Positions 1 through 64,000 of a stretch of DNA of 64,000 bases are shown here, piece by piece. How positions within the stretch are numbered: position 1 is the first letter of the stretch; the number at the start of each line of letters is the position of its first letter. The notes beneath the pieces are model-generated. The model worked only from the letters and a program-made list of their open reading frames with translations, did no database searches and had not been told where the DNA came from. The position numbers and the translations under genes were made by a program. The stretch comes from Pycnococcus provasolii (taxonomy: Eukaryota > Chlorophyta > Pseudoscourfieldiophyceae > Pseudoscourfieldiales > Pycnococcaceae): assembly GCA_938743325.2 (NCBI GenBank), contig OW568888.1, positions 124,001-188,000 on the forward strand. The letters run 5' to 3'.

Positions 1-1275
1 ATCCTCACCATCCTCCGGGCTCCACTCGTCGTTGGCGCCTCGTCCAGGCGGCGCTTTCGAGGAGCTCGACGCGAACGGCGACGGCCTTGCAATTCCGGGT
101 ATGTTCAAGACGCCTGGGAGTCGGTTGACATTCTTCGACCGCTGCGCAAGCGTGCCCCTGATCACACCACCGCCACTCGCACCAGCCTCGCCACCCACCT
201 GCCTTGTGATGAGCCTAAGAATCAGCTCCGCCGTGTCCTCCTCATTCTCGCTCGCGAGCAGCTCGAGGCGCTCGAGCAGAGTCGCCTCGGAAGCGCCGGC
301 GAGCAGCCAAGCGAGCTGCGGCGGTGGCGCGGATGCGAGAGCTGCGGCAACGTGGCGCACCGCAGCTCTTCCCAGCCGGCGCTGCAGTCTGCTTACTAGC
401 GCACGTGCCGCGGCACGAAGTCGCGTCACCGGCGGGTCGACGTCGGGCGGCACGTCATCCATGTCGCCTCCACCGCTCTTCAGGGCAGCGGGTACTCCCC
501 AGTTGCTCGCGCCTCCCTCGAAGTCCTCCGGCGTGAGGTCAATCTGAGTCACCTTTGCGCGCAGGTATGCCGCGGACGTGTCGACGCTATCAATACGAAA
601 CCTGCACACGCCCTGAAGAAGGAGGGCAAAGGACCTTGGATTTTCGGTACGCACGAGCTGCATGACGCGCGCGGCTGTTCCGACGGGGAACAGGCCGCCG
701 CCGTTTGTTTTTTCGTGGTTTCCGCTTTCGTGTTCTCCGGAGTTGTTTTCGAACGGCGACGGTTCGTCCGCCGGTGACGTCGACGCATCGCCGTTGGTTG
801 GCTGCGAGAGGAACGGCACGACGCCGACCATGAGGTCCTTGGCGTTCCCCGAGTTGGTTTTGGCGTCCGTGAGGAGGTGTTCAATGAGAGAGATGGACGC
901 CGCGCCTGACGCCTCGAATCGCATCACGCCGTACGGCAGCAGGACGTTATCAGGCAGTGCGAGGACGGGTAAGGTGGCTTGTTGCGCGCCAGCGGAAGGG
1001 GGACCTCCTCCTCCTCCTGATGCGCCTCCAGGTCCTCCTGAAAAAACTGCTGAACCAGCACCACCCCCAGGAACGGAAACACCGAGACGAACACCCCCTG
1101 ACGCCAAGTTGAAATCCAAACCATCCAAATGAGAAGTAGTCCCCTGCGCCAATCCCGTGCCCTGCGCCAATCGTTTTCCCACCACCATTGAATTCCCATC
1201 CAACAAGGCCCCATCCAAGGACAAACCACCTGCAAGCAGAGAGCCTGTTATCATCATAGAGGGCACGTGCGCCAT
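1..1275 (-). CDS. Lon protease, N-terminal part (possibly peroxisomal LON2 type), 3' end outside window
   Basis: Lon is an ATP-dependent serine protease of organelles. The open frame runs from an ATG at 1275 on the minus strand without a stop to the left edge, about 425 residues. The Lon substrate-binding (LAN) domain starts near residue 100 with LPVLALPDNVLLP and SISLIEHLL, followed by GLFPVGTAARVMQLVRTE and FALLLQGVCRFRI, all typical of the family. A helical stretch with LVSRLQRRL and ATLLERLELLASENEE follows. The AAA+ and Ser-Lys protease domains would lie beyond the edge. The opening resembles plant LON2 more than mitochondrial LON1, but residues 1-100 are an unusual Gly/Ser/Leu-rich extension, so the target organelle is open. 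The region just before the left edge is a low-complexity Ser/Gly/Pro insert. Family is seen directly; subtype is inferred. Confidence 0.8.
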   Translation of the reverse strand, partial: MAHVPSMMITGSLLAGGLSLDGALLDGNSMVVGKRLAQGTGLAQGTTSHLDGLDFNLASGGVRLGVSVPGGGAGSAVFSGGPGGASGGGGGPPSAGAQQATLPVLALPDNVLLPYGVMRFEASGAASISLIEHLLTDAKTNSGNAKDLMVGVVPFLSQPTNGDASTSPADEPSPFENNSGEHESGNHEKTNGGGLFPVGTAARVMQLVRTENPRSFALLLQGVCRFRIDSVDTSAAYLRAKVTQIDLTPEDFEGGASNWGVPAALKSGGGDMDDVPPDVDPPVTRLRAAARALVSRLQRRLGRAAVRHVAAALASAPPPQLAWLLAGASEATLLERLELLASENEEDTAELILRLITRQVGGEAGASGGGVIRGTLAQRSKNVNRLPGVLNIPGIARPSPFASSSSKAPPGRGANDEWSPEDGED

Positions 1276-1788
1276 AAGCAACACCAAGCAGTGGATGTGA
1301 AGAATGATTCACAAGCGTTCTGTTGACGTGGCGTTCCCCGGAGAGAAGGGGAAGGGGGAAGCAGGCCGAGGAAAGGAAGAAAGCCAAAGGAAAGGGGACG
1401 GATAAGAAGGAGCCTCCGGGTGGTTTCCCCCCCGAGGAGGAGTTTCTGCACGGAAAAAAACCCTCCCTCCGCGGGGGACGTGGTTTTTCAGCCTCCCGCA
1501 AGCCTCCCCTCCCAGTCCCGAGTGAGTTGTTCAGGTTTCCCCCGAGCGGGCGGGGTTCTTCTTTCACCACTACTTTCCGCACAGAAGCGGTCCCTCCCTG
1601 CGATTCTGCGAACGCAAAGGGGGGAGGGGGCCCGTGCAAACCCTAGTCTAGAACCCCCAAACGACACTTCTTCCGGGCTGGAACCCCCAAACGATAGGTA
1701 GCCAAGGGCATATTAATCCGCCCTTGAGGTAGGGTAGCTGTCACTTGAAAAGCGTCACAAACTGTCACATACATCCTATAGTCTACTT
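1276..1788. other. Intergenic stretch between two minus-strand genes
   Basis: This 513-base stretch holds the presumed promoter of the Lon gene. It is purine-rich on the plus strand around 1340-1400 and has two near copies of GGAACCCCCAAACGA around 1650-1695. Long open frames on both strands here have coding-unlike composition and no family resemblance, so no gene is called. Confidence 0.5.
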
Positions 1789-3174
1789 TTACTTATCCAT
1801 ATCCACAACGTGCGCATTTGCTCTCTGCAGCACGCCATTCCAGCCGTCGACGCACAAACCTTGCACCTCCGCGCACAACAGTAAAGTGTGGGCGAGCGCA
1901 TCGCCAGAAGCGGACAGCAAAGACTCCTCGGCGGCGTCGGCGTCGGACATGTCACTGGCGGCGGAATCGAGTTTGTCCGCACATGCGCGTAGAGCGTGTG
2001 CGTAGATGCGTAGCGAGTCCGCGACGTCGACGTCCGTGTCGGCGTCGTAACTCCTGCGGTGCGCCGCCGCGACGAGCGACGTGATGTCTGTGGAGCGTCG
2101 CGGAGGCACGTACACGCTTGTCATCACATCGACATCGACGCGATCAAGCTCGTACAGAGGTATGCGCTCGACGCGCTGCTCGACTTCGTCGCACGCGATG
2201 GATGCTCTGCTTGACTCCGTCGTCGACCGAGCAAGTGACGCGTCAATTGCCCGGTCGACGACAGATGACGACTCCGCCGCGCCGTGCTCGCGTCCGCCCG
2301 CAGCATGCACGACGGACACCTCGTGCTCGTCGTCGTATCCCACCTCAAGCAGGCACAGCTTGAGCTCGCTAGCAACGTGCTGCGTGCACACCTGCGCGTA
2401 CAGAGCGGGTGTCGCCGTATGGCACATCGACGCCGGGAAAGGCGCGTGAGAAATCACATCCATGGCGTCGTGTATGACGAGCCCAGGTTCGAACATGTCA
2501 ACGCCGAGCGCGGCGAGCGTGGGCTCGACAAAGCTCACACCGCACACGACTCGCACTTCCACATCGCTCGTGGAATTCTGTATCTTCACCGCCGCGGACT
2601 CCGCGACCGTCGGGTCTCCAGGAACGGCGTACGCAATCATGCCAGGTTGTGTTCGAGCCTCCTGCACGACGTACTTCAGGATGCCGTCGTACGTCTCTTG
2701 AAACGACGACGCGTGCTCGTAGAACTCGTCAAGCGGCTTAACTTTCGCCTGTATTGCCGGCGGAAGCTGCGCAAGTGTTGGGTGTGCCTTTGTTCTCGTG
2801 AGAATGACACGCGCGTCGACCAAGGCGGCGAGCGCCTCGAGCGTGAGGTGGCGCGCTCCACACGGCCCCAGTCCAACGACGGCGATGTCAGGCGAGTGCT
2901 GCGACGTCGTCTCGTTAGATTCCGTCGCACTGGCCGGCACTGAGCCTTGCGTGGACCCTGACGACGACGCATGCGAACGCCAACATCGATTCGCCACTAA
3001 TCGAATGCAACTATCCCTACGAGGTTCACCGAAGAGAAGAAAAAGGGGAGGACGAATTAAAGACGAAGAAAAAGACGAAGTAGGATGACGAGCACACCCC
3101 CCCGAACGATGCCTTAAAAGAGTCGTGGTATGTGAAGAGCGAGGCCGTGTATGACGGGGACGGGGAGGCGCCAT
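1789..3174 (-). CDS. YabN-like tetrapyrrole methylase with reduced MazG tail, probably organelle-targeted
   Basis: This 461-residue protein has a basic, Ser/Arg-rich N-terminus (residues 1-70) suited to a transit peptide. Residues 96-345 match the SAM-dependent tetrapyrrole (corrin/porphyrin) methylase fold as found in bacterial MazG/YabN proteins: DIAVVGLGPCGARHLTLEA at the start, YAVPGDPTVAES at 182-193 (SAM-binding loop), VVCGVSFVEPTLAALGVD at 209-226, and the boundary motif RIPLYELDR ... MTSVYVPP at 337-358. Bacterial YabN continues into a MazG nucleotide pyrophosphohydrolase domain. Here the remaining ~100 residues keep a MazG-like final helix (near ALAHTLLLCAEVQ) but not the usual GCPWD and EExxE metal-site signatures. 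The substrate is unknown in this family. The ATG at 3174 is the only start that keeps the leader. Confidence 0.72.
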   Translation of the reverse strand: MAPPRPRHTRPRSSHTTTLLRHRSGGCARHPTSSFSSSLIRPPLFLLFGEPRRDSCIRLVANRCWRSHASSSGSTQGSVPASATESNETTSQHSPDIAVVGLGPCGARHLTLEALAALVDARVILTRTKAHPTLAQLPPAIQAKVKPLDEFYEHASSFQETYDGILKYVVQEARTQPGMIAYAVPGDPTVAESAAVKIQNSTSDVEVRVVCGVSFVEPTLAALGVDMFEPGLVIHDAMDVISHAPFPASMCHTATPALYAQVCTQHVASELKLCLLEVGYDDEHEVSVVHAAGGREHGAAESSSVVDRAIDASLARSTTESSRASIACDEVEQRVERIPLYELDRVDVDVMTSVYVPPRRSTDITSLVAAAHRRSYDADTDVDVADSLRIYAHALRACADKLDSAASDMSDADAAEESLLSASGDALAHTLLLCAEVQGLCVDGWNGVLQRANAHVVDMDK

Positions 3175-3331
3175 GGTGGGACCTGTTGGGAATGAATGCC
3201 CACCCGAGCTGATAAGGGATGAGGAAGGGGGTTACCTTTAGGGTTTCAAGACGAACTAGGGTTATCGTAGGGAGAGCGGGATCCCCATTCCTACCCTTTT
3301 AAAGAGGACTCCTAAGCTTAATAAGAGGGAG

Positions 3332-3399
3332 ATAGGGTTAGGGTTTAGGAAATGGTATTCTTGATTAGGGTTAGGGTTAGGGCTAGGGTTAGGGTTAGG
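3332..3399 (+). repeat. Interstitial telomere-like tract
   Basis: Two short blocks of TTAGGG with some TTTAGGG and GGGCTAGGG lie 160-225 bases upstream of the minus-strand methylase start, directly next to the left repeat of the retroelement. Both sides are ordinary gene-bearing DNA, so this is not a chromosome end. Confidence 0.85.
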
Positions 3400-3401
3400 T
3401 G

Positions 3402-3571
3402 AAATCTTCAGTTCTACTTGTTTAATTGGGGTTTTTGATTAGGGGGAGTCGCTCGCGCAGCTGGTTCTGGGCGGCCGCCCGGCGGGTCTCGAGACCCTCC
3501 GGCGGCCTCTCCCTTAAGGCTGCTCGCGCGTATCCACTCTTGCTGTTGGTTGCTTGCTTCGCAAACAACCT
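3402..3571 (+). repeat. Left repeat A1 of the DIRS-group relic
   Basis: This 170-base unit is identical, as read by eye, to 6257-6426. It is the outer left member of the split direct repeat pair. Confidence 0.9.
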
Positions 3572-6235
3572 AACAGCCGCACTACACGCGAGTAGTGGGA
3601 GGTCGAACACACGCCGAACGCGTCTTCGAGGGACGTAGTTCGTGTACCGAAACGGTCTGAATACCTACGTTTAGATCGAAACATCAGCAACCTTCGATTG
3701 GAAGTGTACTGTTGGATTCTTAATCGATTGATTAATGGGTGACGCGCCGAACGAACTCGAGGTTCTGGAAGCTCGTCGCGAAATATTGCAGCTGGAGATT
3801 GCGCTAGCGCAGGAGCGCCGCGCAGCTGCAGAAGCAGAGCAGAAGGGCAAGAAAGCGGCCGAAGAAGGAGGCGAGCCTACGTTAGATTACGTGGTGCCGG
3901 CCAGCTATCCGGACGCTCGCCACGCGGAGTCGCTACCTACGACTGGGATTCCGCGTCGTGGCAAGCCAACACTGCTTTCCTTGCCGTCGAACCCTGTTCT
4001 TCAGCACCTAGAGGCTGAATCGGTGATGGCGCTGCGGCCGGCGAGGTTCCACTTACGCGAGATCTACGACGTGATCGGCACGCTGCAAGGATGGAACGGA
4101 CGTGTCTCACTCACGAAACAGGCGCTCCGAGATCTGAGATGGTGGGCACGCCTCCGGGCCGAGGATACGGGCTGTCCGATCTGGCGCCCGATCGAAACGG
4201 CCACGCTGCACACCGACAGCTCTGGATTCGCCTGGGGAGCCGTGCTCGACGGCAAGCTGGAAGCACGCGGCTACTGGACGTCGGAGGAAGCGGAGGATCA
4301 CATCACGCTCAACGAGTTGCGCGCAGTGACGCGAGCAGTGACAACATTCAGATCGCAACTCGAAGGCAAGACAGTACAGCACTTCGAGGACAACATGGGC
4401 GTGGTACATATCATAAACGGATTGACCACCCGCTCCCCGGCGATCATGACGGAGCTGCGTCTGCTGTGGAGGGTGCTCGATCTGAACGGCATCAACCTCC
4501 TCACCGAGTACATAAACACGAAGGAGAATGTGCAAGCGGACGCTCTCAGTCGCCTCGACGACGAGGAAGACTGGCAGCTGAACCCGAAGGTGTTCCGGAT
4601 GATAGACGCCGTCGAGCAGCATTCAGTGGACCGGTTCGCGACGGCATTGAACGCGTTGCTACCGCGGTTCAATTCGCGCTGGGAGCAACCGGGCGCAGAG
4701 GCGGTCAACTCGCTCGCGCTGAGCGACGAGCAGTGGCGCAGCGAGAAGAATTGGTGCAACCCGCCGTGGAGTCTGCTGCCAACATTGGCGGACAAGTTGG
4801 AGCAGTCGGGCGCCGCAGCTACCGTCGTGGCACCGGATTGGCCGAGGGAGAACTGGGCAGCGAAGCTCGACGCCCTGGCGATCGAGGTCACGCGGATCCC
4901 GGCTCACACCGGGCTGTTCATCCCGGGTCGACGGCGGACAGCACACGGGGCAGGAGCACCTCGCTGGGACGTCGTGGTATATCACATACCACGGCGCCCG
5001 CCCCGGCATTCGTGATTCCGCGCAGGCGCGTGGCGCCGCGCGTCCAGCGGCAGTACAAGGTGCAGCAGGGGGCGATCGCACCGTGGGCTGGCGCGATTCG
5101 CAAACGCATGGAGCGCATCGCGCCGGGCGACCCTGACGGCTTAACCGATTGGGTTGCCCAGTCCTTGTCAGCTGGATCGTACCGCACGTACGGAGGAACA
5201 TGGCGTATGTTCCAGAAATACTGCGATGAAGCTGGCGTCTGCTCGCTGCCGGCTACGTCATACACGGTCGCATGCTACCTCAAGTGGCTGGGTGAGCGTG
5301 GCACGGTCCAGAAAAAATCACTGAAACCGTATCTATCGGTGATCAATACCGTGCACAAAGACTTGGGGTACCGTCAGCGACCCGCGATTGGCGCTCTCGT
5401 TAAGTCCATGAAGCGGGCCTACGGGCGCAAGGTAGTCCGCATCAGGCCGGCACCGCGCATCCTGGTGATGCCCGCACGCATCGTCCTGGACATGTGGCAC
5501 CGCGTTGAGAAGCTCACAGCTCTACCTGATCTCGAGTACATTACCAAGCTCCCCGAGATTCGGGCACTCCTCGCGTGCATTGTCTGCTACATTACCGGGT
5601 CGCGCCCGAGTTCCATTGCGTTACTGCCGCTGACGGGTGTCTCGTTCGCACTGGGCTCGGAGCTTGGCATCCAGCGCTCTTACGTCAAGACTGCTCCGGA
5701 TGCTTGCGACTTCGACGTTCCCGGCCGCAGAACGGTCAGCTGGCCAGTGACTGCCACGTGGCAGACGCTGGGCCGAATGCTCATGCGCTACGACCGGATG
5801 CGCCGGCGGGTGTGCTCGCGGGCGACGCACTTCTTCAACCTTGGGGAGAAGGCGCGTGGCGACGCGTTTGCGCGATGGCTGCCGGTCGCGCTGCGAGCTG
5901 TTGGAGCTGCAGCCCCGCCCAACGGACACTACGCGCCCAAGAGCTTTCGCTCTGGGTTCGCGTCCGCGGTGACCGCGATGAACGTCTCACCAGACAGACG
6001 TAACTACATCGCGGGCTGGGCTGCGAACTCGCATGCGGTCGGCACTCACTACGTCGACAACAGTGTCGTCGTTGATGACGCCGCCCGCTTCCTTTTTGGC
6101 CACCTCATCGGCTTGCCGCCGCCTCCTGTGGAGGTGCCTGTCGCGCCTGTCGCGCCTTGGAGCTCGCCGCTGGCCAATTTGGCGTCACGATTGGTGACAC
6201 TCGTCTCTCCTCTTCGTGGAGATACGTGACTATGA

Positions 6236-6259
6236 TGGCAATACTGGCCCCCCCTAAAA
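6236..6259 (+). repeat. Inner repeat B1 of the DIRS-group relic
   Basis: This 24-base unit beginning TGGCAATACTGG and ending in a C7 run plus TAAAA overlaps the start of A2 and recurs at 6520-6543. Confidence 0.85.
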
Positions 6260-6426
6260 TCTTCAGTTCTACTTGTTTAATTGGGGTTTTTGATTAGGGG
6301 GAGTCGCTCGCGCAGCTGGTTCTGGGCGGCCGCCCGGCGGGTCTCGAGACCCTCCGGCGGCCTCTCCCTTAAGGCTGCTCGCGCGTATCCACTCTTGCTG
6401 TTGGTTGCTTGCTTCGCAAACAACCT
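6257..6426 (+). repeat. Inner repeat A2 of the DIRS-group relic
   Basis: Second identical copy of the 170-base A unit, directly after B1. Confidence 0.9.
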
Positions 6427-6519
6427 CCCACCCTCCCTCCCTGTTGACTATAGTTGGTTACTGGAGCAGGAGACCTACTTTTGGTTTTAATTTCGGTTTG
6501 TGTAAAAGATGACCTTCAT

Positions 6520-6543
6520 TGGCAATACTGGCCCCCCCTAAAA
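6520..6543 (+). repeat. Right outer repeat B2 of the DIRS-group relic
   Basis: Second copy of the 24-base B unit. It closes the A1-B1-A2-B2 arrangement about 100 bases before the STT3 start codon. Confidence 0.85.
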
Positions 6544-6645
6544 CCCTTAGTTAGTCTAGTGTTAGTTTCCACTTTCAAGCAGGGCTGTTTCTTCTCGAAG
6601 AGTTGTCCCACCCAGATCGGATCATTCTCGCGCGATCGGGACGCC

Positions 6646-9099
6646 ATGGCGAAGCCGTCCTCCGCTCCGGCTGCTCCTCAAGCTGTAGTTAAGAAACCTC
6701 ACTCGTTAATGGGACTCTCTCAAGTCTTATCAGGATGGTCGTCGTTCGTGTACGTGGTACTGCTAGCACACGCCGCCTACTACGCGTACGACATACGCCT
6801 CTTCGCGGTACGCAACTATGGACGAATCATACACGAATTCGACCCGTGGTTCAACTTCAGAGCGACGCAGTACCTTGAAGCGAACGGGGCAGAGCGATTC
6901 TTCAAGTGGTTCGACTACATGGTCTGGTACCCGCTCGGACGACCCGTTGGCACCACAATCTACCCCGGAATGCAATTCACCGCCGTGTACATCTACCGCG
7001 CGGCGCAGGCACTCCTCGGGCCGGAGAAAGCCATGTCGCTCAACGACGTGTGCGTCTTCATGCCCGCGTGGTTCGGTGTCGTCGCGACTCTTCTGGTGGG
7101 CATGCTCGCTTACGAGTGCTCCGGATCCGCGCAGGCGGGAGTCGCCGCGTCGCTCGTCATGGCTGTCATCCCGAGCCACATCATGCGCGCTATCGCCGGC
7201 GGATTCGACAACGAGAGCGTCGCCATCACCGCTATGGTGCTCACGTTCTACCTCTGGACGAGGAGCGTGCGCAACAAAGGTAGCTGGCCGTTTGGAATTC
7301 TCGCGGGACTCGCGTACTTCTACATGGTCGCCACGTGGGGAGGATTCGTGTTCGTCCTGAACCTCGTCGCAGTCCACGCTTTCGTGCTCGTCGTGACCGG
7401 GAAGTACACGCACGGGCTGCACAAGTCGTACACGCTCTTCTACATCATCGGAACCGTGCTCGCAATCCAGGTGCCCATCGTGAACCTCACGCCGCTGAAG
7501 TCCATGGAGCAGCTGAGCGCACTTCTCGTCTTCGCAGGCATGCAGGTGTGGGCATTCATGGAGTACCGCATCGAGGCGAAGAAGGCTAAGACGTTCGCGG
7601 AGAAGTGGCAGGTTCGCATTCCGATCATCACGGCGGCAGCCATGGCTGGCGTTGCGGTGATCATCGCGCTCATCCCCACCGGGTACTTTGGACCGCTCAG
7701 CACACGAGTGCGCGGATTGTTCATCAAGCACACGCGAACGGGCAATCCTCTCGTCGACAGTGTTGCCGAGCACCAGCCCGCCAACTCCGACGCGTACTGG
7801 CACTACCTGCACTACGCATGCTACTACGCGCCGTTCGGGTTCCTGTTCTCGTTCGTGCGAGGAACGCCCGGCGCGCTGTTCGTCGTCATATACTCCGCGG
7901 TGTCGTACTACTTCTCGTCGAAGATGAACCGCCTCATCATCCTCATGGGGCCCATCGCATCCGTGGCATCTGGAATCGCCATTGGCTATGCCAGTGAGTG
8001 GTGCCTCGATCAGGTGGACATGTTCTTCTCGGACTTCCTCAACATTCAGCTGCCACCGCTCACGCGGCGTGCGGCGGCAGCACTGAAGGAGAAGGAGGAG
8101 GCTGCGAAATCCGCCGCCGCCGCGTCTACCACGCCCGCCGCCGCAACCACCAACACGCCTGGCAAGGGAAAACGATCCAAGGACTCCGCGTCGACGTCGT
8201 CAAAGGAATCTGGAGATGCCATGAGCACGCTGGAAGAGACGATCGGCAAGCCGCTTCGCGGCGTGTACAACTCGCCCATCGCCAAGATTATCCGCATCGT
8301 CGCCGCCGTCGCTTTTGTGGTGCAGACATACACGTACACCCGCGAATTCTTCTCGTTTTCGTACTCGTTTGCTGAGCAGACGAGCCAGCCTCAGATTGTG
8401 TTCAAGGGCCAGTTGCGCGACGGACGAACGATCACGGTGAACGACTACGTCGAGAGCTACGAGTGGCTTCGTGACAACACGCCCGAGGATGCGCGCATTA
8501 TGGCATGGTGGGATTACGGCTACCAGATCACGGGCATTGCAAATCGAACGAGCGTGGCGGATGGCAACACATGGAATCTCGAGCACATCGCGCTGATTGG
8601 CAGAGCGCTCACGTCGAGCGAGAAGAAGGCGCACAAGATTGTGCGCCATCTTGCTGACTACGTGCTTGTTTGGGCGGGAGGAGGCGGTGACGACCTTGCC
8701 AAGTCGCCGCACATTGCTCGTATTGGCACATCCGTCTACCATGACATCTGCCCGAATGATCCGCTGTGCCGCGGATTTGGTTTCTACGACCAGCAACGCA
8801 CGCCCACACCCAGCATGGCAGCAAGCCTTCTGTACAAAATGGTGATGCACAATCACGCGCCAGATGTGACGGTGGACGATACGCTTTTCAAGGAGGTGTA
8901 CTCGTCCAAGTACGGCAAGGTGCGAATCTTCAAGGTGCTGAAGGTGAGCAAAAAGTCGAAAAAATGGGTGGCTGATCCCGCGAATCGCAAGTGCGATCGC
9001 CCAGGATCATGGTACTGCCCTGGCCAGTATCCACCAGACTTGCCTGGTCCGCCGGAGACATTCCGCCAGCTCAACTACGATGAGGCGAACAAGGATTAA
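6646..9099 (+). CDS. STT3: Oligosaccharyltransferase catalytic subunit STT3
   Basis: STT3 transfers the lipid-linked oligosaccharide to Asn in N-X-S/T sequons at the ER membrane. The 817-residue product starts at the ATG at 6646; the open frame upstream has only a TTG and runs into the retroelement repeat. Hallmarks: a first-loop acidic motif in HEFDPWFNFR (63-72), FDNESVAI, the SVAEHQP stretch (residues ~370), a row of about a dozen membrane spans, and the catalytic WWDYGYQI at 621-628 in the luminal domain, followed by NTWNLEHIALIGRALTSSE. A Lys/Ala/Ser-rich insert with TTPAAATTNTP lies near residues 485-525 between the membrane part and the luminal domain. Length fits the family (700-850). 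The ends and catalytic motif are intact. Confidence 0.96.
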   Translation: MAKPSSAPAAPQAVVKKPHSLMGLSQVLSGWSSFVYVVLLAHAAYYAYDIRLFAVRNYGRIIHEFDPWFNFRATQYLEANGAERFFKWFDYMVWYPLGRPVGTTIYPGMQFTAVYIYRAAQALLGPEKAMSLNDVCVFMPAWFGVVATLLVGMLAYECSGSAQAGVAASLVMAVIPSHIMRAIAGGFDNESVAITAMVLTFYLWTRSVRNKGSWPFGILAGLAYFYMVATWGGFVFVLNLVAVHAFVLVVTGKYTHGLHKSYTLFYIIGTVLAIQVPIVNLTPLKSMEQLSALLVFAGMQVWAFMEYRIEAKKAKTFAEKWQVRIPIITAAAMAGVAVIIALIPTGYFGPLSTRVRGLFIKHTRTGNPLVDSVAEHQPANSDAYWHYLHYACYYAPFGFLFSFVRGTPGALFVVIYSAVSYYFSSKMNRLIILMGPIASVASGIAIGYASEWCLDQVDMFFSDFLNIQLPPLTRRAAAALKEKEEAAKSAAAASTTPAAATTNTPGKGKRSKDSASTSSKESGDAMSTLEETIGKPLRGVYNSPIAKIIRIVAAVAFVVQTYTYTREFFSFSYSFAEQTSQPQIVFKGQLRDGRTITVNDYVESYEWLRDNTPEDARIMAWWDYGYQITGIANRTSVADGNTWNLEHIALIGRALTSSEKKAHKIVRHLADYVLVWAGGGGDDLAKSPHIARIGTSVYHDICPNDPLCRGFGFYDQQRTPTPSMAASLLYKMVMHNHAPDVTVDDTLFKEVYSSKYGKVRIFKVLKVSKKSKKWVADPANRKCDRPGSWYCPGQYPPDLPGPPETFRQLNYDEANKD

Positions 9100-9235
9100 A
9101 TGTGCAAGATGCTTTGTTTTTGCTTGCTGAGTCCGCACTATCGCAGTGGGATTTATGCAGCTCAGCTCAGCTCACTTCTTTTCTTTTCTGCTGAATGAAT
9201 GGGTTTGCAGAAAGAATTTTCTTGTGTGAAGAGAG

Positions 9236-9276
9236 AGTGTGAGTATGTGTGAGTGTGTGTGTGAGTGTGAGTGTGC
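9236..9276 (+). repeat. (GT)n-like microsatellite
   Basis: Imperfect GTGTGAGT repeat in the 3' flank of STT3. Confidence 0.8.
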
Positions 9277-9453
9277 TTGTAGGGCGGATTTGTGGTTAGG
9301 GATTGGATTGGATCGATGGCTGAGTGTTGGAGACGGAGGTGGTGATGGAGGGAGGGTGAGAGTGTGTGAGAGGAGGAGGAGGAGGACTTTTCAACAACAT
9401 CTGTTTCGTAACAAAACTTTGACATGTTTTTTTTCCTTCCGAACCTTACTTTT

Positions 9454-9581
9454 ACAATACATTGTATTGTGAATGCGTGATATTGTATATCACGTACAAT
9501 ATCATTGATATTGTGAAGAATACGTGGTCGTATTCTTATATACATACAGTCTATGTATACAGATTTGACTGAGCAGTCAAA
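9454..9581. repeat. Array of six adjacent short perfect hairpins
   Basis: Six independent perfect inverted repeats stand almost edge to edge between the convergent STT3 and DcpS genes. They are 9454-9470 (ACAATAC, loop ATT), 9477-9493 (GTGATAT, loop TGT), 9497-9513 (CAATATC, loop ATT), 9517-9536 (AGAATACG, loop TGGT), 9539-9559 (TATACATA, loop CAGTC) and 9564-9581 (TTTGACTG, loop AG). Arms are 7-8 bases and differ from one another, so this is not a tandem repeat. A role in transcript 3' ends, or an origin as nested palindromic insertions, is possible; neither is shown. Confidence 0.85.
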
Positions 9582-9650
9582 ATGAATGAAAGGTACACAC
9601 CCTCACACCCTCACCCTCACCCGTCTATTCGCAAACTGAGAAACCGCCAC

Positions 9651-10817
9651 TTAACCGCTGAGATTCTGAAACCTCTTCCAAAGCTTGTCCGTAGCCCCAA
9701 GCCTGCACGTGAGATTCGCCTTCTTGTAGAAGGATCCGTCGCACTTGAGGTTGTCAATAATATCTTCGAGCAGGTGCGCCCGCTCAGTATTAATACCAAA
9801 GTCCACGCCGTCGACAGACGTGTAGTGCACGTGAAAGTGGTAGAACTGTGGCGGGTAGTGCACGAAGACACGCAGCGCATTTCGTGGCGTTCCATACACT
9901 TCTTCGATGCGTTTCGTTCCCTCGTCGAGCATGTAGCTGAGCAAGGGAATGTGCTCATCCGTGAGATCGCGTATGCTTTTGACGTCCGAGCGGTGGCACA
10001 AGCCGAGGCAGTAGAGGTTTTTCGTCGAGTCGTGGTTCTTGAGAACGTGTTTGTTTTCGTTGTCGCTGGGGCACACGTCCGGGTGCGTCGACCACTTCGG
10101 GTCGACGTTCAGGAGCATGTCTTTGTCGTTGAAGAGAAGTCGTTCTTTTTCCTTTTCACCTGCGAGAATTTTGTACACCCACGCGATTGCCCCCGCTGGT
10201 ATGTCGTTGATGTACGGCAGGTGAGCTGACAGGTAGTCCGCCGGCGTCTCTCGAACCATGTACGTTGGTGTGGCTGTGTTTCTGAGAACGTGTTTTTCGT
10301 GCAGTTTGTTTCGCGCCTCTTCATCGGCGACAGAGTCGGGAAGCATGTGTGCGCACACGACGTCGACCGCGATCGACGCCGGCACTTCGCACGTGTAGTA
10401 CCCGTATTCCGTGCCACTGTACGGCATGCGCGGCTTGAGGTTGGAAGGCTGCGCGACCATTTGGTTTAACAGCATTTGAATTTCTTCTTCCGAGGACGGC
10501 AGAGGCGTTTGCCTTATTTTCAAAAGCACAGGCGGACTGATAGCAAGTGCCGACGACTCTTTTACTACATCAGAGGCACGTTCTTCTTTCACGTGGAGGT
10601 GTGCCGTGACCGCAAGGGCTGAGTCCTGGTTGGACAAAACTTCACGCAAAGAAACCTGTGAGACGGATGACATGTGATGAGGAGCTGACGACGCGGCAGC
10701 AGGAGAAGGAGGAGGAGAAGCGCCAACAAAGAGTCCTGCACATGACCACTTCAGCCGCTTATGTGCTTGCACCTCTTCATCACGCACGCTCGTTGTTGTT
10801 GTTGGAGGCGGCGACAT
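9651..10817 (-). CDS. DCPS: Scavenger mRNA-decapping enzyme DcpS
   Basis: DcpS hydrolyses residual m7GpppN cap structures after 3'-5' mRNA decay. The 388-residue protein has the N-terminal swapped domain (LLKIRQTPLPSSEEEI; WVYKILAGEKEKERLLFND around 220-240) and the C-terminal HIT domain with the histidine triad in YHFHVHYT (about 326-333). Flanking family signatures are present: SIRDLTDEHIPLL, NALRVFVHYPPQFYHFHVH and ERAHLLEDIIDNL. The start at 10817 has a clear ATG. The length is slightly above human DCPS (337) because of a Pro/Ser/Ala-rich N-terminal extension of about 55 residues. The gene converges with STT3. Confidence 0.95.
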   Translation of the reverse strand: MSPPPTTTTSVRDEEVQAHKRLKWSCAGLFVGASPPPSPAAASSAPHHMSSVSQVSLREVLSNQDSALAVTAHLHVKEERASDVVKESSALAISPPVLLKIRQTPLPSSEEEIQMLLNQMVAQPSNLKPRMPYSGTEYGYYTCEVPASIAVDVVCAHMLPDSVADEEARNKLHEKHVLRNTATPTYMVRETPADYLSAHLPYINDIPAGAIAWVYKILAGEKEKERLLFNDKDMLLNVDPKWSTHPDVCPSDNENKHVLKNHDSTKNLYCLGLCHRSDVKSIRDLTDEHIPLLSYMLDEGTKRIEEVYGTPRNALRVFVHYPPQFYHFHVHYTSVDGVDFGINTERAHLLEDIIDNLKCDGSFYKKANLTCRLGATDKLWKRFQNLSG

Positions 10818-10892
10818 GCTTCAAGAAACACGCAGCAAACACGTTTCACTTGCGAAAAACGCTCCCTAAAAAACGGTCCCGTCCCATCCCTC

Positions 10893-10974
10893 TGAAACCC
10901 CTAATAACTTCAATCTGAAACCCCTAAACAGAAAAAACACGAAACCCCTAAACGAAAACGAAACCCCTAAACGG
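10893..10974 (+). repeat. Degenerate telomere-like CCCCTAA repeats
   Basis: Four copies of the motif AAACCCCTAA spaced about 20 bases apart lie 75-160 bases upstream of the DcpS start codon. Confidence 0.8.
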
Positions 10975-11202
10975 AATGAAAAAACGCCCAAACCCCCAAA
11001 CAACTTATACAAGGTCCAATGAACAGGTCCAATGACAAGTCCACGGGAATCGTTTTGAAAACAGGTATCCCCAGCAGAGCTTTTGGGAAAAAGATTGATT
11101 GGGAAATCCATCGGATCCCACCTCTTATCGTGAATCGAACTCCGCTCCCTCGAGCTCGGGCACGCCGTACTCGGAGACAACACGGCTCCATTCTACTCAG
11201 CC

Positions 11203-12174
11203 ATGCCCGCCATGTTGCAGCAAGCCACACTCGCCTCCAACCGAGCACCTGCGCGCCGAGGTACGTATTCTTAGGCTTGTCCTTGTCCTTGTGGGTTTCT
11301 TGTGTGTATTTCACATCATGGTTCTTTTGCCTTGTTTGGGTGGTGCTGTCGTTTCTTGTGGGTTGGTTTGGTGGGTTAGTAGGGAAAGGGATTGGAAAGG
11401 GAAAATTGTATGAGGTTGGTGCTGTCGTGGGTATTGTGGTCGTGGGGGTGGGGGTGAGTGGTGTGCGTGCACATATTATTTGGTATGCGATCTCGTTTTT
11501 CTGCTCGTCTCGGATTCTCTCGTATTTGATCTCGTTTTCGATGCGGCTCTGCGACTTGAGTTTCTCATACGAATCATACGCCGTGTCGTCTCGTCTTGCG
11601 GGGTCTGGAGATGATCAACAGGCAGGCAGGCAGGACGGCGCGACCACATACAGGCAGGCGCGACAAATACGTGTTGTTTCATGCGGCGCCGATCACCGTC
11701 AGGCGCATGCACACGTCGCGTCGTCGTCCGTCGTGCTCGCGCGGCGGCAGAAGGCAGAAGACGCAAGCAAGATCGTCGAGAGACCGGACTGGATGGACTT
11801 GAGTTGTGGGTTTCGGGGACTTCGGTGTTCCATCCTCCAAACGCACACACATCATAACAAACAACAAAAAACTAACACGCGATCGATCCCTCCCACCCAA
11901 TATAACAACAGTCACCGCCTCCCGCCGTGCGTCGCTTCGCGTGCGCGCCGAGGATGCAAAAAAGGAGGACAAGCCGGCGCCCGTCGGCCCGCCGCGTGGA
12001 TCGAGGGTGAAGATCCTGCGACCGGAGTCTTACTGGTTCAACGACACCGGTAAGGTGGTGAGCGTGGATCAGTCTGGCATTCGTTACCCTGTCGTCGTGC
12101 GCTTCGAAAAGGTGAACTACGCCGGTGTCAGCACGAACAACTACGCGCTTGACGAGGTTGAGGTTTGCAAATAA
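11203..12174 (+). CDS. psaE: Photosystem I reaction centre subunit IV (PsaE), plastid precursor, one intron
   Basis: PsaE is a stromal PSI subunit that helps dock ferredoxin. The coding parts are 11203-11260 and 11912-12174, joined across a 651-base GT-AG intron (donor GTACGT; acceptor AACAACAG). The spliced product is 106 residues: a transit peptide starting [19 protein letters not shown], then the mature domain [19 protein letters not shown] ... [19 protein letters not shown] ... NYALDEVEV. The splice restores an unbroken Arg/Ser/Ala-rich transit peptide, which supports it. The intron is G/T-rich, with GTGGGGGTGGGGGTGAG near 11443. A nuclear psaE is characteristic of the green lineage; it is plastid-encoded in red algae and most of their secondary derivatives. 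Confidence 0.95.
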
Positions 12175-12391
12175 AGCCTTTTTTTTACGTTTCGATTGGC
12201 GACGTCCGATGGGAGGGGGTTTTGCCGTGCTGCATAGGTATGCCGTCCACACGTTGCTTGTGTGAGCATCTTGTAACTCGCGCGGAACACACCTAAAAAA
12301 AAATAGAAAAAAAAAGAATATCCCCTACGACACATAACCACACACACGAAAAAAAAAATTAAAAATAACACATCTTGTTGTTTGTCTTTTC

Positions 12392-13711
12392 TTATATGGT
12401 TGGACGCGGTCCAGACGACGAATCGCCAACTCCTGCACTACGTCGCAGCATCTCAACCATGCCGCCACCACTGCCGCCACCACCTCGTCCAATCGTCGAC
12501 AACCTGTCCTGACTTGCCAGAGACACACGAGGCACGCGCATTTTCCCCAAGGCGGGGACGGCATACTCCAGGCATACGAGGCAACCAACGGGTAGCATGA
12601 GCACAAGGCCGACGCAAATCATGACCCAGCCGTCGACGCTCGTCTCCTTCGCCGTTGCGCCAAAGTACCCAGCGCCAGAAGTCACGTTCAGGGCGATGAA
12701 CTCAGGGTCGGCGATGTGACGTACGGTAATCATAACTGCAGGCAACGACGACTCCGCCGCGCCGATGCCAATCGCTGGCAAGCCGCCGGACGACTTTTCC
12801 AGACTTGCGCCGGTCGGCGATGATGACGACGATGATGCTTCGGGAGCCTTCGTGCCGTTTCGCAGTTCGGCCGCGACGCGGTTCGCCATCATAACAGCTG
12901 CGGTGTTCACCTGCCGGTAGAGCGCCGTGCCCTCGCCGCGGAAGTACTGCGTGTGCATGCGACTGGGCCAGCAGCTCGCCTTATTCCCTGGTGCACGCAT
13001 CCACGAGCCAGTTGCAGGGTCGCGCGCGACAACCACGCACAGCTCGCTTAAAATGAGCGTGTGCCCACATCCACCACCTCTCGTGCGCAGCATGACGCCA
13101 CCGTGAATGCGGCACATCTTCGCATTTTCGTGGGTGATTCTGTGCGTACGCAGAGGCGCTGGAGGCAGCTTGATTTGCGCCTGCACGCCGTCAGCACCTC
13201 CGTCGCTGCCAGCGACGCTCACCTCCACCTGCATGTCAGGCCCGCCTTCGTTTCCGTCGAGCTTAGCCTGGAAGGTGTGCGAGTACGTAAGTCCTTCGTA
13301 TTCAGGAATGTCGTCGTGCTTCGACTCCGTCTTGCTGAGCGACTGTCTCGCCTTGGACGGTGCTAGCTGAGTCGTGTCTCCCCACGGGCTCGACGCCACC
13401 GCAAAGCTCGCCTTTGCGAAGTCCGCACGTGCCGTTGCCTCCCAGCGGCTCACCGCGTCGACGTAGGGCTGCAGCCGTTCGCTTCTCGCTTCTCCAGCCG
13501 TCTCGGCGCTGGCCAAGCTCCACGCGCCGACGGCTATGAGGCACACTCCAGCCAGGCACACGAGCGCGGGCACGGCGAACGACCTCTCGTCGGAAGAGCT
13601 TCTGTCTGCGTACGAGCCCGCATACCTGCTTGGTGCGTATCTGTCGAGCTTCGTGTACCGACTTCTCGCGCTTCGCGACGCGTTCATGACGACAGCTGCA
13701 CTGGCGGACAT
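12392..13711 (-). CDS. Two-TM membrane protein of unknown function
   Basis: The 439-residue product is counted from the first in-frame ATG at 13711. The frame stays open about 33 codons further upstream with protein-like Arg/Asn-rich sequence but no ATG, so an upstream exon is possible. A hydrophobic span lies at about 45-70 (VPALVCLAGVCLIAVGAWSL) and a second near residues 355-380 (GWVMICVGLVLMLPVGCLVC), leaving a large central, probably luminal domain with conserved-looking Cys residues (MCRIHGGVMLRTRGGGCGH). The MITVRHIADPEFIALNVTSG segment recalls a plant two-TM family of unknown role, but this is an impression only. The C-terminal tail is Gly/Ser-rich. Confidence 0.7.
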   Translation of the reverse strand: MSASAAVVMNASRSARSRYTKLDRYAPSRYAGSYADRSSSDERSFAVPALVCLAGVCLIAVGAWSLASAETAGEARSERLQPYVDAVSRWEATARADFAKASFAVASSPWGDTTQLAPSKARQSLSKTESKHDDIPEYEGLTYSHTFQAKLDGNEGGPDMQVEVSVAGSDGGADGVQAQIKLPPAPLRTHRITHENAKMCRIHGGVMLRTRGGGCGHTLILSELCVVVARDPATGSWMRAPGNKASCWPSRMHTQYFRGEGTALYRQVNTAAVMMANRVAAELRNGTKAPEASSSSSSPTGASLEKSSGGLPAIGIGAAESSLPAVMITVRHIADPEFIALNVTSGAGYFGATAKETSVDGWVMICVGLVLMLPVGCLVCLEYAVPALGKMRVPRVSLASQDRLSTIGRGGGGSGGGMVEMLRRSAGVGDSSSGPRPTI

Positions 13712-14636
13712 GTTATTGTTGTTGTTGTACGGGTAGTAGTCTTCGGTGCGCCGGCCCTGGAGTTCTTCTCTCAAAGACCTCTCCCTCGAGTTGGACCGGC
13801 GCACCGCCAAGTGCGTCGCGTGCAGAATAGCTTAAGAAAAAGCAAGCCTGGGCACCGAGGTGTGGAAGAAGAGGCCTGCTAATCCCCCCAAGCAAAGCAA
13901 AGCAGCCGACGCACTTAACAAGCAACACAACAGAGAAGAACCAGCCCCTATGGGTCCCACACTTGTGACTTGTATCAGAAATAAAATACAAAATACACGA
14001 ACACCGAAAGACTCACACGTGTGACTCACACACGTGCCTTGATAAGCGCAAATGTCTGGTGCTTGCTTGCTTGCTTAAGGAAAGGAAATGTCGGAAAGAA
14101 GTTGCCGAAAGAGAGAACTCATGGTGTGGGGGAGGATTGGCCGTTTGGTTTCTTCATGGACGGACTTCAGGGTAGGCTTATTCTTTGACTGGGTTAGGGG
14201 TTTCACTTGCCACGTCCCTCGCTCCCTCGAGGCCTCCCTCCCTCGCAAGGCTCACATTCACAAGTCAGCAAGTGGGTTATTATTTACAGTGGTACTACCC
14301 TACCCTAGTACTACAGTATAGTACATAGACTATGTGTTATGTAGGTCCGTTTTCCGTTTTCCGTTTTATTAGGTCGGAGTTTATCGCCTTGACGAGTTCA
14401 ACCTGCCAGAAAGAACCAGCCTCAATAGCTGAAGAACAGAGCCTCCTGGACGGTTTTCATAAATAGGGTTAGGGTTTTGGTTAGGGTTAGGATTCTAGGG
14501 TTAGGGTTCGTGTGTCTGGTTTTTTTTGTGTGGCCATCTGGGGTTTCTCGTTCTTCTCCATCCAACGTCGCCATTTCTTTCTTATTTTGCGGATAGATAA
14601 GCTTAACTAAGAAGAAGAAGAAGAAGTCCGCTTATC
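13712..14636. other. Intergenic stretch with telomere-like tract
   Basis: This stretch separates the divergent two-TM gene and riboflavin synthase. It holds CACACGTG-type palindromic words near 14015-14035, a TACTGTACT-like AT-rich patch near 14290-14330 and the telomere-like tract at 14464-14508. No supported gene. Confidence 0.5.
14464..14508 (+). repeat. Interstitial telomere-like tract
   Basis: Three short blocks of GGGTTAGGG separated by GTTTT and GATTCTA lie about 130-170 bases upstream of the riboflavin synthase start. Confidence 0.85.
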
Positions 14637-15497
14637 ATGTCGCTGAGTTCTCCTTATAGGTTTGACTCATCTAGTTCTCGTTCGACCACGTCACGTTCAC
14701 GGGAACCACGTCGGTCGCACGTCGGTGCTTCTTGTCTCGCTTCTTCCGTGTTTCTTGCGTCTTGGCGCACTCGTTCTCGCACTCCTGCTCCTCGCAATCG
14801 CAATCGCAGCAGCCATGCTCGTGGTTCCTCACGTCTCACGACGTGCGTGTTCACGGGCATCGTGCAGGGAAAAACCTCAGTCATCAGCAAAGACGTTATC
14901 AAGGAGAACGAAGCCATGGCGTTTCGCATGCAGTTTCCGAAAGGGGCGACGGAAAACCTTCAGGTGGGAGCGTCGGTCGCAATCAACGGAACGTGCCTGA
15001 CGGCGGTGGAAATCGACCAAGAGAACGATACGGCACGCTTTGACCTCATCATTGAAACGCTGCGTGCGACGAACCTAGGCAAGCTCGACGTCGGCAGTGA
15101 GGCGAACTTCGAGCGTGCGGCTCGCATTGGCGACGAGATTGGCGGGCATAACGTCAGCGGACACGTAAACTGCGTTGCACAGCTCAAGTCTGTGGAAGCG
15201 ACGGACGAAAACCGACGACTTCTGTTCTCACTACCCAAGGACGTCGGGAGGTACGTGTTTGCTAAGGGGTTCGTCGCCGTCGACGGATGCAGCTTGACCG
15301 TAGGTGAGGTGGAGCGAGGCGACGAACGCGACTCGTTCAGCGTGTACCTCATTCCTGAGACGTTGCGCGTGACGACGCTTGGCGGCTACACGCCTGGCGA
15401 CGCCGTGAACATCGAGGCGGACGCGTCGACGGTCGCCGTCGTCGAGACGGTGGCGCGCGTTCTCGCGGAGAAGAACCTGGAATTGTCCTCACTGTAA
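14637..15497 (+). CDS. Riboflavin synthase alpha chain, plastid precursor
   Basis: Riboflavin synthase dismutates two 6,7-dimethyl-8-ribityllumazine to riboflavin; in plants and algae this happens in the plastid. The 286-residue product has a Ser/Arg-rich transit peptide (1-70), then two lumazine-binding barrels. Barrel 1 begins at VFTGIVQGK (71-79), with GASVAINGTCLTAVEI and IIETLRATNLG; barrel 2 has GGHNVSGHVNC, KGFVAVDGCSLTVGEV and LIPETLRVTTLG. The usual initial Met of MFTGIV is Val here, as expected for an internal position after a leader. Details such as LIPETL and the sequence after SGHV recall the enterobacterial RibC type more than the GGHFVQGHVDG type. ATG at 14637 is clear. Confidence 0.93.
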   Translation: MSLSSPYRFDSSSSRSTTSRSREPRRSHVGASCLASSVFLASWRTRSRTPAPRNRNRSSHARGSSRLTTCVFTGIVQGKTSVISKDVIKENEAMAFRMQFPKGATENLQVGASVAINGTCLTAVEIDQENDTARFDLIIETLRATNLGKLDVGSEANFERAARIGDEIGGHNVSGHVNCVAQLKSVEATDENRRLLFSLPKDVGRYVFAKGFVAVDGCSLTVGEVERGDERDSFSVYLIPETLRVTTLGGYTPGDAVNIEADASTVAVVETVARVLAEKNLELSSL

Positions 15498-15911
15498 TGA
15501 AAAACAACACAACACGTTAATTAAATTACCTAGACGAAAATAGTCTCATAATTTGCTTTATTATATAGTATTTATCTAATTATCTAGAACAATCGGTCCC
15601 TTGCAGCACTTGATGCCGTCAAGCCGAACAGCTCACTATAGATAGTATTTGTGACGACGTCTAGAAACTGCTTGTCTACTACTAAGTGGGTTTTTGTACT
15701 TAAGGTGAAGAAAGATTGCTTGAAGTTAGGTTAATGATATTAAAACCACCCTTGCTAGTTTGTGTCTGAGAGCTAGGATCTAATGTTGGAGGTAGATAGA
15801 TAAGATAAGTGACTACACTACTATATCATTAGTAGTAATATCACCAAGATGTGCAAGGAGACTAGGAGAGCCTCGAAACTCGAACAAATCACGTATGTAG
15901 TATGTGATGGT

Positions 15912-15955
15912 ATAAGTTATAATAACTGTCGCGAGCGACAGTTATTATAACTTAT
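15912..15955. repeat. Perfect hairpin with 21-base arms
   Basis: The left arm 15912-15932 (ATAAGTTATAATAACTGTCGC) is exactly complementary to 15935-15955 with a two-base spacer. It lies about 415 bases downstream of riboflavin synthase in a gene-poor region. It may be a cruciform-forming site or the residue of a palindromic insertion. Confidence 0.9.
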
Positions 15956-16492
15956 GTACTCTCCTATGTATAACTCTTGTATTTGGTACTTGTTAGAATA
16001 TTCACCAACCAGGATTGTTAGGGTTAGGGGCTTCTTTTTGGTTTTCTTCTTCTGGTTTTCTATCGGGGTTTCTGACTAAAACCTATACTCTCTTGTGAGC
16101 GTGGTCTTGACCTTAAGTGACCTTAAGACAGTCCCACTGGAAGTAAGTATAAAGCAGTTATAACCACTGGTAGTGGCCGCCACTATATATAGGTTTGGTA
16201 TCCCCTCTGACTACGAATCGAGTAGACAAAAAGAAGAATGATCGATTACAAGATACTCATCGGACGAGCCCATCTAGTGGCTCGCCCACAGGACGCCTCT
16301 GGGCCGACCAGAGGCCCCAGGAGACACCTCTTCACCACCGTAGAAGTGGCGATAAGGCCTTCAATCAAATCCCATCCAAATCCAACCCAATATCTTCACC
16401 AGTAGATAAATCAGGAGCCAGGGAGCCGCCACTCCTTCACATGTCACAAACCCACGTGGCGGAACTCCGAAACCAAACTCACCTGAAACCCC

Positions 16493-16601
16493 TAAAACAT
16501 AACCCCGGTCCGGGAGCCCAAAAACCGATTCCAAGGCACCCGAAACCCCAATCCATCAAAACCCCAAAACAGAACCTGCGAGAACTAAACGCCCTCGCTC
16601 A
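16493..16601 (+). repeat. 109-base direct repeat, copy 1
   Basis: A sequence starting TAAAACATAACCCCGGTCC is repeated without visible difference at 16884-16992. The two copies bracket the copia remnant. Confidence 0.88.
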
Positions 16602-16883
16602 CTCCTCCCGAGCAGGGTCTCGGGGTACAAACTCCCTGCACAGTGTCCTGTCACGCAACCTGCAGAAATCATCACGCGATAGCCCCTTAGTAAGAAGATC
16701 AGCCAATTGATCTTTTGTATCGATGTATCGCAGCTCCAACACTAGACGTCGCACCTGATCGCGCACATCTTGCAGCCGCACATCGATGTGTTTAGTGCGT
16801 CCACTATAGACAATGTCACGCAGAATTGTGATGGCAGCTGTGTTGTCCTCGTACACGATAGTTGGCCCAGGTACGATGATACA
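16602..16883 (-). mobile_element. Ty1/copia retrotransposon remnant (RNase H end)
   Basis: On the minus strand the translation carries the copia RNase H terminal motif set: a VYEDNTAAI stretch, RTKHIDVR and DQLADLLTKGL. Only this end of pol is recognisable, so it is a fossil fragment. The flanking 109-base direct repeats read identical, so the duplication around it is recent. Whether they are LTR pieces or a local duplication cannot be told here. Confidence 0.75.
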
Positions 16884-16992
16884 TAAAACATAACCCCGGT
16901 CCGGGAGCCCAAAAACCGATTCCAAGGCACCCGAAACCCCAATCCATCAAAACCCCAAAACAGAACCTGCGAGAACTAAACGCCCTCGCTCA
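16884..16992 (+). repeat. 109-base direct repeat, copy 2
   Basis: Second copy of the unit at 16493-16601. Confidence 0.88.
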
Positions 16993-17861
16993 GTTTCCTG
17001 GCAACGAAGTCATGCCAGCTGTCCTTCGCATCTCAAATAGATCGTAGCCCTCCAATCACTGTCCTTCCAAACGGACAGATCCCTGCCGTCCAATTCACAC
17101 AGTTATTCCAGTCCCGAGAGGGTCCATTGTTGAACGGACAACCTCCACCATTATTCCATGTAAACCAGGTATCCATTATTGAACGGATACCTGTCCAACC
17201 AAACCCCTAATTGCATAGTGTGATATTGTTTGACAACTTAGAATAGAAGAAGGACTTTTGAAACAAAAGCATCCTTATTTAATTATAATTTATTATTATG
17301 GCCTTTGGAAGTCCGGACGTCACCAATTTGATAGCGCCGGCCGCCGGCCGACTCTTGGTGGTCTCTGCTCACGTCTCACTCACAAGTCACGACTCTTGGT
17401 CTCTGCTCACGTCTCACGACTTGCTTGTCCCAAACTCTTTTTTTTTATTTCTTTCTGTGTACCTTTAAAAAAAACCAGACGGCGAGTGCTACATAACCTT
17501 TGAAAAGTAGTAGTGAGCGAGGCTCATAAATGAACACCACTGGTCAGTCAAGCGTATAGAACTAAATCGAAGAAAACCAATTGGATGAAAAGGACACGAG
17601 GCGAGGCTCACTCAACGAGGTATCCCCCCTTCCTCCCTCGAGGACTACCCCGGGGGCACAAGTTTTGCTTTTCTTATCCACAATCGATCGAAAACCCTGG
17701 GGGTTTTCCCCAAGGGGGGAGCCGCCGCCGTCCTGCCCTGCCCAAAGTCCCTCTCCCAACAGGTCTCTTTCCCCACGTCGTCCAGCACGTCAAGACCAAC
17801 TTCAACGTGCTCAACGTCCTCCCTCCCCTCCCTCCTGCTCCCCCTGCCTCCTCCCGGCTCT
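16993..17861. other. Gene-free upstream region of the Toc159-like gene
   Basis: It contains short near-repeats of ACGGACAG/GAACGGAT words (17070-17190), a GCGCCGGCCGCCGGCC block near 17335, and two partial copies of CTTGGT...TCTCTGCTCACGTCTCAC (17353-17420). A self-complementary CCTGGGGGTTTTCCCCAAGGGGGG patch spans about 17695-17720. No gene is supported. Confidence 0.5.
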
Positions 17862-20800
17862 ATGGGCTCGCCTCATTCTATGTCGTCGTACCTGGATAGC
17901 ATTCGTAAGTTCTACGGGGGTGAAGCTGCTGAAGAAGGAGCTGATAATAGTGAGGAAGTTGAAGTTGGTGGTGGTTCGGCATCTGATTCTGTTGGTGGTG
18001 GTTCGGATTCTGATTCGGATTCCATCCCGTTTTCTGATTCGGAGAACTCGGGAGAAGGTTCTGAGGGTGACTCGGACGTCGACTACACGATTTCTGCTCC
18101 GGTGAGGTCGCAGGACGCCAGGGTATTTACCTCGTCATCATCGGAGGAGGTGTCTGAGGACGGGTCGTCTTCTGAAGAGGAGGAGGAAGTTGACGTTGAC
18201 GACGATTTCGACGACGATTTCGACGAGGAGGTGGCTTCTGAGGAGTCTGCATCCATTTCTGCTTCTGAAATATCGTCTTCGGTTGACACAACAACAACAA
18301 CAAAGACGGAAAACGCGTCCGTTCCTGAAAATATCGAGAGCGGGGCTGTGACTTCATCCAAATCAACAATCATGGAGCCGGAACAACAGCAACAGCAACA
18401 GCAGCAGGAAGATATGCCGCCGCCAACGGAGCAGCCGACCGAAACCGCAGAAGAACCGCCCAAGCAGGAAGAACAGCAACAACCATCTGAACCAACAACA
18501 CGCACGTACGCCGCTGCTACAGCCACCGGAGGAGGATCCGGAGGAGGGTCGTCCATGCCGAGTCTGCCAACCGTTCAGAGACCTCGACCTACAGCCTCAG
18601 CCGCTGCAGCAGCCGCGCCGACGCAAACGCAAGAGGTGGTCGCCGCCAGTCAGACGCAGCAGCAGCGCTCGAACGATCCGAGGCTCAGTGAGCTGCACAC
18701 GTACATGCGTGACCTGCGCATCAAGTGGATGCGCATCGCAAGCAGGCTCGGAAAGAACGACAGGCACAGCGTCGTTGCGCAAGTCCTGTACCGCATCAAC
18801 CTCGCGGAGGAACGCATCGCGGACAAGCTCACGCGAGCTCCGGGCACGCAGCCTACGCCGCGACGTGGACCCGCGCAGGCGGTGGAATCATTCAAACCGG
18901 ACACGGGCGAGCGAGCTGAGGCGACGGAGCTCGAAAACACGCAGGGCGAGTCCGCCAAGCTCGGCGTAACAATCACCATTCTCATGCTCGGCAAGGCGGG
19001 AACCGGCAAGACGGAAACGCTGCGCGCGCTCCTCGCCGAAGATCCGAACGCCGACGTTCCATCCGCCGACGCGTCCGGAGACGGAACGAGCAAGCCGTAC
19101 GTGGCAACGGGAACCGTCAAGGGCATTGAACTGCGCGTGATTGATACGCCAGGTCTGCGCACGGGCGCCGGCGATGCGGCGACGAACCAGAACAACCTCA
19201 GAAAGGTCAAGACGCTCACGAAGAAGTACAAGCCGGATATCGTGCTCTACTTTGACCGACACGACATCCCGTCGCCGAACGTCGCGGCGGACGTACCGCT
19301 GCTGTGGGCCATCACCGAAACATTCGGGAGCAGCCTTTGGTACCACGCGATTCTTGTCTTCACGCACGCGGCTTCGATGCCACCCGAAAACAACGGGCAG
19401 CAGATCCAGTACGACCTCTACAAGCAGCGACGCACGCAGATCAGCCAAAACCTCGTGAGACAGCTGAGCGGAAATCCCGGCCTCATGAATCCCGTGTCGT
19501 GCGTCGAGAACAGCCCAAAGGTGCGCCGAAATCGCGCGGGCGAGGCTTGCCTTCCTGATGGCACGGCGTGGCTGCCGTATCTGCTCCTTCTGATTTCGGG
19601 AAGCGCTCTGCTCGCGGATGCGAATGCCAAGCTGCAGATTTGGAATCTGCGCAACGAAAACGAGGTTGGCTACGGCAAACTCCTCGACGGCGAGGGCGGC
19701 GGCGTGCGTGGACTGCTGAAACGATTTGGACCTCGCGTCCTCGCAGGCCACGTGATGAAAAAGGTCAAGGGTATCCTAATGATTCACGACAAGGACGCGG
19801 GAGGGCTCAACCCACTGCAACGGCTCATGCGGCAGCAGCAGCCACCTCCCATGCCATTCCTGCTCTCGAACCTGATCACGTCGCGCAAGCCTAAGAAGAG
19901 AGACGAGGGAATGCTTGACAAACCGCCGAAGAGTGTGCTCGCGAACATGAAGGTGGCTGATCGAGCGAATCTGCTGAAAGACATTCGCGAGCAAAAGGAG
20001 CAGGAGCTTCTTGAAAGCGATGAGAAGATTACAGTTCCCGCGCCGGACACGCCGATGCCACCCACGTTCGACGCGGAGAACCTGAACGCTCACCGCTACC
20101 GCCACCTCGAGGGATTCCAGCGATGGCAGTTCCGCCCAATCTTGGATCAACAGGCGTATGATCACGAGGACGGCGTCGAAGGTGTGACGCTTGACCGCAT
20201 GTACAACGGTTTCAGCCTACCTGACACGCTTGGTGGCCGACGCCGCTGGCCGTGCAGCCTGAGTGGGCAGCTTCAGAAGGACAAGAAAAGCTACAGCCTC
20301 ACGCTCGACGGCGAGGGCACCGTGCACTACGGTCTGGATGGCGAAAAGGGCAGGGCATCCACCACCTACGGTTTCGACCTACAGACGGTGGGAGACAAGG
20401 AAATGCTGCGCACTGTTCGCGCTGACGCGCGTTACAAAATCATGCAAGGCCTTAAGATGGGCCTTGGCGGAAACATGTGCGAGCTGCGTGGCCAGAACTA
20501 TGGCTACAAAGCCGAGGCGCGTCTGCGACCCATGTCGTGGGCAAAGTTCAACGTTGCCGCCGGCATGATGAAGAGCAGGGTGGATAAGATTCCTGATGCT
20601 CACGGCATGAATCTCGAGCTTCTGCTTAGAAGCCCGCTGCAGACGGATACTCGCGACGACGAGCCGCAGAAAAAGAACGATCCGTTCCAGCTTGCCATGA
20701 GCGCATCGTTCATGAAGTGGCGCAACGAGGTTGCGAAGGGGATGAACATCAACGGGCAAATGCTTGCGAGCTCCTTGATTCCTGACGAGTATGTGGGTGA

Positions 20801-20948
20801 CACGTTGGTCGGCATGAAGTTCAACCTCAACAGCCGATCCACAGGTCAGTTGACGATGCGCTTGAGCAGCCAGGAGTCCAACAAGCTCGGGTATGCCGCA
20901 GTGATGCCTCTTGTGATTGCGCTGTGGGGACGTATCACCGACCCGTAG
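17862..20948 (+). CDS. Toc159-family chloroplast outer-envelope preprotein receptor GTPase
   Basis: Toc159-type receptors bind transit peptides at the plastid surface and form the import gate with Toc75 and Toc34. The 1028-residue protein shows the classic three parts. An acidic, Ser/Asp/Glu- and Gln-rich A domain covers about 1-310. The G domain runs from about 365 to 620: P-loop GKAGTGKT at 377-384, DTPGL near 428 and a THAA-type base motif near 514. A long membrane-anchor M domain runs to the C-terminus, rich in alternating beta-strand patterns. The P-loop ends GKT rather than the GKS usual in land-plant Toc159. ATG codons at 17862 and 17880 are both possible. This is the largest plastid-biogenesis gene in the window. 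Confidence 0.92.
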   Translation: MGSPHSMSSYLDSIRKFYGGEAAEEGADNSEEVEVGGGSASDSVGGGSDSDSDSIPFSDSENSGEGSEGDSDVDYTISAPVRSQDARVFTSSSSEEVSEDGSSSEEEEEVDVDDDFDDDFDEEVASEESASISASEISSSVDTTTTTKTENASVPENIESGAVTSSKSTIMEPEQQQQQQQQEDMPPPTEQPTETAEEPPKQEEQQQPSEPTTRTYAAATATGGGSGGGSSMPSLPTVQRPRPTASAAAAAAPTQTQEVVAASQTQQQRSNDPRLSELHTYMRDLRIKWMRIASRLGKNDRHSVVAQVLYRINLAEERIADKLTRAPGTQPTPRRGPAQAVESFKPDTGERAEATELENTQGESAKLGVTITILMLGKAGTGKTETLRALLAEDPNADVPSADASGDGTSKPYVATGTVKGIELRVIDTPGLRTGAGDAATNQNNLRKVKTLTKKYKPDIVLYFDRHDIPSPNVAADVPLLWAITETFGSSLWYHAILVFTHAASMPPENNGQQIQYDLYKQRRTQISQNLVRQLSGNPGLMNPVSCVENSPKVRRNRAGEACLPDGTAWLPYLLLLISGSALLADANAKLQIWNLRNENEVGYGKLLDGEGGGVRGLLKRFGPRVLAGHVMKKVKGILMIHDKDAGGLNPLQRLMRQQQPPPMPFLLSNLITSRKPKKRDEGMLDKPPKSVLANMKVADRANLLKDIREQKEQELLESDEKITVPAPDTPMPPTFDAENLNAHRYRHLEGFQRWQFRPILDQQAYDHEDGVEGVTLDRMYNGFSLPDTLGGRRRWPCSLSGQLQKDKKSYSLTLDGEGTVHYGLDGEKGRASTTYGFDLQTVGDKEMLRTVRADARYKIMQGLKMGLGGNMCELRGQNYGYKAEARLRPMSWAKFNVAAGMMKSRVDKIPDAHGMNLELLLRSPLQTDTRDDEPQKKNDPFQLAMSASFMKWRNEVAKGMNINGQMLASSLIPDEYVGDTLVGMKFNLNSRSTGQLTMRLSSQESNKLGYAAVMPLVIALWGRITDP

Positions 20949-22558
20949 AGGGTCATCAACGTGTTGCGATGTCTGATGTGTTGAGGGGATGGGGGTAATG
21001 AAAGTAAATAATAAAAAACAGGGAAGAAGAATTTACATCTATCAAACAAATGTTTTTATTTTGGACAAAAAGCCATGGCATTTGTCAGAGATCAATAGTG
21101 AGTGGTCACAAGACTCGTTGTTTCAGCCCAGGTTTGGCTCAGAAGACCGTCGTGAGATGATAAATAAGAGTCGATTCTCATCACACAAAAGCTCAACGAC
21201 TTGTCCAAAAAGCAAACAAAAAATGCGAATGCTTAAAGCCTGCGTGTATTGTACTTGGTTCGTTAGTATTGACAAATCTGCACGTAGTAAATGCAAGCGT
21301 AATATCCCTCTTGTGACTAGCAGACCTCGGCCGGCGCCGATTTCTATGCCATTGCACAGGAACGCCAACGGATGGGTCTGCTGCCACGCATGGCAAGCGT
21401 CCGCGGCATATTGTTCACTGAGCTTGCACACGATTTCGAGGCGCATGTTTCGTCACAGGCCTGATCCCCCTTGCGCTCGGTGGAAAGAGAAGTCGTTTTT
21501 CTGTTGTAGTTCTGTTCACCAACACCGAGGTGCTGTACTCATAAATCCCACAAAGAGATTGTCATCATTGCGCCTGTATTTTTTCCCCCTAAACAAATTC
21601 CTGCAACATTTCCGCGAAACGCACCTAGAAAAAAATATCAAAAGTGGGTTGTTAGATTTTTGTTGTTGTTGTTGGGCACTCGTAACCACTCAAAATGCAT
21701 CAAAAGAGTTCAAAACTCCTCAACACGAGTACGATGAGGGACCCAAGATTTTCTCTTGCTGCCAGAAAAGAAGTAAGTTTCTCTTGTGTTGGAACAAGGA
21801 CGTGGCATTGCGCCGCCAGTTCCGACCGTCATGGCAGCTTGTCTTCGCATTGTTGACAGCACACCTCATCAAAGCAAAGCAAAGCAAAGCTCGAAACAAA
21901 GTTGTCAAATCAAAGCGTACCTTTTTCGGTTGGTTTGGGATCCGCATCCGCACAGTACAGTTATTCCGCACGATACTGCGAAGGCAATATTTTCATGCGA
22001 ATTGTAGAACTCCGTTCCTATGTGGTGTCATCAAGTTGGAGAAAAAAAAAGGATGTCAGTTGGCTTTCCCGGCACGGTACTTCACGGTAATCAAAAGCCC
22101 GTCCAGTTATACCAGCTCGTTTCCTCTGCGGATGGCGTAACACCAATTGTCGCTACTAAAAATAAAAGCATTTCTGGCTGCCTGAAGTCGACCATCCGGG
22201 TAATACAATCGCTTTCACAGAAAAAAACAAAAGAGAGAGAAAAAAAATTTTACCTGTGAAGTATTGGATTCTGTGGGTTTTGGGTTTGTGTTGTGAGCAA
22301 AAAAATATGAAATCCCGCACAACGATCATTTCTACATTCCCCCCGAAGGAGATCCGAAACGCATAGCAAGTGAGGACCATACGCAGCTACTTTGATCCGT
22401 GTAACTGAACCTCGGAAGGTTGATTTTATCTCGCTTCTGGGAACGAGTGCACTGACACTGGAAAATCGCCGGTGCACTAACTTAATAGAAGCCTAAATCC
22501 ATTTCGTTTTCTCTTGTCAAGGTGGGGGCAAAGTATGCAAAGCATATGACGTACCACT
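20949..22558 (-). other. AT-richer region with probable unresolved spliced gene
   Basis: Base composition drops clearly after the Toc159 gene. On the minus strand several exon-like pieces appear with plausible splice sites: a piece around 22250-22480 encoding a CCCH-finger-like LLCVSDLLRGECRNDRCAGF (C-x8-C-x4-C-x3-H) before a GTAAAA donor and poly-T tract; an open piece near 22000-21915; and a TACTAAC branch-point word before a CAG at 21241. I could not join these into a recognised protein. A long plus-strand open frame (20989-22140) overlaps but has coding-unlike composition. Confidence 0.35.
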
Positions 22559-22774
22559 TCATACGCAGAGTTCTTTCAGCAGCTCTTCCGCCTGGGATGA
22601 ATCGTACTCAACCTCGATGTACAGCGAACAGCTTGCGCATCGCGCAATCTCTTCGCCAGCGCGTACATCGTCTGGTGTGAGCGTGAACACGTCTCCGCAC
22701 GGGCACTCGTAGAAGAAATGCTGCTTTTCGCCGTCCCAGATCATTTCGTCGAGCGTCACGATTTCGTACGACAT
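22559..22774 (-). CDS. DPH3: Diphthamide biosynthesis protein 3 (CSL zinc-finger)
   Basis: DPH3 is a small iron/zinc protein that donates electrons to the Dph1-Dph2 radical-SAM enzyme, which starts diphthamide synthesis on eEF2; it is also linked to Elongator. The 71-residue product carries the CSL domain from end to end: a YEIVTLDEMIWD opening, the first Cys pair in YECPCGDVF, the second pair in ARCASCSLYIEV, and a YD end. It is close to the family's usual length of 70-85. The ATG at 22774 gives a complete domain, so no intron is needed. It lies alone in the AT-richer island. Confidence 0.94.
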   Translation of the reverse strand: MSYEIVTLDEMIWDGEKQHFFYECPCGDVFTLTPDDVRAGEEIARCASCSLYIEVEYDSSQAEELLKELCV

Positions 22775-22950
22775 GTTCTGCGTGATAAATTTATGGGAAG
22801 GAGGAGCTGTGTGAGAGGATGTGTTCGCAGAAGTTGTGAAGGCAAATTTGCAAGCTTGTCGTCGCTGCCATCTGCATTGCCACGCCGAAACGGCTCAGGT
22901 AAATCCCTTATCGCTTTCAATCTCAACACGAAAATAAAAATTCAGAAACT

Positions 22951-23319
22951 CTAGTCCGATGTGTGAAATTGCGTTGCTTCGTCACGGCCGTCGTCGCGAC
23001 ATTCTGCACTCGGAAAGGAATCAGCACAGTGAGGTAGTGAATCTCCTTTTTCTCTTGGCATCAGGCTAGATGGGCCTGGATACATAACACGGACCAATGG
23101 AAAAGTTTGCATAATCCTTTTCCTTTCCGAGGCATATGAAGCAGTGGCGGGCAAGCAGTGGCTCTTCTCAAGCAGTCTCTCGAAGCGTCCCTTTTCTCGT
23201 CTCTGGCTTAATTTGTCGTCGTCGTCGTCAACCTCTTTGCAACGCAACAAAAAAAGCAGAACAAAAACCCTTTCATTTTTTTTCAATCTCGGGATCAGAT
23301 GCATGGTTCTGGCTTGCAT
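22951..23319 (-). other. Possible terminal exon of an unrecognised minus-strand gene
   Basis: An open frame of about 120 codons stands upstream of DPH3 and includes LSQRREKGRFERLLEKSH and RIMQTFPLVRVMYPGPSSL. It shows no domain I recognise. It looks more protein-like than its neighbours in the same AT-richer island and may be the last exon of a spliced gene; equally it may be chance. Confidence 0.25.
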
Positions 23320-23546
23320 AACTCCGGCCGAGTCGTCGCAACGTCTCGTCGGAGCGGATATAGAATACGAGCAGCTGGCGTAGCTGCCGCGGCACGATTA
23401 GAATCAACTTCATTCATAAGGGGAAAGAATAGTGTCCTCACGCCCCAAAGATTTGTTTGTTGAGAGAATTTGCTTGCAGTGTTGTTGGTTGCTTGCGATT
23501 GGAGAACATGAGACAAATGCGCCGCACGAGAAATGGTGCAGGAAAC

Positions 23547-23597
23547 GAGAGAAGAGAAGAGAAGAGAAGAGAAGAGAAGAGAAGAGAAGAGAAGAGC
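23547..23597 (+). repeat. (GAGAA)n microsatellite
   Basis: About ten copies of a 5-base purine unit. Confidence 0.9.
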
Positions 23598-23702
23598 GTG
23601 CTGCTGCTGACGTGATTCGAGAAGAGAAGGGCAAGTGCGCAGTCAGTCATCAGACACACGTACATACCTTGAGAAATGAGCCCAGCGGTTTCTCTTCTGT
23701 GT

Positions 23703-23730
23703 GTTTGTTTGTTTGTTTGTTTGTTTGTTT
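23703..23730 (+). repeat. (GTTT)n microsatellite
   Basis: Seven tandem copies of GTTT. Confidence 0.9.
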
Positions 23731-23796
23731 TGTGCGTTGTCAGAGAAAAAAATTGCTTTGCTTGTAAACTGTTGAGAGACGGTCACCCCCTTCCCA

Positions 23797-23823
23797 TCAC
23801 AACACAACACAACACAACACAAC
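23797..23823 (+). repeat. (ACAAC)n microsatellite
   Basis: Five tandem copies of a 5-base unit. Confidence 0.9.
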
Positions 23824-24195
23824 GTGTTTGTTTCGCTCAGCAGTAGCTGGTTCAAACGTGAGTTCTGGAAACGTAGAATTCTCTTCATCGAGATGTTAAA
23901 CACTCTCGAAGCGAGCTGGGATTAATAACGTCATAGATCGTCATTGCGAAACGACCAAACCACCAAACCACCACCCTTTGAAAAAAGCAAAACCTACTAG
24001 AAAAAAACAAAGCATTGTTGTCTGGGATCACGGTCACGCCCATTGGACTAAGGCTTAAAAGTTGTCCTTTCATGTTGGTTATCGTCGGACTGGGGCGGCA
24101 TCCTGTATGGATATACATGTAGTCCTCATCTCCCAGACAGACACACCGGGTACCCGTAGCCAACCACACCACCCGTAGCCAACCAACCCGTAACC

Positions 24196-24246
24196 ACAAA
24201 AACAAAACAAAAAACAAAAAACAAAAACAAAACAAAAACAAAAACA
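24196..24246 (+). repeat. A-rich (AAAAC)n tract
   Basis: Imperfect repeat of AAAAC/AAAAAC closing the low-complexity stretch 23540-24250. No gene is supported in that stretch. Confidence 0.85.
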
Positions 24247-24629
24247 CACAAAAAGAAAAGAAGTGACTCACCTACCAACGAAGAAGAGATATTAGAAGTA
24301 AGCGTTCCCTTCACCGAGAAGAGATAGAAGTATGCGTTCCCTTGCGCACCGCACAGCGCGCCGCCACAGATTCCACTACTCCGGCATGAGGAGCCTGGGA
24401 GGAGGGGGAGAATGGAAAAGCATATGGGACTGGGACTGGGCACGGGTGGCGGCGCAAAAGGAAGGGGGGGGAAGGGAAGGCCCAAGGGGAGGGAAGGGGG
24501 ATCCATCCTTGAACCAACGCGATTCCCTTCCCTTTCCCTTTCATTATTCGGGGTTAAAATTAGAATGCCTTGAAGAAGGAGCCTCATTCGTTTAGGGGTT
24601 CCCAGGGTTCTTCTTCTTGGAGAGTTGGA

Positions 24630-24657
24630 GGGGTTTCGGGGTTTCGGGGTTTCGGGG
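24630..24657 (+). repeat. GGGGTTTC tandem repeat
   Basis: Three to four copies of GGGGTTTC, similar to the degenerate telomere-like tracts elsewhere in the window. Confidence 0.8.
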
Positions 24658-24702
24658 AGGTCCCCCCCAACCCGTTGTTACCCTGCAGGGCCTTGGGCGT
24701 TT

Positions 24703-25322
24703 TAACTTTTTTAACACCGGGTTCGCGAGAACACCAGGGGGTTTTGACGACAGTGCAATTTTGTAACTTTTGCGCTATTTGTGCGCTTGGTACGAGACCT
24801 GGCTCGTTGGAAAGCCCGTGGTCTGAAACTGCGTTTAGAGTGGTCATTTGCCCATTTTCGACGTCTGACGGCGAAGCTATGGCAGTTTTAGGGAGGGCAC
24901 TCGGCAGATCTATAACGGGGAAATATAACGGGGAACTTCCCCGTCATATTTCCCCGACTAGGGGGGAAAAATAAAAAATCAGAAAATCTCCCTCCCCCCA
25001 AAATTCGATCAAATTCTTGGTTCATTTTCCATAACACCCCCTGAGCTGAATTCTACTACGGGGAAATTTGGATTCGGGGCCCCTCCCGTACTAAAGTTAC
25101 GACCATTTCGTCCCTTACCCCCCCTCCTTCGCAGCGTGCTGACGGCGTTCTACAGGTCGGTTTTGAGCGTTGTTTTGTTCTAAACTCCATTACGAAAGAC
25201 GAGGAATCCAGCGCAACAAACCGCATCTCCAACGGACAAATAGCGCAAAAGTTACAAAATTGCACTTGCAAAAAAAGGGGCCAAAATCCCTGGTGTTCTC
25301 GCGAATCCCCTGTTAAAAGGTT
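24703..25322. mobile_element. Foldback (MITE-like) element with long imperfect inverted ends
   Basis: The left end (from about 24703) and the reverse complement of the right end (to about 25322) share TTTTAACA, then TTCGCGAGAACACCAGGG, then a perfect 30-base match (24751-24780 against 25236-25265, beginning GTGCAATTTTGTAACTTTTG). Weaker similarity continues inward for about 100 bases more. A smaller stem rich in GGGGAAATAT/ATATTTCCCC sits in the middle (24915-24957). No transposase frame is present. It is probably a non-autonomous DNA element, and no target-site duplication was found. Confidence 0.65.
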
Positions 25323-25492
25323 TATCCTCTCCGCTCTTACCCCTCAGTCCTCCCCTCCGGATTCCGGAAGACATGATGCTTGGTTTCAACTCGTCACACA
25401 CTTATTATATTTTAATCCCGCACCTCGGCTCCAGGCATTGATTAGCTTGTCACTTCACTGACCAGTACTGGGTGGATAGATACGTGTGGTGG

Positions 25493-27076
25493 ATGCCTCT
25501 TCATCTTTGCACATCCTTCCTTTGGCTGTCTTTCCTTCTTCTTAATCTTTTTTGTATATCCGTCTCGGCATCGGCATCTCCGCCATCGTCATCTAAGTGT
25601 CCTCCTTTACCTTCGTTTCAGCCGTTAGCGCACACGTTTTCTTCGGGGGCACAGTCCCTTGTTGGGGGTATCCTGGGAAAGACGTCGTCATCGTCATCTT
25701 ATACTGTTGTGCTCACGGGACTCTCGGGTTCGATTGCAAACATACAAGTTAAGCGTAACCTTGGTATTTTCGAAACGAAACCGACAGTCACGGTCAAAGA
25801 ATCCAGCGCAGCTCTCTCGCTCACGGGAACGGACGCACTAGCCAACTTCACGCTCGCGTCGTGCTTAACACCCAAAGCAACCACCAAAACAACGGCGAAA
25901 AAAAAGACGACACTGCTAACGTCCGCGACTGCTCCTAAGTCTGTGATGCTCGTACCCTTCGCCGTATCGACAATGCAACGCTCACCACTGCTGACGTGTG
26001 CCGTGCTGGCCCTGGCGATCTTCGTCGGACACGCCTCTGCCGAAGGCAATAGCTGTGCGACGTCGTCGTCGATGGAAATCAACTTACCTCCGACGTTCCG
26101 TGAGCCGCCAGTTCCAGGAATCATGCCCGGAAGTGAGAAGCCGAAGCTCATTCTCGCACAGGACGTTGACTGGCCGCCGTACGCGTTCATCGGCCAGCCG
26201 CCCGCGTCAGACTTCGACGTCGCGGGTTTCGGACACGACGTGGCTCACGGCATGGCGCCCATGTGCGGCATCGAGGTTGTCACCGTCCAGACCGCGTGGG
26301 CGGAGTGTTGGGGCAATAACAAAATTGGACCCGGACTTCAGGCTGGCGAGTTCCACGGGTGCATGACATACACGCATACGATCGGCGCGCGCAACCGCTA
26401 CATGGAGTTCAGCAACGGCATTCTGCAGGCGAACAAGCCTGCTGGCATCCTCACCCGCCTGAAGGATGACGGCACGCCTCACATCACGTCTGATTCCACT
26501 CTCGAAGGCTTGAAGATTGCTGACGTGAACGGCTGGGCGCCCACGCCGGACGGCCTCGCGCTGGTGAAGAACAAGTGTACAGGCAAGCACTTCTCAGGAT
26601 ACGAGCTCGTGGTGCCTGAAGCGAGCGGGAACGACGCTGCGATGAAGCTCCTCATGAATGGCACGGTGGACGGCGTTTTCATTTACGCGGATCAGGCCCA
26701 CAACTACAACTGCGATCCTTCGGTGTTGGCAGCCAACGACGTGACGCCCGAGTGGGATTGCGACCTTTGGGCGGGCTTCGGGACGAAGTACGCGTACGTG
26801 CAGACTGGCATGTTTGGACATGCGTACAACGGCACGACGCTGACAATCTCCAAGCGCGGCTCTGGAATTGCCGCGAACATCGTCAACCCGTGCCTGGAGA
26901 AGTTCATGGCGACGAAGGAGTACTACGACGTGTGCAAGAAGCACGGCTTCGAGAGCAGCTGCTATCCCAACGAGTTCTTTCCGGCTGAGCTCAAAGACAA
27001 GCCTCCGAAGACGTGGGAGCTTGCGACTAACAAGCTCACCACGACCTGTGCGGATGGTTACTGCCCGTGCAAGTGA
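25493..27076 (+). CDS. Secreted type-2 periplasmic-binding-protein-like protein
   Basis: The 527-residue product is counted from the first ATG at 25493 (GTG only upstream). It opens with a signal-peptide-like stretch (HLCTSFLWLSFLLLNLFCIS), then a Ser/Thr-rich region. Near residues 161-183 comes a second strong signal-peptide-like segment (MQRSPLLTCAVLALAIFVGH) with its own ATG at 25973. Residues about 218-500 match the bacterial solute-binding family 3 fold: LILAQDVDWPPYAFIG, DVAGFGHDVAHGMAPM, EFHGCMTYTHTIGARNRYMEFS and LKIADVNGWAPTPDG. Many Cys residues suggest an extracellular, disulphide-bonded protein. The ligand is unknown; amino acids are typical of the family. The real start could be 25973, giving about 367 residues. 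Confidence 0.75.
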   Translation: MPLHLCTSFLWLSFLLLNLFCISVSASASPPSSSKCPPLPSFQPLAHTFSSGAQSLVGGILGKTSSSSSYTVVLTGLSGSIANIQVKRNLGIFETKPTVTVKESSAALSLTGTDALANFTLASCLTPKATTKTTAKKKTTLLTSATAPKSVMLVPFAVSTMQRSPLLTCAVLALAIFVGHASAEGNSCATSSSMEINLPPTFREPPVPGIMPGSEKPKLILAQDVDWPPYAFIGQPPASDFDVAGFGHDVAHGMAPMCGIEVVTVQTAWAECWGNNKIGPGLQAGEFHGCMTYTHTIGARNRYMEFSNGILQANKPAGILTRLKDDGTPHITSDSTLEGLKIADVNGWAPTPDGLALVKNKCTGKHFSGYELVVPEASGNDAAMKLLMNGTVDGVFIYADQAHNYNCDPSVLAANDVTPEWDCDLWAGFGTKYAYVQTGMFGHAYNGTTLTISKRGSGIAANIVNPCLEKFMATKEYYDVCKKHGFESSCYPNEFFPAELKDKPPKTWELATNKLTTTCADGYCPCK

Positions 27077-27736
27077 ATCATTCAAGGGACAACAATTTAA
27101 TCACCTAATCACCTAATCACTACTAATTTAATCAAATGTAATCAATTATGGGTAATCTTAATCAACTAAACTTTCGTACAGTACTTATGTGAATTGTGAA
27201 TAGTAACAGTCTGTTTGTTGTTGTTGTTGTTGGTGGTGTTGCTACAAGCATGTACTGCTGGCCGGTTTGCGGATTGTACACCATGGTTCCATGAGCCATC
27301 ATCGGCACACCTTGCACTGCTCCTGCCCAGGAGGCAGACTCGTCGGAAAGTGGCCAAAGAGATCCACACTACTAGAGATGACGACTGACATCAACAGCAG
27401 CTGTTATTAATGAACGTATTAAAGGAATCTTGGCAGATACAGTACGGCGTCAACAAACGCGTGTACAGTACAGCTCGTGTGCAAGGTGCACCCAAAGGCA
27501 GTCGTCGTGCGTTATGTAACTTGTAAGTTCTGTAACACCCCCGGGGACGGAAGGGAAAGTGACTGGGAAAGTGGGATAGCAAAGTGGGAATTGTTTGGGG
27601 GTTGGGAATGGAATTGGGGGTTGGACCTGGGAAGTGGTGTTGGGATTCCCCCCTAATAAGAGTATGCGTTTTCGAAGCTTCCTTGAAATCCGTTGAGCCT
27701 CACCTCAGCCAGAGCTCACACACTACTAACCTGACA
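27077..27736. other. Intergenic stretch
   Basis: It holds short AATTTAATC/ACCTAATC repeats (27095-27165), a (GTT)n run near 27214-27240 and a G-rich patch (GTTTGGGGGTTGGGAATGG) upstream of the J-domain gene. No gene is supported. Confidence 0.5.
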
Positions 27737-29263
27737 ATGTCGGCTGCTCATGGGGAACAGCTCACTGATATCCTGACGACAACGTTTGACCTTCTTCCAG
27801 GAGAAGCTACGGAATCTGCGTTGAAATCTGCATACCGCGCACTGGCTTTAAAACTACACCCTGACAAAAATCAGCATTTAAGTCCAGCCTGTAAGTCCTC
27901 TGCTCTGGCGCTTTTCAAGTCGGTTTCGTCCCAGTACCAGTTGGCTCTGGAACTCATTCGGAAACGAGATCGTGGTGATTTTACGCATGGAGCTGCTGAC
28001 AATGACAATGCTGACAATGAAAGTGACGCATTTCACCAGTCCTCATCAACAACTTCAACACGCAAGTACTTCAACGAGCCGTCTCCCGGCGCGTTCCTCG
28101 ACCCAACCAACCCGTTCGTACCCACGCTCGAGGAAGTACTACAAACGTTCCAGCTCGACGACGACGCTTATCCAAAGGCGTTCAGCGAGAGAAGGGCGGA
28201 TGTGCTTGCCAAGCTCGGGAATGCGCAGACGGACGTCTTCCACAAAGCACCGGGGCATAAACAGCCTGTGCAGCGCATCAAGCTAAAAACCGAAAAGCCT
28301 GCGCCACCACCACGCAGAAACCTGGGAAAGGATGCGCTCGAAGCATCACACCTTGACACAAAAAGCTTTCTGTGGAGCATCTACGGCGAGGACAAAAAAC
28401 ACCAGATTGAGGATAAGCAGCAGCACGCCGACGCCGACAACTCCGCCGAAGCGAAGGCAATCACAAATCAACCGGAGGAACGGGTTGCAGCCACACAGCA
28501 AATCTACGCCGAGCTTACGGACTACGACAGCGCTGTGCAGCGCATGAAGAGTGACCCCAAAAGCCTTGTGCTGTCCGAGCAGAAGAGCCGATCGCGCTCC
28601 TTCTACAAAGCGGGCATCGGCGCACCAAATCCAAGCGTGCCGTTCAATACGAAGCCAAGGCAGGCGCCTGAGCCGCACACACCAGCCGATCATAGCGTGC
28701 CTATGACACGGCCTGCGCCACGCATGCACCGCAACCAAGACGAAGATGACACGGCACACGGCATTAACTGGAGAGGGCGCGTCGCACGCACATTTGCACC
28801 TGGCACATGCAAAGACGGGCCGAGCGCATGGAACGGCGCTGGCACGTGGGAAGAGCGAGATGTGACAAGTTCCGTGAAATCGCAACTGGAAAGCCGCCTC
28901 GCGGCGTGCGAATCGGCAATGGACGATGGTACGCGCGTGAGCATCGCAGGTCCACCGATACTTGAAGGTGAGGCGAACATTGTCATCAGTCGTGGGCGTC
29001 GCTACGCCGTGCTTGATTTTGACACAACCTTGCCATTTCGCATCGACAGCGAAGATGGCGAGATCATGGCGCAAGGATCGCTGCGGTGCATGGACTTCAG
29101 CCTCGATGCGGCAAACAACAGCGAACGGCTCGAATGGACGACGTCGTTCTCCGACGACGACGATAAAAGTCCATCTTCTACTTCGGCGGTGGCGGCGCTC
29201 GCGTCGATTGCGGAGGAGGTGTTGCTCGACGTTTCTCGAAACCTTGTCTTTCAAAAACAATAG
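27737..29263 (+). CDS. J-domain / Aha1 N-terminal domain fusion co-chaperone
   Basis: The 508-residue protein starts at the ATG at 27737, directly before the J domain. The J domain (about 8-70) has the catalytic HPD at 41-43 in LALKLHPDKN, which stimulates Hsp70 ATPase. A long charged linker follows. Residues about 359-480 match the N-terminal domain of Aha1, the Hsp90 ATPase activator: WNGAGTWEERDVTSSVKSQL, then ILEGEANIVISRGRRYAV and LPFRI, ending in a strand like EGxIxxPEFS (GSLRCMDFS). The C-terminal Aha1/START-like domain is absent. The inferred role is linking Hsp70 and Hsp90 on clients. Each domain is recognised from motifs; joint function is inference. It converges with the BPNT1-like gene. 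Confidence 0.8.
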   Translation: MSAAHGEQLTDILTTTFDLLPGEATESALKSAYRALALKLHPDKNQHLSPACKSSALALFKSVSSQYQLALELIRKRDRGDFTHGAADNDNADNESDAFHQSSSTTSTRKYFNEPSPGAFLDPTNPFVPTLEEVLQTFQLDDDAYPKAFSERRADVLAKLGNAQTDVFHKAPGHKQPVQRIKLKTEKPAPPPRRNLGKDALEASHLDTKSFLWSIYGEDKKHQIEDKQQHADADNSAEAKAITNQPEERVAATQQIYAELTDYDSAVQRMKSDPKSLVLSEQKSRSRSFYKAGIGAPNPSVPFNTKPRQAPEPHTPADHSVPMTRPAPRMHRNQDEDDTAHGINWRGRVARTFAPGTCKDGPSAWNGAGTWEERDVTSSVKSQLESRLAACESAMDDGTRVSIAGPPILEGEANIVISRGRRYAVLDFDTTLPFRIDSEDGEIMAQGSLRCMDFSLDAANNSERLEWTTSFSDDDDKSPSSTSAVAALASIAEEVLLDVSRNLVFQKQ

Positions 29264-29310
29264 TCTAGTCTGTCTATGTCTGTAACATTACATGAATTAC
29301 TCAAATCAAA

Positions 29311-30648
29311 TCACACTTTCCTCACGCTTGGATCGTCCGTGTCGCGAACGTATTGAGCCACCACGCCTTCGATTGCACTTAGTGCCGTTGCGTGTGTTTC
29401 GTTGCACAACGAAGCTACAACGCCGCTAATATTCTTGTGATGGTTGCCATCATATTGGTACCGCTCGCCCGCAACGTTCGTGAGTCGTCCTCCCATTGCG
29501 TCCAACATTGCCTCACCAGGCGCCGTGTCCCACTTTTTTGTCCCTGCTCGAAGGTGCAAGTAGACGTCATGCTTTTGCTCCATTAGCTGCAGACAATGCC
29601 AACCTGACGCGGAGCCACGGCTGATTCGAATGCTTTGGTCGCTTGGCAGCGAACTCTTCAATTTTTCCATGGCAGGCTCTATGTGTTCGTCACGAACGCC
29701 TCGATTCAAGCCAACAATAAGCTGAGGCGACGTCGATGCGCTCGAACGCGACTCTTCTTCGAGGCCGTGTACACCAACTCCTGGTCCACCGTACACGACG
29801 CGCCCAGGTGTTGCAGCTAGATCGTCGCGGTGCGCCTTCCCGTCTTCGTCTCTTCTCAAGTTGAAGAACGCCTGTCCAATGACGCCTCCCATAGGCTTGC
29901 CGTCGACACACACACCTAGAAGCGTCGTGCAGAGTTCGAAGTTACCACTGGCAAACTCGTTCGTGCCGTCGAGCGGGTCGACGTACACGACAACTCGGCT
30001 CGATTCCACAGGAGTGTTCCCGTTCCAAGGCATTTGCTCGACTTCGCCGTCGACGGTGGGTGGTGGCGCCGTCGACACGTCACCAGCGGCTGCCGTTTGC
30101 TGCGTCTCCGTCTCCTCCTCTGCGATGATGCGCACGAACGGGTATTGCGCGCGGAGCACGTCGAGTATGCGCGCTTCCACGCGCCGATCGGCTTCTGTCT
30201 GCAAATCTCCAAGTTGCGACCTTATTGTCTCAGGAGCAAGTTTTTTGTCGATCACGCCGAGGTCGTCGCTCTGAGCGACGTCCCTGATGATGTCGTTGCT
30301 TTCGTGCGCGAGTGCGACCAACAAAGCCATGAGCGAAGGTAAAAACACCAAAGGCTCGATTTCAGATTCCGCGCTTTGCGAGGAAAGGGCTCTGTTAGGG
30401 CCAGCTGTTGCCCCCGGAAACCTTCGAGGCACCATCATCGTGGGGACGTTAGAACCTATAGAAGATCTCCGGCCTGCTCCCAAGAGTAACCCCGCCGTTC
30501 TTGTTAAGTGCAGATTACCCCTCCTCAGCCTGGGACAAGCCAATGCTAATGAGAGTGACAAGCCCCTGCGGTTACCTAGAATCAGACGACCACCACCACC
30601 AGCACGACTATGACAATGACGATGATGAAGGCTACAGGAGGCGAGCAT
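29311..30648 (-). CDS. BPNT1/CysQ-like 3'(2'),5'-bisphosphate nucleotidase
   Basis: A member of the Mg2+-dependent, Li+-sensitive inositol-monophosphatase superfamily. Closest in motif detail to enzymes that remove the 3' phosphate from PAP, the by-product of sulfation. The 445-residue product is counted from the ATG at 30648. The metal-binding signature VYVDPLDGTNEF is near 220-231, EEE motif in IIAEEETETQ, and the C-terminal KKWDTAPGEAMLDAMGG near 369-385. A basic leader of about 90 residues, then ALSSQSAESE, suggests organelle targeting. An acidic insert lies between the two metal motifs. Inositol phosphatase activity is an alternative. A PAPS-using sulfotransferase is encoded at 45.1 kb, so PAP removal would fit. 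Confidence 0.8.
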   Translation of the reverse strand: MLASCSLHHRHCHSRAGGGGRLILGNRRGLSLSLALACPRLRRGNLHLTRTAGLLLGAGRRSSIGSNVPTMMVPRRFPGATAGPNRALSSQSAESEIEPLVFLPSLMALLVALAHESNDIIRDVAQSDDLGVIDKKLAPETIRSQLGDLQTEADRRVEARILDVLRAQYPFVRIIAEEETETQQTAAAGDVSTAPPPTVDGEVEQMPWNGNTPVESSRVVVYVDPLDGTNEFASGNFELCTTLLGVCVDGKPMGGVIGQAFFNLRRDEDGKAHRDDLAATPGRVVYGGPGVGVHGLEEESRSSASTSPQLIVGLNRGVRDEHIEPAMEKLKSSLPSDQSIRISRGSASGWHCLQLMEQKHDVYLHLRAGTKKWDTAPGEAMLDAMGGRLTNVAGERYQYDGNHHKNISGVVASLCNETHATALSAIEGVVAQYVRDTDDPSVRKV

Positions 30649-30835
30649 ATCACAGACAGACACAATGACGACACCAAACCGTATTAATTGGTTTGAGGGT
30701 GATTATTTCTAAAACTGAGATTTTGGTGGTGGGAAATCCGATTCGCAGATTTATCCCATCGCAGAGACTTCACTTCACGGAGGAGGAGAGGAGAAAAGCC
30801 AGAAGGTCGTTCGGGGTTGGTACGGTAGGAATTAA

Positions 30836-31152
30836 CCTTAGTTCGGGGTTTGGCGGGTTAGGGGTTACGGTAGTAGGAACTAGGAAGAGTAGTAGCCAGT
30901 AGGAGTTCGGGGTTTGGCGATTTAGGGGTTACGGTAGTAGCCTATGAGTAGTAGTAGGAGTTCGGGGTTTGGCGGGTTAGGGGTTACGGTAGGTAGTAGG
31001 AAGAGTAGGAGCCAGTAGTAGGAGAGATAGTAGGAGTTCGGGGTTAGGCGGGTTAGGGGTTAGTAGGAGTGTTCGGGGTTAACCTTAGTAGGAGTTGTTA
31101 GGGGTTAGTAGGAGTATTATTCGGGGTTAGGCCGATTAGGCGGGTTAGGGGT
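30836..31152 (+). repeat. Tandem degenerate telomere-like repeat block
   Basis: At least four copies of a 55-65-base unit built from GGAGTTCGGGGTTTGGCGGG, TTAGGGGTTACGGTAGTAGG and variants stand directly upstream of the gene at 31326. The copies drift from each other, so the array is not recent. Confidence 0.85.
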
Positions 31153-31325
31153 TTCTTAGGGGCTCTTTCTTCTGTGCATCTGCTCTCGCGCACCATCTTC
31201 ATCATCGCTTCTTCTTACATACGCGAAGTTTCCCAATCCACCCAAGTACATATGTCTGTTCATTCTTGGCATTAGCACATGTTGCTAACTCACATTTTCA
31301 TAAATAAGTAAGTATACCTATACCT

Positions 31326-32981
31326 ATGAGTGTGAAAGAAGTCCTGGAAAGAACCACTAGTGGGGTTGGGTCAGGTCACGTTCATGGGGGCTCATCTTCC
31401 CAAATAGAGGCTTCTGGTGGATTACCGCCATCACCTTCATCTTCGCAGTCACAGTCACATGCACATGCACACCTTCGTTACTTCGTTCGTGCTCTCTCTC
31501 CGCTCACGAGTGTTTCTTTGGAACACGCGCGGGGCTTGGCATCCTACCTGCACGCCTTCCCCTTGTCACTGGTGAAGATTAAAAGAGCCGCCAGCACACC
31601 CGTCGACATATCTGTCCTGCACACACTCCTGGAAATCGAACAAAGCACCACAGATAGACCCGCCCCGGCCCCGCGGTGGACACGGCCAGGATCCAAGTAC
31701 GTCTTTGATACGGGCGCACTGCCTCTACTGAACGTCATCCTGTACAAAGCGTTCGCACAGATCGCGAGAAGCAGCGTCGGCAACACGGACAGTCACGTGG
31801 AAAGCTTTCTTGAAGCGTACTCTGCGGAAGGCGAGAACAAAAGTCATGTGCAGCATATCGTCGTCCACGAGCCTCTGAATGTGCCCGTTCTGCTATCTGC
31901 CAAGGCGCTTGCGGCAATATCTGCACCGCTCTTTGCAGGCAAGGAAGTATGCATGACGCTTGAGACCGCACTAAGTGCGCTCTCAGCGTCACCTCCTTGC
32001 ATACCCGCAGCGCAGCTAAAGACCGCGTTACGAGCCTCCAAGCTTGCGAATGCAGTCGACGTGCAGAGTGCTCACGCCGGTCCGCACGAAAGTATAGTCA
32101 AAGACGCTTTCGAAGAGTACACGAGCATCCCAATGTCATGGGACGCTCTCGTCGCGCTCACGCGCGTCGAGCTGCACGACTATGGAAGTGCCGGCGTGGT
32201 GTTTACGGCACCTCACGGCATTTACCTCTTTCGAGACAACGACGTTCCTCACAAGCCGGAGGACTGGACGACGTTCATCGCCAAGACGTGCGCGGAATGG
32301 ACGAGCGGATATGCACTCGTCTGGAGCGAGTCGGAACGCTTAAAGAGCGAGCTAACGCGCACTGCGTGTTCGTCGAATCGCGATCCGAACTACGCGCTCG
32401 CCGGGTGGGATTGCCCTGATGATGAATCTGGAGAGTGCACATCTGTCGAACTGCCTTGGTACAAGCATCTGCGTCGCGTGCGTGCCGATGTCGACGGCGC
32501 AAAGCACACCACGTTGCACGTCGACTTGCATGGTCGGCGTGATCCAAATTTCGACGGCAGCGACCCGCTTGGCGCATCAGACTGCGACGTCGGCGTCGGC
32601 GCCCTCGAGAGTTCGCATCCGGAGCTTGCGAAGGCGATCACGTGCAGGATGCCAACCGCGATCGCAAACGCGCTTTCAACCGCGACGGGCGAGAGCGTTT
32701 GCGTTCGAGCAGGAGGAGGTGGCGTGCTTGACGAATCTCACGCGTTTGTTGTGAACGACGCGCCGAAGTTATCCGGCGACTGGCAGAAACGTGGACGTCA
32801 CGGGCGCTGGACGGTAAGCCGCATGGGATGCCAACTTGGGTACACGAGCGTACAACTCGAGCTGAGCCGGCGCTTGCGTCTGTTTCTGAAGGACGACGTG
32901 CATGCGCTGCGTTTGTTTGCGACCGCTCTTGTGGAGTCGTTTCAAGAGGCGCTCGACGAAACACTTTGTAAAGTAGAATAG
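31326..32981 (+). CDS. N-formylglutamate-amidohydrolase-like protein
   Basis: The 551-residue protein starts at a clear ATG. The N-terminal 280 residues are unrecognised. From about 290 the pattern fits the N-formylglutamate amidohydrolase (FGase) superfamily, metal-dependent amidohydrolases related to M14 peptidases: VVFTAPHGIYLFRD (about 292-305), HVDLHGRRDPN (398-408) as the second metal-binding strand, and LGYTSVQLELSRRLR near the end, the usual family C-terminal motif. The substrate cannot be assigned. The gene follows the tandem G-rich repeat block. Family placement rests on motif order, not on an alignment. Confidence 0.5.
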   Translation: MSVKEVLERTTSGVGSGHVHGGSSSQIEASGGLPPSPSSSQSQSHAHAHLRYFVRALSPLTSVSLEHARGLASYLHAFPLSLVKIKRAASTPVDISVLHTLLEIEQSTTDRPAPAPRWTRPGSKYVFDTGALPLLNVILYKAFAQIARSSVGNTDSHVESFLEAYSAEGENKSHVQHIVVHEPLNVPVLLSAKALAAISAPLFAGKEVCMTLETALSALSASPPCIPAAQLKTALRASKLANAVDVQSAHAGPHESIVKDAFEEYTSIPMSWDALVALTRVELHDYGSAGVVFTAPHGIYLFRDNDVPHKPEDWTTFIAKTCAEWTSGYALVWSESERLKSELTRTACSSNRDPNYALAGWDCPDDESGECTSVELPWYKHLRRVRADVDGAKHTTLHVDLHGRRDPNFDGSDPLGASDCDVGVGALESSHPELAKAITCRMPTAIANALSTATGESVCVRAGGGGVLDESHAFVVNDAPKLSGDWQKRGRHGRWTVSRMGCQLGYTSVQLELSRRLRLFLKDDVHALRLFATALVESFQEALDETLCKVE

Positions 32982-33453
32982 TTGAATATATTTTTGCACT
33001 TTTTTGTCGTGCTCTGCAGTACATAGACTAGTCTATGAACACAAAAGTCGCTTTATTATGGGTGCAATCGACGGAAGGCGAACTCCGATATGGTCTCTAT
33101 CCGTTTTTTTTCCTTGGAAGGAGTTAATGCAAGGCTGGCTTGAGACATGAAAAAGGCTGTCCACGTTTGCTTCTCTTCGTGGTGGATGGGATGGGAAGGG
33201 TGGAGGAAAGGGAAACCCCGAAACACCAAACCAAATTGAGTTTTCACTTTGGGTTTTTGCTGGTTTGGTGATTTGGTTTCAAGGTGCCGCTCCTCACGCC
33301 CCACCTCTACCTAGGAAGGAGGGGAGGGTTTGTTTGGTTCCAACCAAAAAGGGTTTTAGAATTAATTGCCACACCCTCTTCTTGCCAAACGTACAAGGTT
33401 TGCAAACCTTTGGATTCGCATCTATATTACAGAGCAGTGCAGTGCGCGTTCCA
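32982..33453. other. Intergenic stretch with a 16-base perfect palindrome
   Basis: CATAGACTAGTCTATG at 33023-33038 is a perfect palindrome just after the FGase-like gene. The remainder is G/A-rich with AAACCCCGAAAC-type words. The coding frame of the next gene is open upstream from 33265 but without an ATG. Confidence 0.6.
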
Positions 33454-34257
33454 ATGACATTGATGGTCTCACCTCATGCTCATGTCGGTGTGTCTGCTCA
33501 TGGTGTGCTCCAGAATAATAGTGAAGTACCTTTAGGAGGTGGTGGTGTACAAGTACTTCCTTGTACTGGAGTTGGAACAGGGGGAACAGAGTGCTCGGTT
33601 CACTCTCACTTACCTTTAGAGTCAAATCATCCTCCCTTAGCAGCTTCCCCCTCCGACGTTGCGGGTGTCGCAGCGCGCCACCTCCCTGAGGGAAATATGG
33701 ACGCGACACAAACGCAAACGCAGCCTTCTTCTGTGACAAATCCTGTAGGAGGTGACGCCGCGGTAGGAGGACAAGGCGCGGCAGAACACGTGTTCACGCC
33801 GCCACACAGCTACCCGCGAGATAACGCGCAAACACTCACAAACCAGCTCATGTACGCCTCCACACCGCCGGCGCTGGCGCCGACGCTTCCCAGCAACCTC
33901 CTCATGTACCCAAACACTACCCTTGACGCCAAGGCTGCCGCGAACGAATTCGTACCCAACTGGGCGTCGAGCGAAGTGCTGCAAATACTTTCAGGAACCT
34001 CGAACCTTCTGCAGAAGAATGTGCAGGTGGATGCGGCAGCCACGAGCCCTTTCTTGCAGCCAACGCAAGTGCAGGAGGAGGTGGCGCGCCTGCTCAGCTT
34101 ATCTGGGTGCGGTCGAGGATACAGCGCATCAGACTGGCATCCGCTCGACGTTTCCGCCGTCTCGCATAGAGAACCAACCGACACGCTTTCTCTCATGCCC
34201 ATCGCGGCGGCTGCCGCGTTGGCTGCGGTGGCTTGTCTGAAAGAAGACAACCTGTGA
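33454..34257 (+). CDS. Low-complexity protein of unknown function with a PAM2-like motif
   Basis: The 267-residue product is counted from the first in-frame ATG (33454); the frame is open upstream to 33265 with a possible splice acceptor before it, so the N-terminus is uncertain. Composition is Ala/Thr/Gln/Pro-rich. The stretch AKAAANEFVPNWA recalls a PAM2 motif (which binds the MLLE domain of poly(A)-binding protein), but the conserved Leu is displaced. The C-terminus has EEVARLLSLSGCGRGYSASD and an Ala-rich hydrophobic end. The stop codon lies inside a 27-base tandem repeat. No function can be assigned. Confidence 0.55.
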   Translation: MTLMVSPHAHVGVSAHGVLQNNSEVPLGGGGVQVLPCTGVGTGGTECSVHSHLPLESNHPPLAASPSDVAGVAARHLPEGNMDATQTQTQPSSVTNPVGGDAAVGGQGAAEHVFTPPHSYPRDNAQTLTNQLMYASTPPALAPTLPSNLLMYPNTTLDAKAAANEFVPNWASSEVLQILSGTSNLLQKNVQVDAAATSPFLQPTQVQEEVARLLSLSGCGRGYSASDWHPLDVSAVSHREPTDTLSLMPIAAAAALAAVACLKEDNL

Positions 34258-34308
34258 AATGTTGTTGTGAAAAACAACCTGTGAAATGTTGTTGTGAAAA
34301 ACAACCTG
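34248..34308 (+). repeat. 27-base tandem repeat spanning a stop codon
   Basis: Two exact copies of a unit beginning CAACCTGTGAAATGTTGTTG, plus a partial third. Each copy contains GTTGTT...AACAAC, which can fold into a hairpin. The stop codon of the preceding gene lies in the first copy. Confidence 0.9.
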
Positions 34309-34321
34309 CTCGTTCAGTAAT
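34308..34321 (+). promoter_or_regulatory. Shared post-stop motif GCTCGTTCAGTAAT
   Basis: About 50 bases after the stop at 34257. It matches GCTCRTTCAGTAAY found downstream of two other genes, at 34574-34587 and 51630-51643. It is a candidate 3'-UTR or 3'-end element. Confidence 0.5.
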
Positions 34322-34573
34322 GATATGGAGTTTACTTTTGTTCCAGTGGTCGTCCGTTCACACCACTTACACTCACAATCCAACTCAAGCAAGTCGGCTG
34401 CAACTTGCCGCGCCTGTGCTTGGTAGTCGAGCACTTCTTTGGTGGTGTCGTCATCCTCCTTGGTGCTCACATGTGTGGGCTTCCCTTACGGGCACAAATC
34501 GTATCGGCATGGGCTGACTCGTGAGTGCGAATGGTGTGAATGGACGACCGTTGGACAAAGTAAAGTACACTCC

Positions 34574-34587
34574 GTTACTGAATGAGC
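34574..34587 (-). promoter_or_regulatory. Shared post-stop motif GCTCATTCAGTAAC
   Basis: It lies five bases beyond the SF3A2 stop codon on the gene's strand. Same 14-base motif as at 34308 and 51630. Confidence 0.5.
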
Positions 34588-34591
34588 GATC

Positions 34592-35359
34592 TTAGTAAGT
34601 TCCTGGCGGTAGCGGTAACATAGCCATAGGCATGCGCATCCCAGGCAGTGCCGGTGGCGAGTCCTCGAAGGCAGGTGCTCTCGCACCCCTCACGAAGCAT
34701 ATTTGAAGCGTCAGCACCTTGCGGTCAGCGTCCCAGTGCGTGAAGTGCAGGTCGTTCGCGCCGTCTATGGGCATATTCGGCACTTTGAAGGCGATCGTCT
34801 CGTACGGTGCGCAAGCGATGCAGATGTACTGGTACCTCCCGTCCGGCGGCGCGTCAATTTTCTGCTCGAACGCGCTGAGGATGCGGTGCCTTGGGTTAGC
34901 GTCGGCGTCAGCCTCGGGCAGGTCCACCTGGAAGAGCAGGCTGAGTGCGCCTGTGCTTGGGTGCACCTGTTTGGTTACGCGGTACCCAGGTCTTCCGATT
35001 TTCGGCGTTTTCACCGCGGGCACCGCGGAGGCGGACGCCGCCACCTGCGCGAGTCTCGCTTGTCCCTTGTCGAACGCGTCGCGCGCCGACCTCTTTGCGA
35101 GGTTCTGCTGGTGCCTGCGTCCTTGCGTGTGTGCGAGATAGTTTCCTTCCGTCTTGTGAACCGTCAAGCAGAGCCTGCATTCGTACTGTCCAACGTGGTT
35201 GCGTAGGAAGTACGGGTCCGTTCGCAGGTCAATCGTCTCCATGGCGAGTCGGCGGAGTCGTTCTCTTCGGTCGACGTTGGTTTGCGCACTGCTGGCGACA
35301 CCTCCGGATCCGACTTTCGACCCCACGCCGTCAGCTTGACGCGCTGCCATGAAACTCAT
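34592..35359 (-). CDS. SF3A2: U2 snRNP splicing factor SF3A2 (SAP62/Prp11)
   Basis: SF3A2 is part of SF3a in the 17S U2 snRNP and acts in branch-point recognition. The 255-residue protein has the family opening with DRRERLRRLAMETIDLRTDP, the matrin-type C2H2 zinc finger YECRLCLTVHKTEGNYLAHTQ with QGRRHQ (about 59-82), the KIGRPGYRVTKQ segment, and the conserved C-terminal core GRYQYICIACAPYETIAFKV plus HFTHWDADRKVLTLQICF. The Pro-rich tail of animal SF3A2 is reduced to a short PPALPGMRMP end, as in plants and fungi. ATG at 35359 is clear. Confidence 0.96.
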   Translation of the reverse strand: MSFMAARQADGVGSKVGSGGVASSAQTNVDRRERLRRLAMETIDLRTDPYFLRNHVGQYECRLCLTVHKTEGNYLAHTQGRRHQQNLAKRSARDAFDKGQARLAQVAASASAVPAVKTPKIGRPGYRVTKQVHPSTGALSLLFQVDLPEADADANPRHRILSAFEQKIDAPPDGRYQYICIACAPYETIAFKVPNMPIDGANDLHFTHWDADRKVLTLQICFVRGARAPAFEDSPPALPGMRMPMAMLPLPPGTY

Positions 35360-35710
35360 CGTGCAAGGGAATATATAAAAAAACTAAGGTTACGAGAGCA
35401 CGAAAGAAACACACAGCGGGACAGAAGACACGAACACGACTCGTGTGAAACGGAGAAACGAATAAAATGACGCCGCCGCACCGCATCGCATCGTCCCCCC
35501 CCCCGTCGACCTTCGAGGGGGAGGAGGAGCGTCAGAAAAGCACCCCCACCCCTGTTCTTTGGGGATACGCTGTTGTCTACCTGTCCTTGTCATTTCGACT
35601 TTTCCTTTCCGCCCCTCCTCCTACCCTCTTGTTGGGGACCCGTCCTTGTCCGTATTACGTCCCGGGGGCTATCTCGCCAAAACCCTTCCCTGGTGCAGTT
35701 TTCACCCACC

Positions 35711-36286
35711 ATGGCCGCCGCGCGCCTCAGCACGTTCGCGTCCAAGTTCACCACCACGCTGGCGCCCGTGCGGTCCAAGGTCGTCGAGTCGTACTCGAAG
35801 ATGATGGCGGACAACGCACAGTACGTCGTCACAGACGCGGCGGTCGAAGATAAACTACTCAAACAGTACGTGGGTGGGTGTTGTTTCTTCGGTCTCTCTT
35901 GTGTGCCCCTCTTGGGTTTTGGCATGTCGTTCTTAGGTCCTGCCTGGGTTTTTGTGGTTATTCGCGGTGTGAATAGCGCGGTCACTGGCGCACCACAAGG
36001 CACAAACGACCGATAACTGAACTAACCGTTTTCTGCCACGTTCCATCCCACACGATTCACACTTCTTTTCTTTTCTTGTAGGTGGTTCTACACGAAGATG
36101 TCGAAGATTGGCCCGACAATGAAGGCGGCGGATGCTGAGGCGCAGTTGTGGCGAAAGAGCTGGGACAACCGCAACAGCGCGACTGTGGGAGAATTGAGCC
36201 GCATGGCACTCTTTGGCGCGGAGGTTGTCGCGTGGTTCGCCGTCGGCGAGTACGTTGGACGAGGTTTCAAGCCGGCACCGCTCTGA
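35711..36286 (+). CDS. Mitochondrial ATP synthase subunit g (ATP20-like), one intron
   Basis: Subunit g sits in the membrane part of F1Fo ATP synthase and promotes dimer formation and cristae shape. The coding parts are 35711-35865 and 36082-36286, joined across a 216-base GT-AG intron (donor GTACGTG, acceptor TTTTCTTGTAG) that restores the frame KLLKQ-WFYTKM. The product is 119 residues. The C-terminal membrane span has the family GxxxGR-type motif in VVAWFAVGEYVGRGF. The N-terminal part is helical and basic with a weak presequence look. As in psaE, the intron follows the N-terminal section. Family placement rests mainly on the C-terminal span and length. Confidence 0.8.
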
Positions 36287-36429
36287 AAAGCTTGGCCTTT
36301 TCATAGCAGCCGTGGTTGCACGGAGATGAAAAAAAAAAGGAGACGCCGTTCTCGTCTAGGTAATACATATACGGACACGCTCTCCTGATTTTTTTTCTCT
36401 CTCTTTCTGAAACAAAGGATGTCACATGG

Positions 36430-37038
36430 CTATGATGTTACAGGGTCAGTAGCTTGTGGTTGCGGCAAGACGACCTTCTCCAGCAGCACACGCTCTGCGG
36501 CAGCCACGAGCATGTGAACGTCCGAGCCGCCGCCCCCGGCAACCTCGATCGTCGCTACGACGTGTCTTTTCCAGAGCTTGGCAAGCCGTCTTGCGAGGCT
36601 GGTCGCGGCGTCGACGTTGTCGTTCGAACCTCCAAATAGTGTCGTAGCTGGCGCGACCGTCGGGCTTGCGTTCGTGGGCGGAACCGCCATGGCCATGTGC
36701 GTCATGCGTGGTTTCTGCATACTCCCCGGTTCCCCTACGGTCAGGTACACGACAGCCTGTCCACTTTCCATGAATATGACTTGGTACGCCACCGCGAGCT
36801 GCGTTTCCGTTCCAAGCACCGCGCACCCTTTTTGTACGGTGATGGCCGACTGTGATTCTCCACCACCCGCGTCGTCGTTCCTCCTGAGGATGTGTTCGTT
36901 GCCTTCAAGAAATGGCGACGTGGGCACGGAGAGAGGCGCTTCGCGATCCACTACGGACGTTGACTCGTCAGGCGCATCGAAGTCGTCGTCACCAAGGAGG
37001 TCGTCGAAACCTCCAAGGGCGTCAGGCGCCGCACGCAT
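36430..37038 (-). CDS. Proteasome assembly chaperone 4-like protein
   Basis: PAC3/PAC4 dimers assist 20S alpha-ring formation. The 202-residue product is counted from the ATG at 37038; the frame is open a little further upstream with only TTG, so a short 5' exon is possible. The diagnostic part is MTHMAMAVPP, then ATTLFGG ... SLARRLAKLWKRHVVATIEV and an acidic/hydrophobic C-terminal helix, matching the PAC4 pattern LAVAMPxx ... STTLFG ... LAxRLAxKxxxQVFxS. The N-terminal 60 residues are acidic (DDLLGDDDFDAPDES) and extra to the family. Its 5' side faces a telomere-like tract. Confidence 0.6.
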   Translation of the reverse strand: MRAAPDALGGFDDLLGDDDFDAPDESTSVVDREAPLSVPTSPFLEGNEHILRRNDDAGGGESQSAITVQKGCAVLGTETQLAVAYQVIFMESGQAVVYLTVGEPGSMQKPRMTHMAMAVPPTNASPTVAPATTLFGGSNDNVDAATSLARRLAKLWKRHVVATIEVAGGGGSDVHMLVAAAERVLLEKVVLPQPQATDPVTS

Positions 37039-37127
37039 CAAGCAAAACGAACCAGTTGTAGTTGTAACCAACCATAAGGGTTATTACCAGACAGGTAAGA
37101 AGGAAAACACACGACGCCGAACCGCCG

Positions 37128-37204
37128 AACCCTAATCCAAACCCCTAACCCAAACCCCTAACCCAAACCCTAATCCAAACCCCTAACTTGACCCGAACCC
37201 CTAA
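37128..37204 (+). repeat. Interstitial telomere-like tract (CCCTAAACC type)
   Basis: About seven copies of CCAAACCCCTAACC variants, 90-165 bases upstream of the PAC4-like start. Confidence 0.85.
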
Positions 37205-37356
37205 ATTATTTTCATGTACGACTTCTACTGTGACAGTACATAGCTCCCGGCATATCCATGCATGGGTAGAGGTACTTACGAAGGATGACGACGTTGGTGG
37301 TTACAAGACGTTTAAGACCCCAAAACACACAAACAAAGTGCGACTCAGCGGCACAT

Positions 37357-38847
37357 TTAGGCCGTGTCAGGACCTCCGAATCCACCAGACATCTCCTGCG
37401 CCACTGAGAATGCTGGCGCCGCGTCCACATCATCATCATCATTTGTGCGTTGACCCGCATCACCAAAAAAATTCCAGGCTGCAACGTCGCCGTCGTCGAT
37501 GGTAGCCTCGGGAGGAGCCACCGCCGCCATCGCCGAAACGGCCGCGAGCTTCCTCTTCACGCGACGCTTGATCTTTTTCCTCCGCTTCCCTTTTTCCTCC
37601 GCGAGAGCGAGCGCAGCTTTCGCGCGCGGGTGCTGCAAGTCTGGCCGGCTTGCACGCCGACGGGCGCTGGCCACCGCGCGCATCGCGCGTCGACGGGCCG
37701 CCGCCGCGCTAAGCGGAACAGCATCGCCAAAGCACGCGTACGACACGTGCTGGCCGTGCTTAAGCGCGCTCACGCTCTCCACCACCTTGCCACGTGATGT
37801 GTATATCGCTTTCACGCCATTCAGCGGCGGGGGCACCGCCGACGATGCGACTCGCTTGTACAGCTCCTCCAGCGACGCAACGCGGGGTGTTATCGTGACT
37901 GGTGAGCCGGAGTCGAGGGGTGCACCGAGGCGATGAACGGTGATGACCACCGTCGTCGTCGATGGACGCGGTGCCGCCAATCTTTGCACAGACTCGTCCA
38001 TCGTTCGGCGCGATACCGCCTTGGGCGGCGCGGCCTCGCCCGCCGCGCGATAGTAGAGCTTCGCTCCCGACTCGATCACCGACATGTCGTCGATCGCACG
38101 TCCTGTGCGCGTATAAAGCGCACAACCTGGCGGCATGAGCGGCGTGCCCAGAGCGCTCTCAGCGAGCGTCACAGCCTCGGTCAGCTCAACGCCCGCGGGA
38201 AACGTGACGTCCACAGCTCCCGAGGCTGGTGCCGCGTTGTCCTTTTTCGCGCCAGCACCCTTGGAGAGCAGTGACACGGGAAGCAAGCTGACGCTGACGC
38301 GATTCACGTGCGTCTTACTCTGCGAAAGCCTCGCCGTGAAGCTGCGCTGTTCGCGCCAGCGAGCACGCAGCGCCTTGCGTTCGTCGACGTTGCCAGCCAC
38401 GGGTGCCGGTTTGCTTCCAGTCGCACGTTCGCCAGGCAGCAGGAGCGACTCTCCCTGTGGAACTACGACGATGACTTCCAATGCTTGGAATTCGGATATG
38501 CGTGTTCGTCGTGCACCGTCGAGCGCGTACATCGCCTTCACGGGTGCGGCGAGGCGCAGCTTTTCCTGCACGTGAATCATAATCTGCTTATAGTACGGGT
38601 TCGTGGGAACGCACATGTCATCTTCACCTTCCGCGGCGCACCTGATGAGCGCTAGGGGCATGGACGACGTCTTTGCCGGCATGGCCGCACTTCCGTTGCG
38701 AAGCAGGCGTACGTGCACCGCACCACGCTTTGGCGTGCATAGGTTGTTGAAGAACTTCTCTCGTGAGGTTTGTACGTTTTGCGCTTCGTCCGTACCGTCG
38801 ACGTCAGAGCGTGGGCTGACGAGTGGCTTGCCTGCGAATGCGTCCAC
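37357..38847 (-). CDS. Protein with three doublecortin-like (DCX) repeats, 5' end undefined
   Basis: DCX domains bind and stabilise microtubules and occur in ciliary and basal-body proteins. Three similar units end in the DCX signature of a Tyr-x-x-x-Gly turn plus a hydrophobic strand: AMYALDGARRTRISEFQALE, ALYTRTGRAIDDMSVIESGA and AIYTSRGKVVESVSALKHGQ. Each is preceded by a beta-strand opening (HVRLLRNG; RVSVSLLPVSLL; VVITVHRLG). A basic tract KGKRRKKIKRRVKRK and an acidic tail follow. The frame at 38847 begins with GTG; it stays open upstream through a His/Ala/Arg/Thr-coding CA repeat to about 39085, so the true start lies further upstream, perhaps in another exon. Confidence 0.65.
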   Translation of the reverse strand: MDAFAGKPLVSPRSDVDGTDEAQNVQTSREKFFNNLCTPKRGAVHVRLLRNGSAAMPAKTSSMPLALIRCAAEGEDDMCVPTNPYYKQIMIHVQEKLRLAAPVKAMYALDGARRTRISEFQALEVIVVVPQGESLLLPGERATGSKPAPVAGNVDERKALRARWREQRSFTARLSQSKTHVNRVSVSLLPVSLLSKGAGAKKDNAAPASGAVDVTFPAGVELTEAVTLAESALGTPLMPPGCALYTRTGRAIDDMSVIESGAKLYYRAAGEAAPPKAVSRRTMDESVQRLAAPRPSTTTVVITVHRLGAPLDSGSPVTITPRVASLEELYKRVASSAVPPPLNGVKAIYTSRGKVVESVSALKHGQHVSYACFGDAVPLSAAAARRRAMRAVASARRRASRPDLQHPRAKAALALAEEKGKRRKKIKRRVKRKLAAVSAMAAVAPPEATIDDGDVAAWNFFGDAGQRTNDDDDVDAAPAFSVAQEMSGGFGGPDTA

Positions 38848-38965
38848 TTTAAGTGCCGGTACCCGCCACGCAGGCTTTCCCTTGTCGAGCGAGCTGCGTA
38901 GTGTGTGTTTCTGCTTCGGTTTGACCGTGGCCGAGGCTGCGGCGGCATCCTGGACGAGTAGAGTT

Positions 38966-38967
<2 letters not shown>

Positions 38968-38996
<29 letters not shown>

Positions 38997-39006
38997 TGTG
39001 TGTGTG
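38968..39006 (+). repeat. (TGCG)n/(TG)n microsatellite
   Basis: Runs of GTGC then GTGT lie within the open reading frame upstream of the DCX protein. Confidence 0.9.
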
Positions 39007-39072
39007 AAGGGGAAGGGTTCGTGAGCGAGATATTCCGAGCGTTGTAAGCTCTGAAACGAGCGTTGTAAGCCT

Positions 39073-39300
39073 TTAGGAACGCACGCCGATATGTCTTTGT
39101 AAGGTTTTGGCACTGGCGACGAGCCGCGACGAGGACGAGTGCGCACTCTTGAGCAAGCTTATCCGATTATTATTATCCTTATCCGCCGCAGTGAAGGAGT
39201 TTAGGTCTGAAGATATGCCTGATAGGATATCTGAGGCCAAAGATTTTTCGTGGAGCGCGGAGGAGACGGAGAGGGACGCCATGGAGAGGCTGGACGCCAT
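39073..39300 (-). other. Possible first exon of the DCX gene or small separate ORF
   Basis: An ATG at 39300 opens a 75-codon frame (MASSLSMASLSVSSALHEKS ...) with Ser-rich, protein-like composition and candidate GT donors near its end. It is upstream of and on the same strand as the DCX gene. Its use as a first exon is unproven. Confidence 0.3.
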
Positions 39301-39713
39301 GAGACGAGCCTGAGCACCTCGGAGGGAAGTGGGAAACGAGGCGGGGGTTGACTTTTCAGACGGACAGGTGCCTGGGGTGGGGGAACCCAAACGAGCTCAC
39401 GAGCTCACGAGGAAGTTCTCGGGGGGAGCTTCAGCTTCGCCGTCTCATTAGTACTATTATTCTCGCGTGGTAGGATTAGGATTCCAACGGTCACTTTTCG
39501 CAGTGTCACCTTCCCTTGACTACCTTAGTAACTTACTACTGTAAATACATAAAGGCTTGCAAGCTTGCAAGGAATGCAAGCTCGCGGCCGAAGGAAGTCA
39601 CAACAGGTTTTAAAATAATTGAGGTGGGCAAGAGCCCGGCCGCGACCTTGCATCGCACATTTTACCTTGCAACGCGCAATGCAAGGTGGCGGACGGGATC
39701 TGGACGGGAAGCA

Positions 39714-39937
39714 AAAGGGGAAATGAGATGGGGAGGCAACTCCCCGGATTCGGAGTTCTACATGTTGGTGAGTAGTTTCTTTTGGTTCTGTAGAGCACGT
39801 TATTTCCCCTTGCCCAAACATAGCGCGGAACAGAACGGGGCCAAAGGGCCACTCACCAACATGTGGAACGGGGATACCTCTTCACCCTCCAGTAGCGGGG
39901 AGTTGCCTCCCCAGTGTATTTCCCCTTGCTGCAAGGG
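39714..39937. mobile_element. Small foldback (MITE-like) element
   Basis: The left arm (from 39714) and the reverse complement of the right arm (to 39937) share AAGGGGAAAT, then TGGGGAGGCAACTCCCC, and at the inner side CATGTTGGTGAGT. The right arm carries about 25 extra bases between these blocks. There is no coding capacity. It lies in the 1.5-kb gap (38848-40385) between the DCX and receptor genes, where no gene other than the possible exon is supported. Confidence 0.65.
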
Positions 39938-40385
39938 GGAGTAAACCTTACCTTTACCTTTTTTTCGGAATTCGGTCAGAGTGTTGGTAGCCTCATAGGA
40001 TCTGAGGATCATCCACATGGTTCTTATCACACGTTGAGGAAGGTGGTCAAGAATACCTCACGGACCTGCAACCCCGACTTCCCGCGTGGCTCTGGGGACC
40101 GGTCAGCCAGCCTGTCCCACCATGCCTTTTTTCATAACGAAGCCCAACGAAGCTCACTTTTAGGCAAAATCCCACCGTCCCAAGTCCCTTTCTAACCGAG
40201 CATATGCCGTCCGACAGTCCGAGAGAGAGGCGTGTTAGTGTTACTGAACGTTACACCACTGCTAAGGTAAAACCTGAGGAACCCACCCCTGGGGCGTGTT
40301 CGATGGGTAACGAAGCCCGTTTCCCCGTTTGCGTTTTAAGCCTACCTTAAGCCCATCTTGCTTGGTTCGCGTCGCGTATGGGAAG

Positions 40386-43300
40386 ATGTTAACGGGCTTG
40401 CTCGTGGGGGTTGCGCTCGTGCTCTTCGCCGCTCCTACGTATGTGCTTGCCGCTGAAGACGAAGCACTCAAGTCCGAGTGCCGCGCGGCTGACGACGCGT
40501 GCGACGAACCGCCATGCTTCAGTGGGTCCTGCGCGGGGTACCGCGTCGACGAAGAGCAGCCGAAGTGCCTCACGTCGCCCTTTCACGCCAACGAAAGACA
40601 CGCGAAAAGGATCATCACGATCGAGGTGGGCAACTGGCTCACCGCAGAGCTCACCGGACAGGTGATGGCCATATTGCTGCGAGACGTCATGGGATTTAAA
40701 ACGCGTTTTCTCGAAAGTACGGGAGGGTCCGCACCCCTAGGAACAGGATGGCGCGTTGGCGAAGGGCGCGCGGACATGTGCCTCGAGTACTGGAGTTCAG
40801 GACACGATATTGACTTCAAGCCGTACGTTGACGACGGCAAAATGAGAAAGGGACTCAATGGGTTCACAGGATCCGAAGGACTCTTCATCACCGGTGCCGA
40901 CAAGGACGCAGACACGTCCATCTGGTGGGACTACTGGAAGTCGTATATCGGCGAGGAGACGACGCCAACTACCGCGAAGCTACCTGCGAACGACAGGCCG
41001 GCGGGCGTGACCGGTCCCCGCACGCACACGACGATCGACGGTACGGTACTCACCGCGAAGATGTGCGGTTTGGGATCCAAGTCGCACTTCGACCTGCACA
41101 ACAGCGGGTGCGACCAAAGGACGGGGCAGTACTACGACGAGGACAGCGCGTTCTGCAAGCCTGACCCCGAGACGCTGCAGAGCAGGTGCCACGAAGTTTA
41201 CGCGCACTCGCCATCGTGGGGCATCGATAAAATCGAGGCGATGATCAAAAGGCGCGGCGCGCCGATGACGCTCGTTCACTGGGGCTCCAACCTGACCAAG
41301 GTGGTTTCGGATCAGGCGGCACGCGGGCAGCCCACCCTGCACTACTGGTGGACGCCCGACCCGTGGCTCGCGAAGCTCAAAACGCTTGGTAGCGATCCCA
41401 CGCGAACGTCGTGGCCTGTGCCCACGGACAAGTGCGGGCCAAACACCGCAGATCCAGTTCATGGAGGATGCGATTACCCCTTCCAGTCTCTTGCTAAGGT
41501 GATGAATTCGAGGCTTGCCGCCAACGCAGACACCGTGGCGGCTGCGAATCTCTACGAGGCAACCTCGTGGAACAACGAAGTGGTTGACGTGATGCTCAGC
41601 TACCATATGGATGGTGGTGGTAATTACAGCTCGGCGTTCGATGCGGCATGCAACTTTCTTAAGGATCATCCAACGTACCAAAAGATGGCTGAGAACATTC
41701 TCGCGGGGTTGTGCGAACCAGGTACAATCCGTCAGGATGATGATGGGACGTGCAAGATATGCATGCCTGGCCAGTTCAGCGACAGTGCCACGGCGACTGA
41801 GTGCTCCACCTGTCCAGCGGGAACTTTTTCGCTCACAAAGGCTCGGGAATGCATTCAATGTCCCACCGGCCACTACAGTGCGCCAGGTAGCGGAGAGTGC
41901 AAGCGCTGCGAACCCGGCACGTTCAGTGTGGTGGCGAACGCAACCTGCACAGCGTGTCCCGTTGGGCATTTCGCATCCTCGTATGCCTCGTCCACGTGCT
42001 CGCCGTGCAGCGGCGAACCGGGAGCATTGTATCAGGACACGATTGGAGCGTCGGAGTGCAAGAAATGCCCGGTGAATACGCACCTTCCTCTTGGCAAGGG
42101 TAGCATTAACGTCACCGAGTGCCTTTGCAAGGAAGGCTTCTGGCGACCGGATGGTCTCGAGGGCAAGGCTTGCGTCGCCTGCCCAGCCAATGCCTACTGC
42201 CCAGCTGCCGACGAGCGCAGTCGCATCGTCATGCCCCTACCCGAACGCGGCTACTGGGCCAAGACGGAGAAGGAAATTCGTCCGGCTGGTGGCGATAAGC
42301 TTGGGAGTGGATCTATCGAAGTGCTCAGTGGTTTCCCGTTTGCGCGTAAAGCCAACGTCCCGGAGCCAAAGGTTGGCGATACGGATACGGGCTTCGAACT
42401 TCCAGAGATCCACCTCAAGTGTCCGATCGAGGAACAATGCCCCGGGCGCACTTTCGAGTGCTCAGGCGAGACGCGAGATGCATTGTGCACGCGATGCCGA
42501 GATGGTTACATGAACTTGGGCAGCGAGTGTGTGAAATGCCCGGATGGAAAGGGCTCGGGCGCATCCGTGATGTCCACACTGATGGGCTGGCTCATCGTCG
42601 TTTCCGTGTGGGTGACAATGAACGCCATCGCCGCTGGTCGCCACGAATGCTTCGACATCATGCTACTTTTCTTACAGATCGTCTCCATCATCCAAGGATT
42701 TAGCGTGCCATGGCCATCAGAGCTACGCATCGTCATGCAAGCCTTCGCGGTGGTGAACTTTGATGTTGACTTTGTGTCTCCGGCGTGCGTGTTTTCGTGG
42801 GGCTACGTAGCAAGCACGGTTCTCACATACTTCCTTCCGTTCGTGTGGGCATTTTTCAATACGCTGAAGCTCGGCGTGGCCCATTTGTGGTACAAGAAGT
42901 ACAAGAACAGGGATCAAGAACAGCCAATGTACGCACGCATTTTCAGGCTTTCATTCTTTGTGACAACTAAGGATGGTCTGAAGGAGGTGGAGTATAGCGT
43001 CACGCGCTCGTGCGCCACGGTTGTCATCGTGATCTACAACGCGATTTGCATCAAGGCATTTGGCGCGTTCATATGTACGGAGGCTGCAGACGGCGTGTCG
43101 TTCCTGAATGCAAGCCCAGACATCACGTGCGGGTCGTCAACGCACCATAGTCTCATCGCAGGCGCGGTGATTGCAATTGCTGCCTACGTGATTGGAATCC
43201 CCGCATATGTTGGCTACAAATTGACGTCTCTTCACCGCAATAACCTGCTTTCCGATCCTGCACAGCTCAGTCGCTGGGGATTCCTTTACCTAGCCTACGA

Positions 43301-44789
43301 ACCGAATTATTGGTGGTGGCCGCTCGTGTTCCTTGCTCGCCGCCTGCTATTCTGCACGCTTCTCGTCTTCCTGCACGAACGCCCGTACCTTCAGATTTTC
43401 CTCGGCGTCTTCTTTGTCATAGTGTTTGCATGTATGCAATACTACGCTCACCCCTTTATCCAAGCGCAGGTGGACATTCTCGAATCGTTCATTCTGGTGG
43501 TAACTGCGCTCTATATGTTGTGCGGAGCCGTGTTCCTTTCCAAGGACCTCCTGAGGACTGACGAGGTTGGCATGACTGTATTCCTGCTCCTAGGAACAGG
43601 CCTTGCGACCATGTTTTCGATTTATATCGTCTTTTTATCGGTGCTTCGCCGCATTCGTAGCGACCGGAACTCAGTCAAGCTGTTGCGCCATGTGGCAACC
43701 ATGTGGGTATGCGTATCAGTGGGACTACGACGAAAGTACAAAAATGCAGAGGCTCTCACAAAAGCGCTTGATACAAATCAAGACGGCACTATATCGGCCA
43801 CCGAGCTCCTCGCATTTTTCCAATCAGCGGGCATTGGCTTTGCTGGGGTGCTAAGCGAGGTGGTATTCTTCATCGTCGACAAAGACAACAACGGAAAGCT
43901 GTCGACGGACGAGATTGCCGAGAGTCTATTCCAACTAAACGAATTGCGGATGGAGGAAGACGTAGATGCGTTCAATAAGGTTGCGGTGACGGAGCTTGGC
44001 GACTTCGCCACAAAGATGATTGACGCTTTCGACACACTGACCATCGACGTCACCGATGATGATGGTGCGAGTAAGGGCGATTACGAAGTAATGTATGCTT
44101 CGAAAGAAAGTGTGAGGATTGAGATGATAGTGGAGGCTGAAGAATCATCAAAGTCATCATTGAGGCAGCCTGATGATTCCACATCATCCCGATTATCCAA
44201 ATCATTATCGTTTATGTCCAAGATAATGAACATAAACGATATGTTTGAGTCCGCATCAACCGCCGTGCTCTCGCACGCTCGCGTGCTGAGCGAGATTGCG
44301 TACCGTGAGCGTTTACTCAATGCGACTGGTGGCGAGCTCACAGACACCATAAATGCCGACCCTTTTTTTTTGTGGATGCAGAAATGTATAAACGGTGGCG
44401 AACAGAACCTCATCACGGCGGCCGCCCTTGTCGATCAGTGGACTGCTCCACACATGGCGAATGACTCTGAGTATGGAGCGTATTCGTATTCTGAAAAGGC
44501 GATTTTCTTTCGGCAACTGGTGAAGAGCTACCCATTTGTCATTGACTGGCTTCTAACTGCAAGCGAAGAAGATATCCTTAAATTTCGCGATGTCAAAGAT
44601 TCGCTGTTTTCCCAGGAACAAAAATTTAAGAAACAGAAGCTGTACAAGATGAGAATTGGAAAGCTCATCGTACATGAAGATCGTGCGCCATTCTTGCATT
44701 GGCTAGCGGACATTTCGACCGAGAAGATGCGCAGTCGTGCGACCATGCTGCTAAAGAACATTGTCGAGACCATGAATCACAACGACTAA
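40386..44789 (+). CDS. Chimeric receptor: betaine-type binding domain, Cys-rich repeats, multi-TM, EF-hands
   Basis: The 1467-residue protein starts at the first ATG (40386), giving a textbook signal peptide LTGLLVGVALVLFAAPTYVL. Residues about 75-440 resemble the OpuAC/ProX glycine-betaine/proline substrate-binding domain (ITIEVGNWLTAELTGQVMAI; GRADMCLEYWSS; LHYWWTPDPWL, a binding-pocket Trp motif). Residues about 441-640 are GCC2/GCC3-type Cys repeats (CxxCPAGTFS, CxxCPTGHYS, CKRCEPGTFS). About nine membrane spans follow (732-1090), with the WGFLYLAYEPNYWWWPLVFL segment known from multi-TM protist Cys-rich proteins. Two EF-hands follow: DTNQDGTISATEL (1129) and DKDNNGKLSTDEI (1165), then a cytoplasmic tail to the C-terminus. 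It is inferred to be an extracellular sensor with Ca2+-responsive cytoplasmic output. No frameshift or stop interrupts it. Confidence 0.8.
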   Translation: MLTGLLVGVALVLFAAPTYVLAAEDEALKSECRAADDACDEPPCFSGSCAGYRVDEEQPKCLTSPFHANERHAKRIITIEVGNWLTAELTGQVMAILLRDVMGFKTRFLESTGGSAPLGTGWRVGEGRADMCLEYWSSGHDIDFKPYVDDGKMRKGLNGFTGSEGLFITGADKDADTSIWWDYWKSYIGEETTPTTAKLPANDRPAGVTGPRTHTTIDGTVLTAKMCGLGSKSHFDLHNSGCDQRTGQYYDEDSAFCKPDPETLQSRCHEVYAHSPSWGIDKIEAMIKRRGAPMTLVHWGSNLTKVVSDQAARGQPTLHYWWTPDPWLAKLKTLGSDPTRTSWPVPTDKCGPNTADPVHGGCDYPFQSLAKVMNSRLAANADTVAAANLYEATSWNNEVVDVMLSYHMDGGGNYSSAFDAACNFLKDHPTYQKMAENILAGLCEPGTIRQDDDGTCKICMPGQFSDSATATECSTCPAGTFSLTKARECIQCPTGHYSAPGSGECKRCEPGTFSVVANATCTACPVGHFASSYASSTCSPCSGEPGALYQDTIGASECKKCPVNTHLPLGKGSINVTECLCKEGFWRPDGLEGKACVACPANAYCPAADERSRIVMPLPERGYWAKTEKEIRPAGGDKLGSGSIEVLSGFPFARKANVPEPKVGDTDTGFELPEIHLKCPIEEQCPGRTFECSGETRDALCTRCRDGYMNLGSECVKCPDGKGSGASVMSTLMGWLIVVSVWVTMNAIAAGRHECFDIMLLFLQIVSIIQGFSVPWPSELRIVMQAFAVVNFDVDFVSPACVFSWGYVASTVLTYFLPFVWAFFNTLKLGVAHLWYKKYKNRDQEQPMYARIFRLSFFVTTKDGLKEVEYSVTRSCATVVIVIYNAICIKAFGAFICTEAADGVSFLNASPDITCGSSTHHSLIAGAVIAIAAYVIGIPAYVGYKLTSLHRNNLLSDPAQLSRWGFLYLAYEPNYWWWPLVFLARRLLFCTLLVFLHERPYLQIFLGVFFVIVFACMQYYAHPFIQAQVDILESFILVVTALYMLCGAVFLSKDLLRTDEVGMTVFLLLGTGLATMFSIYIVFLSVLRRIRSDRNSVKLLRHVATMWVCVSVGLRRKYKNAEALTKALDTNQDGTISATELLAFFQSAGIGFAGVLSEVVFFIVDKDNNGKLSTDEIAESLFQLNELRMEEDVDAFNKVAVTELGDFATKMIDAFDTLTIDVTDDDGASKGDYEVMYASKESVRIEMIVEAEESSKSSLRQPDDSTSSRLSKSLSFMSKIMNINDMFESASTAVLSHARVLSEIAYRERLLNATGGELTDTINADPFFLWMQKCINGGEQNLITAAALVDQWTAPHMANDSEYGAYSYSEKAIFFRQLVKSYPFVIDWLLTASEEDILKFRDVKDSLFSQEQKFKKQKLYKMRIGKLIVHEDRAPFLHWLADISTEKMRSRATMLLKNIVETMNHND

Positions 44790-45035
44790 GAGTCTGGATT
44801 TTAATATTTAAAAGACAAGCAAGTGAATAATCAGTTATTAAGTTACCTTTAATTGTACACAAACCTTATAATTGTACAACGTGTGCGTCGGACAACGTGT
44901 AACCATTTTGGCCTTTTTCTGGAAAAAGTTACCTTGAAATGCACGAATTGAATAGATTCTTGACGACTTGAATTCTCCACGAAACCACATGGGTGAATGG
45001 TAATTGCTTGCACCAAATTTCAGGTGGGTCGCGCC

Positions 45036-45061
45036 GGGTTAGGGTTTAGGGTTAGGGTTAG
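45036..45061 (+). repeat. Interstitial telomere-like tract
   Basis: GGGTTAGGGTTTAGGGTTAGGG, about 70 bases upstream of the sulfotransferase start. It mixes 6- and 7-base telomere units. Confidence 0.88.
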
Positions 45062-45128
45062 CGTTCGCGCCGGTCTCGTTTTCTCTCTTCGCTTGTGTCT
45101 CGCATGTATGTATGTCACCCATAAGGCG

Positions 45129-46718
45129 ATGGCGGCGCACTCGTCCGGAACACTCCTCCTGATGAGCGTTTTACTGCTGGTAGGCGCGCTCGCTCTGGCG
45201 TCAAGCCTCCTCATGCCCGCAATCAACACGTCTGCGGATCTGCGCGCTTTTAAGCCCGCTTTAGCGTCTGAGCAAGCCTTAAGGGCGCGGATTTTGCGTG
45301 GCGGAAACCTCGAGAGAAGTGATCTAGCAAACAACTGGGAGGATAACCTTATGGACGACTTCTACGAAGAGGAGGAGCAGGAACAACGTGACGTCGGCAG
45401 AACGACGCAATATCAAGCGAAACGATACGGCGAGACAGAAGGCGTCAAACCCGAGGCGATCAGGGCGGCGCGACGACTGTGGGAACAGCTCGACGAACCA
45501 AAGGCACTGCCACCTTGGGACGAACGAAATGCCAAGCCACAGTTCCTTCAAGCAGACGGCAATCCGTGCTGGACGAGTGACTCGGGAAAGAACGTGTGCC
45601 TCCCACTCGTTCACGTCATTGGGCCGTTCCAGTGTGCGACGGACGACCTACTCGCGCGCCTGAAACACCACCCGGCTATCAAGGTGGGACGTACTTCCAA
45701 AAGCCACTTCTTCTACGAGCCGCGAACAATCGTCGAGGCGACGTCGCACTTCGTCGACCACGCAGACGCGCTCGCCACGAGCTCACAAGCAGATGGAGGA
45801 AAGCACGACGCCGTTGGCATCGACGCGAGTCCGGGAACCTTCAGCTTTTATCTCGCGCATACGGCTGATCGCACGATGCGAAAGTGGAAGGACAGCATGG
45901 GTGCTTGCCACAAGGAGTGTCACAGCGACGGACGGGGCGCCGAGGCGGCTGACGCGTGCATGGACGAGAAGTGCTTCGAGCGCGGAATTAAAGTGCAGCA
46001 GAGTGCTGAGAGGGAACTAGGCGCGCGCGTCGAAGTGCCGCACCTCGTGAAGGCGATGCAAGGCAGCAACGTTCGCCTTGTTGCCATGCTGCGCAATCCC
46101 GTCGACCGCCTGCACGCATCCTTCTATTTCCACGACCACTATCGCATGCACTATGGCGCGAACCCAGAAGGATTCCGTCGTTTCGCGAACGAGACTGTGT
46201 CGATGATGCGTCTCTGCCGGCGGCATGTGGCAGCTCGCAGCCTTGTGACGGAAGAGGAGGCCACGAGCGAGTGCGCTCTGCGCTTCGAGACGCACGGAAT
46301 GGTGTTCGAGAAGGAGTTCTTCCACTGCGATCAGGCCATTCGGTCTTTGTACGACGTGTTCGCGGAGACGTGGGCGGACGTGTTCTCGGGTGGCGAGCTT
46401 CTCCTGCTCAAGGCTGAAGACTACTTCGAGAGGCCCGCGGATACGCTGCAGGCGGTGGCTGACCACCTCCAGATCCGCGCCTTTGATGGCGACGTGCTGC
46501 AGCGGGCACTGCGCGAGAAGCTCGTGAGAAATGCTGACGGACGCCGTGACTCGGGCAGCGGCCCTGGCGGTTCTCCGGCAGACACAGTCATGGATGCGTC
46601 GACGCGCGCGTTGTTGGAGGAATTTTATGCGCCGCACAACAGACGACTGCAGCAGATCGTCGCGGGCGGGGCGGTGCGCAAACTCGCCGGCACGACGTTC
46701 ACGTGGGGCTACGAGTGA
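45129..46718 (+). CDS. Golgi-type carbohydrate sulfotransferase (CHST15-like), type II membrane protein
   Basis: The enzyme would transfer sulfate from PAPS to a sugar in the Golgi lumen. The 529-residue product is counted from the ATG at 45129, placing the membrane anchor LLLMSVLLLVGALALASSLL right at the N-terminus; an earlier in-frame ATG (44997) would translate the telomere-like tract and is unlikely. The 5'-phosphosulfate loop area is HVIGPFQCATDDLLARLKHH, somewhat changed from the usual KCGTT form. The 3'-phosphate site is LVAMLRNPVDRLHASF, and the C-terminus has the family FYAPHNRRL. Several Cys residues fit a luminal domain. The acceptor is unknown; algal cell-surface polysaccharides are plausible. 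Confidence 0.8.
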   Translation: MAAHSSGTLLLMSVLLLVGALALASSLLMPAINTSADLRAFKPALASEQALRARILRGGNLERSDLANNWEDNLMDDFYEEEEQEQRDVGRTTQYQAKRYGETEGVKPEAIRAARRLWEQLDEPKALPPWDERNAKPQFLQADGNPCWTSDSGKNVCLPLVHVIGPFQCATDDLLARLKHHPAIKVGRTSKSHFFYEPRTIVEATSHFVDHADALATSSQADGGKHDAVGIDASPGTFSFYLAHTADRTMRKWKDSMGACHKECHSDGRGAEAADACMDEKCFERGIKVQQSAERELGARVEVPHLVKAMQGSNVRLVAMLRNPVDRLHASFYFHDHYRMHYGANPEGFRRFANETVSMMRLCRRHVAARSLVTEEEATSECALRFETHGMVFEKEFFHCDQAIRSLYDVFAETWADVFSGGELLLLKAEDYFERPADTLQAVADHLQIRAFDGDVLQRALREKLVRNADGRRDSGSGPGGSPADTVMDASTRALLEEFYAPHNRRLQQIVAGGAVRKLAGTTFTWGYE

Positions 46719-46974
46719 GTGAGAACCCGCGCATGCAAATACATGAAGCGTGTACATGTACATGTATAATAAAGTCGTTCTTGTTCTTATTGACTGCATT
46801 AATTTTTATTACTTCCAAAAACAAATACGTTTTAAACTGAATCCCCTCCGATGATCCCCTCCGATGTCCGACAATTCATTCATTGTCGTCCATGTGGTGC
46901 TTTGCGTCTCTGAATGACTCGTACGCGTATACACAATACACGCTGTCGTGCCGCCGCTTCTCGCTCAGTGCGGC

Positions 46975-47670
46975 TCAGAAACCAATCTGCTTGTTGCTTT
47001 CGAACAAGGCGTGGTCTGCGCCGCCGTCGTCGTCGTCCCAGCTCTCGACTTGTCTGAGCAGTGCGTCGAAGTCGTCGAAGTTGACGTGTTCGTCGAGTTC
47101 CGAGCGTGGGTCGTGTGCGCTCAAGGCGCTGGTAGGTGCCGTGGCGCTCTCCGACGTCCTTCCAAGACTCTTGGAAGACCATACCGTCTGGCTTACGACG
47201 CTCGTCGGCGTGCAAATTTCTCCCACGAACGGGCTTCTGCACTCGGCTGCGAAAGCTGCAGCGACGCGTGCTCCCTCGATGTACGCGAGGTTGATGTCCA
47301 CCTTCTGCTCAGACATGAGCTGAGGTTGGGCGTTGCGCGCAAGCCTTGCGTAGTGCTCCTGCAGGCCTTCCCTTGCCCGAACGATGCCGGCAGCTGTCGT
47401 GGAGGCTGTGTTGTGCACAACCTTGCGGCTGCTTCGCGCGTTGAGCGCGTTCGTGAACTGCCTCCTTTCTTCGTCCGTCCAAAAGGACCTTCTCAGTGTC
47501 TGTTGTTGGTGTGTTGACTTACCAATGGCGGGCTTAAGCCTAAGGTGTTTGTTGCCGTTGCTAATGTTGTGTGCCATCTTCTTCTTGTTGCCGACATGAT
47601 TGTAGTCCGGCGTGTTGTACAGGGAGCTTTCAAAGCTGGACACGGACTCGCGCATGTTCAAGGCCACCAT
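46975..47670 (-). CDS. Conserved-looking protein of unknown function
   Basis: The 231-residue open frame has a clear ATG at 47670 and no recognised domain. The features seen are a basic N-terminal third (NKKKMAHNISNGNKHLRLKP), a charged helix RSFWTDEERRQFTNALNARS, and a helical segment IVRAREGLQEHYARLA. A Ser/Thr-rich region and an acidic C-terminus, HVNFDDFDALLRQVESWDDD, follow. It looks like a soluble adaptor-type protein, but nothing more can be said. It converges with the sulfotransferase gene. Confidence 0.5.
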   Translation of the reverse strand: MVALNMRESVSSFESSLYNTPDYNHVGNKKKMAHNISNGNKHLRLKPAIGKSTHQQQTLRRSFWTDEERRQFTNALNARSSRKVVHNTASTTAAGIVRAREGLQEHYARLARNAQPQLMSEQKVDINLAYIEGARVAAAFAAECRSPFVGEICTPTSVVSQTVWSSKSLGRTSESATAPTSALSAHDPRSELDEHVNFDDFDALLRQVESWDDDDGGADHALFESNKQIGF

Positions 47671-47752
47671 GACTCCTTACTAACAAGTTGCTAATGTGTT
47701 GCTAATGTGTGTTGTGTTGTGTTGCGTGTGTGTGTGTGTGTGTGTATGTGTA

Positions 47753-47811
<59 letters not shown>

Positions 47812-48820
47812 CACAGCACCGGCCGAAATAATCGCCCAAAGAAACAGCACAGACGTACGGCGAATATCGACTAAGAACGAAGCAGCGTGCTACCCCACCA
47901 TCCCGAAGAAGAGGCATATCCACAGCAGATACAGATACAGATACCCTACACATTTTGTCGCGTCACACGATCCTGCCGTACAGTATGCGTCTTTGGCGAA
48001 CCGGCACTTTGCTGAAGTGTGCGAGACGAAGCAGACGAAGCAGACGCGACAAAGCAGGTTCGTCTCCGCCAAAGCAGGCCCGGTTGGTGGTTGGTACGAA
48101 TATGGAATACTGTATGTGCCGGTGCGGTAAAGGTAAGTATCTACATACCAACATATCTGCATGGTATAAACTATAGACTATCGGAGTGTGCGCACGGACT
48201 GCACAGCATGCACAGCAGGAATGCATCTTGCATGGAACGAATGCATTGCCAGCTCTGCATGCCCTTCAGCGACGTCTTCACACACATGGTGGGTGACACA
48301 CATTACACATACATGGTGACACACATGGCGATTGACTGGAGGTGGTTGGTTAAACGAGCGATAACGGAACAGCCTGATGATGTTGTTGTTGTTCACTTGT
48401 TTGGATGGTTCTTTGGTGTGGTATTTTATTTTATTTATGTAAGGTGTTTTATATTCTTCTTCGCTCGCCGGTGGTTGCGCCAGGTCAAATACCTATTCGA
48501 AAACGTGCTGCTCCTGTGCTCCTGTGCTTGCAAGCGTGCCTTAACCTTCTCCTACATACAGGCTGACAGGAGCATTGCGTCGGTTCGTCCGCGAACCGGC
48601 ACTTCCCATCCCACATTCACACGAAAGACGAGGGTGAGGATCGCGTCATGGATCGTTGTGCTCTCACTACCACTACCACTTCTTTGAGAGCAGGCAGGCT
48701 TGGTTGACTCGCGAACAACCAAATTGCTTTGTGTCTTGCGGCAATGGTGTGCTGCTGGGATGATACGGGAACAGAAGCTCGAGCTCCTGCGCCATTTCAA
48801 CATACGCACCGTCTACAGGC
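47671..48820. other. Intergenic stretch between divergent genes
   Basis: It contains a long (TG)n microsatellite (47724-47809), ACATGGTGACACAC-type near repeats at 48285-48330 and a short GCATGCACAGCAGGAATGCAT patch near 48205. Open frames through it have repeat-driven composition. No gene is supported. Confidence 0.5.
47724..47809 (+). repeat. (TG)n microsatellite
   Basis: About 40 TG units interrupted by TATG steps. Confidence 0.95.
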
Positions 48821-49618
48821 ATGGCGACGTTCACCGTGACTTCGAACGCAGTCGTCGACGCGCCCACGACGACGTACACGTACACGGGCGGTGACTGCGA
48901 AGACGCCGTCTCGGCGCTCGACGGTCTTAGGGCGCACTGCGTTACCCTGGAAACGCAGGCGCACGACGCGCGAGTCAGGCTCGCAGAAGCGACGCGCGTC
49001 GCCGCTCTGCTCACGTCGTCGCGCGCACGCGTCGAGAAGGCGTGGGTGCGCGGAGACGACGTCGTCACGGCAATGAAGCTTGAAACGAAGACGAAAACCG
49101 GAAGCGTGTGCCGCATATGCCTAAACGGCGATGAGGAGACGGGCAAGCCGTTGGTTCCGCTTGGCTGCGCGTGTCGAGGTGGCCTGGAACTTGCACACGA
49201 GCGTTGCGCCGTGCAGTGGTTTCGAACGCGCACGTACGGGCGTGCGAGCGGCCGTGCGACTGACGAGCAGTGGAACGTGGAGTGGACCGCGAAGTGCGAG
49301 GTGTGCGACGAGAACGTTTCTTCGAAGCTGGTTGCGGGAGTTCTAAAATCAGAACGAAGGGCCGCGACGACGGACCGTGACCCGCACACGTTCGTCGACC
49401 CCGTCGTCGCGCTCAGTGTTGACGAGGAGGCCCCGAGCGTTGACGTGTATGGCCGGCAGCACACGTACGTCGTGGAGTCCGAGTTGACCATAGCGCGAGC
49501 GAGAAGTGCTAGTGATAAGTACGCAGACTGGAGCGTGAAGGCGACGTGGGCGTTAGTTGCGACTTTGTTGGTGTTGGCGGTGCTGACCGTCATGGTGGTT
49601 GTCGTGTACTTCGCCTAA
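48821..49618 (+). CDS. RING-CH (MARCH-type) membrane protein, putative E3 ubiquitin ligase
   Basis: MARCH-type proteins ubiquitinate membrane proteins in endomembranes. The 265-residue protein has a helical N-terminus. A RING-CH domain begins at Cys 97 (VCRICLNGDEETGKPLVPLG), with the C-x-C pair in GCACRGGLELAHERCAVQWF and a final AKCEVCDENV. The His in the fourth ligand position and the Trp after it are typical. One membrane span lies at the C-terminus (ALVATLLVLAVLTVMVVVVY, about 243-264), so it is probably tail-anchored with the RING domain in the cytosol. Most MARCH proteins have two spans; here only one is seen. Confidence 0.82.
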   Translation: MATFTVTSNAVVDAPTTTYTYTGGDCEDAVSALDGLRAHCVTLETQAHDARVRLAEATRVAALLTSSRARVEKAWVRGDDVVTAMKLETKTKTGSVCRICLNGDEETGKPLVPLGCACRGGLELAHERCAVQWFRTRTYGRASGRATDEQWNVEWTAKCEVCDENVSSKLVAGVLKSERRAATTDRDPHTFVDPVVALSVDEEAPSVDVYGRQHTYVVESELTIARARSASDKYADWSVKATWALVATLLVLAVLTVMVVVVYFA

Positions 49619-49756
49619 GCAGGAATAGACATGTTTTGACGTACTGTACTGTACAAGACGTTTCGTACTGTAACCACAGTCAGGACGTTTTTAAAAATGG
49701 CTTGGGTTGATTTGACAAACCACGATAATACGTTCGGCTCTTCAAGAAGACGTCCC

Positions 49757-49790
49757 GGTTAGGGTTAGGGTTAGGGTTAGGGTTAGGGTT
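49757..49790 (+). repeat. Interstitial telomere-like (TTAGGG)5
   Basis: Five perfect TTAGGG units lie about 320 bases before the MFS transporter start and 140 bases after the RING-CH stop. This is the cleanest telomere-type run in the window. Confidence 0.95.
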
Positions 49791-50108
49791 ACGCCGTAGA
49801 CCTTGTCTTCTCCATGGATCCGTTTCCTGAACGGATGGTTTGGTCGTAGGATTTGATCGGTTGAAACTTGAATACGGGTCGGGTCCGGGGTCCCCCTGTT
49901 CCTTGCTTGCACCCACCCTAGTCTATGCATGTGATTTTGTTACCCCATGTGATGTCATGTGATGTCATGTGACGGCCTTTTCCTTTCACGCCCTAATTCT
50001 ACGGTTACTAGTTCCTTCCTTTCTCGCCTCTTCTCCACCTCTCGTTCTCCGCCATACGATACGTTTAGACTTTAGACTACTGTAAAACACGCGATCGCTA
50101 TCCTGTCG

Positions 50109-51533
50109 ATGCGTAACCCGAACGTGCGTCTCGCGCTCCTCTACTACGTGCTCGTGCAGGCGGCGCAGTCGCTCTACTCGCAGAACCCGCTCGCCGCGCT
50201 CGTCGAAATCATTGACGGCGGCGACGATGCGGCGGTCGGCGTCGTCACGGGCGCGCAAGGCGTCGCCAACCTCATGGCGGCGATCCCTGCAGGGATTCTC
50301 GCGGACAGATACAGAAGAGACTTCGCGTTGCGTATCGCCGCGTGCGTCGGCATATGTGCGGCGGCGTTGTCGACGTACACGCTGTGGTACGCAAAGCGGC
50401 AGCACGAACACGACGAGAACGAGCACAACACTCTAGGACAACGCGCATACGTCATGCTCGTTTTGTCTTATGCAAGCTGGGGTGTGTTCAACGGATCGGT
50501 AAGTGGGCCACTAGAAGCGCTCTTCGGAGATAGCGTCGAGACAGGAAGCAGATCATTTGTGTATCAGCTTAAAAGCGCGTTGCGAACAGCGGGAAACGCG
50601 ATTGGTCCTCTCATCTCCATTGTGATCTTCTCCGTTCGAGGCGACGTGTGGAGAGTAGACGACCTTTCCCTGGTGATGTTCTGCGGACTTGCCTTGACCG
50701 TTTGTCCGATTGCGTGCCTGTTTTTCTTCTCAGACGAAAAAAGCCTCGGAGCAGAGTCGGAGGCGTTCGGGGCTGCCGACACGGATGAGATTACTACACC
50801 ACTCGTGGTTGAAGATGAAGACGAGGACGACGACGAGGATGCCGAGGCTCCACGACGATGCCAGTCAACGGATAGCATGGTGTCCGATCTTGGTTCTCCT
50901 GCCACAGACACGAGGCCATTCAAGTATCGCGTGATCCCATATCTAGTCGCGACGAGCGATATGCTGACCATGCTTGGCAGTGGCATGACAATACGCTTCT
51001 TTGCCCTCTTCTTCAAAAATGCCGCGCACATGTCGCCGTCAGCCGTGCAGGCGGTGTTCGTCGTTGTGCCACTGGGAATCTCGGTGTGCGCAATGGGCGC
51101 ACAGCGCCTGGCGGCTAGGTTGGGTCGTTGCGGTGTGGTTATCTTGTGTCGGATTGCCGGAGTTTCTTTACTAGTCGCGATGACCGTCATCGATCCTACG
51201 AAAAACAAGGTGACATTGCTCGTCGTGTACATTGCTCGAAGCTGGCTAATGAATTGCCACAGCGGCTTGACTAAGAGTTTGGTGAATGATTTTGTTCTGA
51301 AGCGACACAGAGGCTTCTGGAACTCGCTTGAGAGTATCAACGCATTTAGCTGGTGTGGCAGCGCGATGCTTGGCGGCTTTTTGGTTCGCATGTATACGTA
51401 CGAGACAACCTTTCTAATCACGGCGGCACTGCAGGGCTTGAGTATTGTACCGATATTTGTGCTGTTGAGGATTGTGCCTGCAGAGGTTGAAGGTGGTGTG
51501 GCAGCTCCTGCGGCTGAGGAAGACTCGGACTGA
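50109..51533 (+). CDS. Major facilitator superfamily transporter
   Basis: The 474-residue protein starts at a clear ATG and has about twelve hydrophobic spans in two halves. The MFS loop-2 signature is recognisable in GILADRYRRD after the second span. A central cytoplasmic loop (about 225-275) is strongly acidic (EDEDEDDDEDAEAPRR). The second half begins near DMLTMLGSGMTIRFFALFFK. The C-terminal tail is short and acidic. The substrate cannot be read from the sequence. No targeting peptide is visible. Confidence 0.82.
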   Translation: MRNPNVRLALLYYVLVQAAQSLYSQNPLAALVEIIDGGDDAAVGVVTGAQGVANLMAAIPAGILADRYRRDFALRIAACVGICAAALSTYTLWYAKRQHEHDENEHNTLGQRAYVMLVLSYASWGVFNGSVSGPLEALFGDSVETGSRSFVYQLKSALRTAGNAIGPLISIVIFSVRGDVWRVDDLSLVMFCGLALTVCPIACLFFFSDEKSLGAESEAFGAADTDEITTPLVVEDEDEDDDEDAEAPRRCQSTDSMVSDLGSPATDTRPFKYRVIPYLVATSDMLTMLGSGMTIRFFALFFKNAAHMSPSAVQAVFVVVPLGISVCAMGAQRLAARLGRCGVVILCRIAGVSLLVAMTVIDPTKNKVTLLVVYIARSWLMNCHSGLTKSLVNDFVLKRHRGFWNSLESINAFSWCGSAMLGGFLVRMYTYETTFLITAALQGLSIVPIFVLLRIVPAEVEGGVAAPAAEEDSD

Positions 51534-51629
51534 GATGTGAAGAATGAGAATTGTTTGTATGTAAAGTAGATTAGTTATTGGCAAGCCTCAACAACTCCCT
51601 TAATCCAAGGTGGGTGAGATTTATGTTCC

Positions 51630-51643
51630 ATTACTGAATGAGC
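51630..51643 (-). promoter_or_regulatory. Shared post-stop motif GCTCATTCAGTAAT
   Basis: About 15 bases beyond the stop of the gene at 51659-53206, on the gene's strand. It matches the motif at 34308 and 34574. Confidence 0.5.
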
Positions 51644-51658
51644 GATTTGATCGTAGTT

Positions 51659-53206
51659 TTACTCAACTCCATCACCCTTCTTAAAGAGAGCGTTGGTCGC
51701 ATAGCGCGCGGCACGCTGCGCAAGATACTGCGCGTTTATTGTGGCGCGGCGCAAGCCGCCCCCTGTCGCGGTGTTGGCTATGAGACGAAGCACGGGCGCG
51801 CCGCCGATCCCCGGCGTTGCTGCCGCTAGGCTGCTTGCGCGGATGCGCGTGCTATTCGAAAGGCCATCCACCGCAAGCCACGCGTCACGCTCCACCACTT
51901 TGACCCACCTTGTGTCTGCTATTGCATCCCACGTTGCCGCGTCCTGCGTTGCCCAGTTGTCGGCCGATGCGCTTGCCTCTGCCGTGTCCACACAGCACGG
52001 GCGACCCTCCTCCTGGAGGAGCGGTCCACCACAAGCTGCGAGGCTGCGGTAGCGCCGCTGCACTCCTTCCGCCCCATAGCAGTCGAAGCCTCGGAGTTGT
52101 GCCAGTCCCGCGTAACCACCAGGATTTATTTCGTCCGTCATCGTCTGTGGTTCCACCCCCGCAGCACATCCGTTCTCCACTCGCGCTCCACGTTCACCTT
52201 CAGCACTCACACATGGCTCACCCACTCGACCACTCGCCTGGATCACCGCTCCGATGGTTTGCAAGTCACCAGCGCGGCACGCAGACCACGTGCTCCACTC
52301 CGTCGCGCACTCCTCGACGATCGCCGGCTTGCCGTCATCATCCGTCCAAATGCCAAGCGTGACGAGATCTCCGTCGTTTGTCTGCGCGTCAACAAGGTCA
52401 TCGCGCCAAGACGATTCCTGCAGCAGCCATTTCGCCACATGCTCCCTTGCAAATTGCAATGTGCGGCATTCGGTATTCGTAAAGCAGCCATCTCCATCAC
52501 GCACGACTGCATGCACGCGTGGAAACGACCGCCCACTCGTGACGAAGATCTCCGCGTCATCCACCGCCCTTTCGTCGAGCTCACCCATGACAACGCTCAG
52601 AGGCACAGTGGAGCGGTCACGCAACGCCGCGTGCCTCTGCTCCACACTGCCTGGTCCGGGCAATGCGTCCGCGCGAGGAGCTAAGAGTGCAGCAGCACGA
52701 AACAATTGCGGTTGTTCTGCAATCGCCGCGAATGCTGCCGCTGCCGCGTCGTCGTGCGCGAAGATGCCAACACGGCTTTGCGTGTCGAATGCGGCGTTTC
52801 CAGTTGCCCAGTTCGCAGCAGCAACCGCGGCATCTTTAGCAAGTTCGGTGCGTTCTACGTGCGGTGAGAGTACGGCGATTCCTCGTCGCGCGACATACGC
52901 GATGAGCTCTTTGTATGCGAGCGTGCTTGTGCTTGCCGTTCGCGCGCTGCCCCCAGCGAAAACGGCGACGGGTGGTCGCGTCACGTCCGCGGGCGCGACG
53001 ATGTCGATGTGCAGCGGCGTCTCGACCGAGATGGCGCCGTTTCGGGTTTGTGTCGTCTGCATCGTCTGCGTCATGCGTATCTGTGTCGCGGAGACGCGCA
53101 GAGGGTGCTCAATGTACTCTTCCGCGTTAGAAGCTGAGGCTGCAGCTAGAAGGCACGTCATCATCATCATCATCACGAGCATCATCATCATCACCACCAT
53201 CCCCAT
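51659..53206 (-). CDS. Secreted hydrolase-fold protein with TSP1-like domain; altered nucleophile motif
   Basis: The 515-residue protein begins with an unusual Met-rich signal peptide (about nine Met among the first 16 residues, then CLLAAASASNA). Residues about 60-290 resemble the chlorophyllase/dienelactone-hydrolase type alpha/beta hydrolase: VAVFAGGSARTASTSTLAYK, ELIAYVARRGIAVLSPHVER, and a nucleophile elbow reading GIFAHDDAAAAAF where GHSxGG is expected, so the Ser is replaced by Asp. Residues about 303-350 resemble a thrombospondin type 1 repeat (EWSTWSACRAGDLQ, several Cys). Another Cys-rich section and a conserved-looking C-terminus (DAWLAVDGLSNSTRIR) follow. It is probably an extracellular binding protein rather than an enzyme, unless Asp serves as nucleophile. 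Confidence 0.6.
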   Translation of the reverse strand: MGMVVMMMMLVMMMMMTCLLAAASASNAEEYIEHPLRVSATQIRMTQTMQTTQTRNGAISVETPLHIDIVAPADVTRPPVAVFAGGSARTASTSTLAYKELIAYVARRGIAVLSPHVERTELAKDAAVAAANWATGNAAFDTQSRVGIFAHDDAAAAAFAAIAEQPQLFRAAALLAPRADALPGPGSVEQRHAALRDRSTVPLSVVMGELDERAVDDAEIFVTSGRSFPRVHAVVRDGDGCFTNTECRTLQFAREHVAKWLLQESSWRDDLVDAQTNDGDLVTLGIWTDDDGKPAIVEECATEWSTWSACRAGDLQTIGAVIQASGRVGEPCVSAEGERGARVENGCAAGVEPQTMTDEINPGGYAGLAQLRGFDCYGAEGVQRRYRSLAACGGPLLQEEGRPCCVDTAEASASADNWATQDAATWDAIADTRWVKVVERDAWLAVDGLSNSTRIRASSLAAATPGIGGAPVLRLIANTATGGGLRRATINAQYLAQRAARYATNALFKKGDGVE

Positions 53207-53491
53207 GAAAGAAGAAGGCTACGAAAGACGTACAATTATCACCAGCAGGCAGCAGGCACTATCACACTATGAGGAGGTAAGAAGGAGCAGAGTCCACACG
53301 CTACATACCTACAGTATGAAGAGCATATACATACAGGTACTACATGTGCGCGTGACATTGACATGCGAAGGACAATGCGAAGGCGTTGGAACTTGGAAGG
53401 AGGCAAGACTCTGATCCCGAGGGCGGAAAAAGTCAAAAGAATCCCTTTAAGAATTCTCAAAGGCTCAAAAGTCAAAGGGCTCGCCAACTAA

Positions 53492-53530
53492 GGTTAACCC
53501 CGAATGTAACCCCGAATGTAACCCCGAATC
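53492..53530 (+). repeat. AACCCCGAATGT tandem repeat
   Basis: Three tandem copies of a 12-base unit (TAACCCCGAATG), then TTTCGGGGTTAG downstream at 53547, so the area is self-complementary. It lies about 160 bases before the DUF1995 start. Confidence 0.85.
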
Positions 53531-53686
53531 CTCACGAGTTGGTTTCGGGGTTAGTTTGTTTTCCCTTTTATGAAACCCCAATCATCCATTTCCATTTCCA
53601 TTTCTGGTGGATAATCTCACTCCCCTCCCCTCCCGTCTGCCGTTTCCGTCAGTGCTCTTATTCTTTCCCCTCAATAGACTATAATA

Positions 53687-54712
53687 ATGGCGTGCGGCAT
53701 GTTCGTCGGGACCGGGATGAAGAAGACGGCAATAATGACCACCACACGTGCTTGCTCGAGATCAGAAGCAGGATTTCACAAGGCTAGGCTCTCTGTCCAC
53801 CGTCCTCGGGTCCAAGGGTTTCAGTGTCGTTCTCGGGTAGCGGGTCGTTGCGTTCTAACAACAGTGGCGGCAGTGACGCCCAACACGGAGTTCGTGTGCC
53901 CCGCAAAACTCAACACCACGCCGCACGCAAGGGACTCGCGCCAGATGTTCTACCAGGATGCGAGTGAGGCCGTTGTGGCTGCCGTCGAGTCGCCGACGAT
54001 ATCGAGGTGCTCGATGGTTCTGCAGATACCAGAAACGAACATTGAAGGGGACGTCTACAGAGTCGGAACACTCCTCGAGCTCGCAAGGCAAATGGCGACG
54101 GGCGTGATCCGAAGTCAAAAGAAAAAGTGCGTGAAGTTATGTGTTCAGCAGTCACTCGGCGAGGGAATCTTTACCGGTCTACCGCTAAGCTTAAGCGGCG
54201 TACGCCGTCTCCTCGAAATGCTCGACTTCGAGGACGACGTCGCCGACTATGTGAAAGTCGGCGCCGTTTCTGAGGAGGAAGTCGACGACGAGTGCGCAGC
54301 CTACATCGTTCTATGCCCACAAAACATCGTCAACGGGTGCGTCGTTCCCCTTCTCGAGGAGATGACTCTTGCCGCGGAGGCGAAGGGACAGACTGTGATG
54401 ATCCTCAACGCGAACCTTGGAGATGTGCCGAGTAGCGGAGGTCGCATGCAGGTTGGCGGGCGGAAGGAACGTATCGCATTTGCCAAGTCGTTCACGCCAA
54501 TCTACCACTTCCGTCTCCTCTATCAAAAGCCGTTCTTCTATCCAATATATGGTTGCATTCGCATGACGGTGGGCGAACGCTGGGGCGTGTTCAAGAAGAT
54601 CGGAGGTACGAACGTGATACGGGATCCGGAGAGCTACGTGCTCGTCGACGAGTTCGACAAAGAGCCGACGCCGCAGCTCATCACGGGCTCGCTGATGCGG
54701 AAGAGAGAATAA
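53687..54712 (+). CDS. DUF1995 (LPA3-like) plastid protein
   Basis: DUF1995 proteins are plastid proteins of plants and algae; LPA3 assists photosystem II assembly. The 341-residue product has a basic, Ser/Arg/Thr-rich transit peptide (about 1-60). The family core then runs DASEAVVAAVESPTISRCSM, YRVGTLLELARQMATGVI, VVPLLEEMTLAAEAKGQTVM, ILNANLGDVPS, RIAFAKSFTPIYHFRLL, and the ending YVLVDEFDKEPT. The arrangement PLLEEM...A...G...NPxL...R..F...F is typical. The exact member (LPA3 or another DUF1995 protein) is not settled. The ATG at 53687 gives a complete leader. Confidence 0.8.
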   Translation: MACGMFVGTGMKKTAIMTTTRACSRSEAGFHKARLSVHRPRVQGFQCRSRVAGRCVLTTVAAVTPNTEFVCPAKLNTTPHARDSRQMFYQDASEAVVAAVESPTISRCSMVLQIPETNIEGDVYRVGTLLELARQMATGVIRSQKKKCVKLCVQQSLGEGIFTGLPLSLSGVRRLLEMLDFEDDVADYVKVGAVSEEEVDDECAAYIVLCPQNIVNGCVVPLLEEMTLAAEAKGQTVMILNANLGDVPSSGGRMQVGGRKERIAFAKSFTPIYHFRLLYQKPFFYPIYGCIRMTVGERWGVFKKIGGTNVIRDPESYVLVDEFDKEPTPQLITGSLMRKRE

Positions 54713-54945
54713 TAGAAGAAGTTGAGATAGTAACAAATATCTAAAAGAGTAGCACTGATCTAGGTAGGTAGCGTAGCAAGGGTCCATCACGAGTTGCCAT
54801 TATTGGGAACGAGGGATCCCCCAGGTGGGCAATCTCCAAACCCCGAATAATGATATTAATGATGATAATTCGGGGTTACGTTTGGGCACAACATGTGGTT
54901 GTCCGTCGTTCCCTCCCTCCCTCCTCCGGTCCATTCAGCCGCTGC

Positions 54946-56595
54946 ATGCTCGCCGCCGTGGCTAGCAGCTCCTACCGGCGTGTACGCCTCAAAGCACGCA
55001 CAGCACGCGCACGCACGCACTCCACTTCGCGCACGATGGCAACTTCTTCTCCTTACCAGCAGCTCCGCGACGAGCTTGCGGAGATCGATGCCCTGTCCGG
55101 TGTCGAAGGACTCCTGCAGTGGGACGAGCAAGTTATGATGCCCAGCGGAGACGGCGCGGCATCCGCTCGAGCGAAAGCCTCGTCAGCTCTTGCGGGAGTG
55201 GTGCACGCGAAGCGCACCGCGTCCTCATTGGGCGAACTGATCGAGTTGTGCGGTGGTCGCAAAGTCACGCAAGAAAAACTGGGCGCGGACGCAACAACTT
55301 TCGACGTCGCCAACGTGAAACGAGCCGCGGAGGGATTTGATCGCGCTTCGCGTGTACCACCAGCTATGGCAAAAAAGGAGGCTGAGCTCGGATCGCGAGG
55401 CTATCGCGCATGGATGGAAGCGAAAAAGAACAGCGACTACAGCGTCTTCGCACCAGTTCTGAAAGAGTGGGTTGAGTTGGTCAAAGAAAGGAGCTCTCTC
55501 ATCAACCCGGGGGGCGATCCGTACGACACTGCGCTCGATGACTACGAGCGTGGCCTAACGAGCGCACGACTGGACGAGATTTTCGCACCAGTGAAAGCTG
55601 AGGTAAGCGCTCTTATCAAGCAAGTGTATGATGTGGAAGAAGGCCCGGTGGCGCTACGCTCGGTCGGTGGCAAGTCTGTTTTGACGGGCGACTTTGATGC
55701 GGAAAAACAGGCTGCGTTAAGTCGGCAGATCGCGCTCGACATGGGATTCGACTTGACTGCTGGTCGTCTCGACGTCTCGGCTCACCCATTCACTGGAGGT
55801 GCAGATTTTACGGACGTCAGAATGACCACGCGTTATAAGTCGGACGACCTCAGCGAAGGTCTTACTGGCACCATCCACGAAACTGGGCACGCACTATACG
55901 AGCAGGGTCGTCCCAGGGAATACGCCGGCCAGCCCGTGTCGCAGGCACATTCCATGGGTGTGCACGAATCGCAGTCTCTGCTTTGGGAACGGATGGTGGC
56001 CCTGAGCCCGGATTTTAGCACATTCCTTCTGCCGAAGCTGTCGGATGCATTCTTTGGACAGTTCGATGGCGTCACCAACGATCAACTGCATGCTTCGTTC
56101 AACACAGTGAAGAAGCCTAGCTTCATCCGTGTAGAGTCTGATGAGCTGACATACCCAATGCACGTCATTCTCAGGTACGAACTCGAGCAAGGGTTGATCA
56201 AGGGGGATGTCGACGTTGACGCCTTGCCCGAACTCTGGAATGCAAAGATGGAAGAGCTCCTCGGCCATCGTCCGCCGGACGATGCCAAAGGCGTCCTTCA
56301 GGACGTTCACTGGAGCGCAGGAGCAATCGGCTACTTCCCAACGTATTTGCTGGGCGCGATGTACGCATGCCAGATTTACGAAACGGCTCTCACGAAGCTG
56401 CCAGGCTTAGAGGATGAGATTCGCAAAGGTGAGTTTGCACGCCTTCGTGAGTGGCTGAACAAGAATGTGCATGCCCTCGGTTCGTCATTCGATTCCGCCG
56501 ACGCTCTGCTTGAGCATGTCACGGGCAAGCCATTGGACGGGGAAGCCTTCGTCAAGTATCTGCGCGAGAAGTATACCAAGCTCTATGGCCTGTAA
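54946..56595 (+). CDS. Carboxypeptidase Taq (M32) metallopeptidase, probably plastid-targeted
   Basis: M32 enzymes remove C-terminal residues using one divalent metal. Counted from the ATG at 54946 the product has 549 residues: a short Arg/Ser/Ala leader (1-30), then YQQLRDELAEIDALSGVEGL. The catalytic HETGH is at 311-315 in TIHETGHALYEQGRP and the third ligand is Glu 341 in GVHESQSLLWERM. The HPF motif of the family is present in SAHPFTGG, and the C-terminal YFPTYLLGAMYACQIYETAL matches. Alternative starts at 54850 or 55036 only change the leader. Length and motifs are those of bacterial M32 proteins. Confidence 0.93.
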   Translation: MLAAVASSSYRRVRLKARTARARTHSTSRTMATSSPYQQLRDELAEIDALSGVEGLLQWDEQVMMPSGDGAASARAKASSALAGVVHAKRTASSLGELIELCGGRKVTQEKLGADATTFDVANVKRAAEGFDRASRVPPAMAKKEAELGSRGYRAWMEAKKNSDYSVFAPVLKEWVELVKERSSLINPGGDPYDTALDDYERGLTSARLDEIFAPVKAEVSALIKQVYDVEEGPVALRSVGGKSVLTGDFDAEKQAALSRQIALDMGFDLTAGRLDVSAHPFTGGADFTDVRMTTRYKSDDLSEGLTGTIHETGHALYEQGRPREYAGQPVSQAHSMGVHESQSLLWERMVALSPDFSTFLLPKLSDAFFGQFDGVTNDQLHASFNTVKKPSFIRVESDELTYPMHVILRYELEQGLIKGDVDVDALPELWNAKMEELLGHRPPDDAKGVLQDVHWSAGAIGYFPTYLLGAMYACQIYETALTKLPGLEDEIRKGEFARLREWLNKNVHALGSSFDSADALLEHVTGKPLDGEAFVKYLREKYTKLYGL

Positions 56596-56677
56596 ATAGA
56601 GATTTGTTGATTTCGTTTTCCAGGTAGTGATTACAGCAACAATATACAAACATATTTTCTCATCGCCCACCGCCACC

Positions 56678-58393
56678 TTAGTCGACGCCGTCGAGATCGT
56701 CAGCGTCGTCCAAGAATCCAACCGGCTTATTCGTCACGTCCATGGCTGCCGTCTCGGCAGCCTTCAAGATGGCGCCTCGGCGCGTTCCGGCGACGCCCGC
56801 AGTCTCGGACGGAAGTGCGCCGTTGTGATCAGCCTTGTATGTCTCAAGCTCTTCCATATATTCGCGCGTACCCTCCTCCACCACATACGCGTCGCGCGCG
56901 GCATCTGGAGGAAGCTCGGTTGCCATCGGAAGGCCAAGGCGCTCTGCTTCTGTCAGGCGTCCATCACCAGATGCGCCGAGCATTGCGTGGTTCGTGTCGC
57001 GCGTGGCGTCGACGAAGCCTTCGCCTGGGGCAGAGTAGCCCATGCCCAAGCCTGTTGTTCCGGCACCCTTCATAGCCTTCACCTCTTCCCAAGTCAGATG
57101 TGGCGACTGGTACGACATCAAATACTCGCCGCCATTTGAACGGTAGACGTCGAGGTACTCTTCCACCTGCCCTTGCAGAGCCTTTGGATAGCAAAGAAGG
57201 AGGTCAAGCTCTCCAGCCTCCATCGTCAGCATCTTGTCCATGACCTCCTCAGGCAAAGCGGGATAGTGCTCCTCCAGACGCTCTCGCATCCACTCAAAGT
57301 AATGGTAGTATTTCGGCCTCTCTCGCAGAAAATCTGGGAGTTTTTCCTGCCTCTCCTCTTCGAGCCACGATTCGAGTGCATCTGCGCCATTCTTGAGCAA
57401 TAGCTCGCGGTGCTTGGTCGGCAGTGCCTTGGCAAGGCGCTTAAGCACAGCCCTCGCTTCTTCGTCATCCGCGTCGCGCTCAAACGCGCGGCGTGCAGCC
57501 AGCGCGGCTGCGGTCGTGTCGCTCACAGCCTCGAGGGCAGTTGCGAGCGCGACGTGCGCGCGTGGCCAGGTGTCGTTGGCCTTGTCGGGCAGGAACGCAA
57601 CTGCCGTACGAGCATCTTTCAAAGCCTGCTGCAGCGCGAGGTTTCCTGCCGCCTCTCCTCCCTGGTGAAGAGCTGCGGAAGGCATGTCGTCCTTGAACAC
57701 CGTCCCAAGCGTCACATAAGCGAACGAACGCACCGTCGCGAGCACGTGCCTTCCTGGCGCGCGTCCACGGCACCATGCCGCATACAGTAGTTCTCGCGTC
57801 TCCTTTTCTCGTCCTCGCACGTATCCGGCGTGCACAGCGTGCGCGTACTCGTCGCGTTCGAACATGCGAATTTCCTGCGGAACCGGTTTCAGGAGTCGTC
57901 CGTCGCGACTGCTGAGACCGTTCGGTGCCTCGGCGTTCATGATTAGGTCCGTCCAGTACCCCGCGAGATATTCTGCGGTGAGGTTCTTGACTGGTACCCT
58001 CATCGCCTTGCGTATTTGAAGGAGGCGCGACTTGGCATCCGGCGGGCACTGCGCGATGCACGTTCGTAAAGCACGCACCGCTTCGATCGGGGGCATCGAC
58101 GCGGCTTGCTCCAGTATGGCTACTGTGCCTGACGCCAAGTCTGTCTTATTGATCTTATCCCCGTCGTCGTTTGGAATAACCTCCTCGCCACCGCTCAAGG
58201 GAGGGGAGGATGAAGAAGGCGGAGAAGAGGTGGGAGCATGAGGAGGAGCAGCAGGAGCAACGAGGGAGGAGGGGGCGACACGCGCAGGAAGAGAAGGCGA
58301 GGCGTTATCGTCGTCGTCGTCGGAGTCGTACTGCGTGCCCCACCGCGACCGGTCGACGCCACGGTCGGCGCTGGCGCCATCCACACGCGCCAT
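56678..58393 (-). CDS. Helical-repeat protein of unknown function
   Basis: The 571-residue product starts at a clear ATG (58393). The N-terminal 90 residues are low-complexity (acidic, then Pro/Ser/Ala). The middle (about 90-330) is alpha-helical with TPR-like pairs such as ALQQALKDARTAVAFLPDKA and HVALATALEAVSDTTAAALA. A charged section with KYYHYFEWMRERLEEHYPAL and VEEYLDVYRSNGGEYL and an acidic end (FLDDADDLDGVD) follow. I recognise no family. TPR-type scaffolding is the most that can be inferred. It converges closely (82 bases) with the carboxypeptidase gene. Confidence 0.6.
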   Translation of the reverse strand: MARVDGASADRGVDRSRWGTQYDSDDDDDNASPSLPARVAPSSLVAPAAPPHAPTSSPPSSSSPPLSGGEEVIPNDDGDKINKTDLASGTVAILEQAASMPPIEAVRALRTCIAQCPPDAKSRLLQIRKAMRVPVKNLTAEYLAGYWTDLIMNAEAPNGLSSRDGRLLKPVPQEIRMFERDEYAHAVHAGYVRGREKETRELLYAAWCRGRAPGRHVLATVRSFAYVTLGTVFKDDMPSAALHQGGEAAGNLALQQALKDARTAVAFLPDKANDTWPRAHVALATALEAVSDTTAAALAARRAFERDADDEEARAVLKRLAKALPTKHRELLLKNGADALESWLEEERQEKLPDFLRERPKYYHYFEWMRERLEEHYPALPEEVMDKMLTMEAGELDLLLCYPKALQGQVEEYLDVYRSNGGEYLMSYQSPHLTWEEVKAMKGAGTTGLGMGYSAPGEGFVDATRDTNHAMLGASGDGRLTEAERLGLPMATELPPDAARDAYVVEEGTREYMEELETYKADHNGALPSETAGVAGTRRGAILKAAETAAMDVTNKPVGFLDDADDLDGVD

Positions 58394-58530
58394 CGGGGAA
58401 TTTCTTCTTGAAGCTTCGAGGAATTTGAGGACAGAGGCTTCGAGTAGGTAGGGGTTTGTTTTGGGACCTGGGGGGCAGTTCGGGGTTCTATTTATGTGAC
58501 TACGTTTTAGTACTTATGTTATGTTACTTC

Positions 58531-60000
58531 CTACGTCTTAAACGGACTTTCGCTCGCCGTGAGCACCTCCATCACCTCCATCATCTCGCGTCTTTCACGA
58601 CCGAGGAACTCGGACACCGCGCTCTGGAAACTCAAATCCGCGACGTAGTGAGCCGAGTGAGTCTCCACGGGAAGGTAGCCACGCGAAATCTTGTGCTCGC
58701 CTTGCGCACCAGCCTCCACGCGATCCAAGCCGAGCTCTATCGCCGCCTCGATTGCCTGGTAGTAGCAGCACTCGAAATGAAGGTGCTTGAATCCGCCGGA
58801 CATCTGCGCTCCCGTATCCACACCCATCGACCGGAAGAGCTTCGAGAGGTTCGCGTCACCCGCTGCGCTCTCGGGGGGAAGGCATCCCCAGTTGCGACCA
58901 TAAAGCGCGTGCGAGCCGATGAAATTAATCGCGCCTGCTACGAGACGTCCGGTGCCTTCCTGCTCCGCGAAAACGAACATGATATCGTCACGCATAGTTT
59001 CGTAAATCTCGTCGAAAAACTCACGCCTGAGATAATCTCTCCCCCACTTCTTCTCCGTCTGTGCAACATACATCTCGTAAAAATTCGCCATCTGATCCGG
59101 CTTGATGTCATCGCCAGTTGCGCGGAATACTCTCAGCCCGTCTTTCGCCGGTCTCTTTCTTTCCTGCCGCACGTTCTTGCGACGGCTCTGCTTTAAGTCC
59201 ATCTCAAATTCCTTGAAGCTTGCGTACTTTTCCTCCGTGCCTCTCCTACGATTCTCCCAGTGGTACTGCATTCCCACTCGCGGCATATATCCAAGTTCTC
59301 GGAATGTCGCCATCTCCTCGCCACGACAGAACGTGACGTGTGCGCTGCTGACGTTGTACTGATGACAGCAAGCGATCAACCCTCTTGCCAACGCACTTGA
59401 AACGATTTTGCGGTCGTCTTCGTCCAAGCCTCCGCGTACGAGAAGGCGCGAGCCTGTCACTGGGGTGAATGGTACTGCTGACTGCAGTTTGGGATAGTAA
59501 CTGCCTCCTGCTCGCTGAAAAGCCTGCGCCCACCCTTGGTCAAATACGTATTCGCCCATCGAGTGTCCCTTCATGTAGAGAGGACTGCATCCGAGTAGTT
59601 TCCCGTCGTTCTCGCTTTTTACGACCAAGTGAAGTGGGAGCCAACCTTCGTCTCTGCTCACGCTCTTCGAGCTTTCGAGCGCCGCGAGGAAGCTGTGCTT
59701 GAGGAAAGGCACCTTTTCCGTACGTTCGTCCTGCGGGTAAGCGCACGCGTCCCATTCGCTCTGTACGATCTCATCGATGGATGGCACAGTTTCGATGGAG
59801 ATGGACGCGCCGCTGGATGGGAGCGTAAGCAAGGTTTCTGATGTGTCTGGTGTGGAAGTTGTCTTCGAGCTGTGCGTTTTCCAAAGACGTGTATTTTTCC
59901 TGCTTGATCGAGGAGGGATGGTTTTCCCTGAACAAGCCCTGAAGAAATGGTGAGTGGAGGTGGAGGCACCATGGCCATGCGCCATGCCCCCCATCTTCAT
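58531..60000 (-). CDS. COG3146/PF04339-type GNAT-fold protein
   Basis: Bacterial members are annotated as peptidogalycan biosynthesis/recognition proteins with a GNAT (N-acyltransferase) fold; activity is not established. Counted from the ATG at 60000 the product has 489 residues with a Ser/Thr/Arg-rich leader of about 60. Family motifs: EWDACAYPQ, PFLKHSFLAALESSKSVS, GWLPLHLVV, GCSPLYMKGHSMGEYVFDQG, YYPKLQSAVPFTPVTGSRLL, ALYGRNWGCLPP, HLHFECCYYQAIEAAIELGL, VEAGAQGEHKISRGYLPVET. The frame is open further upstream to 60297, but that part would cross the repeat tract. Probably organelle-targeted and of bacterial origin. Confidence 0.8.
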   Translation of the reverse strand: MKMGGMAHGHGASTSTHHFFRACSGKTIPPRSSRKNTRLWKTHSSKTTSTPDTSETLLTLPSSGASISIETVPSIDEIVQSEWDACAYPQDERTEKVPFLKHSFLAALESSKSVSRDEGWLPLHLVVKSENDGKLLGCSPLYMKGHSMGEYVFDQGWAQAFQRAGGSYYPKLQSAVPFTPVTGSRLLVRGGLDEDDRKIVSSALARGLIACCHQYNVSSAHVTFCRGEEMATFRELGYMPRVGMQYHWENRRRGTEEKYASFKEFEMDLKQSRRKNVRQERKRPAKDGLRVFRATGDDIKPDQMANFYEMYVAQTEKKWGRDYLRREFFDEIYETMRDDIMFVFAEQEGTGRLVAGAINFIGSHALYGRNWGCLPPESAAGDANLSKLFRSMGVDTGAQMSGGFKHLHFECCYYQAIEAAIELGLDRVEAGAQGEHKISRGYLPVETHSAHYVADLSFQSAVSEFLGRERREMMEVMEVLTASESPFKT

Positions 60001-60107
60001 GACGTCTTCCCAGGGGACTCTAAAAGGTTTGTGGTGAGAACCACACCACGAGAGCACATCTAAAATAAGGTGAGAGGGGAGAGCAATGGGAGGCCTTTCC
60101 CTAAGAG

Positions 60108-60146
60108 TAACCCCGAACTCCAAACCCCTAACCCCTAACCCCGAAC
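60108..60146 (+). repeat. Telomere-like tract between divergent genes
   Basis: TAACCCCGAACTCCAAACCC, then CCTAACCCCTAACCCC, midway between the starts of the COG3146-type gene (60000, minus) and the MscS-like gene (60324, plus). Confidence 0.85.
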
Positions 60147-60323
60147 AAGGTCCTAGTATGTAACCTCCCCGCCCTTTTGCCTCCCGGGACTGAGGGACCC
60201 CGGGTATTCGTTGCGTGGTACAGTACCCTTTTTCTTCGAAGCCTTGGTCCCCCCCCCACTCCCCCGCTGACTGGAGTCCCTTCGCGGCGTGAAACATTAT
60301 TTATAGGGCACTTTAGCCTTCCG

Positions 60324-62111
60324 ATGGGGATGATGATGATGATGATCGGCCGACCTCCGAATAGGCCGGTGGTGGTGGGTCATACCAGGCTTAAGGTGCT
60401 TTGCTTAAGCTCTTGGTCGGTCAGGGTGAGGTCATCGTCGAACGACATTCATCGTCCTCCCTCGTCGTCGTCTTCCACCACATTCACATACCGCGACCTG
60501 CAAGACACACACACGTGGAAGAAGCGCGTCTCGGAAGAAGAGAATAACACAACCCAGGAGGAAGGTTTACACGCAGCAGCACAACATACGACGAACGAAC
60601 GTTTACCCGAAACGAAGACAAACGCGAGCGCTAGTAGGGTTGCAAGGCTTTCAGCAAAGCAAAGCGAGCGGAAGAAGCTTAACGAGTATGACCGCGAGGC
60701 GCAGATGGGTGACACGAAGAAGCAGAGTGCCCTCCGGCGTGTCTCACTCAAACGAATCGTACTTGTTTCTCTACCTCGTCTCGTCATGGCTTTTTCAATG
60801 TCCGCAGCGCTTACCATCGGGCCATACTTGGCGCAGCCACGTCTCGAGGCCCTTCGCGAAGTTTACGGCGAGGTTGCCGTGTTTGGCCTCACCTCCGTTT
60901 TCCTTTTCATGTTGCTACGCATCAACACGTTCGGGAAAATTTCAGAGGTCATCAGCAAGCAGCTTCCAGGTGTGCTACGAACGGTCCTTGGAATGCCTCG
61001 GTGGTCTGCAAGACTGATCGGCTCGCAAGGCGTGCACCTGTGTGGCAGGATCTATCAGGCAGCTTACGTCTTTCTGCTCGCCAATGTGCTGTGCGATGCC
61101 GTTCTGCCCGATCACATGGTGCTCAACATTCCGGATGGCATCGCATTCCTTCTTCCCAAGGGAGCGTACACGGGAAAGGAGCTGGAGGGACACTTCCTCG
61201 CAGCCACAGGGCGCGTGCTCAAGGCGTACGTGGCCATCTGTTGTGGGATGTTCATGCATAACATTAAGGACGTCAAGCCGCAGGAAGATGAAAATGATCA
61301 GCGCTCGAGAAAGGTGAAAGAGCTGTCTGAGGACGACGGGCCAATTGCTAGATACGTTATGGCCTTACGCGGTGATCTCAGCGCCACGACAAAGCACGCA
61401 CGACTAGTCGGCGTCGCGCTTCTGTGCGATCGCGTTCTCGACTTTTCGATCGTGTGCATTTGTATTACGCAGGTACTTGGTATTTTCGGCGTTTCTTTGA
61501 AAACGCTAATTGCCGTTGCAGGAGTCGGAGCACTCGCCATTTCCATCTCAGCTCGTCCTCTCGTCCAGAACCTAATTGGCGGGCTCACCATCTTCCTTCT
61601 AAACCCGTTCTCTTTGAATGAGTTCATCGTGACAAAGGAAATACAAGGATATGTGGAGAGCATTGGCTGGCTATCAACGAGCGTTCGCACCACCGAGGGT
61701 GTGCAGCTCGTGCCTAATGACAAGCTTGTGGATGAGACGCTGCTGAACAGGTCGAGGCTTCCCGAGAAACACTTTGAAGTTTCCACGGATACGCTGTACC
61801 TTGTTCCAATCGACCCTAGGAATATAAACATGCCTGTTGCAATACGCGAAATGACCCGGGCGTTGAGACAGCATCCCCGTGCCTTCGGAGGACAAGCAAT
61901 TTTCAAGGGTACGACATCGACTGGCGTGCTAGCTATTGACATTCATTTTAGCGTCGCATCTAAGAGCGCGCTGGAACGGGCAACAAAACGCTCTGAGGTA
62001 CTTGCCCATATGTATGAAACATCACGCCAACAAGGCTTAACGAGTCCAACGACAAGTGCCGTTGGCGCAAAGTCCCGAACCTATTCAAGGGCATCGGGTG
62101 TTATGATTTGA
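60324..62111 (+). CDS. MscS-family mechanosensitive ion channel
   Basis: MscS channels release ions on membrane tension; plant MSL2/3 act in plastids. The 595-residue product is counted from the first ATG (60324), though 60708 is possible. The leader is Ser/Arg-rich with a Met run (GMMMMMIGRPPNRP), compatible with plastid targeting. Four to five hydrophobic spans precede the pore helix AVAGVGALAISISARPLVQN-LIGG (about 397-420), which carries the MscS Gly/Ala pattern. The beta domain follows with NPFSLNEFI, GYVESIGWLSTSVRTTEGVQ and VPNDKLVDETLLN. The C-terminal part is short and Ser-rich. The substrate is presumably small ions. Confidence 0.88.
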   Translation: MGMMMMMIGRPPNRPVVVGHTRLKVLCLSSWSVRVRSSSNDIHRPPSSSSSTTFTYRDLQDTHTWKKRVSEEENNTTQEEGLHAAAQHTTNERLPETKTNASASRVARLSAKQSERKKLNEYDREAQMGDTKKQSALRRVSLKRIVLVSLPRLVMAFSMSAALTIGPYLAQPRLEALREVYGEVAVFGLTSVFLFMLLRINTFGKISEVISKQLPGVLRTVLGMPRWSARLIGSQGVHLCGRIYQAAYVFLLANVLCDAVLPDHMVLNIPDGIAFLLPKGAYTGKELEGHFLAATGRVLKAYVAICCGMFMHNIKDVKPQEDENDQRSRKVKELSEDDGPIARYVMALRGDLSATTKHARLVGVALLCDRVLDFSIVCICITQVLGIFGVSLKTLIAVAGVGALAISISARPLVQNLIGGLTIFLLNPFSLNEFIVTKEIQGYVESIGWLSTSVRTTEGVQLVPNDKLVDETLLNRSRLPEKHFEVSTDTLYLVPIDPRNINMPVAIREMTRALRQHPRAFGGQAIFKGTTSTGVLAIDIHFSVASKSALERATKRSEVLAHMYETSRQQGLTSPTTSAVGAKSRTYSRASGVMI

Positions 62112-62193
62112 CAACTGTCGAATAATTTTTCTGAAAAAAATTGAATATGTGTAAGAGGTGAAATTGTACAAAACGGTGCTATGGAGATTCGTA

Positions 62194-64000
62194 TTACTTT
62201 GTAGTGTCGCCATCGTCAACACCTTCCGCCAGAGATTCGACTGTTTCATCTAACGATTTCTCCGCTTCCTGGATCTCGGTGTTTGCGCGTCTCACCGATT
62301 CCTTTATCTTTCGCAACTCAGATTCTCCTGCACGCGCAAACGATGACTCCGATACGTCCTCGCTGAATGACAGCTGCTTTCGGCTTTGACTAATCGGACT
62401 CTCGGCTATCGGGGACCGCGGTTGTGCCTGGCGATGCGTCGGCGCTTCTCGAGCCATGCGGCTCTCATTCACCGCGCCTTGAATAACTCGACCGAATGCT
62501 GCGGGTGAACCGGGTGATGAGCGAGAAGGGCCTTGGCGCGAAGCCATCACGAGTAGGCGTTGCTCAATCTCGGAAGTCGCCGTCTCGAATGCGCGGCCGA
62601 TGCGCAAGATACGCCCACGTACGTCGTCGTATTCACCTTCGAGTGATTTGATGCGGCGCTGAACACGCTCCATGCGATCGTCCAACTTGCTGTCCACGAT
62701 TGCATTCACCTTCTCAAGCGTTGGTCGCGTTTCCATTCCTCGGCTAATTGACTTGCCGAGGGTGCCGATTGCCGCAGCATGCGCCTCAACACGCCTGTAC
62801 GTGTCGCTCATGAGATGGCGCACATCGCCACTCGTCGAACTCACGGAGGCCTGCATCGAAGCAAGATCAGTGCTAGACTCCGCAAGAAGCACCTGTAGCT
62901 CGCTCACCTGAGTAACAAGACTGTCGACATCCTTGATCACAGAGCGAGACCCATGACGGCCTTCGGTACCTGGGGTGCCCATAGAAGCGATAGCATGCAC
63001 ATTTGGATCCGCACTAAATGACGGTTCTGGCGCCAGCGAGCCTGGTGGATGTGCTACAGCCGCCTCGGATGCGGCGAGCAAGCTAGCAAGTGGCCCACCT
63101 TGTAGAATTTGTGATGGTGTGAAGTTGGCCGTAACTGCTGCCGATTTTTTCCCAAAAATCACAGTCTTCAGCGTATCGACATCTTGAAGCATACCCGCAA
63201 CGCGCTGCTCACTATATGCTGTAGAAGCGCTCAGCTCGAGCCGCACTTGTTCACCAATCTCTTGGCTTCGCAGTGATACGGCGCTCGCCTCAGCCGCCCG
63301 TGCCGCCGAAGCATTTGCCGCAGCTTCGGCTCCTGCGACCCTAACCTTCAGCTCAACGATCGCAGCTTCGTCAGCCGCACGCGCAGCCGAGGCGCTCACC
63401 TCGCGCTCAGCAAGACGTGCACGAAGATCCGCTTGTGATTGACTATCATGGGAAGCTGTATTTTGGGCAATGTGGTCGATACGCATGGAAAGATCCTCCA
63501 GCGCTGCCGCCGAAGCAGCTCGACGCTCAAACTCGGAAATGCGTGTCTTGAGTGCCTCGCATTCGACAATTCGTCTTGTCAGCGCAGGGATTGTCTCGGA
63601 TAATCGACCCGCTTCGGCAAGCCGATTCTCCACATCCGGGCTTAAGATCCCACTTTTCACTTCGATCTCAGCGACACGCCCCTCAAGATGTTGAATAGTC
63701 TGAGAATTTGTTGTGTCTCCTAGCAACCTTGTGCTATTCTCCTGCTCGAGGATTGTCACACGGCGCTCAACTGTGCCAAGTGCCGCAGCTGAGGCGGCAG
63801 ATCGCGTCAAACTATTCAGATTTTCTTCGAGCGATGCGTTCTGTTTCTCAAGGGCTAGAATACGAAGCTCGGCACGACGCAGACTTTCATGCGTGTCCTC
63901 TCTTTCTGCAGTAGACTTTGGATGTGAAATGGTTTGCAACTGTGCCTGAATTGACTCAACAGCTGCCCGAAGCTCGGGAATTGCTCCGCTCACATTTTGT
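62194..64000 (-). CDS. Long coiled-coil protein, 5' end outside window
   Basis: The frame is open from the right edge to a stop at 62194, at least 600 residues. The codon near 63993 is GTG, so the start is beyond 64000. The sequence is heptad-patterned over most of its length (LRRAELRILALEKQNASLEE; HLEGRVAEIEVKS; VERVQRRIKSLEGEYDDVRG) with an Ala-rich stretch (AEREVSASAARAADEAAIVE) and a Ser/Pro-rich, poorly ordered section near RSSPGSPAAFG. It looks structural, such as a cytoskeletal or basal-body scaffold, but no family is recognised. Confidence 0.7.
   Translation of the reverse strand, partial: QNVSGAIPELRAAVESIQAQLQTISHPKSTAEREDTHESLRRAELRILALEKQNASLEENLNSLTRSAASAAALGTVERRVTILEQENSTRLLGDTTNSQTIQHLEGRVAEIEVKSGILSPDVENRLAEAGRLSETIPALTRRIVECEALKTRISEFERRAASAAALEDLSMRIDHIAQNTASHDSQSQADLRARLAEREVSASAARAADEAAIVELKVRVAGAEAAANASAARAAEASAVSLRSQEIGEQVRLELSASTAYSEQRVAGMLQDVDTLKTVIFGKKSAAVTANFTPSQILQGGPLASLLAASEAAVAHPPGSLAPEPSFSADPNVHAIASMGTPGTEGRHGSRSVIKDVDSLVTQVSELQVLLAESSTDLASMQASVSSTSGDVRHLMSDTYRRVEAHAAAIGTLGKSISRGMETRPTLEKVNAIVDSKLDDRMERVQRRIKSLEGEYDDVRGRILRIGRAFETATSEIEQRLLVMASRQGPSRSSPGSPAAFGRVIQGAVNESRMAREAPTHRQAQPRSPIAESPISQSRKQLSFSEDVSESSFARAGESELRKIKESVRRANTEIQEAEKSLDETVESLAEGVDDGDTTK

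Follow-up and report, generated by a model that had tools for sequence, protein, structure and literature searches.

An OpuAC-type binding domain joined to a TRP-like membrane block in a single predicted protein of the green alga Pycnococcus provasolii

The stretch of Pycnococcus provasolii DNA analysed here (the window, 64,000 nucleotides of contig OW568888.1) carries an uninterrupted open frame of 1467 codons that spans, from ATG to stop, exactly positions 40386-44789 of the plus strand, on which all features given below also lie. By comparison, 30 first-order Markov simulations of 64 kb gave no stop-free run longer than 409 codons. The 1467-residue chain consists, in this order, of a signal segment, an OpuAC domain, GCC2/GCC3-type Cys repeats, about nine transmembrane (TM) helices, two canonical EF-hands and a conserved tail, and the order is a real property of the frame. 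The proteins P0001-P0003 align with it from about residue 443 on. The putative signal peptide (residues 1-23, positions 40386-40454) corresponds to a hydrophobic segment at residues 5-23. A paralogue, C4/L035, repeats the order, with an OpuAC-like domain, Cys repeats, a TM block and one EF loop, the last two scoring below the Pfam cut-offs. Nine neighbouring frames that were scanned are ordinary-looking or without a Pfam match, and an Rfam scan of the window found no family at its threshold.

The sensor domain (residues 73-442, positions 40602-41711) had been read from motifs, in an earlier note on this DNA, as an OpuAC/ProX-like binding domain, a reading that hinged on a significant OpuAC match. 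Such a match is found: PF04069 scores 30.1 bits (E 4.9e-7) with the domain alone and 24.6 bits, in two stretches, with the whole protein, the Pfam cut-off being 21.2, and hhalign aligns the domain with 10 bacterial ProX/OpuAC sequences over 287 columns that cover both lobes (probability 96.6, E 5.5e-10). Residues ~165-270 form an insert (about 100 residues) that contains Cys. Against the PDB, the sensor-domain profile reached 1r9l only at E 0.18, with an unrelated chain (0.091) ahead of it. No bacterial homologue came up when the domain was used as a single query sequence. Searching all six frames of the genome with PF04069 yielded nothing at E<=0.001, Pfam does not recognize the sensor domain of L035, and of the 1772 and 3262 candidates preselected by shared 5-residue words, none proved to be another OpuAC-bearing protein at E<=10. 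The genome holds two ABC permease domains (PF00528).

The Cys-rich stalk that follows (residues 443-720, positions 41712-42545) is made of Ephrin_rec_like repeats and then a DUF7630-like segment. The repeats, previously described as of the GCC2/GCC3 type, match PF07699 (of which GCC2_GCC3 is presumably the older name) in four stretches with 49.2 bits, above the cut-off of 23.1; DUF7630 reaches 25.3 bits, under its cut-off of 27. A further match of the repeats is to the mastigoneme-like protein Mst1 (8tx1, E 2e-17).

The membrane block (residues ~727-1084, positions 42564-43637) contains nine predicted TM helices. Kyte-Doolittle hydropathy (19 residues, over 1.4) gave nine segments between residues 732 and 1083, besides the N-terminal one, which agrees with the multi-TM block of about nine in the earlier note. 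An extra peak at 1147-1165 (1.67, higher than the 1.44 of TM3) falls between the two EF loops and was judged to be their linker; the GES scale added minor segments at 512-530 and 787-805. The distribution of Lys and Arg (17/106 inside versus 8/93 outside) favours a topology with the N-terminus out and the C-terminus in. The TRP family PF06011 is matched with 34.8 bits (cut-off 28.5), the match being confined to profile positions 224-410 of 426, in the second half. It was found at E<=0.1 in all 12 members scanned, of the 19 with this TM block, and 11 of its 14 places in the genome are over the cut-off. A profile of the TM block found no membrane structure among solved structures. The block thus resembles a TRP-like one of the Flc/Pkd2 type, a label taken from PF06011 only; to our knowledge, the Flc/Pkd2-type channel family is known mainly from fungi. 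An origin of the chassis from a virus or a mobile element was considered and rejected, six short peptide patterns having no match in viral contigs and tblastn of the TM block none in phages or plasmids.

Beyond the membrane block lie two canonical 12-residue EF-hand loops, DTNQDGTISATE (residues 1129-1140, positions 43770-43805) and DKDNNGKLSTDE (residues 1165-1176, positions 43878-43913), recognized by EF-hand_6 with 30.6 bits (cut-off 25); the two EF-hands noted before are thus present, and the pair is shared by the five sequences that make up the closest clade (the window protein, L025, L026, P0001 and P0002). The chain ends with a conserved tail of unknown fold, predicted to be cytosolic (residues 1260-1467, positions 44163-44786), with which phmmer detects L025, L026, L027, L028, L034, L035 and P0001-P0003 at E<=1e-3.

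The earlier note missed that at least 19 genes of the genome carry the same TM block behind differing N-termini: OpuAC, Peripla_BP_4, Peripla_BP_6, ANF receptor, Cache or cadherin/Ig-like domains. Small-molecule sensors (OpuAC, PBP-I types, ANF and Cache) are borne by 10 of the 18 members scanned, L035 being counted by homology only, and seven of them exceed the Pfam cut-off. Cadherin/Ig-like domains score above cut-off in four paralogues, which for those four suggests adhesion over small-molecule sensing. Identity to the window protein is 49-55% in the TM block of L025, L026 and P0001 and ~38-45% in the chassis of L025, L026 and P0001-P0003, yet these five have Peripla_BP_6 or tandem Peripla_BP_4 sensors where the window gene has OpuAC. 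Moreover, the TM block of the window protein groups firmly with receptors of the Peripla_BP_4 and Peripla_BP_6 types, whereas the only sensors that its own resembles, among the 21 proteins compared, are those of C4, a distant paralogue, and C15, an MscS-fused protein. Sensor and membrane block therefore have different histories. That related TM blocks carry differing small-molecule sensors argues for ligand sensing.

What might be bound is suggested by the pocket. By alignment, six of the eight pocket residues of DmpX are identical in the window domain, four of them Trp: W35, W84, E113, W152, Y200 and W202 of DmpX correspond to W84, W136, E164, W278, Y320 and W322. The residues expected of an aromatic onium cage (W84, W136, W278, W322 and Y320) thus appear to be in place, as the Trp cage of the earlier note would have it. 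The mapping was identical across three MAFFT modes. With only 16% identity to DmpX overall (46/281), the binomial P for six of eight is 2e-4; 40 shuffled versions of the domain, realigned to the bacterial rows, gave 0-4 of 8, and the real domain aligned without its algal relatives still gave six. In excerpts of the paper that assigns roles to these residues (PMC10030565), the DMSP carboxylate is bound by Thr64 and Ala153 of DmpX. Their equivalents in the window domain are Gly113 and Gly279, Gly at the second position being common among the bacterial rows. The paralogue C4 carries Gly where DmpX has Tyr200, and C15 is without an equivalent of Trp152; since the two differ in pocket residues, the copies need not all bind one ligand. 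The ProX/OpuAC match and the pocket residues, both read from sequence, lend support to the earlier suggestion of a betaine- or DMSP-like osmolyte as natural ligand, and we infer a quaternary-ammonium or sulfonium osmolyte.

The reading that we prefer, at roughly even confidence, is that the window protein is a chemoreceptor channel of the plasma membrane or the flagellum for a methylated onium osmolyte. The extracellular OpuAC-type clamshell would bind a small ligand of this kind (DMSP, glycine betaine, proline betaine, TMAO or a choline type) in its tryptophan cage; its closure would be transmitted through the disulfide-rich stalk to the nine-helix TRP-like block, which would then alter its permeability to cations (Ca2+). 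The two EF-hands, presumably cytosolic, might sense the Ca2+ admitted in this way and exert feedback on the channel or on partners of the tail.

Alternatively, the membrane block may be no channel but an Flc-like transporter, a scaffold or an anchor for a surface glycoprotein, with an OpuAC domain that is structural or captures osmolytes to be taken up. This would suit fungal Flc1, which the abstract of PMC9600462 links to flavin transport and Ca2+ homeostasis, as well as the likeness of the stalk to Mst1 and the paralogues with cadherin/Ig-like domains; the small-molecule sensors on more than half of the members scanned, and the EF-hand pair kept in the closest five sequences, make us think it unlikely. 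It is more improbable still that the sensor domain has ceased to bind ligands and become a module for adhesion or protein interaction: its low identity to DmpX, its Cys-containing insert, the replacement of Thr64 and the varying pockets of C4 and C15 would all be expected of such a domain, but the pocket is retained well above the background identity, to an extent that no shuffled sequence attained.

The layout had also been likened to that of class C GPCRs. The succession of flytrap, Cys-rich region and TM block stands, but about nine helices are predicted, the membrane family is PF06011, no 7tm family was listed for the 12 members scanned, and NCD3G reaches 17.3 bits, far under its cut-off of 38.9. 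As for G proteins, a six-frame search, which an intron-split gene could escape, found PF00503 (G-alpha) at eight places in the genome, the best of which reads by eye as an Arf GTPase; none of the other seven reaches the cut-off. The likeness is therefore one of layout only; a class C-type receptor acting through G proteins is highly improbable, and that reading was rejected on the TM family, the helix count and the NCD3G score. Lastly, there is next to no chance that assembly or a missed intron has fused two genes, and we reject an artefact: the 4.4 kb frame is uninterrupted, third-position GC (0.56-0.75) exceeds that of the first and second positions in all five segments of the gene, C4 has the same order, and sensor-chassis chains also occur in three database proteins.

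If the chemoreceptor-channel reading is true, the family as a whole would equip the alga with a chemosensory repertoire that is modular and has a channel family as its basis. As one of a family of at least 19 genes, many of them with other bacterial-type sensors, the window gene may encode a novel type of chemical receptor in eukaryotes. More tentatively, and with somewhat less than even confidence, the family could define a new class of eukaryotic ligand-gated channel receptors in which a nine-helix Flc/Pkd2-type block is combined with interchangeable bacterial-type sensors (PBP-I, OpuAC, Cache, ANF), the window gene encoding a cell-surface receptor for DMSP or glycine betaine; such a class would parallel, in eukaryotes, the chemoreceptor repertoire of bacteria. 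Between marine algae and bacteria, DMSP and betaines serve as major currencies, and bacterial proteins for their uptake are known; a surface receptor for these compounds in a eukaryote is not known to us. The predicted pocket makes a direct ligand test possible. No description of such a fusion was found in the portions seen of open-licence PMC papers, among them PMC549065, PMC11085791 and PMC9242649.

With the ProX/OpuAC proteins (DmpX, 7yle; E. coli ProX, 1r9l; and 4xz6, which we take to be the TMAO-binding TmoX), the window domain shares the family, by Pfam and hhalign, the Trp cage residues mapped on DmpX, and a W-x-P motif (WTP, residues 322-324). It differs from DmpX in most of its sequence and in its insert, and, whereas ProX/OpuAC is a free protein beside ProV/ProW, it forms part of one chain with a eukaryotic stalk and TM block. 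With the Flc/Pkd2 proteins, the window protein has in common PF06011 above cut-off, about nine TM helices, a predicted extracellular N-terminal domain and a cytosolic tail. PMC11277609 describes S. pombe Pkd2 as a protein whose nine-helix TM domain sits between a putative lipid-binding domain outside the cell and a tail in the cytosol, and which passes Ca2+ on membrane stretch; in the window protein the N-terminal domain is instead of the OpuAC type, and GCC2/3 repeats and EF-hands are added.

Class C GPCRs and ionotropic glutamate receptors likewise join a bacterial-type clamshell to a membrane effector, and the former also have a Cys-rich linker. However, class C GPCRs combine a PBP-I domain with 7tm_3, while the window protein has OpuAC and is without 7tm_3, and in glutamate receptors, as described in PMC549065, the TM block is inserted in the clamshell, unlike here. 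That paper also describes bacterial Cys-loop (ART-LGIC) channels that carry PBP-I or Cache domains as fusions. Those fusions, like the window family, pair a modular bacterial small-molecule sensor with an ion channel, or here a candidate one, but they are prokaryotic and belong to another channel family.

The receptor is encoded by one open frame, 1467 codons from ATG to stop (40386-44789, forward strand). In 30 simulated 64-kb sequences with matching dinucleotide composition, the longest stop-free run was 409 codons. The domain order that the earlier note had read from motifs holds when profiles are applied. Pfam detects the OpuAC-type binding domain at 24.6 bits on the whole protein (cut-off 21.2) and at 30.1 bits (E 4.9e-7) on the isolated domain, the Ephrin_rec_like/GCC2-GCC3 Cys repeats at 49.2 bits, and the EF-hands. 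By hydropathy, a signal segment lies at the N-terminus and nine transmembrane (TM) segments follow between residues 732 and 1083, matching the roughly nine of the earlier note. An additional peak at 1147-1165 exceeds that of TM3; it lies between the two EF loops and is read as their linker. Two EF loops are kept in each of the five members of the closest clade (the window gene, loci L025 and L026, and database proteins P0001 and P0002). The charges (17 K+R in 106 inside positions versus 8 in 93 outside) favour an N-out, C-in topology, which would make the sensor and Cys repeats extracellular and the EF-hands cytosolic. Upstream lies a gene with a doublecortin (DCX) domain (37357-39072, minus strand, 40.3 bits), and an MscS-type mechanosensitive channel gene is found about 15 kb downstream (60132-62111, plus strand).

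The assignment of the N-terminal domain to OpuAC has results on both sides. Against it, phmmer gave no relative at E<=10 among 1772 and 3262 word-sharing candidates, the sole match in the PDB was an unrelated chain (E 2.1), and PF04069, run against the whole genome, returned nothing at E<=0.001. Two algal domains are homologous to it: one at the N-terminus of a second receptor on contig C4, locus L035 (phmmer E 2.4e-20 among 21 proteins), and one at the N-terminus of a protein on contig C15, locus L042 (E 5.1e-7 in the same set). Also against the assignment, Pfam does not recognise the L035 domain, and a profile of these three algal domains reached E. coli ProX in the PDB at E 0.18 only. In its favour, hhalign aligned the three with ten bacterial ProX/OpuAC proteins over 287 columns (probability 96.6%, E 5.5e-10). 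Weak tblastn matches fell on 15 plasmid records (best E 0.03), seven of them on annotated ABC/glycine-betaine substrate-binding proteins (H2, H7, H8, H10, H11, H12, H15), two on unrelated genes and six where there is no annotation. An ABC permease domain (PF00528) occurs on contig C46 (56256-56840), within an open frame of 2961 codons.

The pocket was compared with that of RnDmpX, a bacterial DMSP-binding protein, in which, according to PMC10030565, DMSP is contacted by Trp35, Thr64, Trp84, Glu113, Trp152, Ala153, Tyr200 and Trp202; PDB 7yle is this protein, since sequence and residue numbers agree. The corresponding positions of the receptor are W84, G113, W136, E164, W278, G279, Y320 and W322. 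Three MAFFT modes agree on this, so that 6/8 residues are shared, against an overall identity of 16% (46/281). When 40 shuffled versions were aligned afresh with the bacterial proteins, they kept 0-4 of the eight. The count is 5/8 for the C4 and 4/8 for the C15 copy; among bacterial proteins it is 7/8 in Salinivibrio and Pararhizobium, 6/8 in Shinella, 4/8 in E. coli ProX, 3/8 in an Agrobacterium protein and 2/8 in a Rhizobium OpuAC. The equivalent of Tyr200, a change of which abolished DMSP binding according to the same paper, is Tyr in the window gene and C15 and Gly in C4. The kept residues point to an onium osmolyte as the predicted ligand, possibly of the betaine/DMSP type proposed earlier.

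The genome (32.3 Mb, 46 contigs, the window being 124001-188000 of C28) is of a green-lineage alga and carries PF00504 chlorophyll-binding domains at 51 places; the closest PDB entries to one such protein are six LHCI chains of 9vfj, then chlorophyll a/b Lhca proteins. The TM block is present in 19 of the 21 proteins examined (the window gene and 20 fetched loci), partial or in pieces in three (L040, L041, L044) and absent from L036 and L042. There are at least 19 family genes, because further matches lie beyond the fetched loci, for instance on C19 and C40. A Pfam scan of 18 of the 19 members (all but L044) revealed diverse N-termini: OpuAC in the window gene, with its homologue in L035, Peripla_BP_6 in L025, tandem Peripla_BP_4 in L026, ANF_receptor in L027, Cache in five (L029, L030, L034; L031 and L033 below cut-off) and cadherin/Big_9 in five (L038-L041; L043 below cut-off). 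None was detected in the stretches scanned of L028, L032 and L037, and this list may be incomplete because the stretches of L028, L034, L037, L039, L040 and L044 hold partial frames. The Cache-type sensors are of the bacterial chemoreceptor type, set on the same TM chassis; L029 and L030 have almost the same TM block. Close chassis also occur in P0001, with Peripla_BP_4, and in P0002 and P0003, with Peripla_BP_6, P0003 being 99% identical to L025.

In a tree of TM blocks (21 rows, 408 columns, omitting the split match of L044 and the near copy P0003), the closest neighbours of the window gene are the pair of Peripla_BP_4 receptors (95/93), and these three join both Peripla_BP_6 receptors in a clade of five (100/100). 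Its TM block shares 49-55% identity with those of L025, L026 and P0001, whereas its sensor has no BLAST similarity (E<=0.01) to those of L025, L026, P0001 and P0002. That sensor instead matches L035 (E 1e-10), although the L035 TM block is distant, its position being unsure because of a long branch. The OpuAC sensor requires at least two changes on this tree. Judged from sequence, sensor and chassis have separate histories.

The membrane block matches the TRP family PF06011 (34.8 bits in the receptor, cut-off 28.5), which was found at E<=0.1 in all 12 members scanned, some under the curated cut-off (L035 at 17.9 bits), and at 14 places genome-wide at E<=0.01, 11 of them above cut-off. Its profile matched no membrane structure among solved structures. 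The best reading is an osmolyte-responsive cation (Ca2+) channel with EF-hand feedback: binding would close the clamshell, the disulfide-rich stalk would carry this movement to the nine-helix block, the block would alter cation (Ca2+) flow, and the EF-hands would provide feedback. It is possible that the block serves as a transporter, scaffold or adhesion element. A GPCR, as the class C-like layout had suggested, is a weak candidate: the scan lists no 7tm family among those 12 members, and the top G-alpha match in a six-frame search of the genome reads by eye as an Arf. A separate multi-TM protein with a long tail, L138 (449-2401, contig C11), scores 22.4 bits for class C 7TM (cut-off 33.5).

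Two further proteins carry related sensors. L042 (1678-6030) fuses an OpuAC-like domain (15.6 bits, below cut-off) to an MscS domain (PF00924, 69 bits), with a C2 domain at 20.6 bits (cut-off 22), and is, by predicted domains, a binding protein on a second channel type unrelated to the PF06011 block. L036 (1417-7287, contig C7) combines a Peripla_BP_6-like domain (29.6 bits, slightly under cut-off), GCC2/3 repeats and a guanylate/adenylate cyclase domain that scores 25.7 bits against a cut-off of 21.9, and is a putative receptor cyclase with the stalk type of the window receptor.

Searches of the open-licence PMC literature gave no paper that describes PF06011 channels bearing OpuAC, PBP or Cache domains, or OpuAC in a eukaryotic receptor. 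There is a real chance that this family is a new receptor-channel class. Clamshell-effector fusions as such are known from class C GPCRs and ionotropic glutamate receptors, and from bacteria, where PBP-I or Cache domains are joined to Cys-loop channels (PMC549065). According to PMC11277609, S. pombe Pkd2 is a mechanosensitive channel through which Ca2+ flows when the membrane is stretched. Its nine-helix TM domain lies between an extracellular part, a putative lipid-binding domain, and a tail in the cytosol. The window receptor resembles it, so described, in general layout, but has another domain in place of the lipid-binding one, and Cys repeats and EF-hands added.
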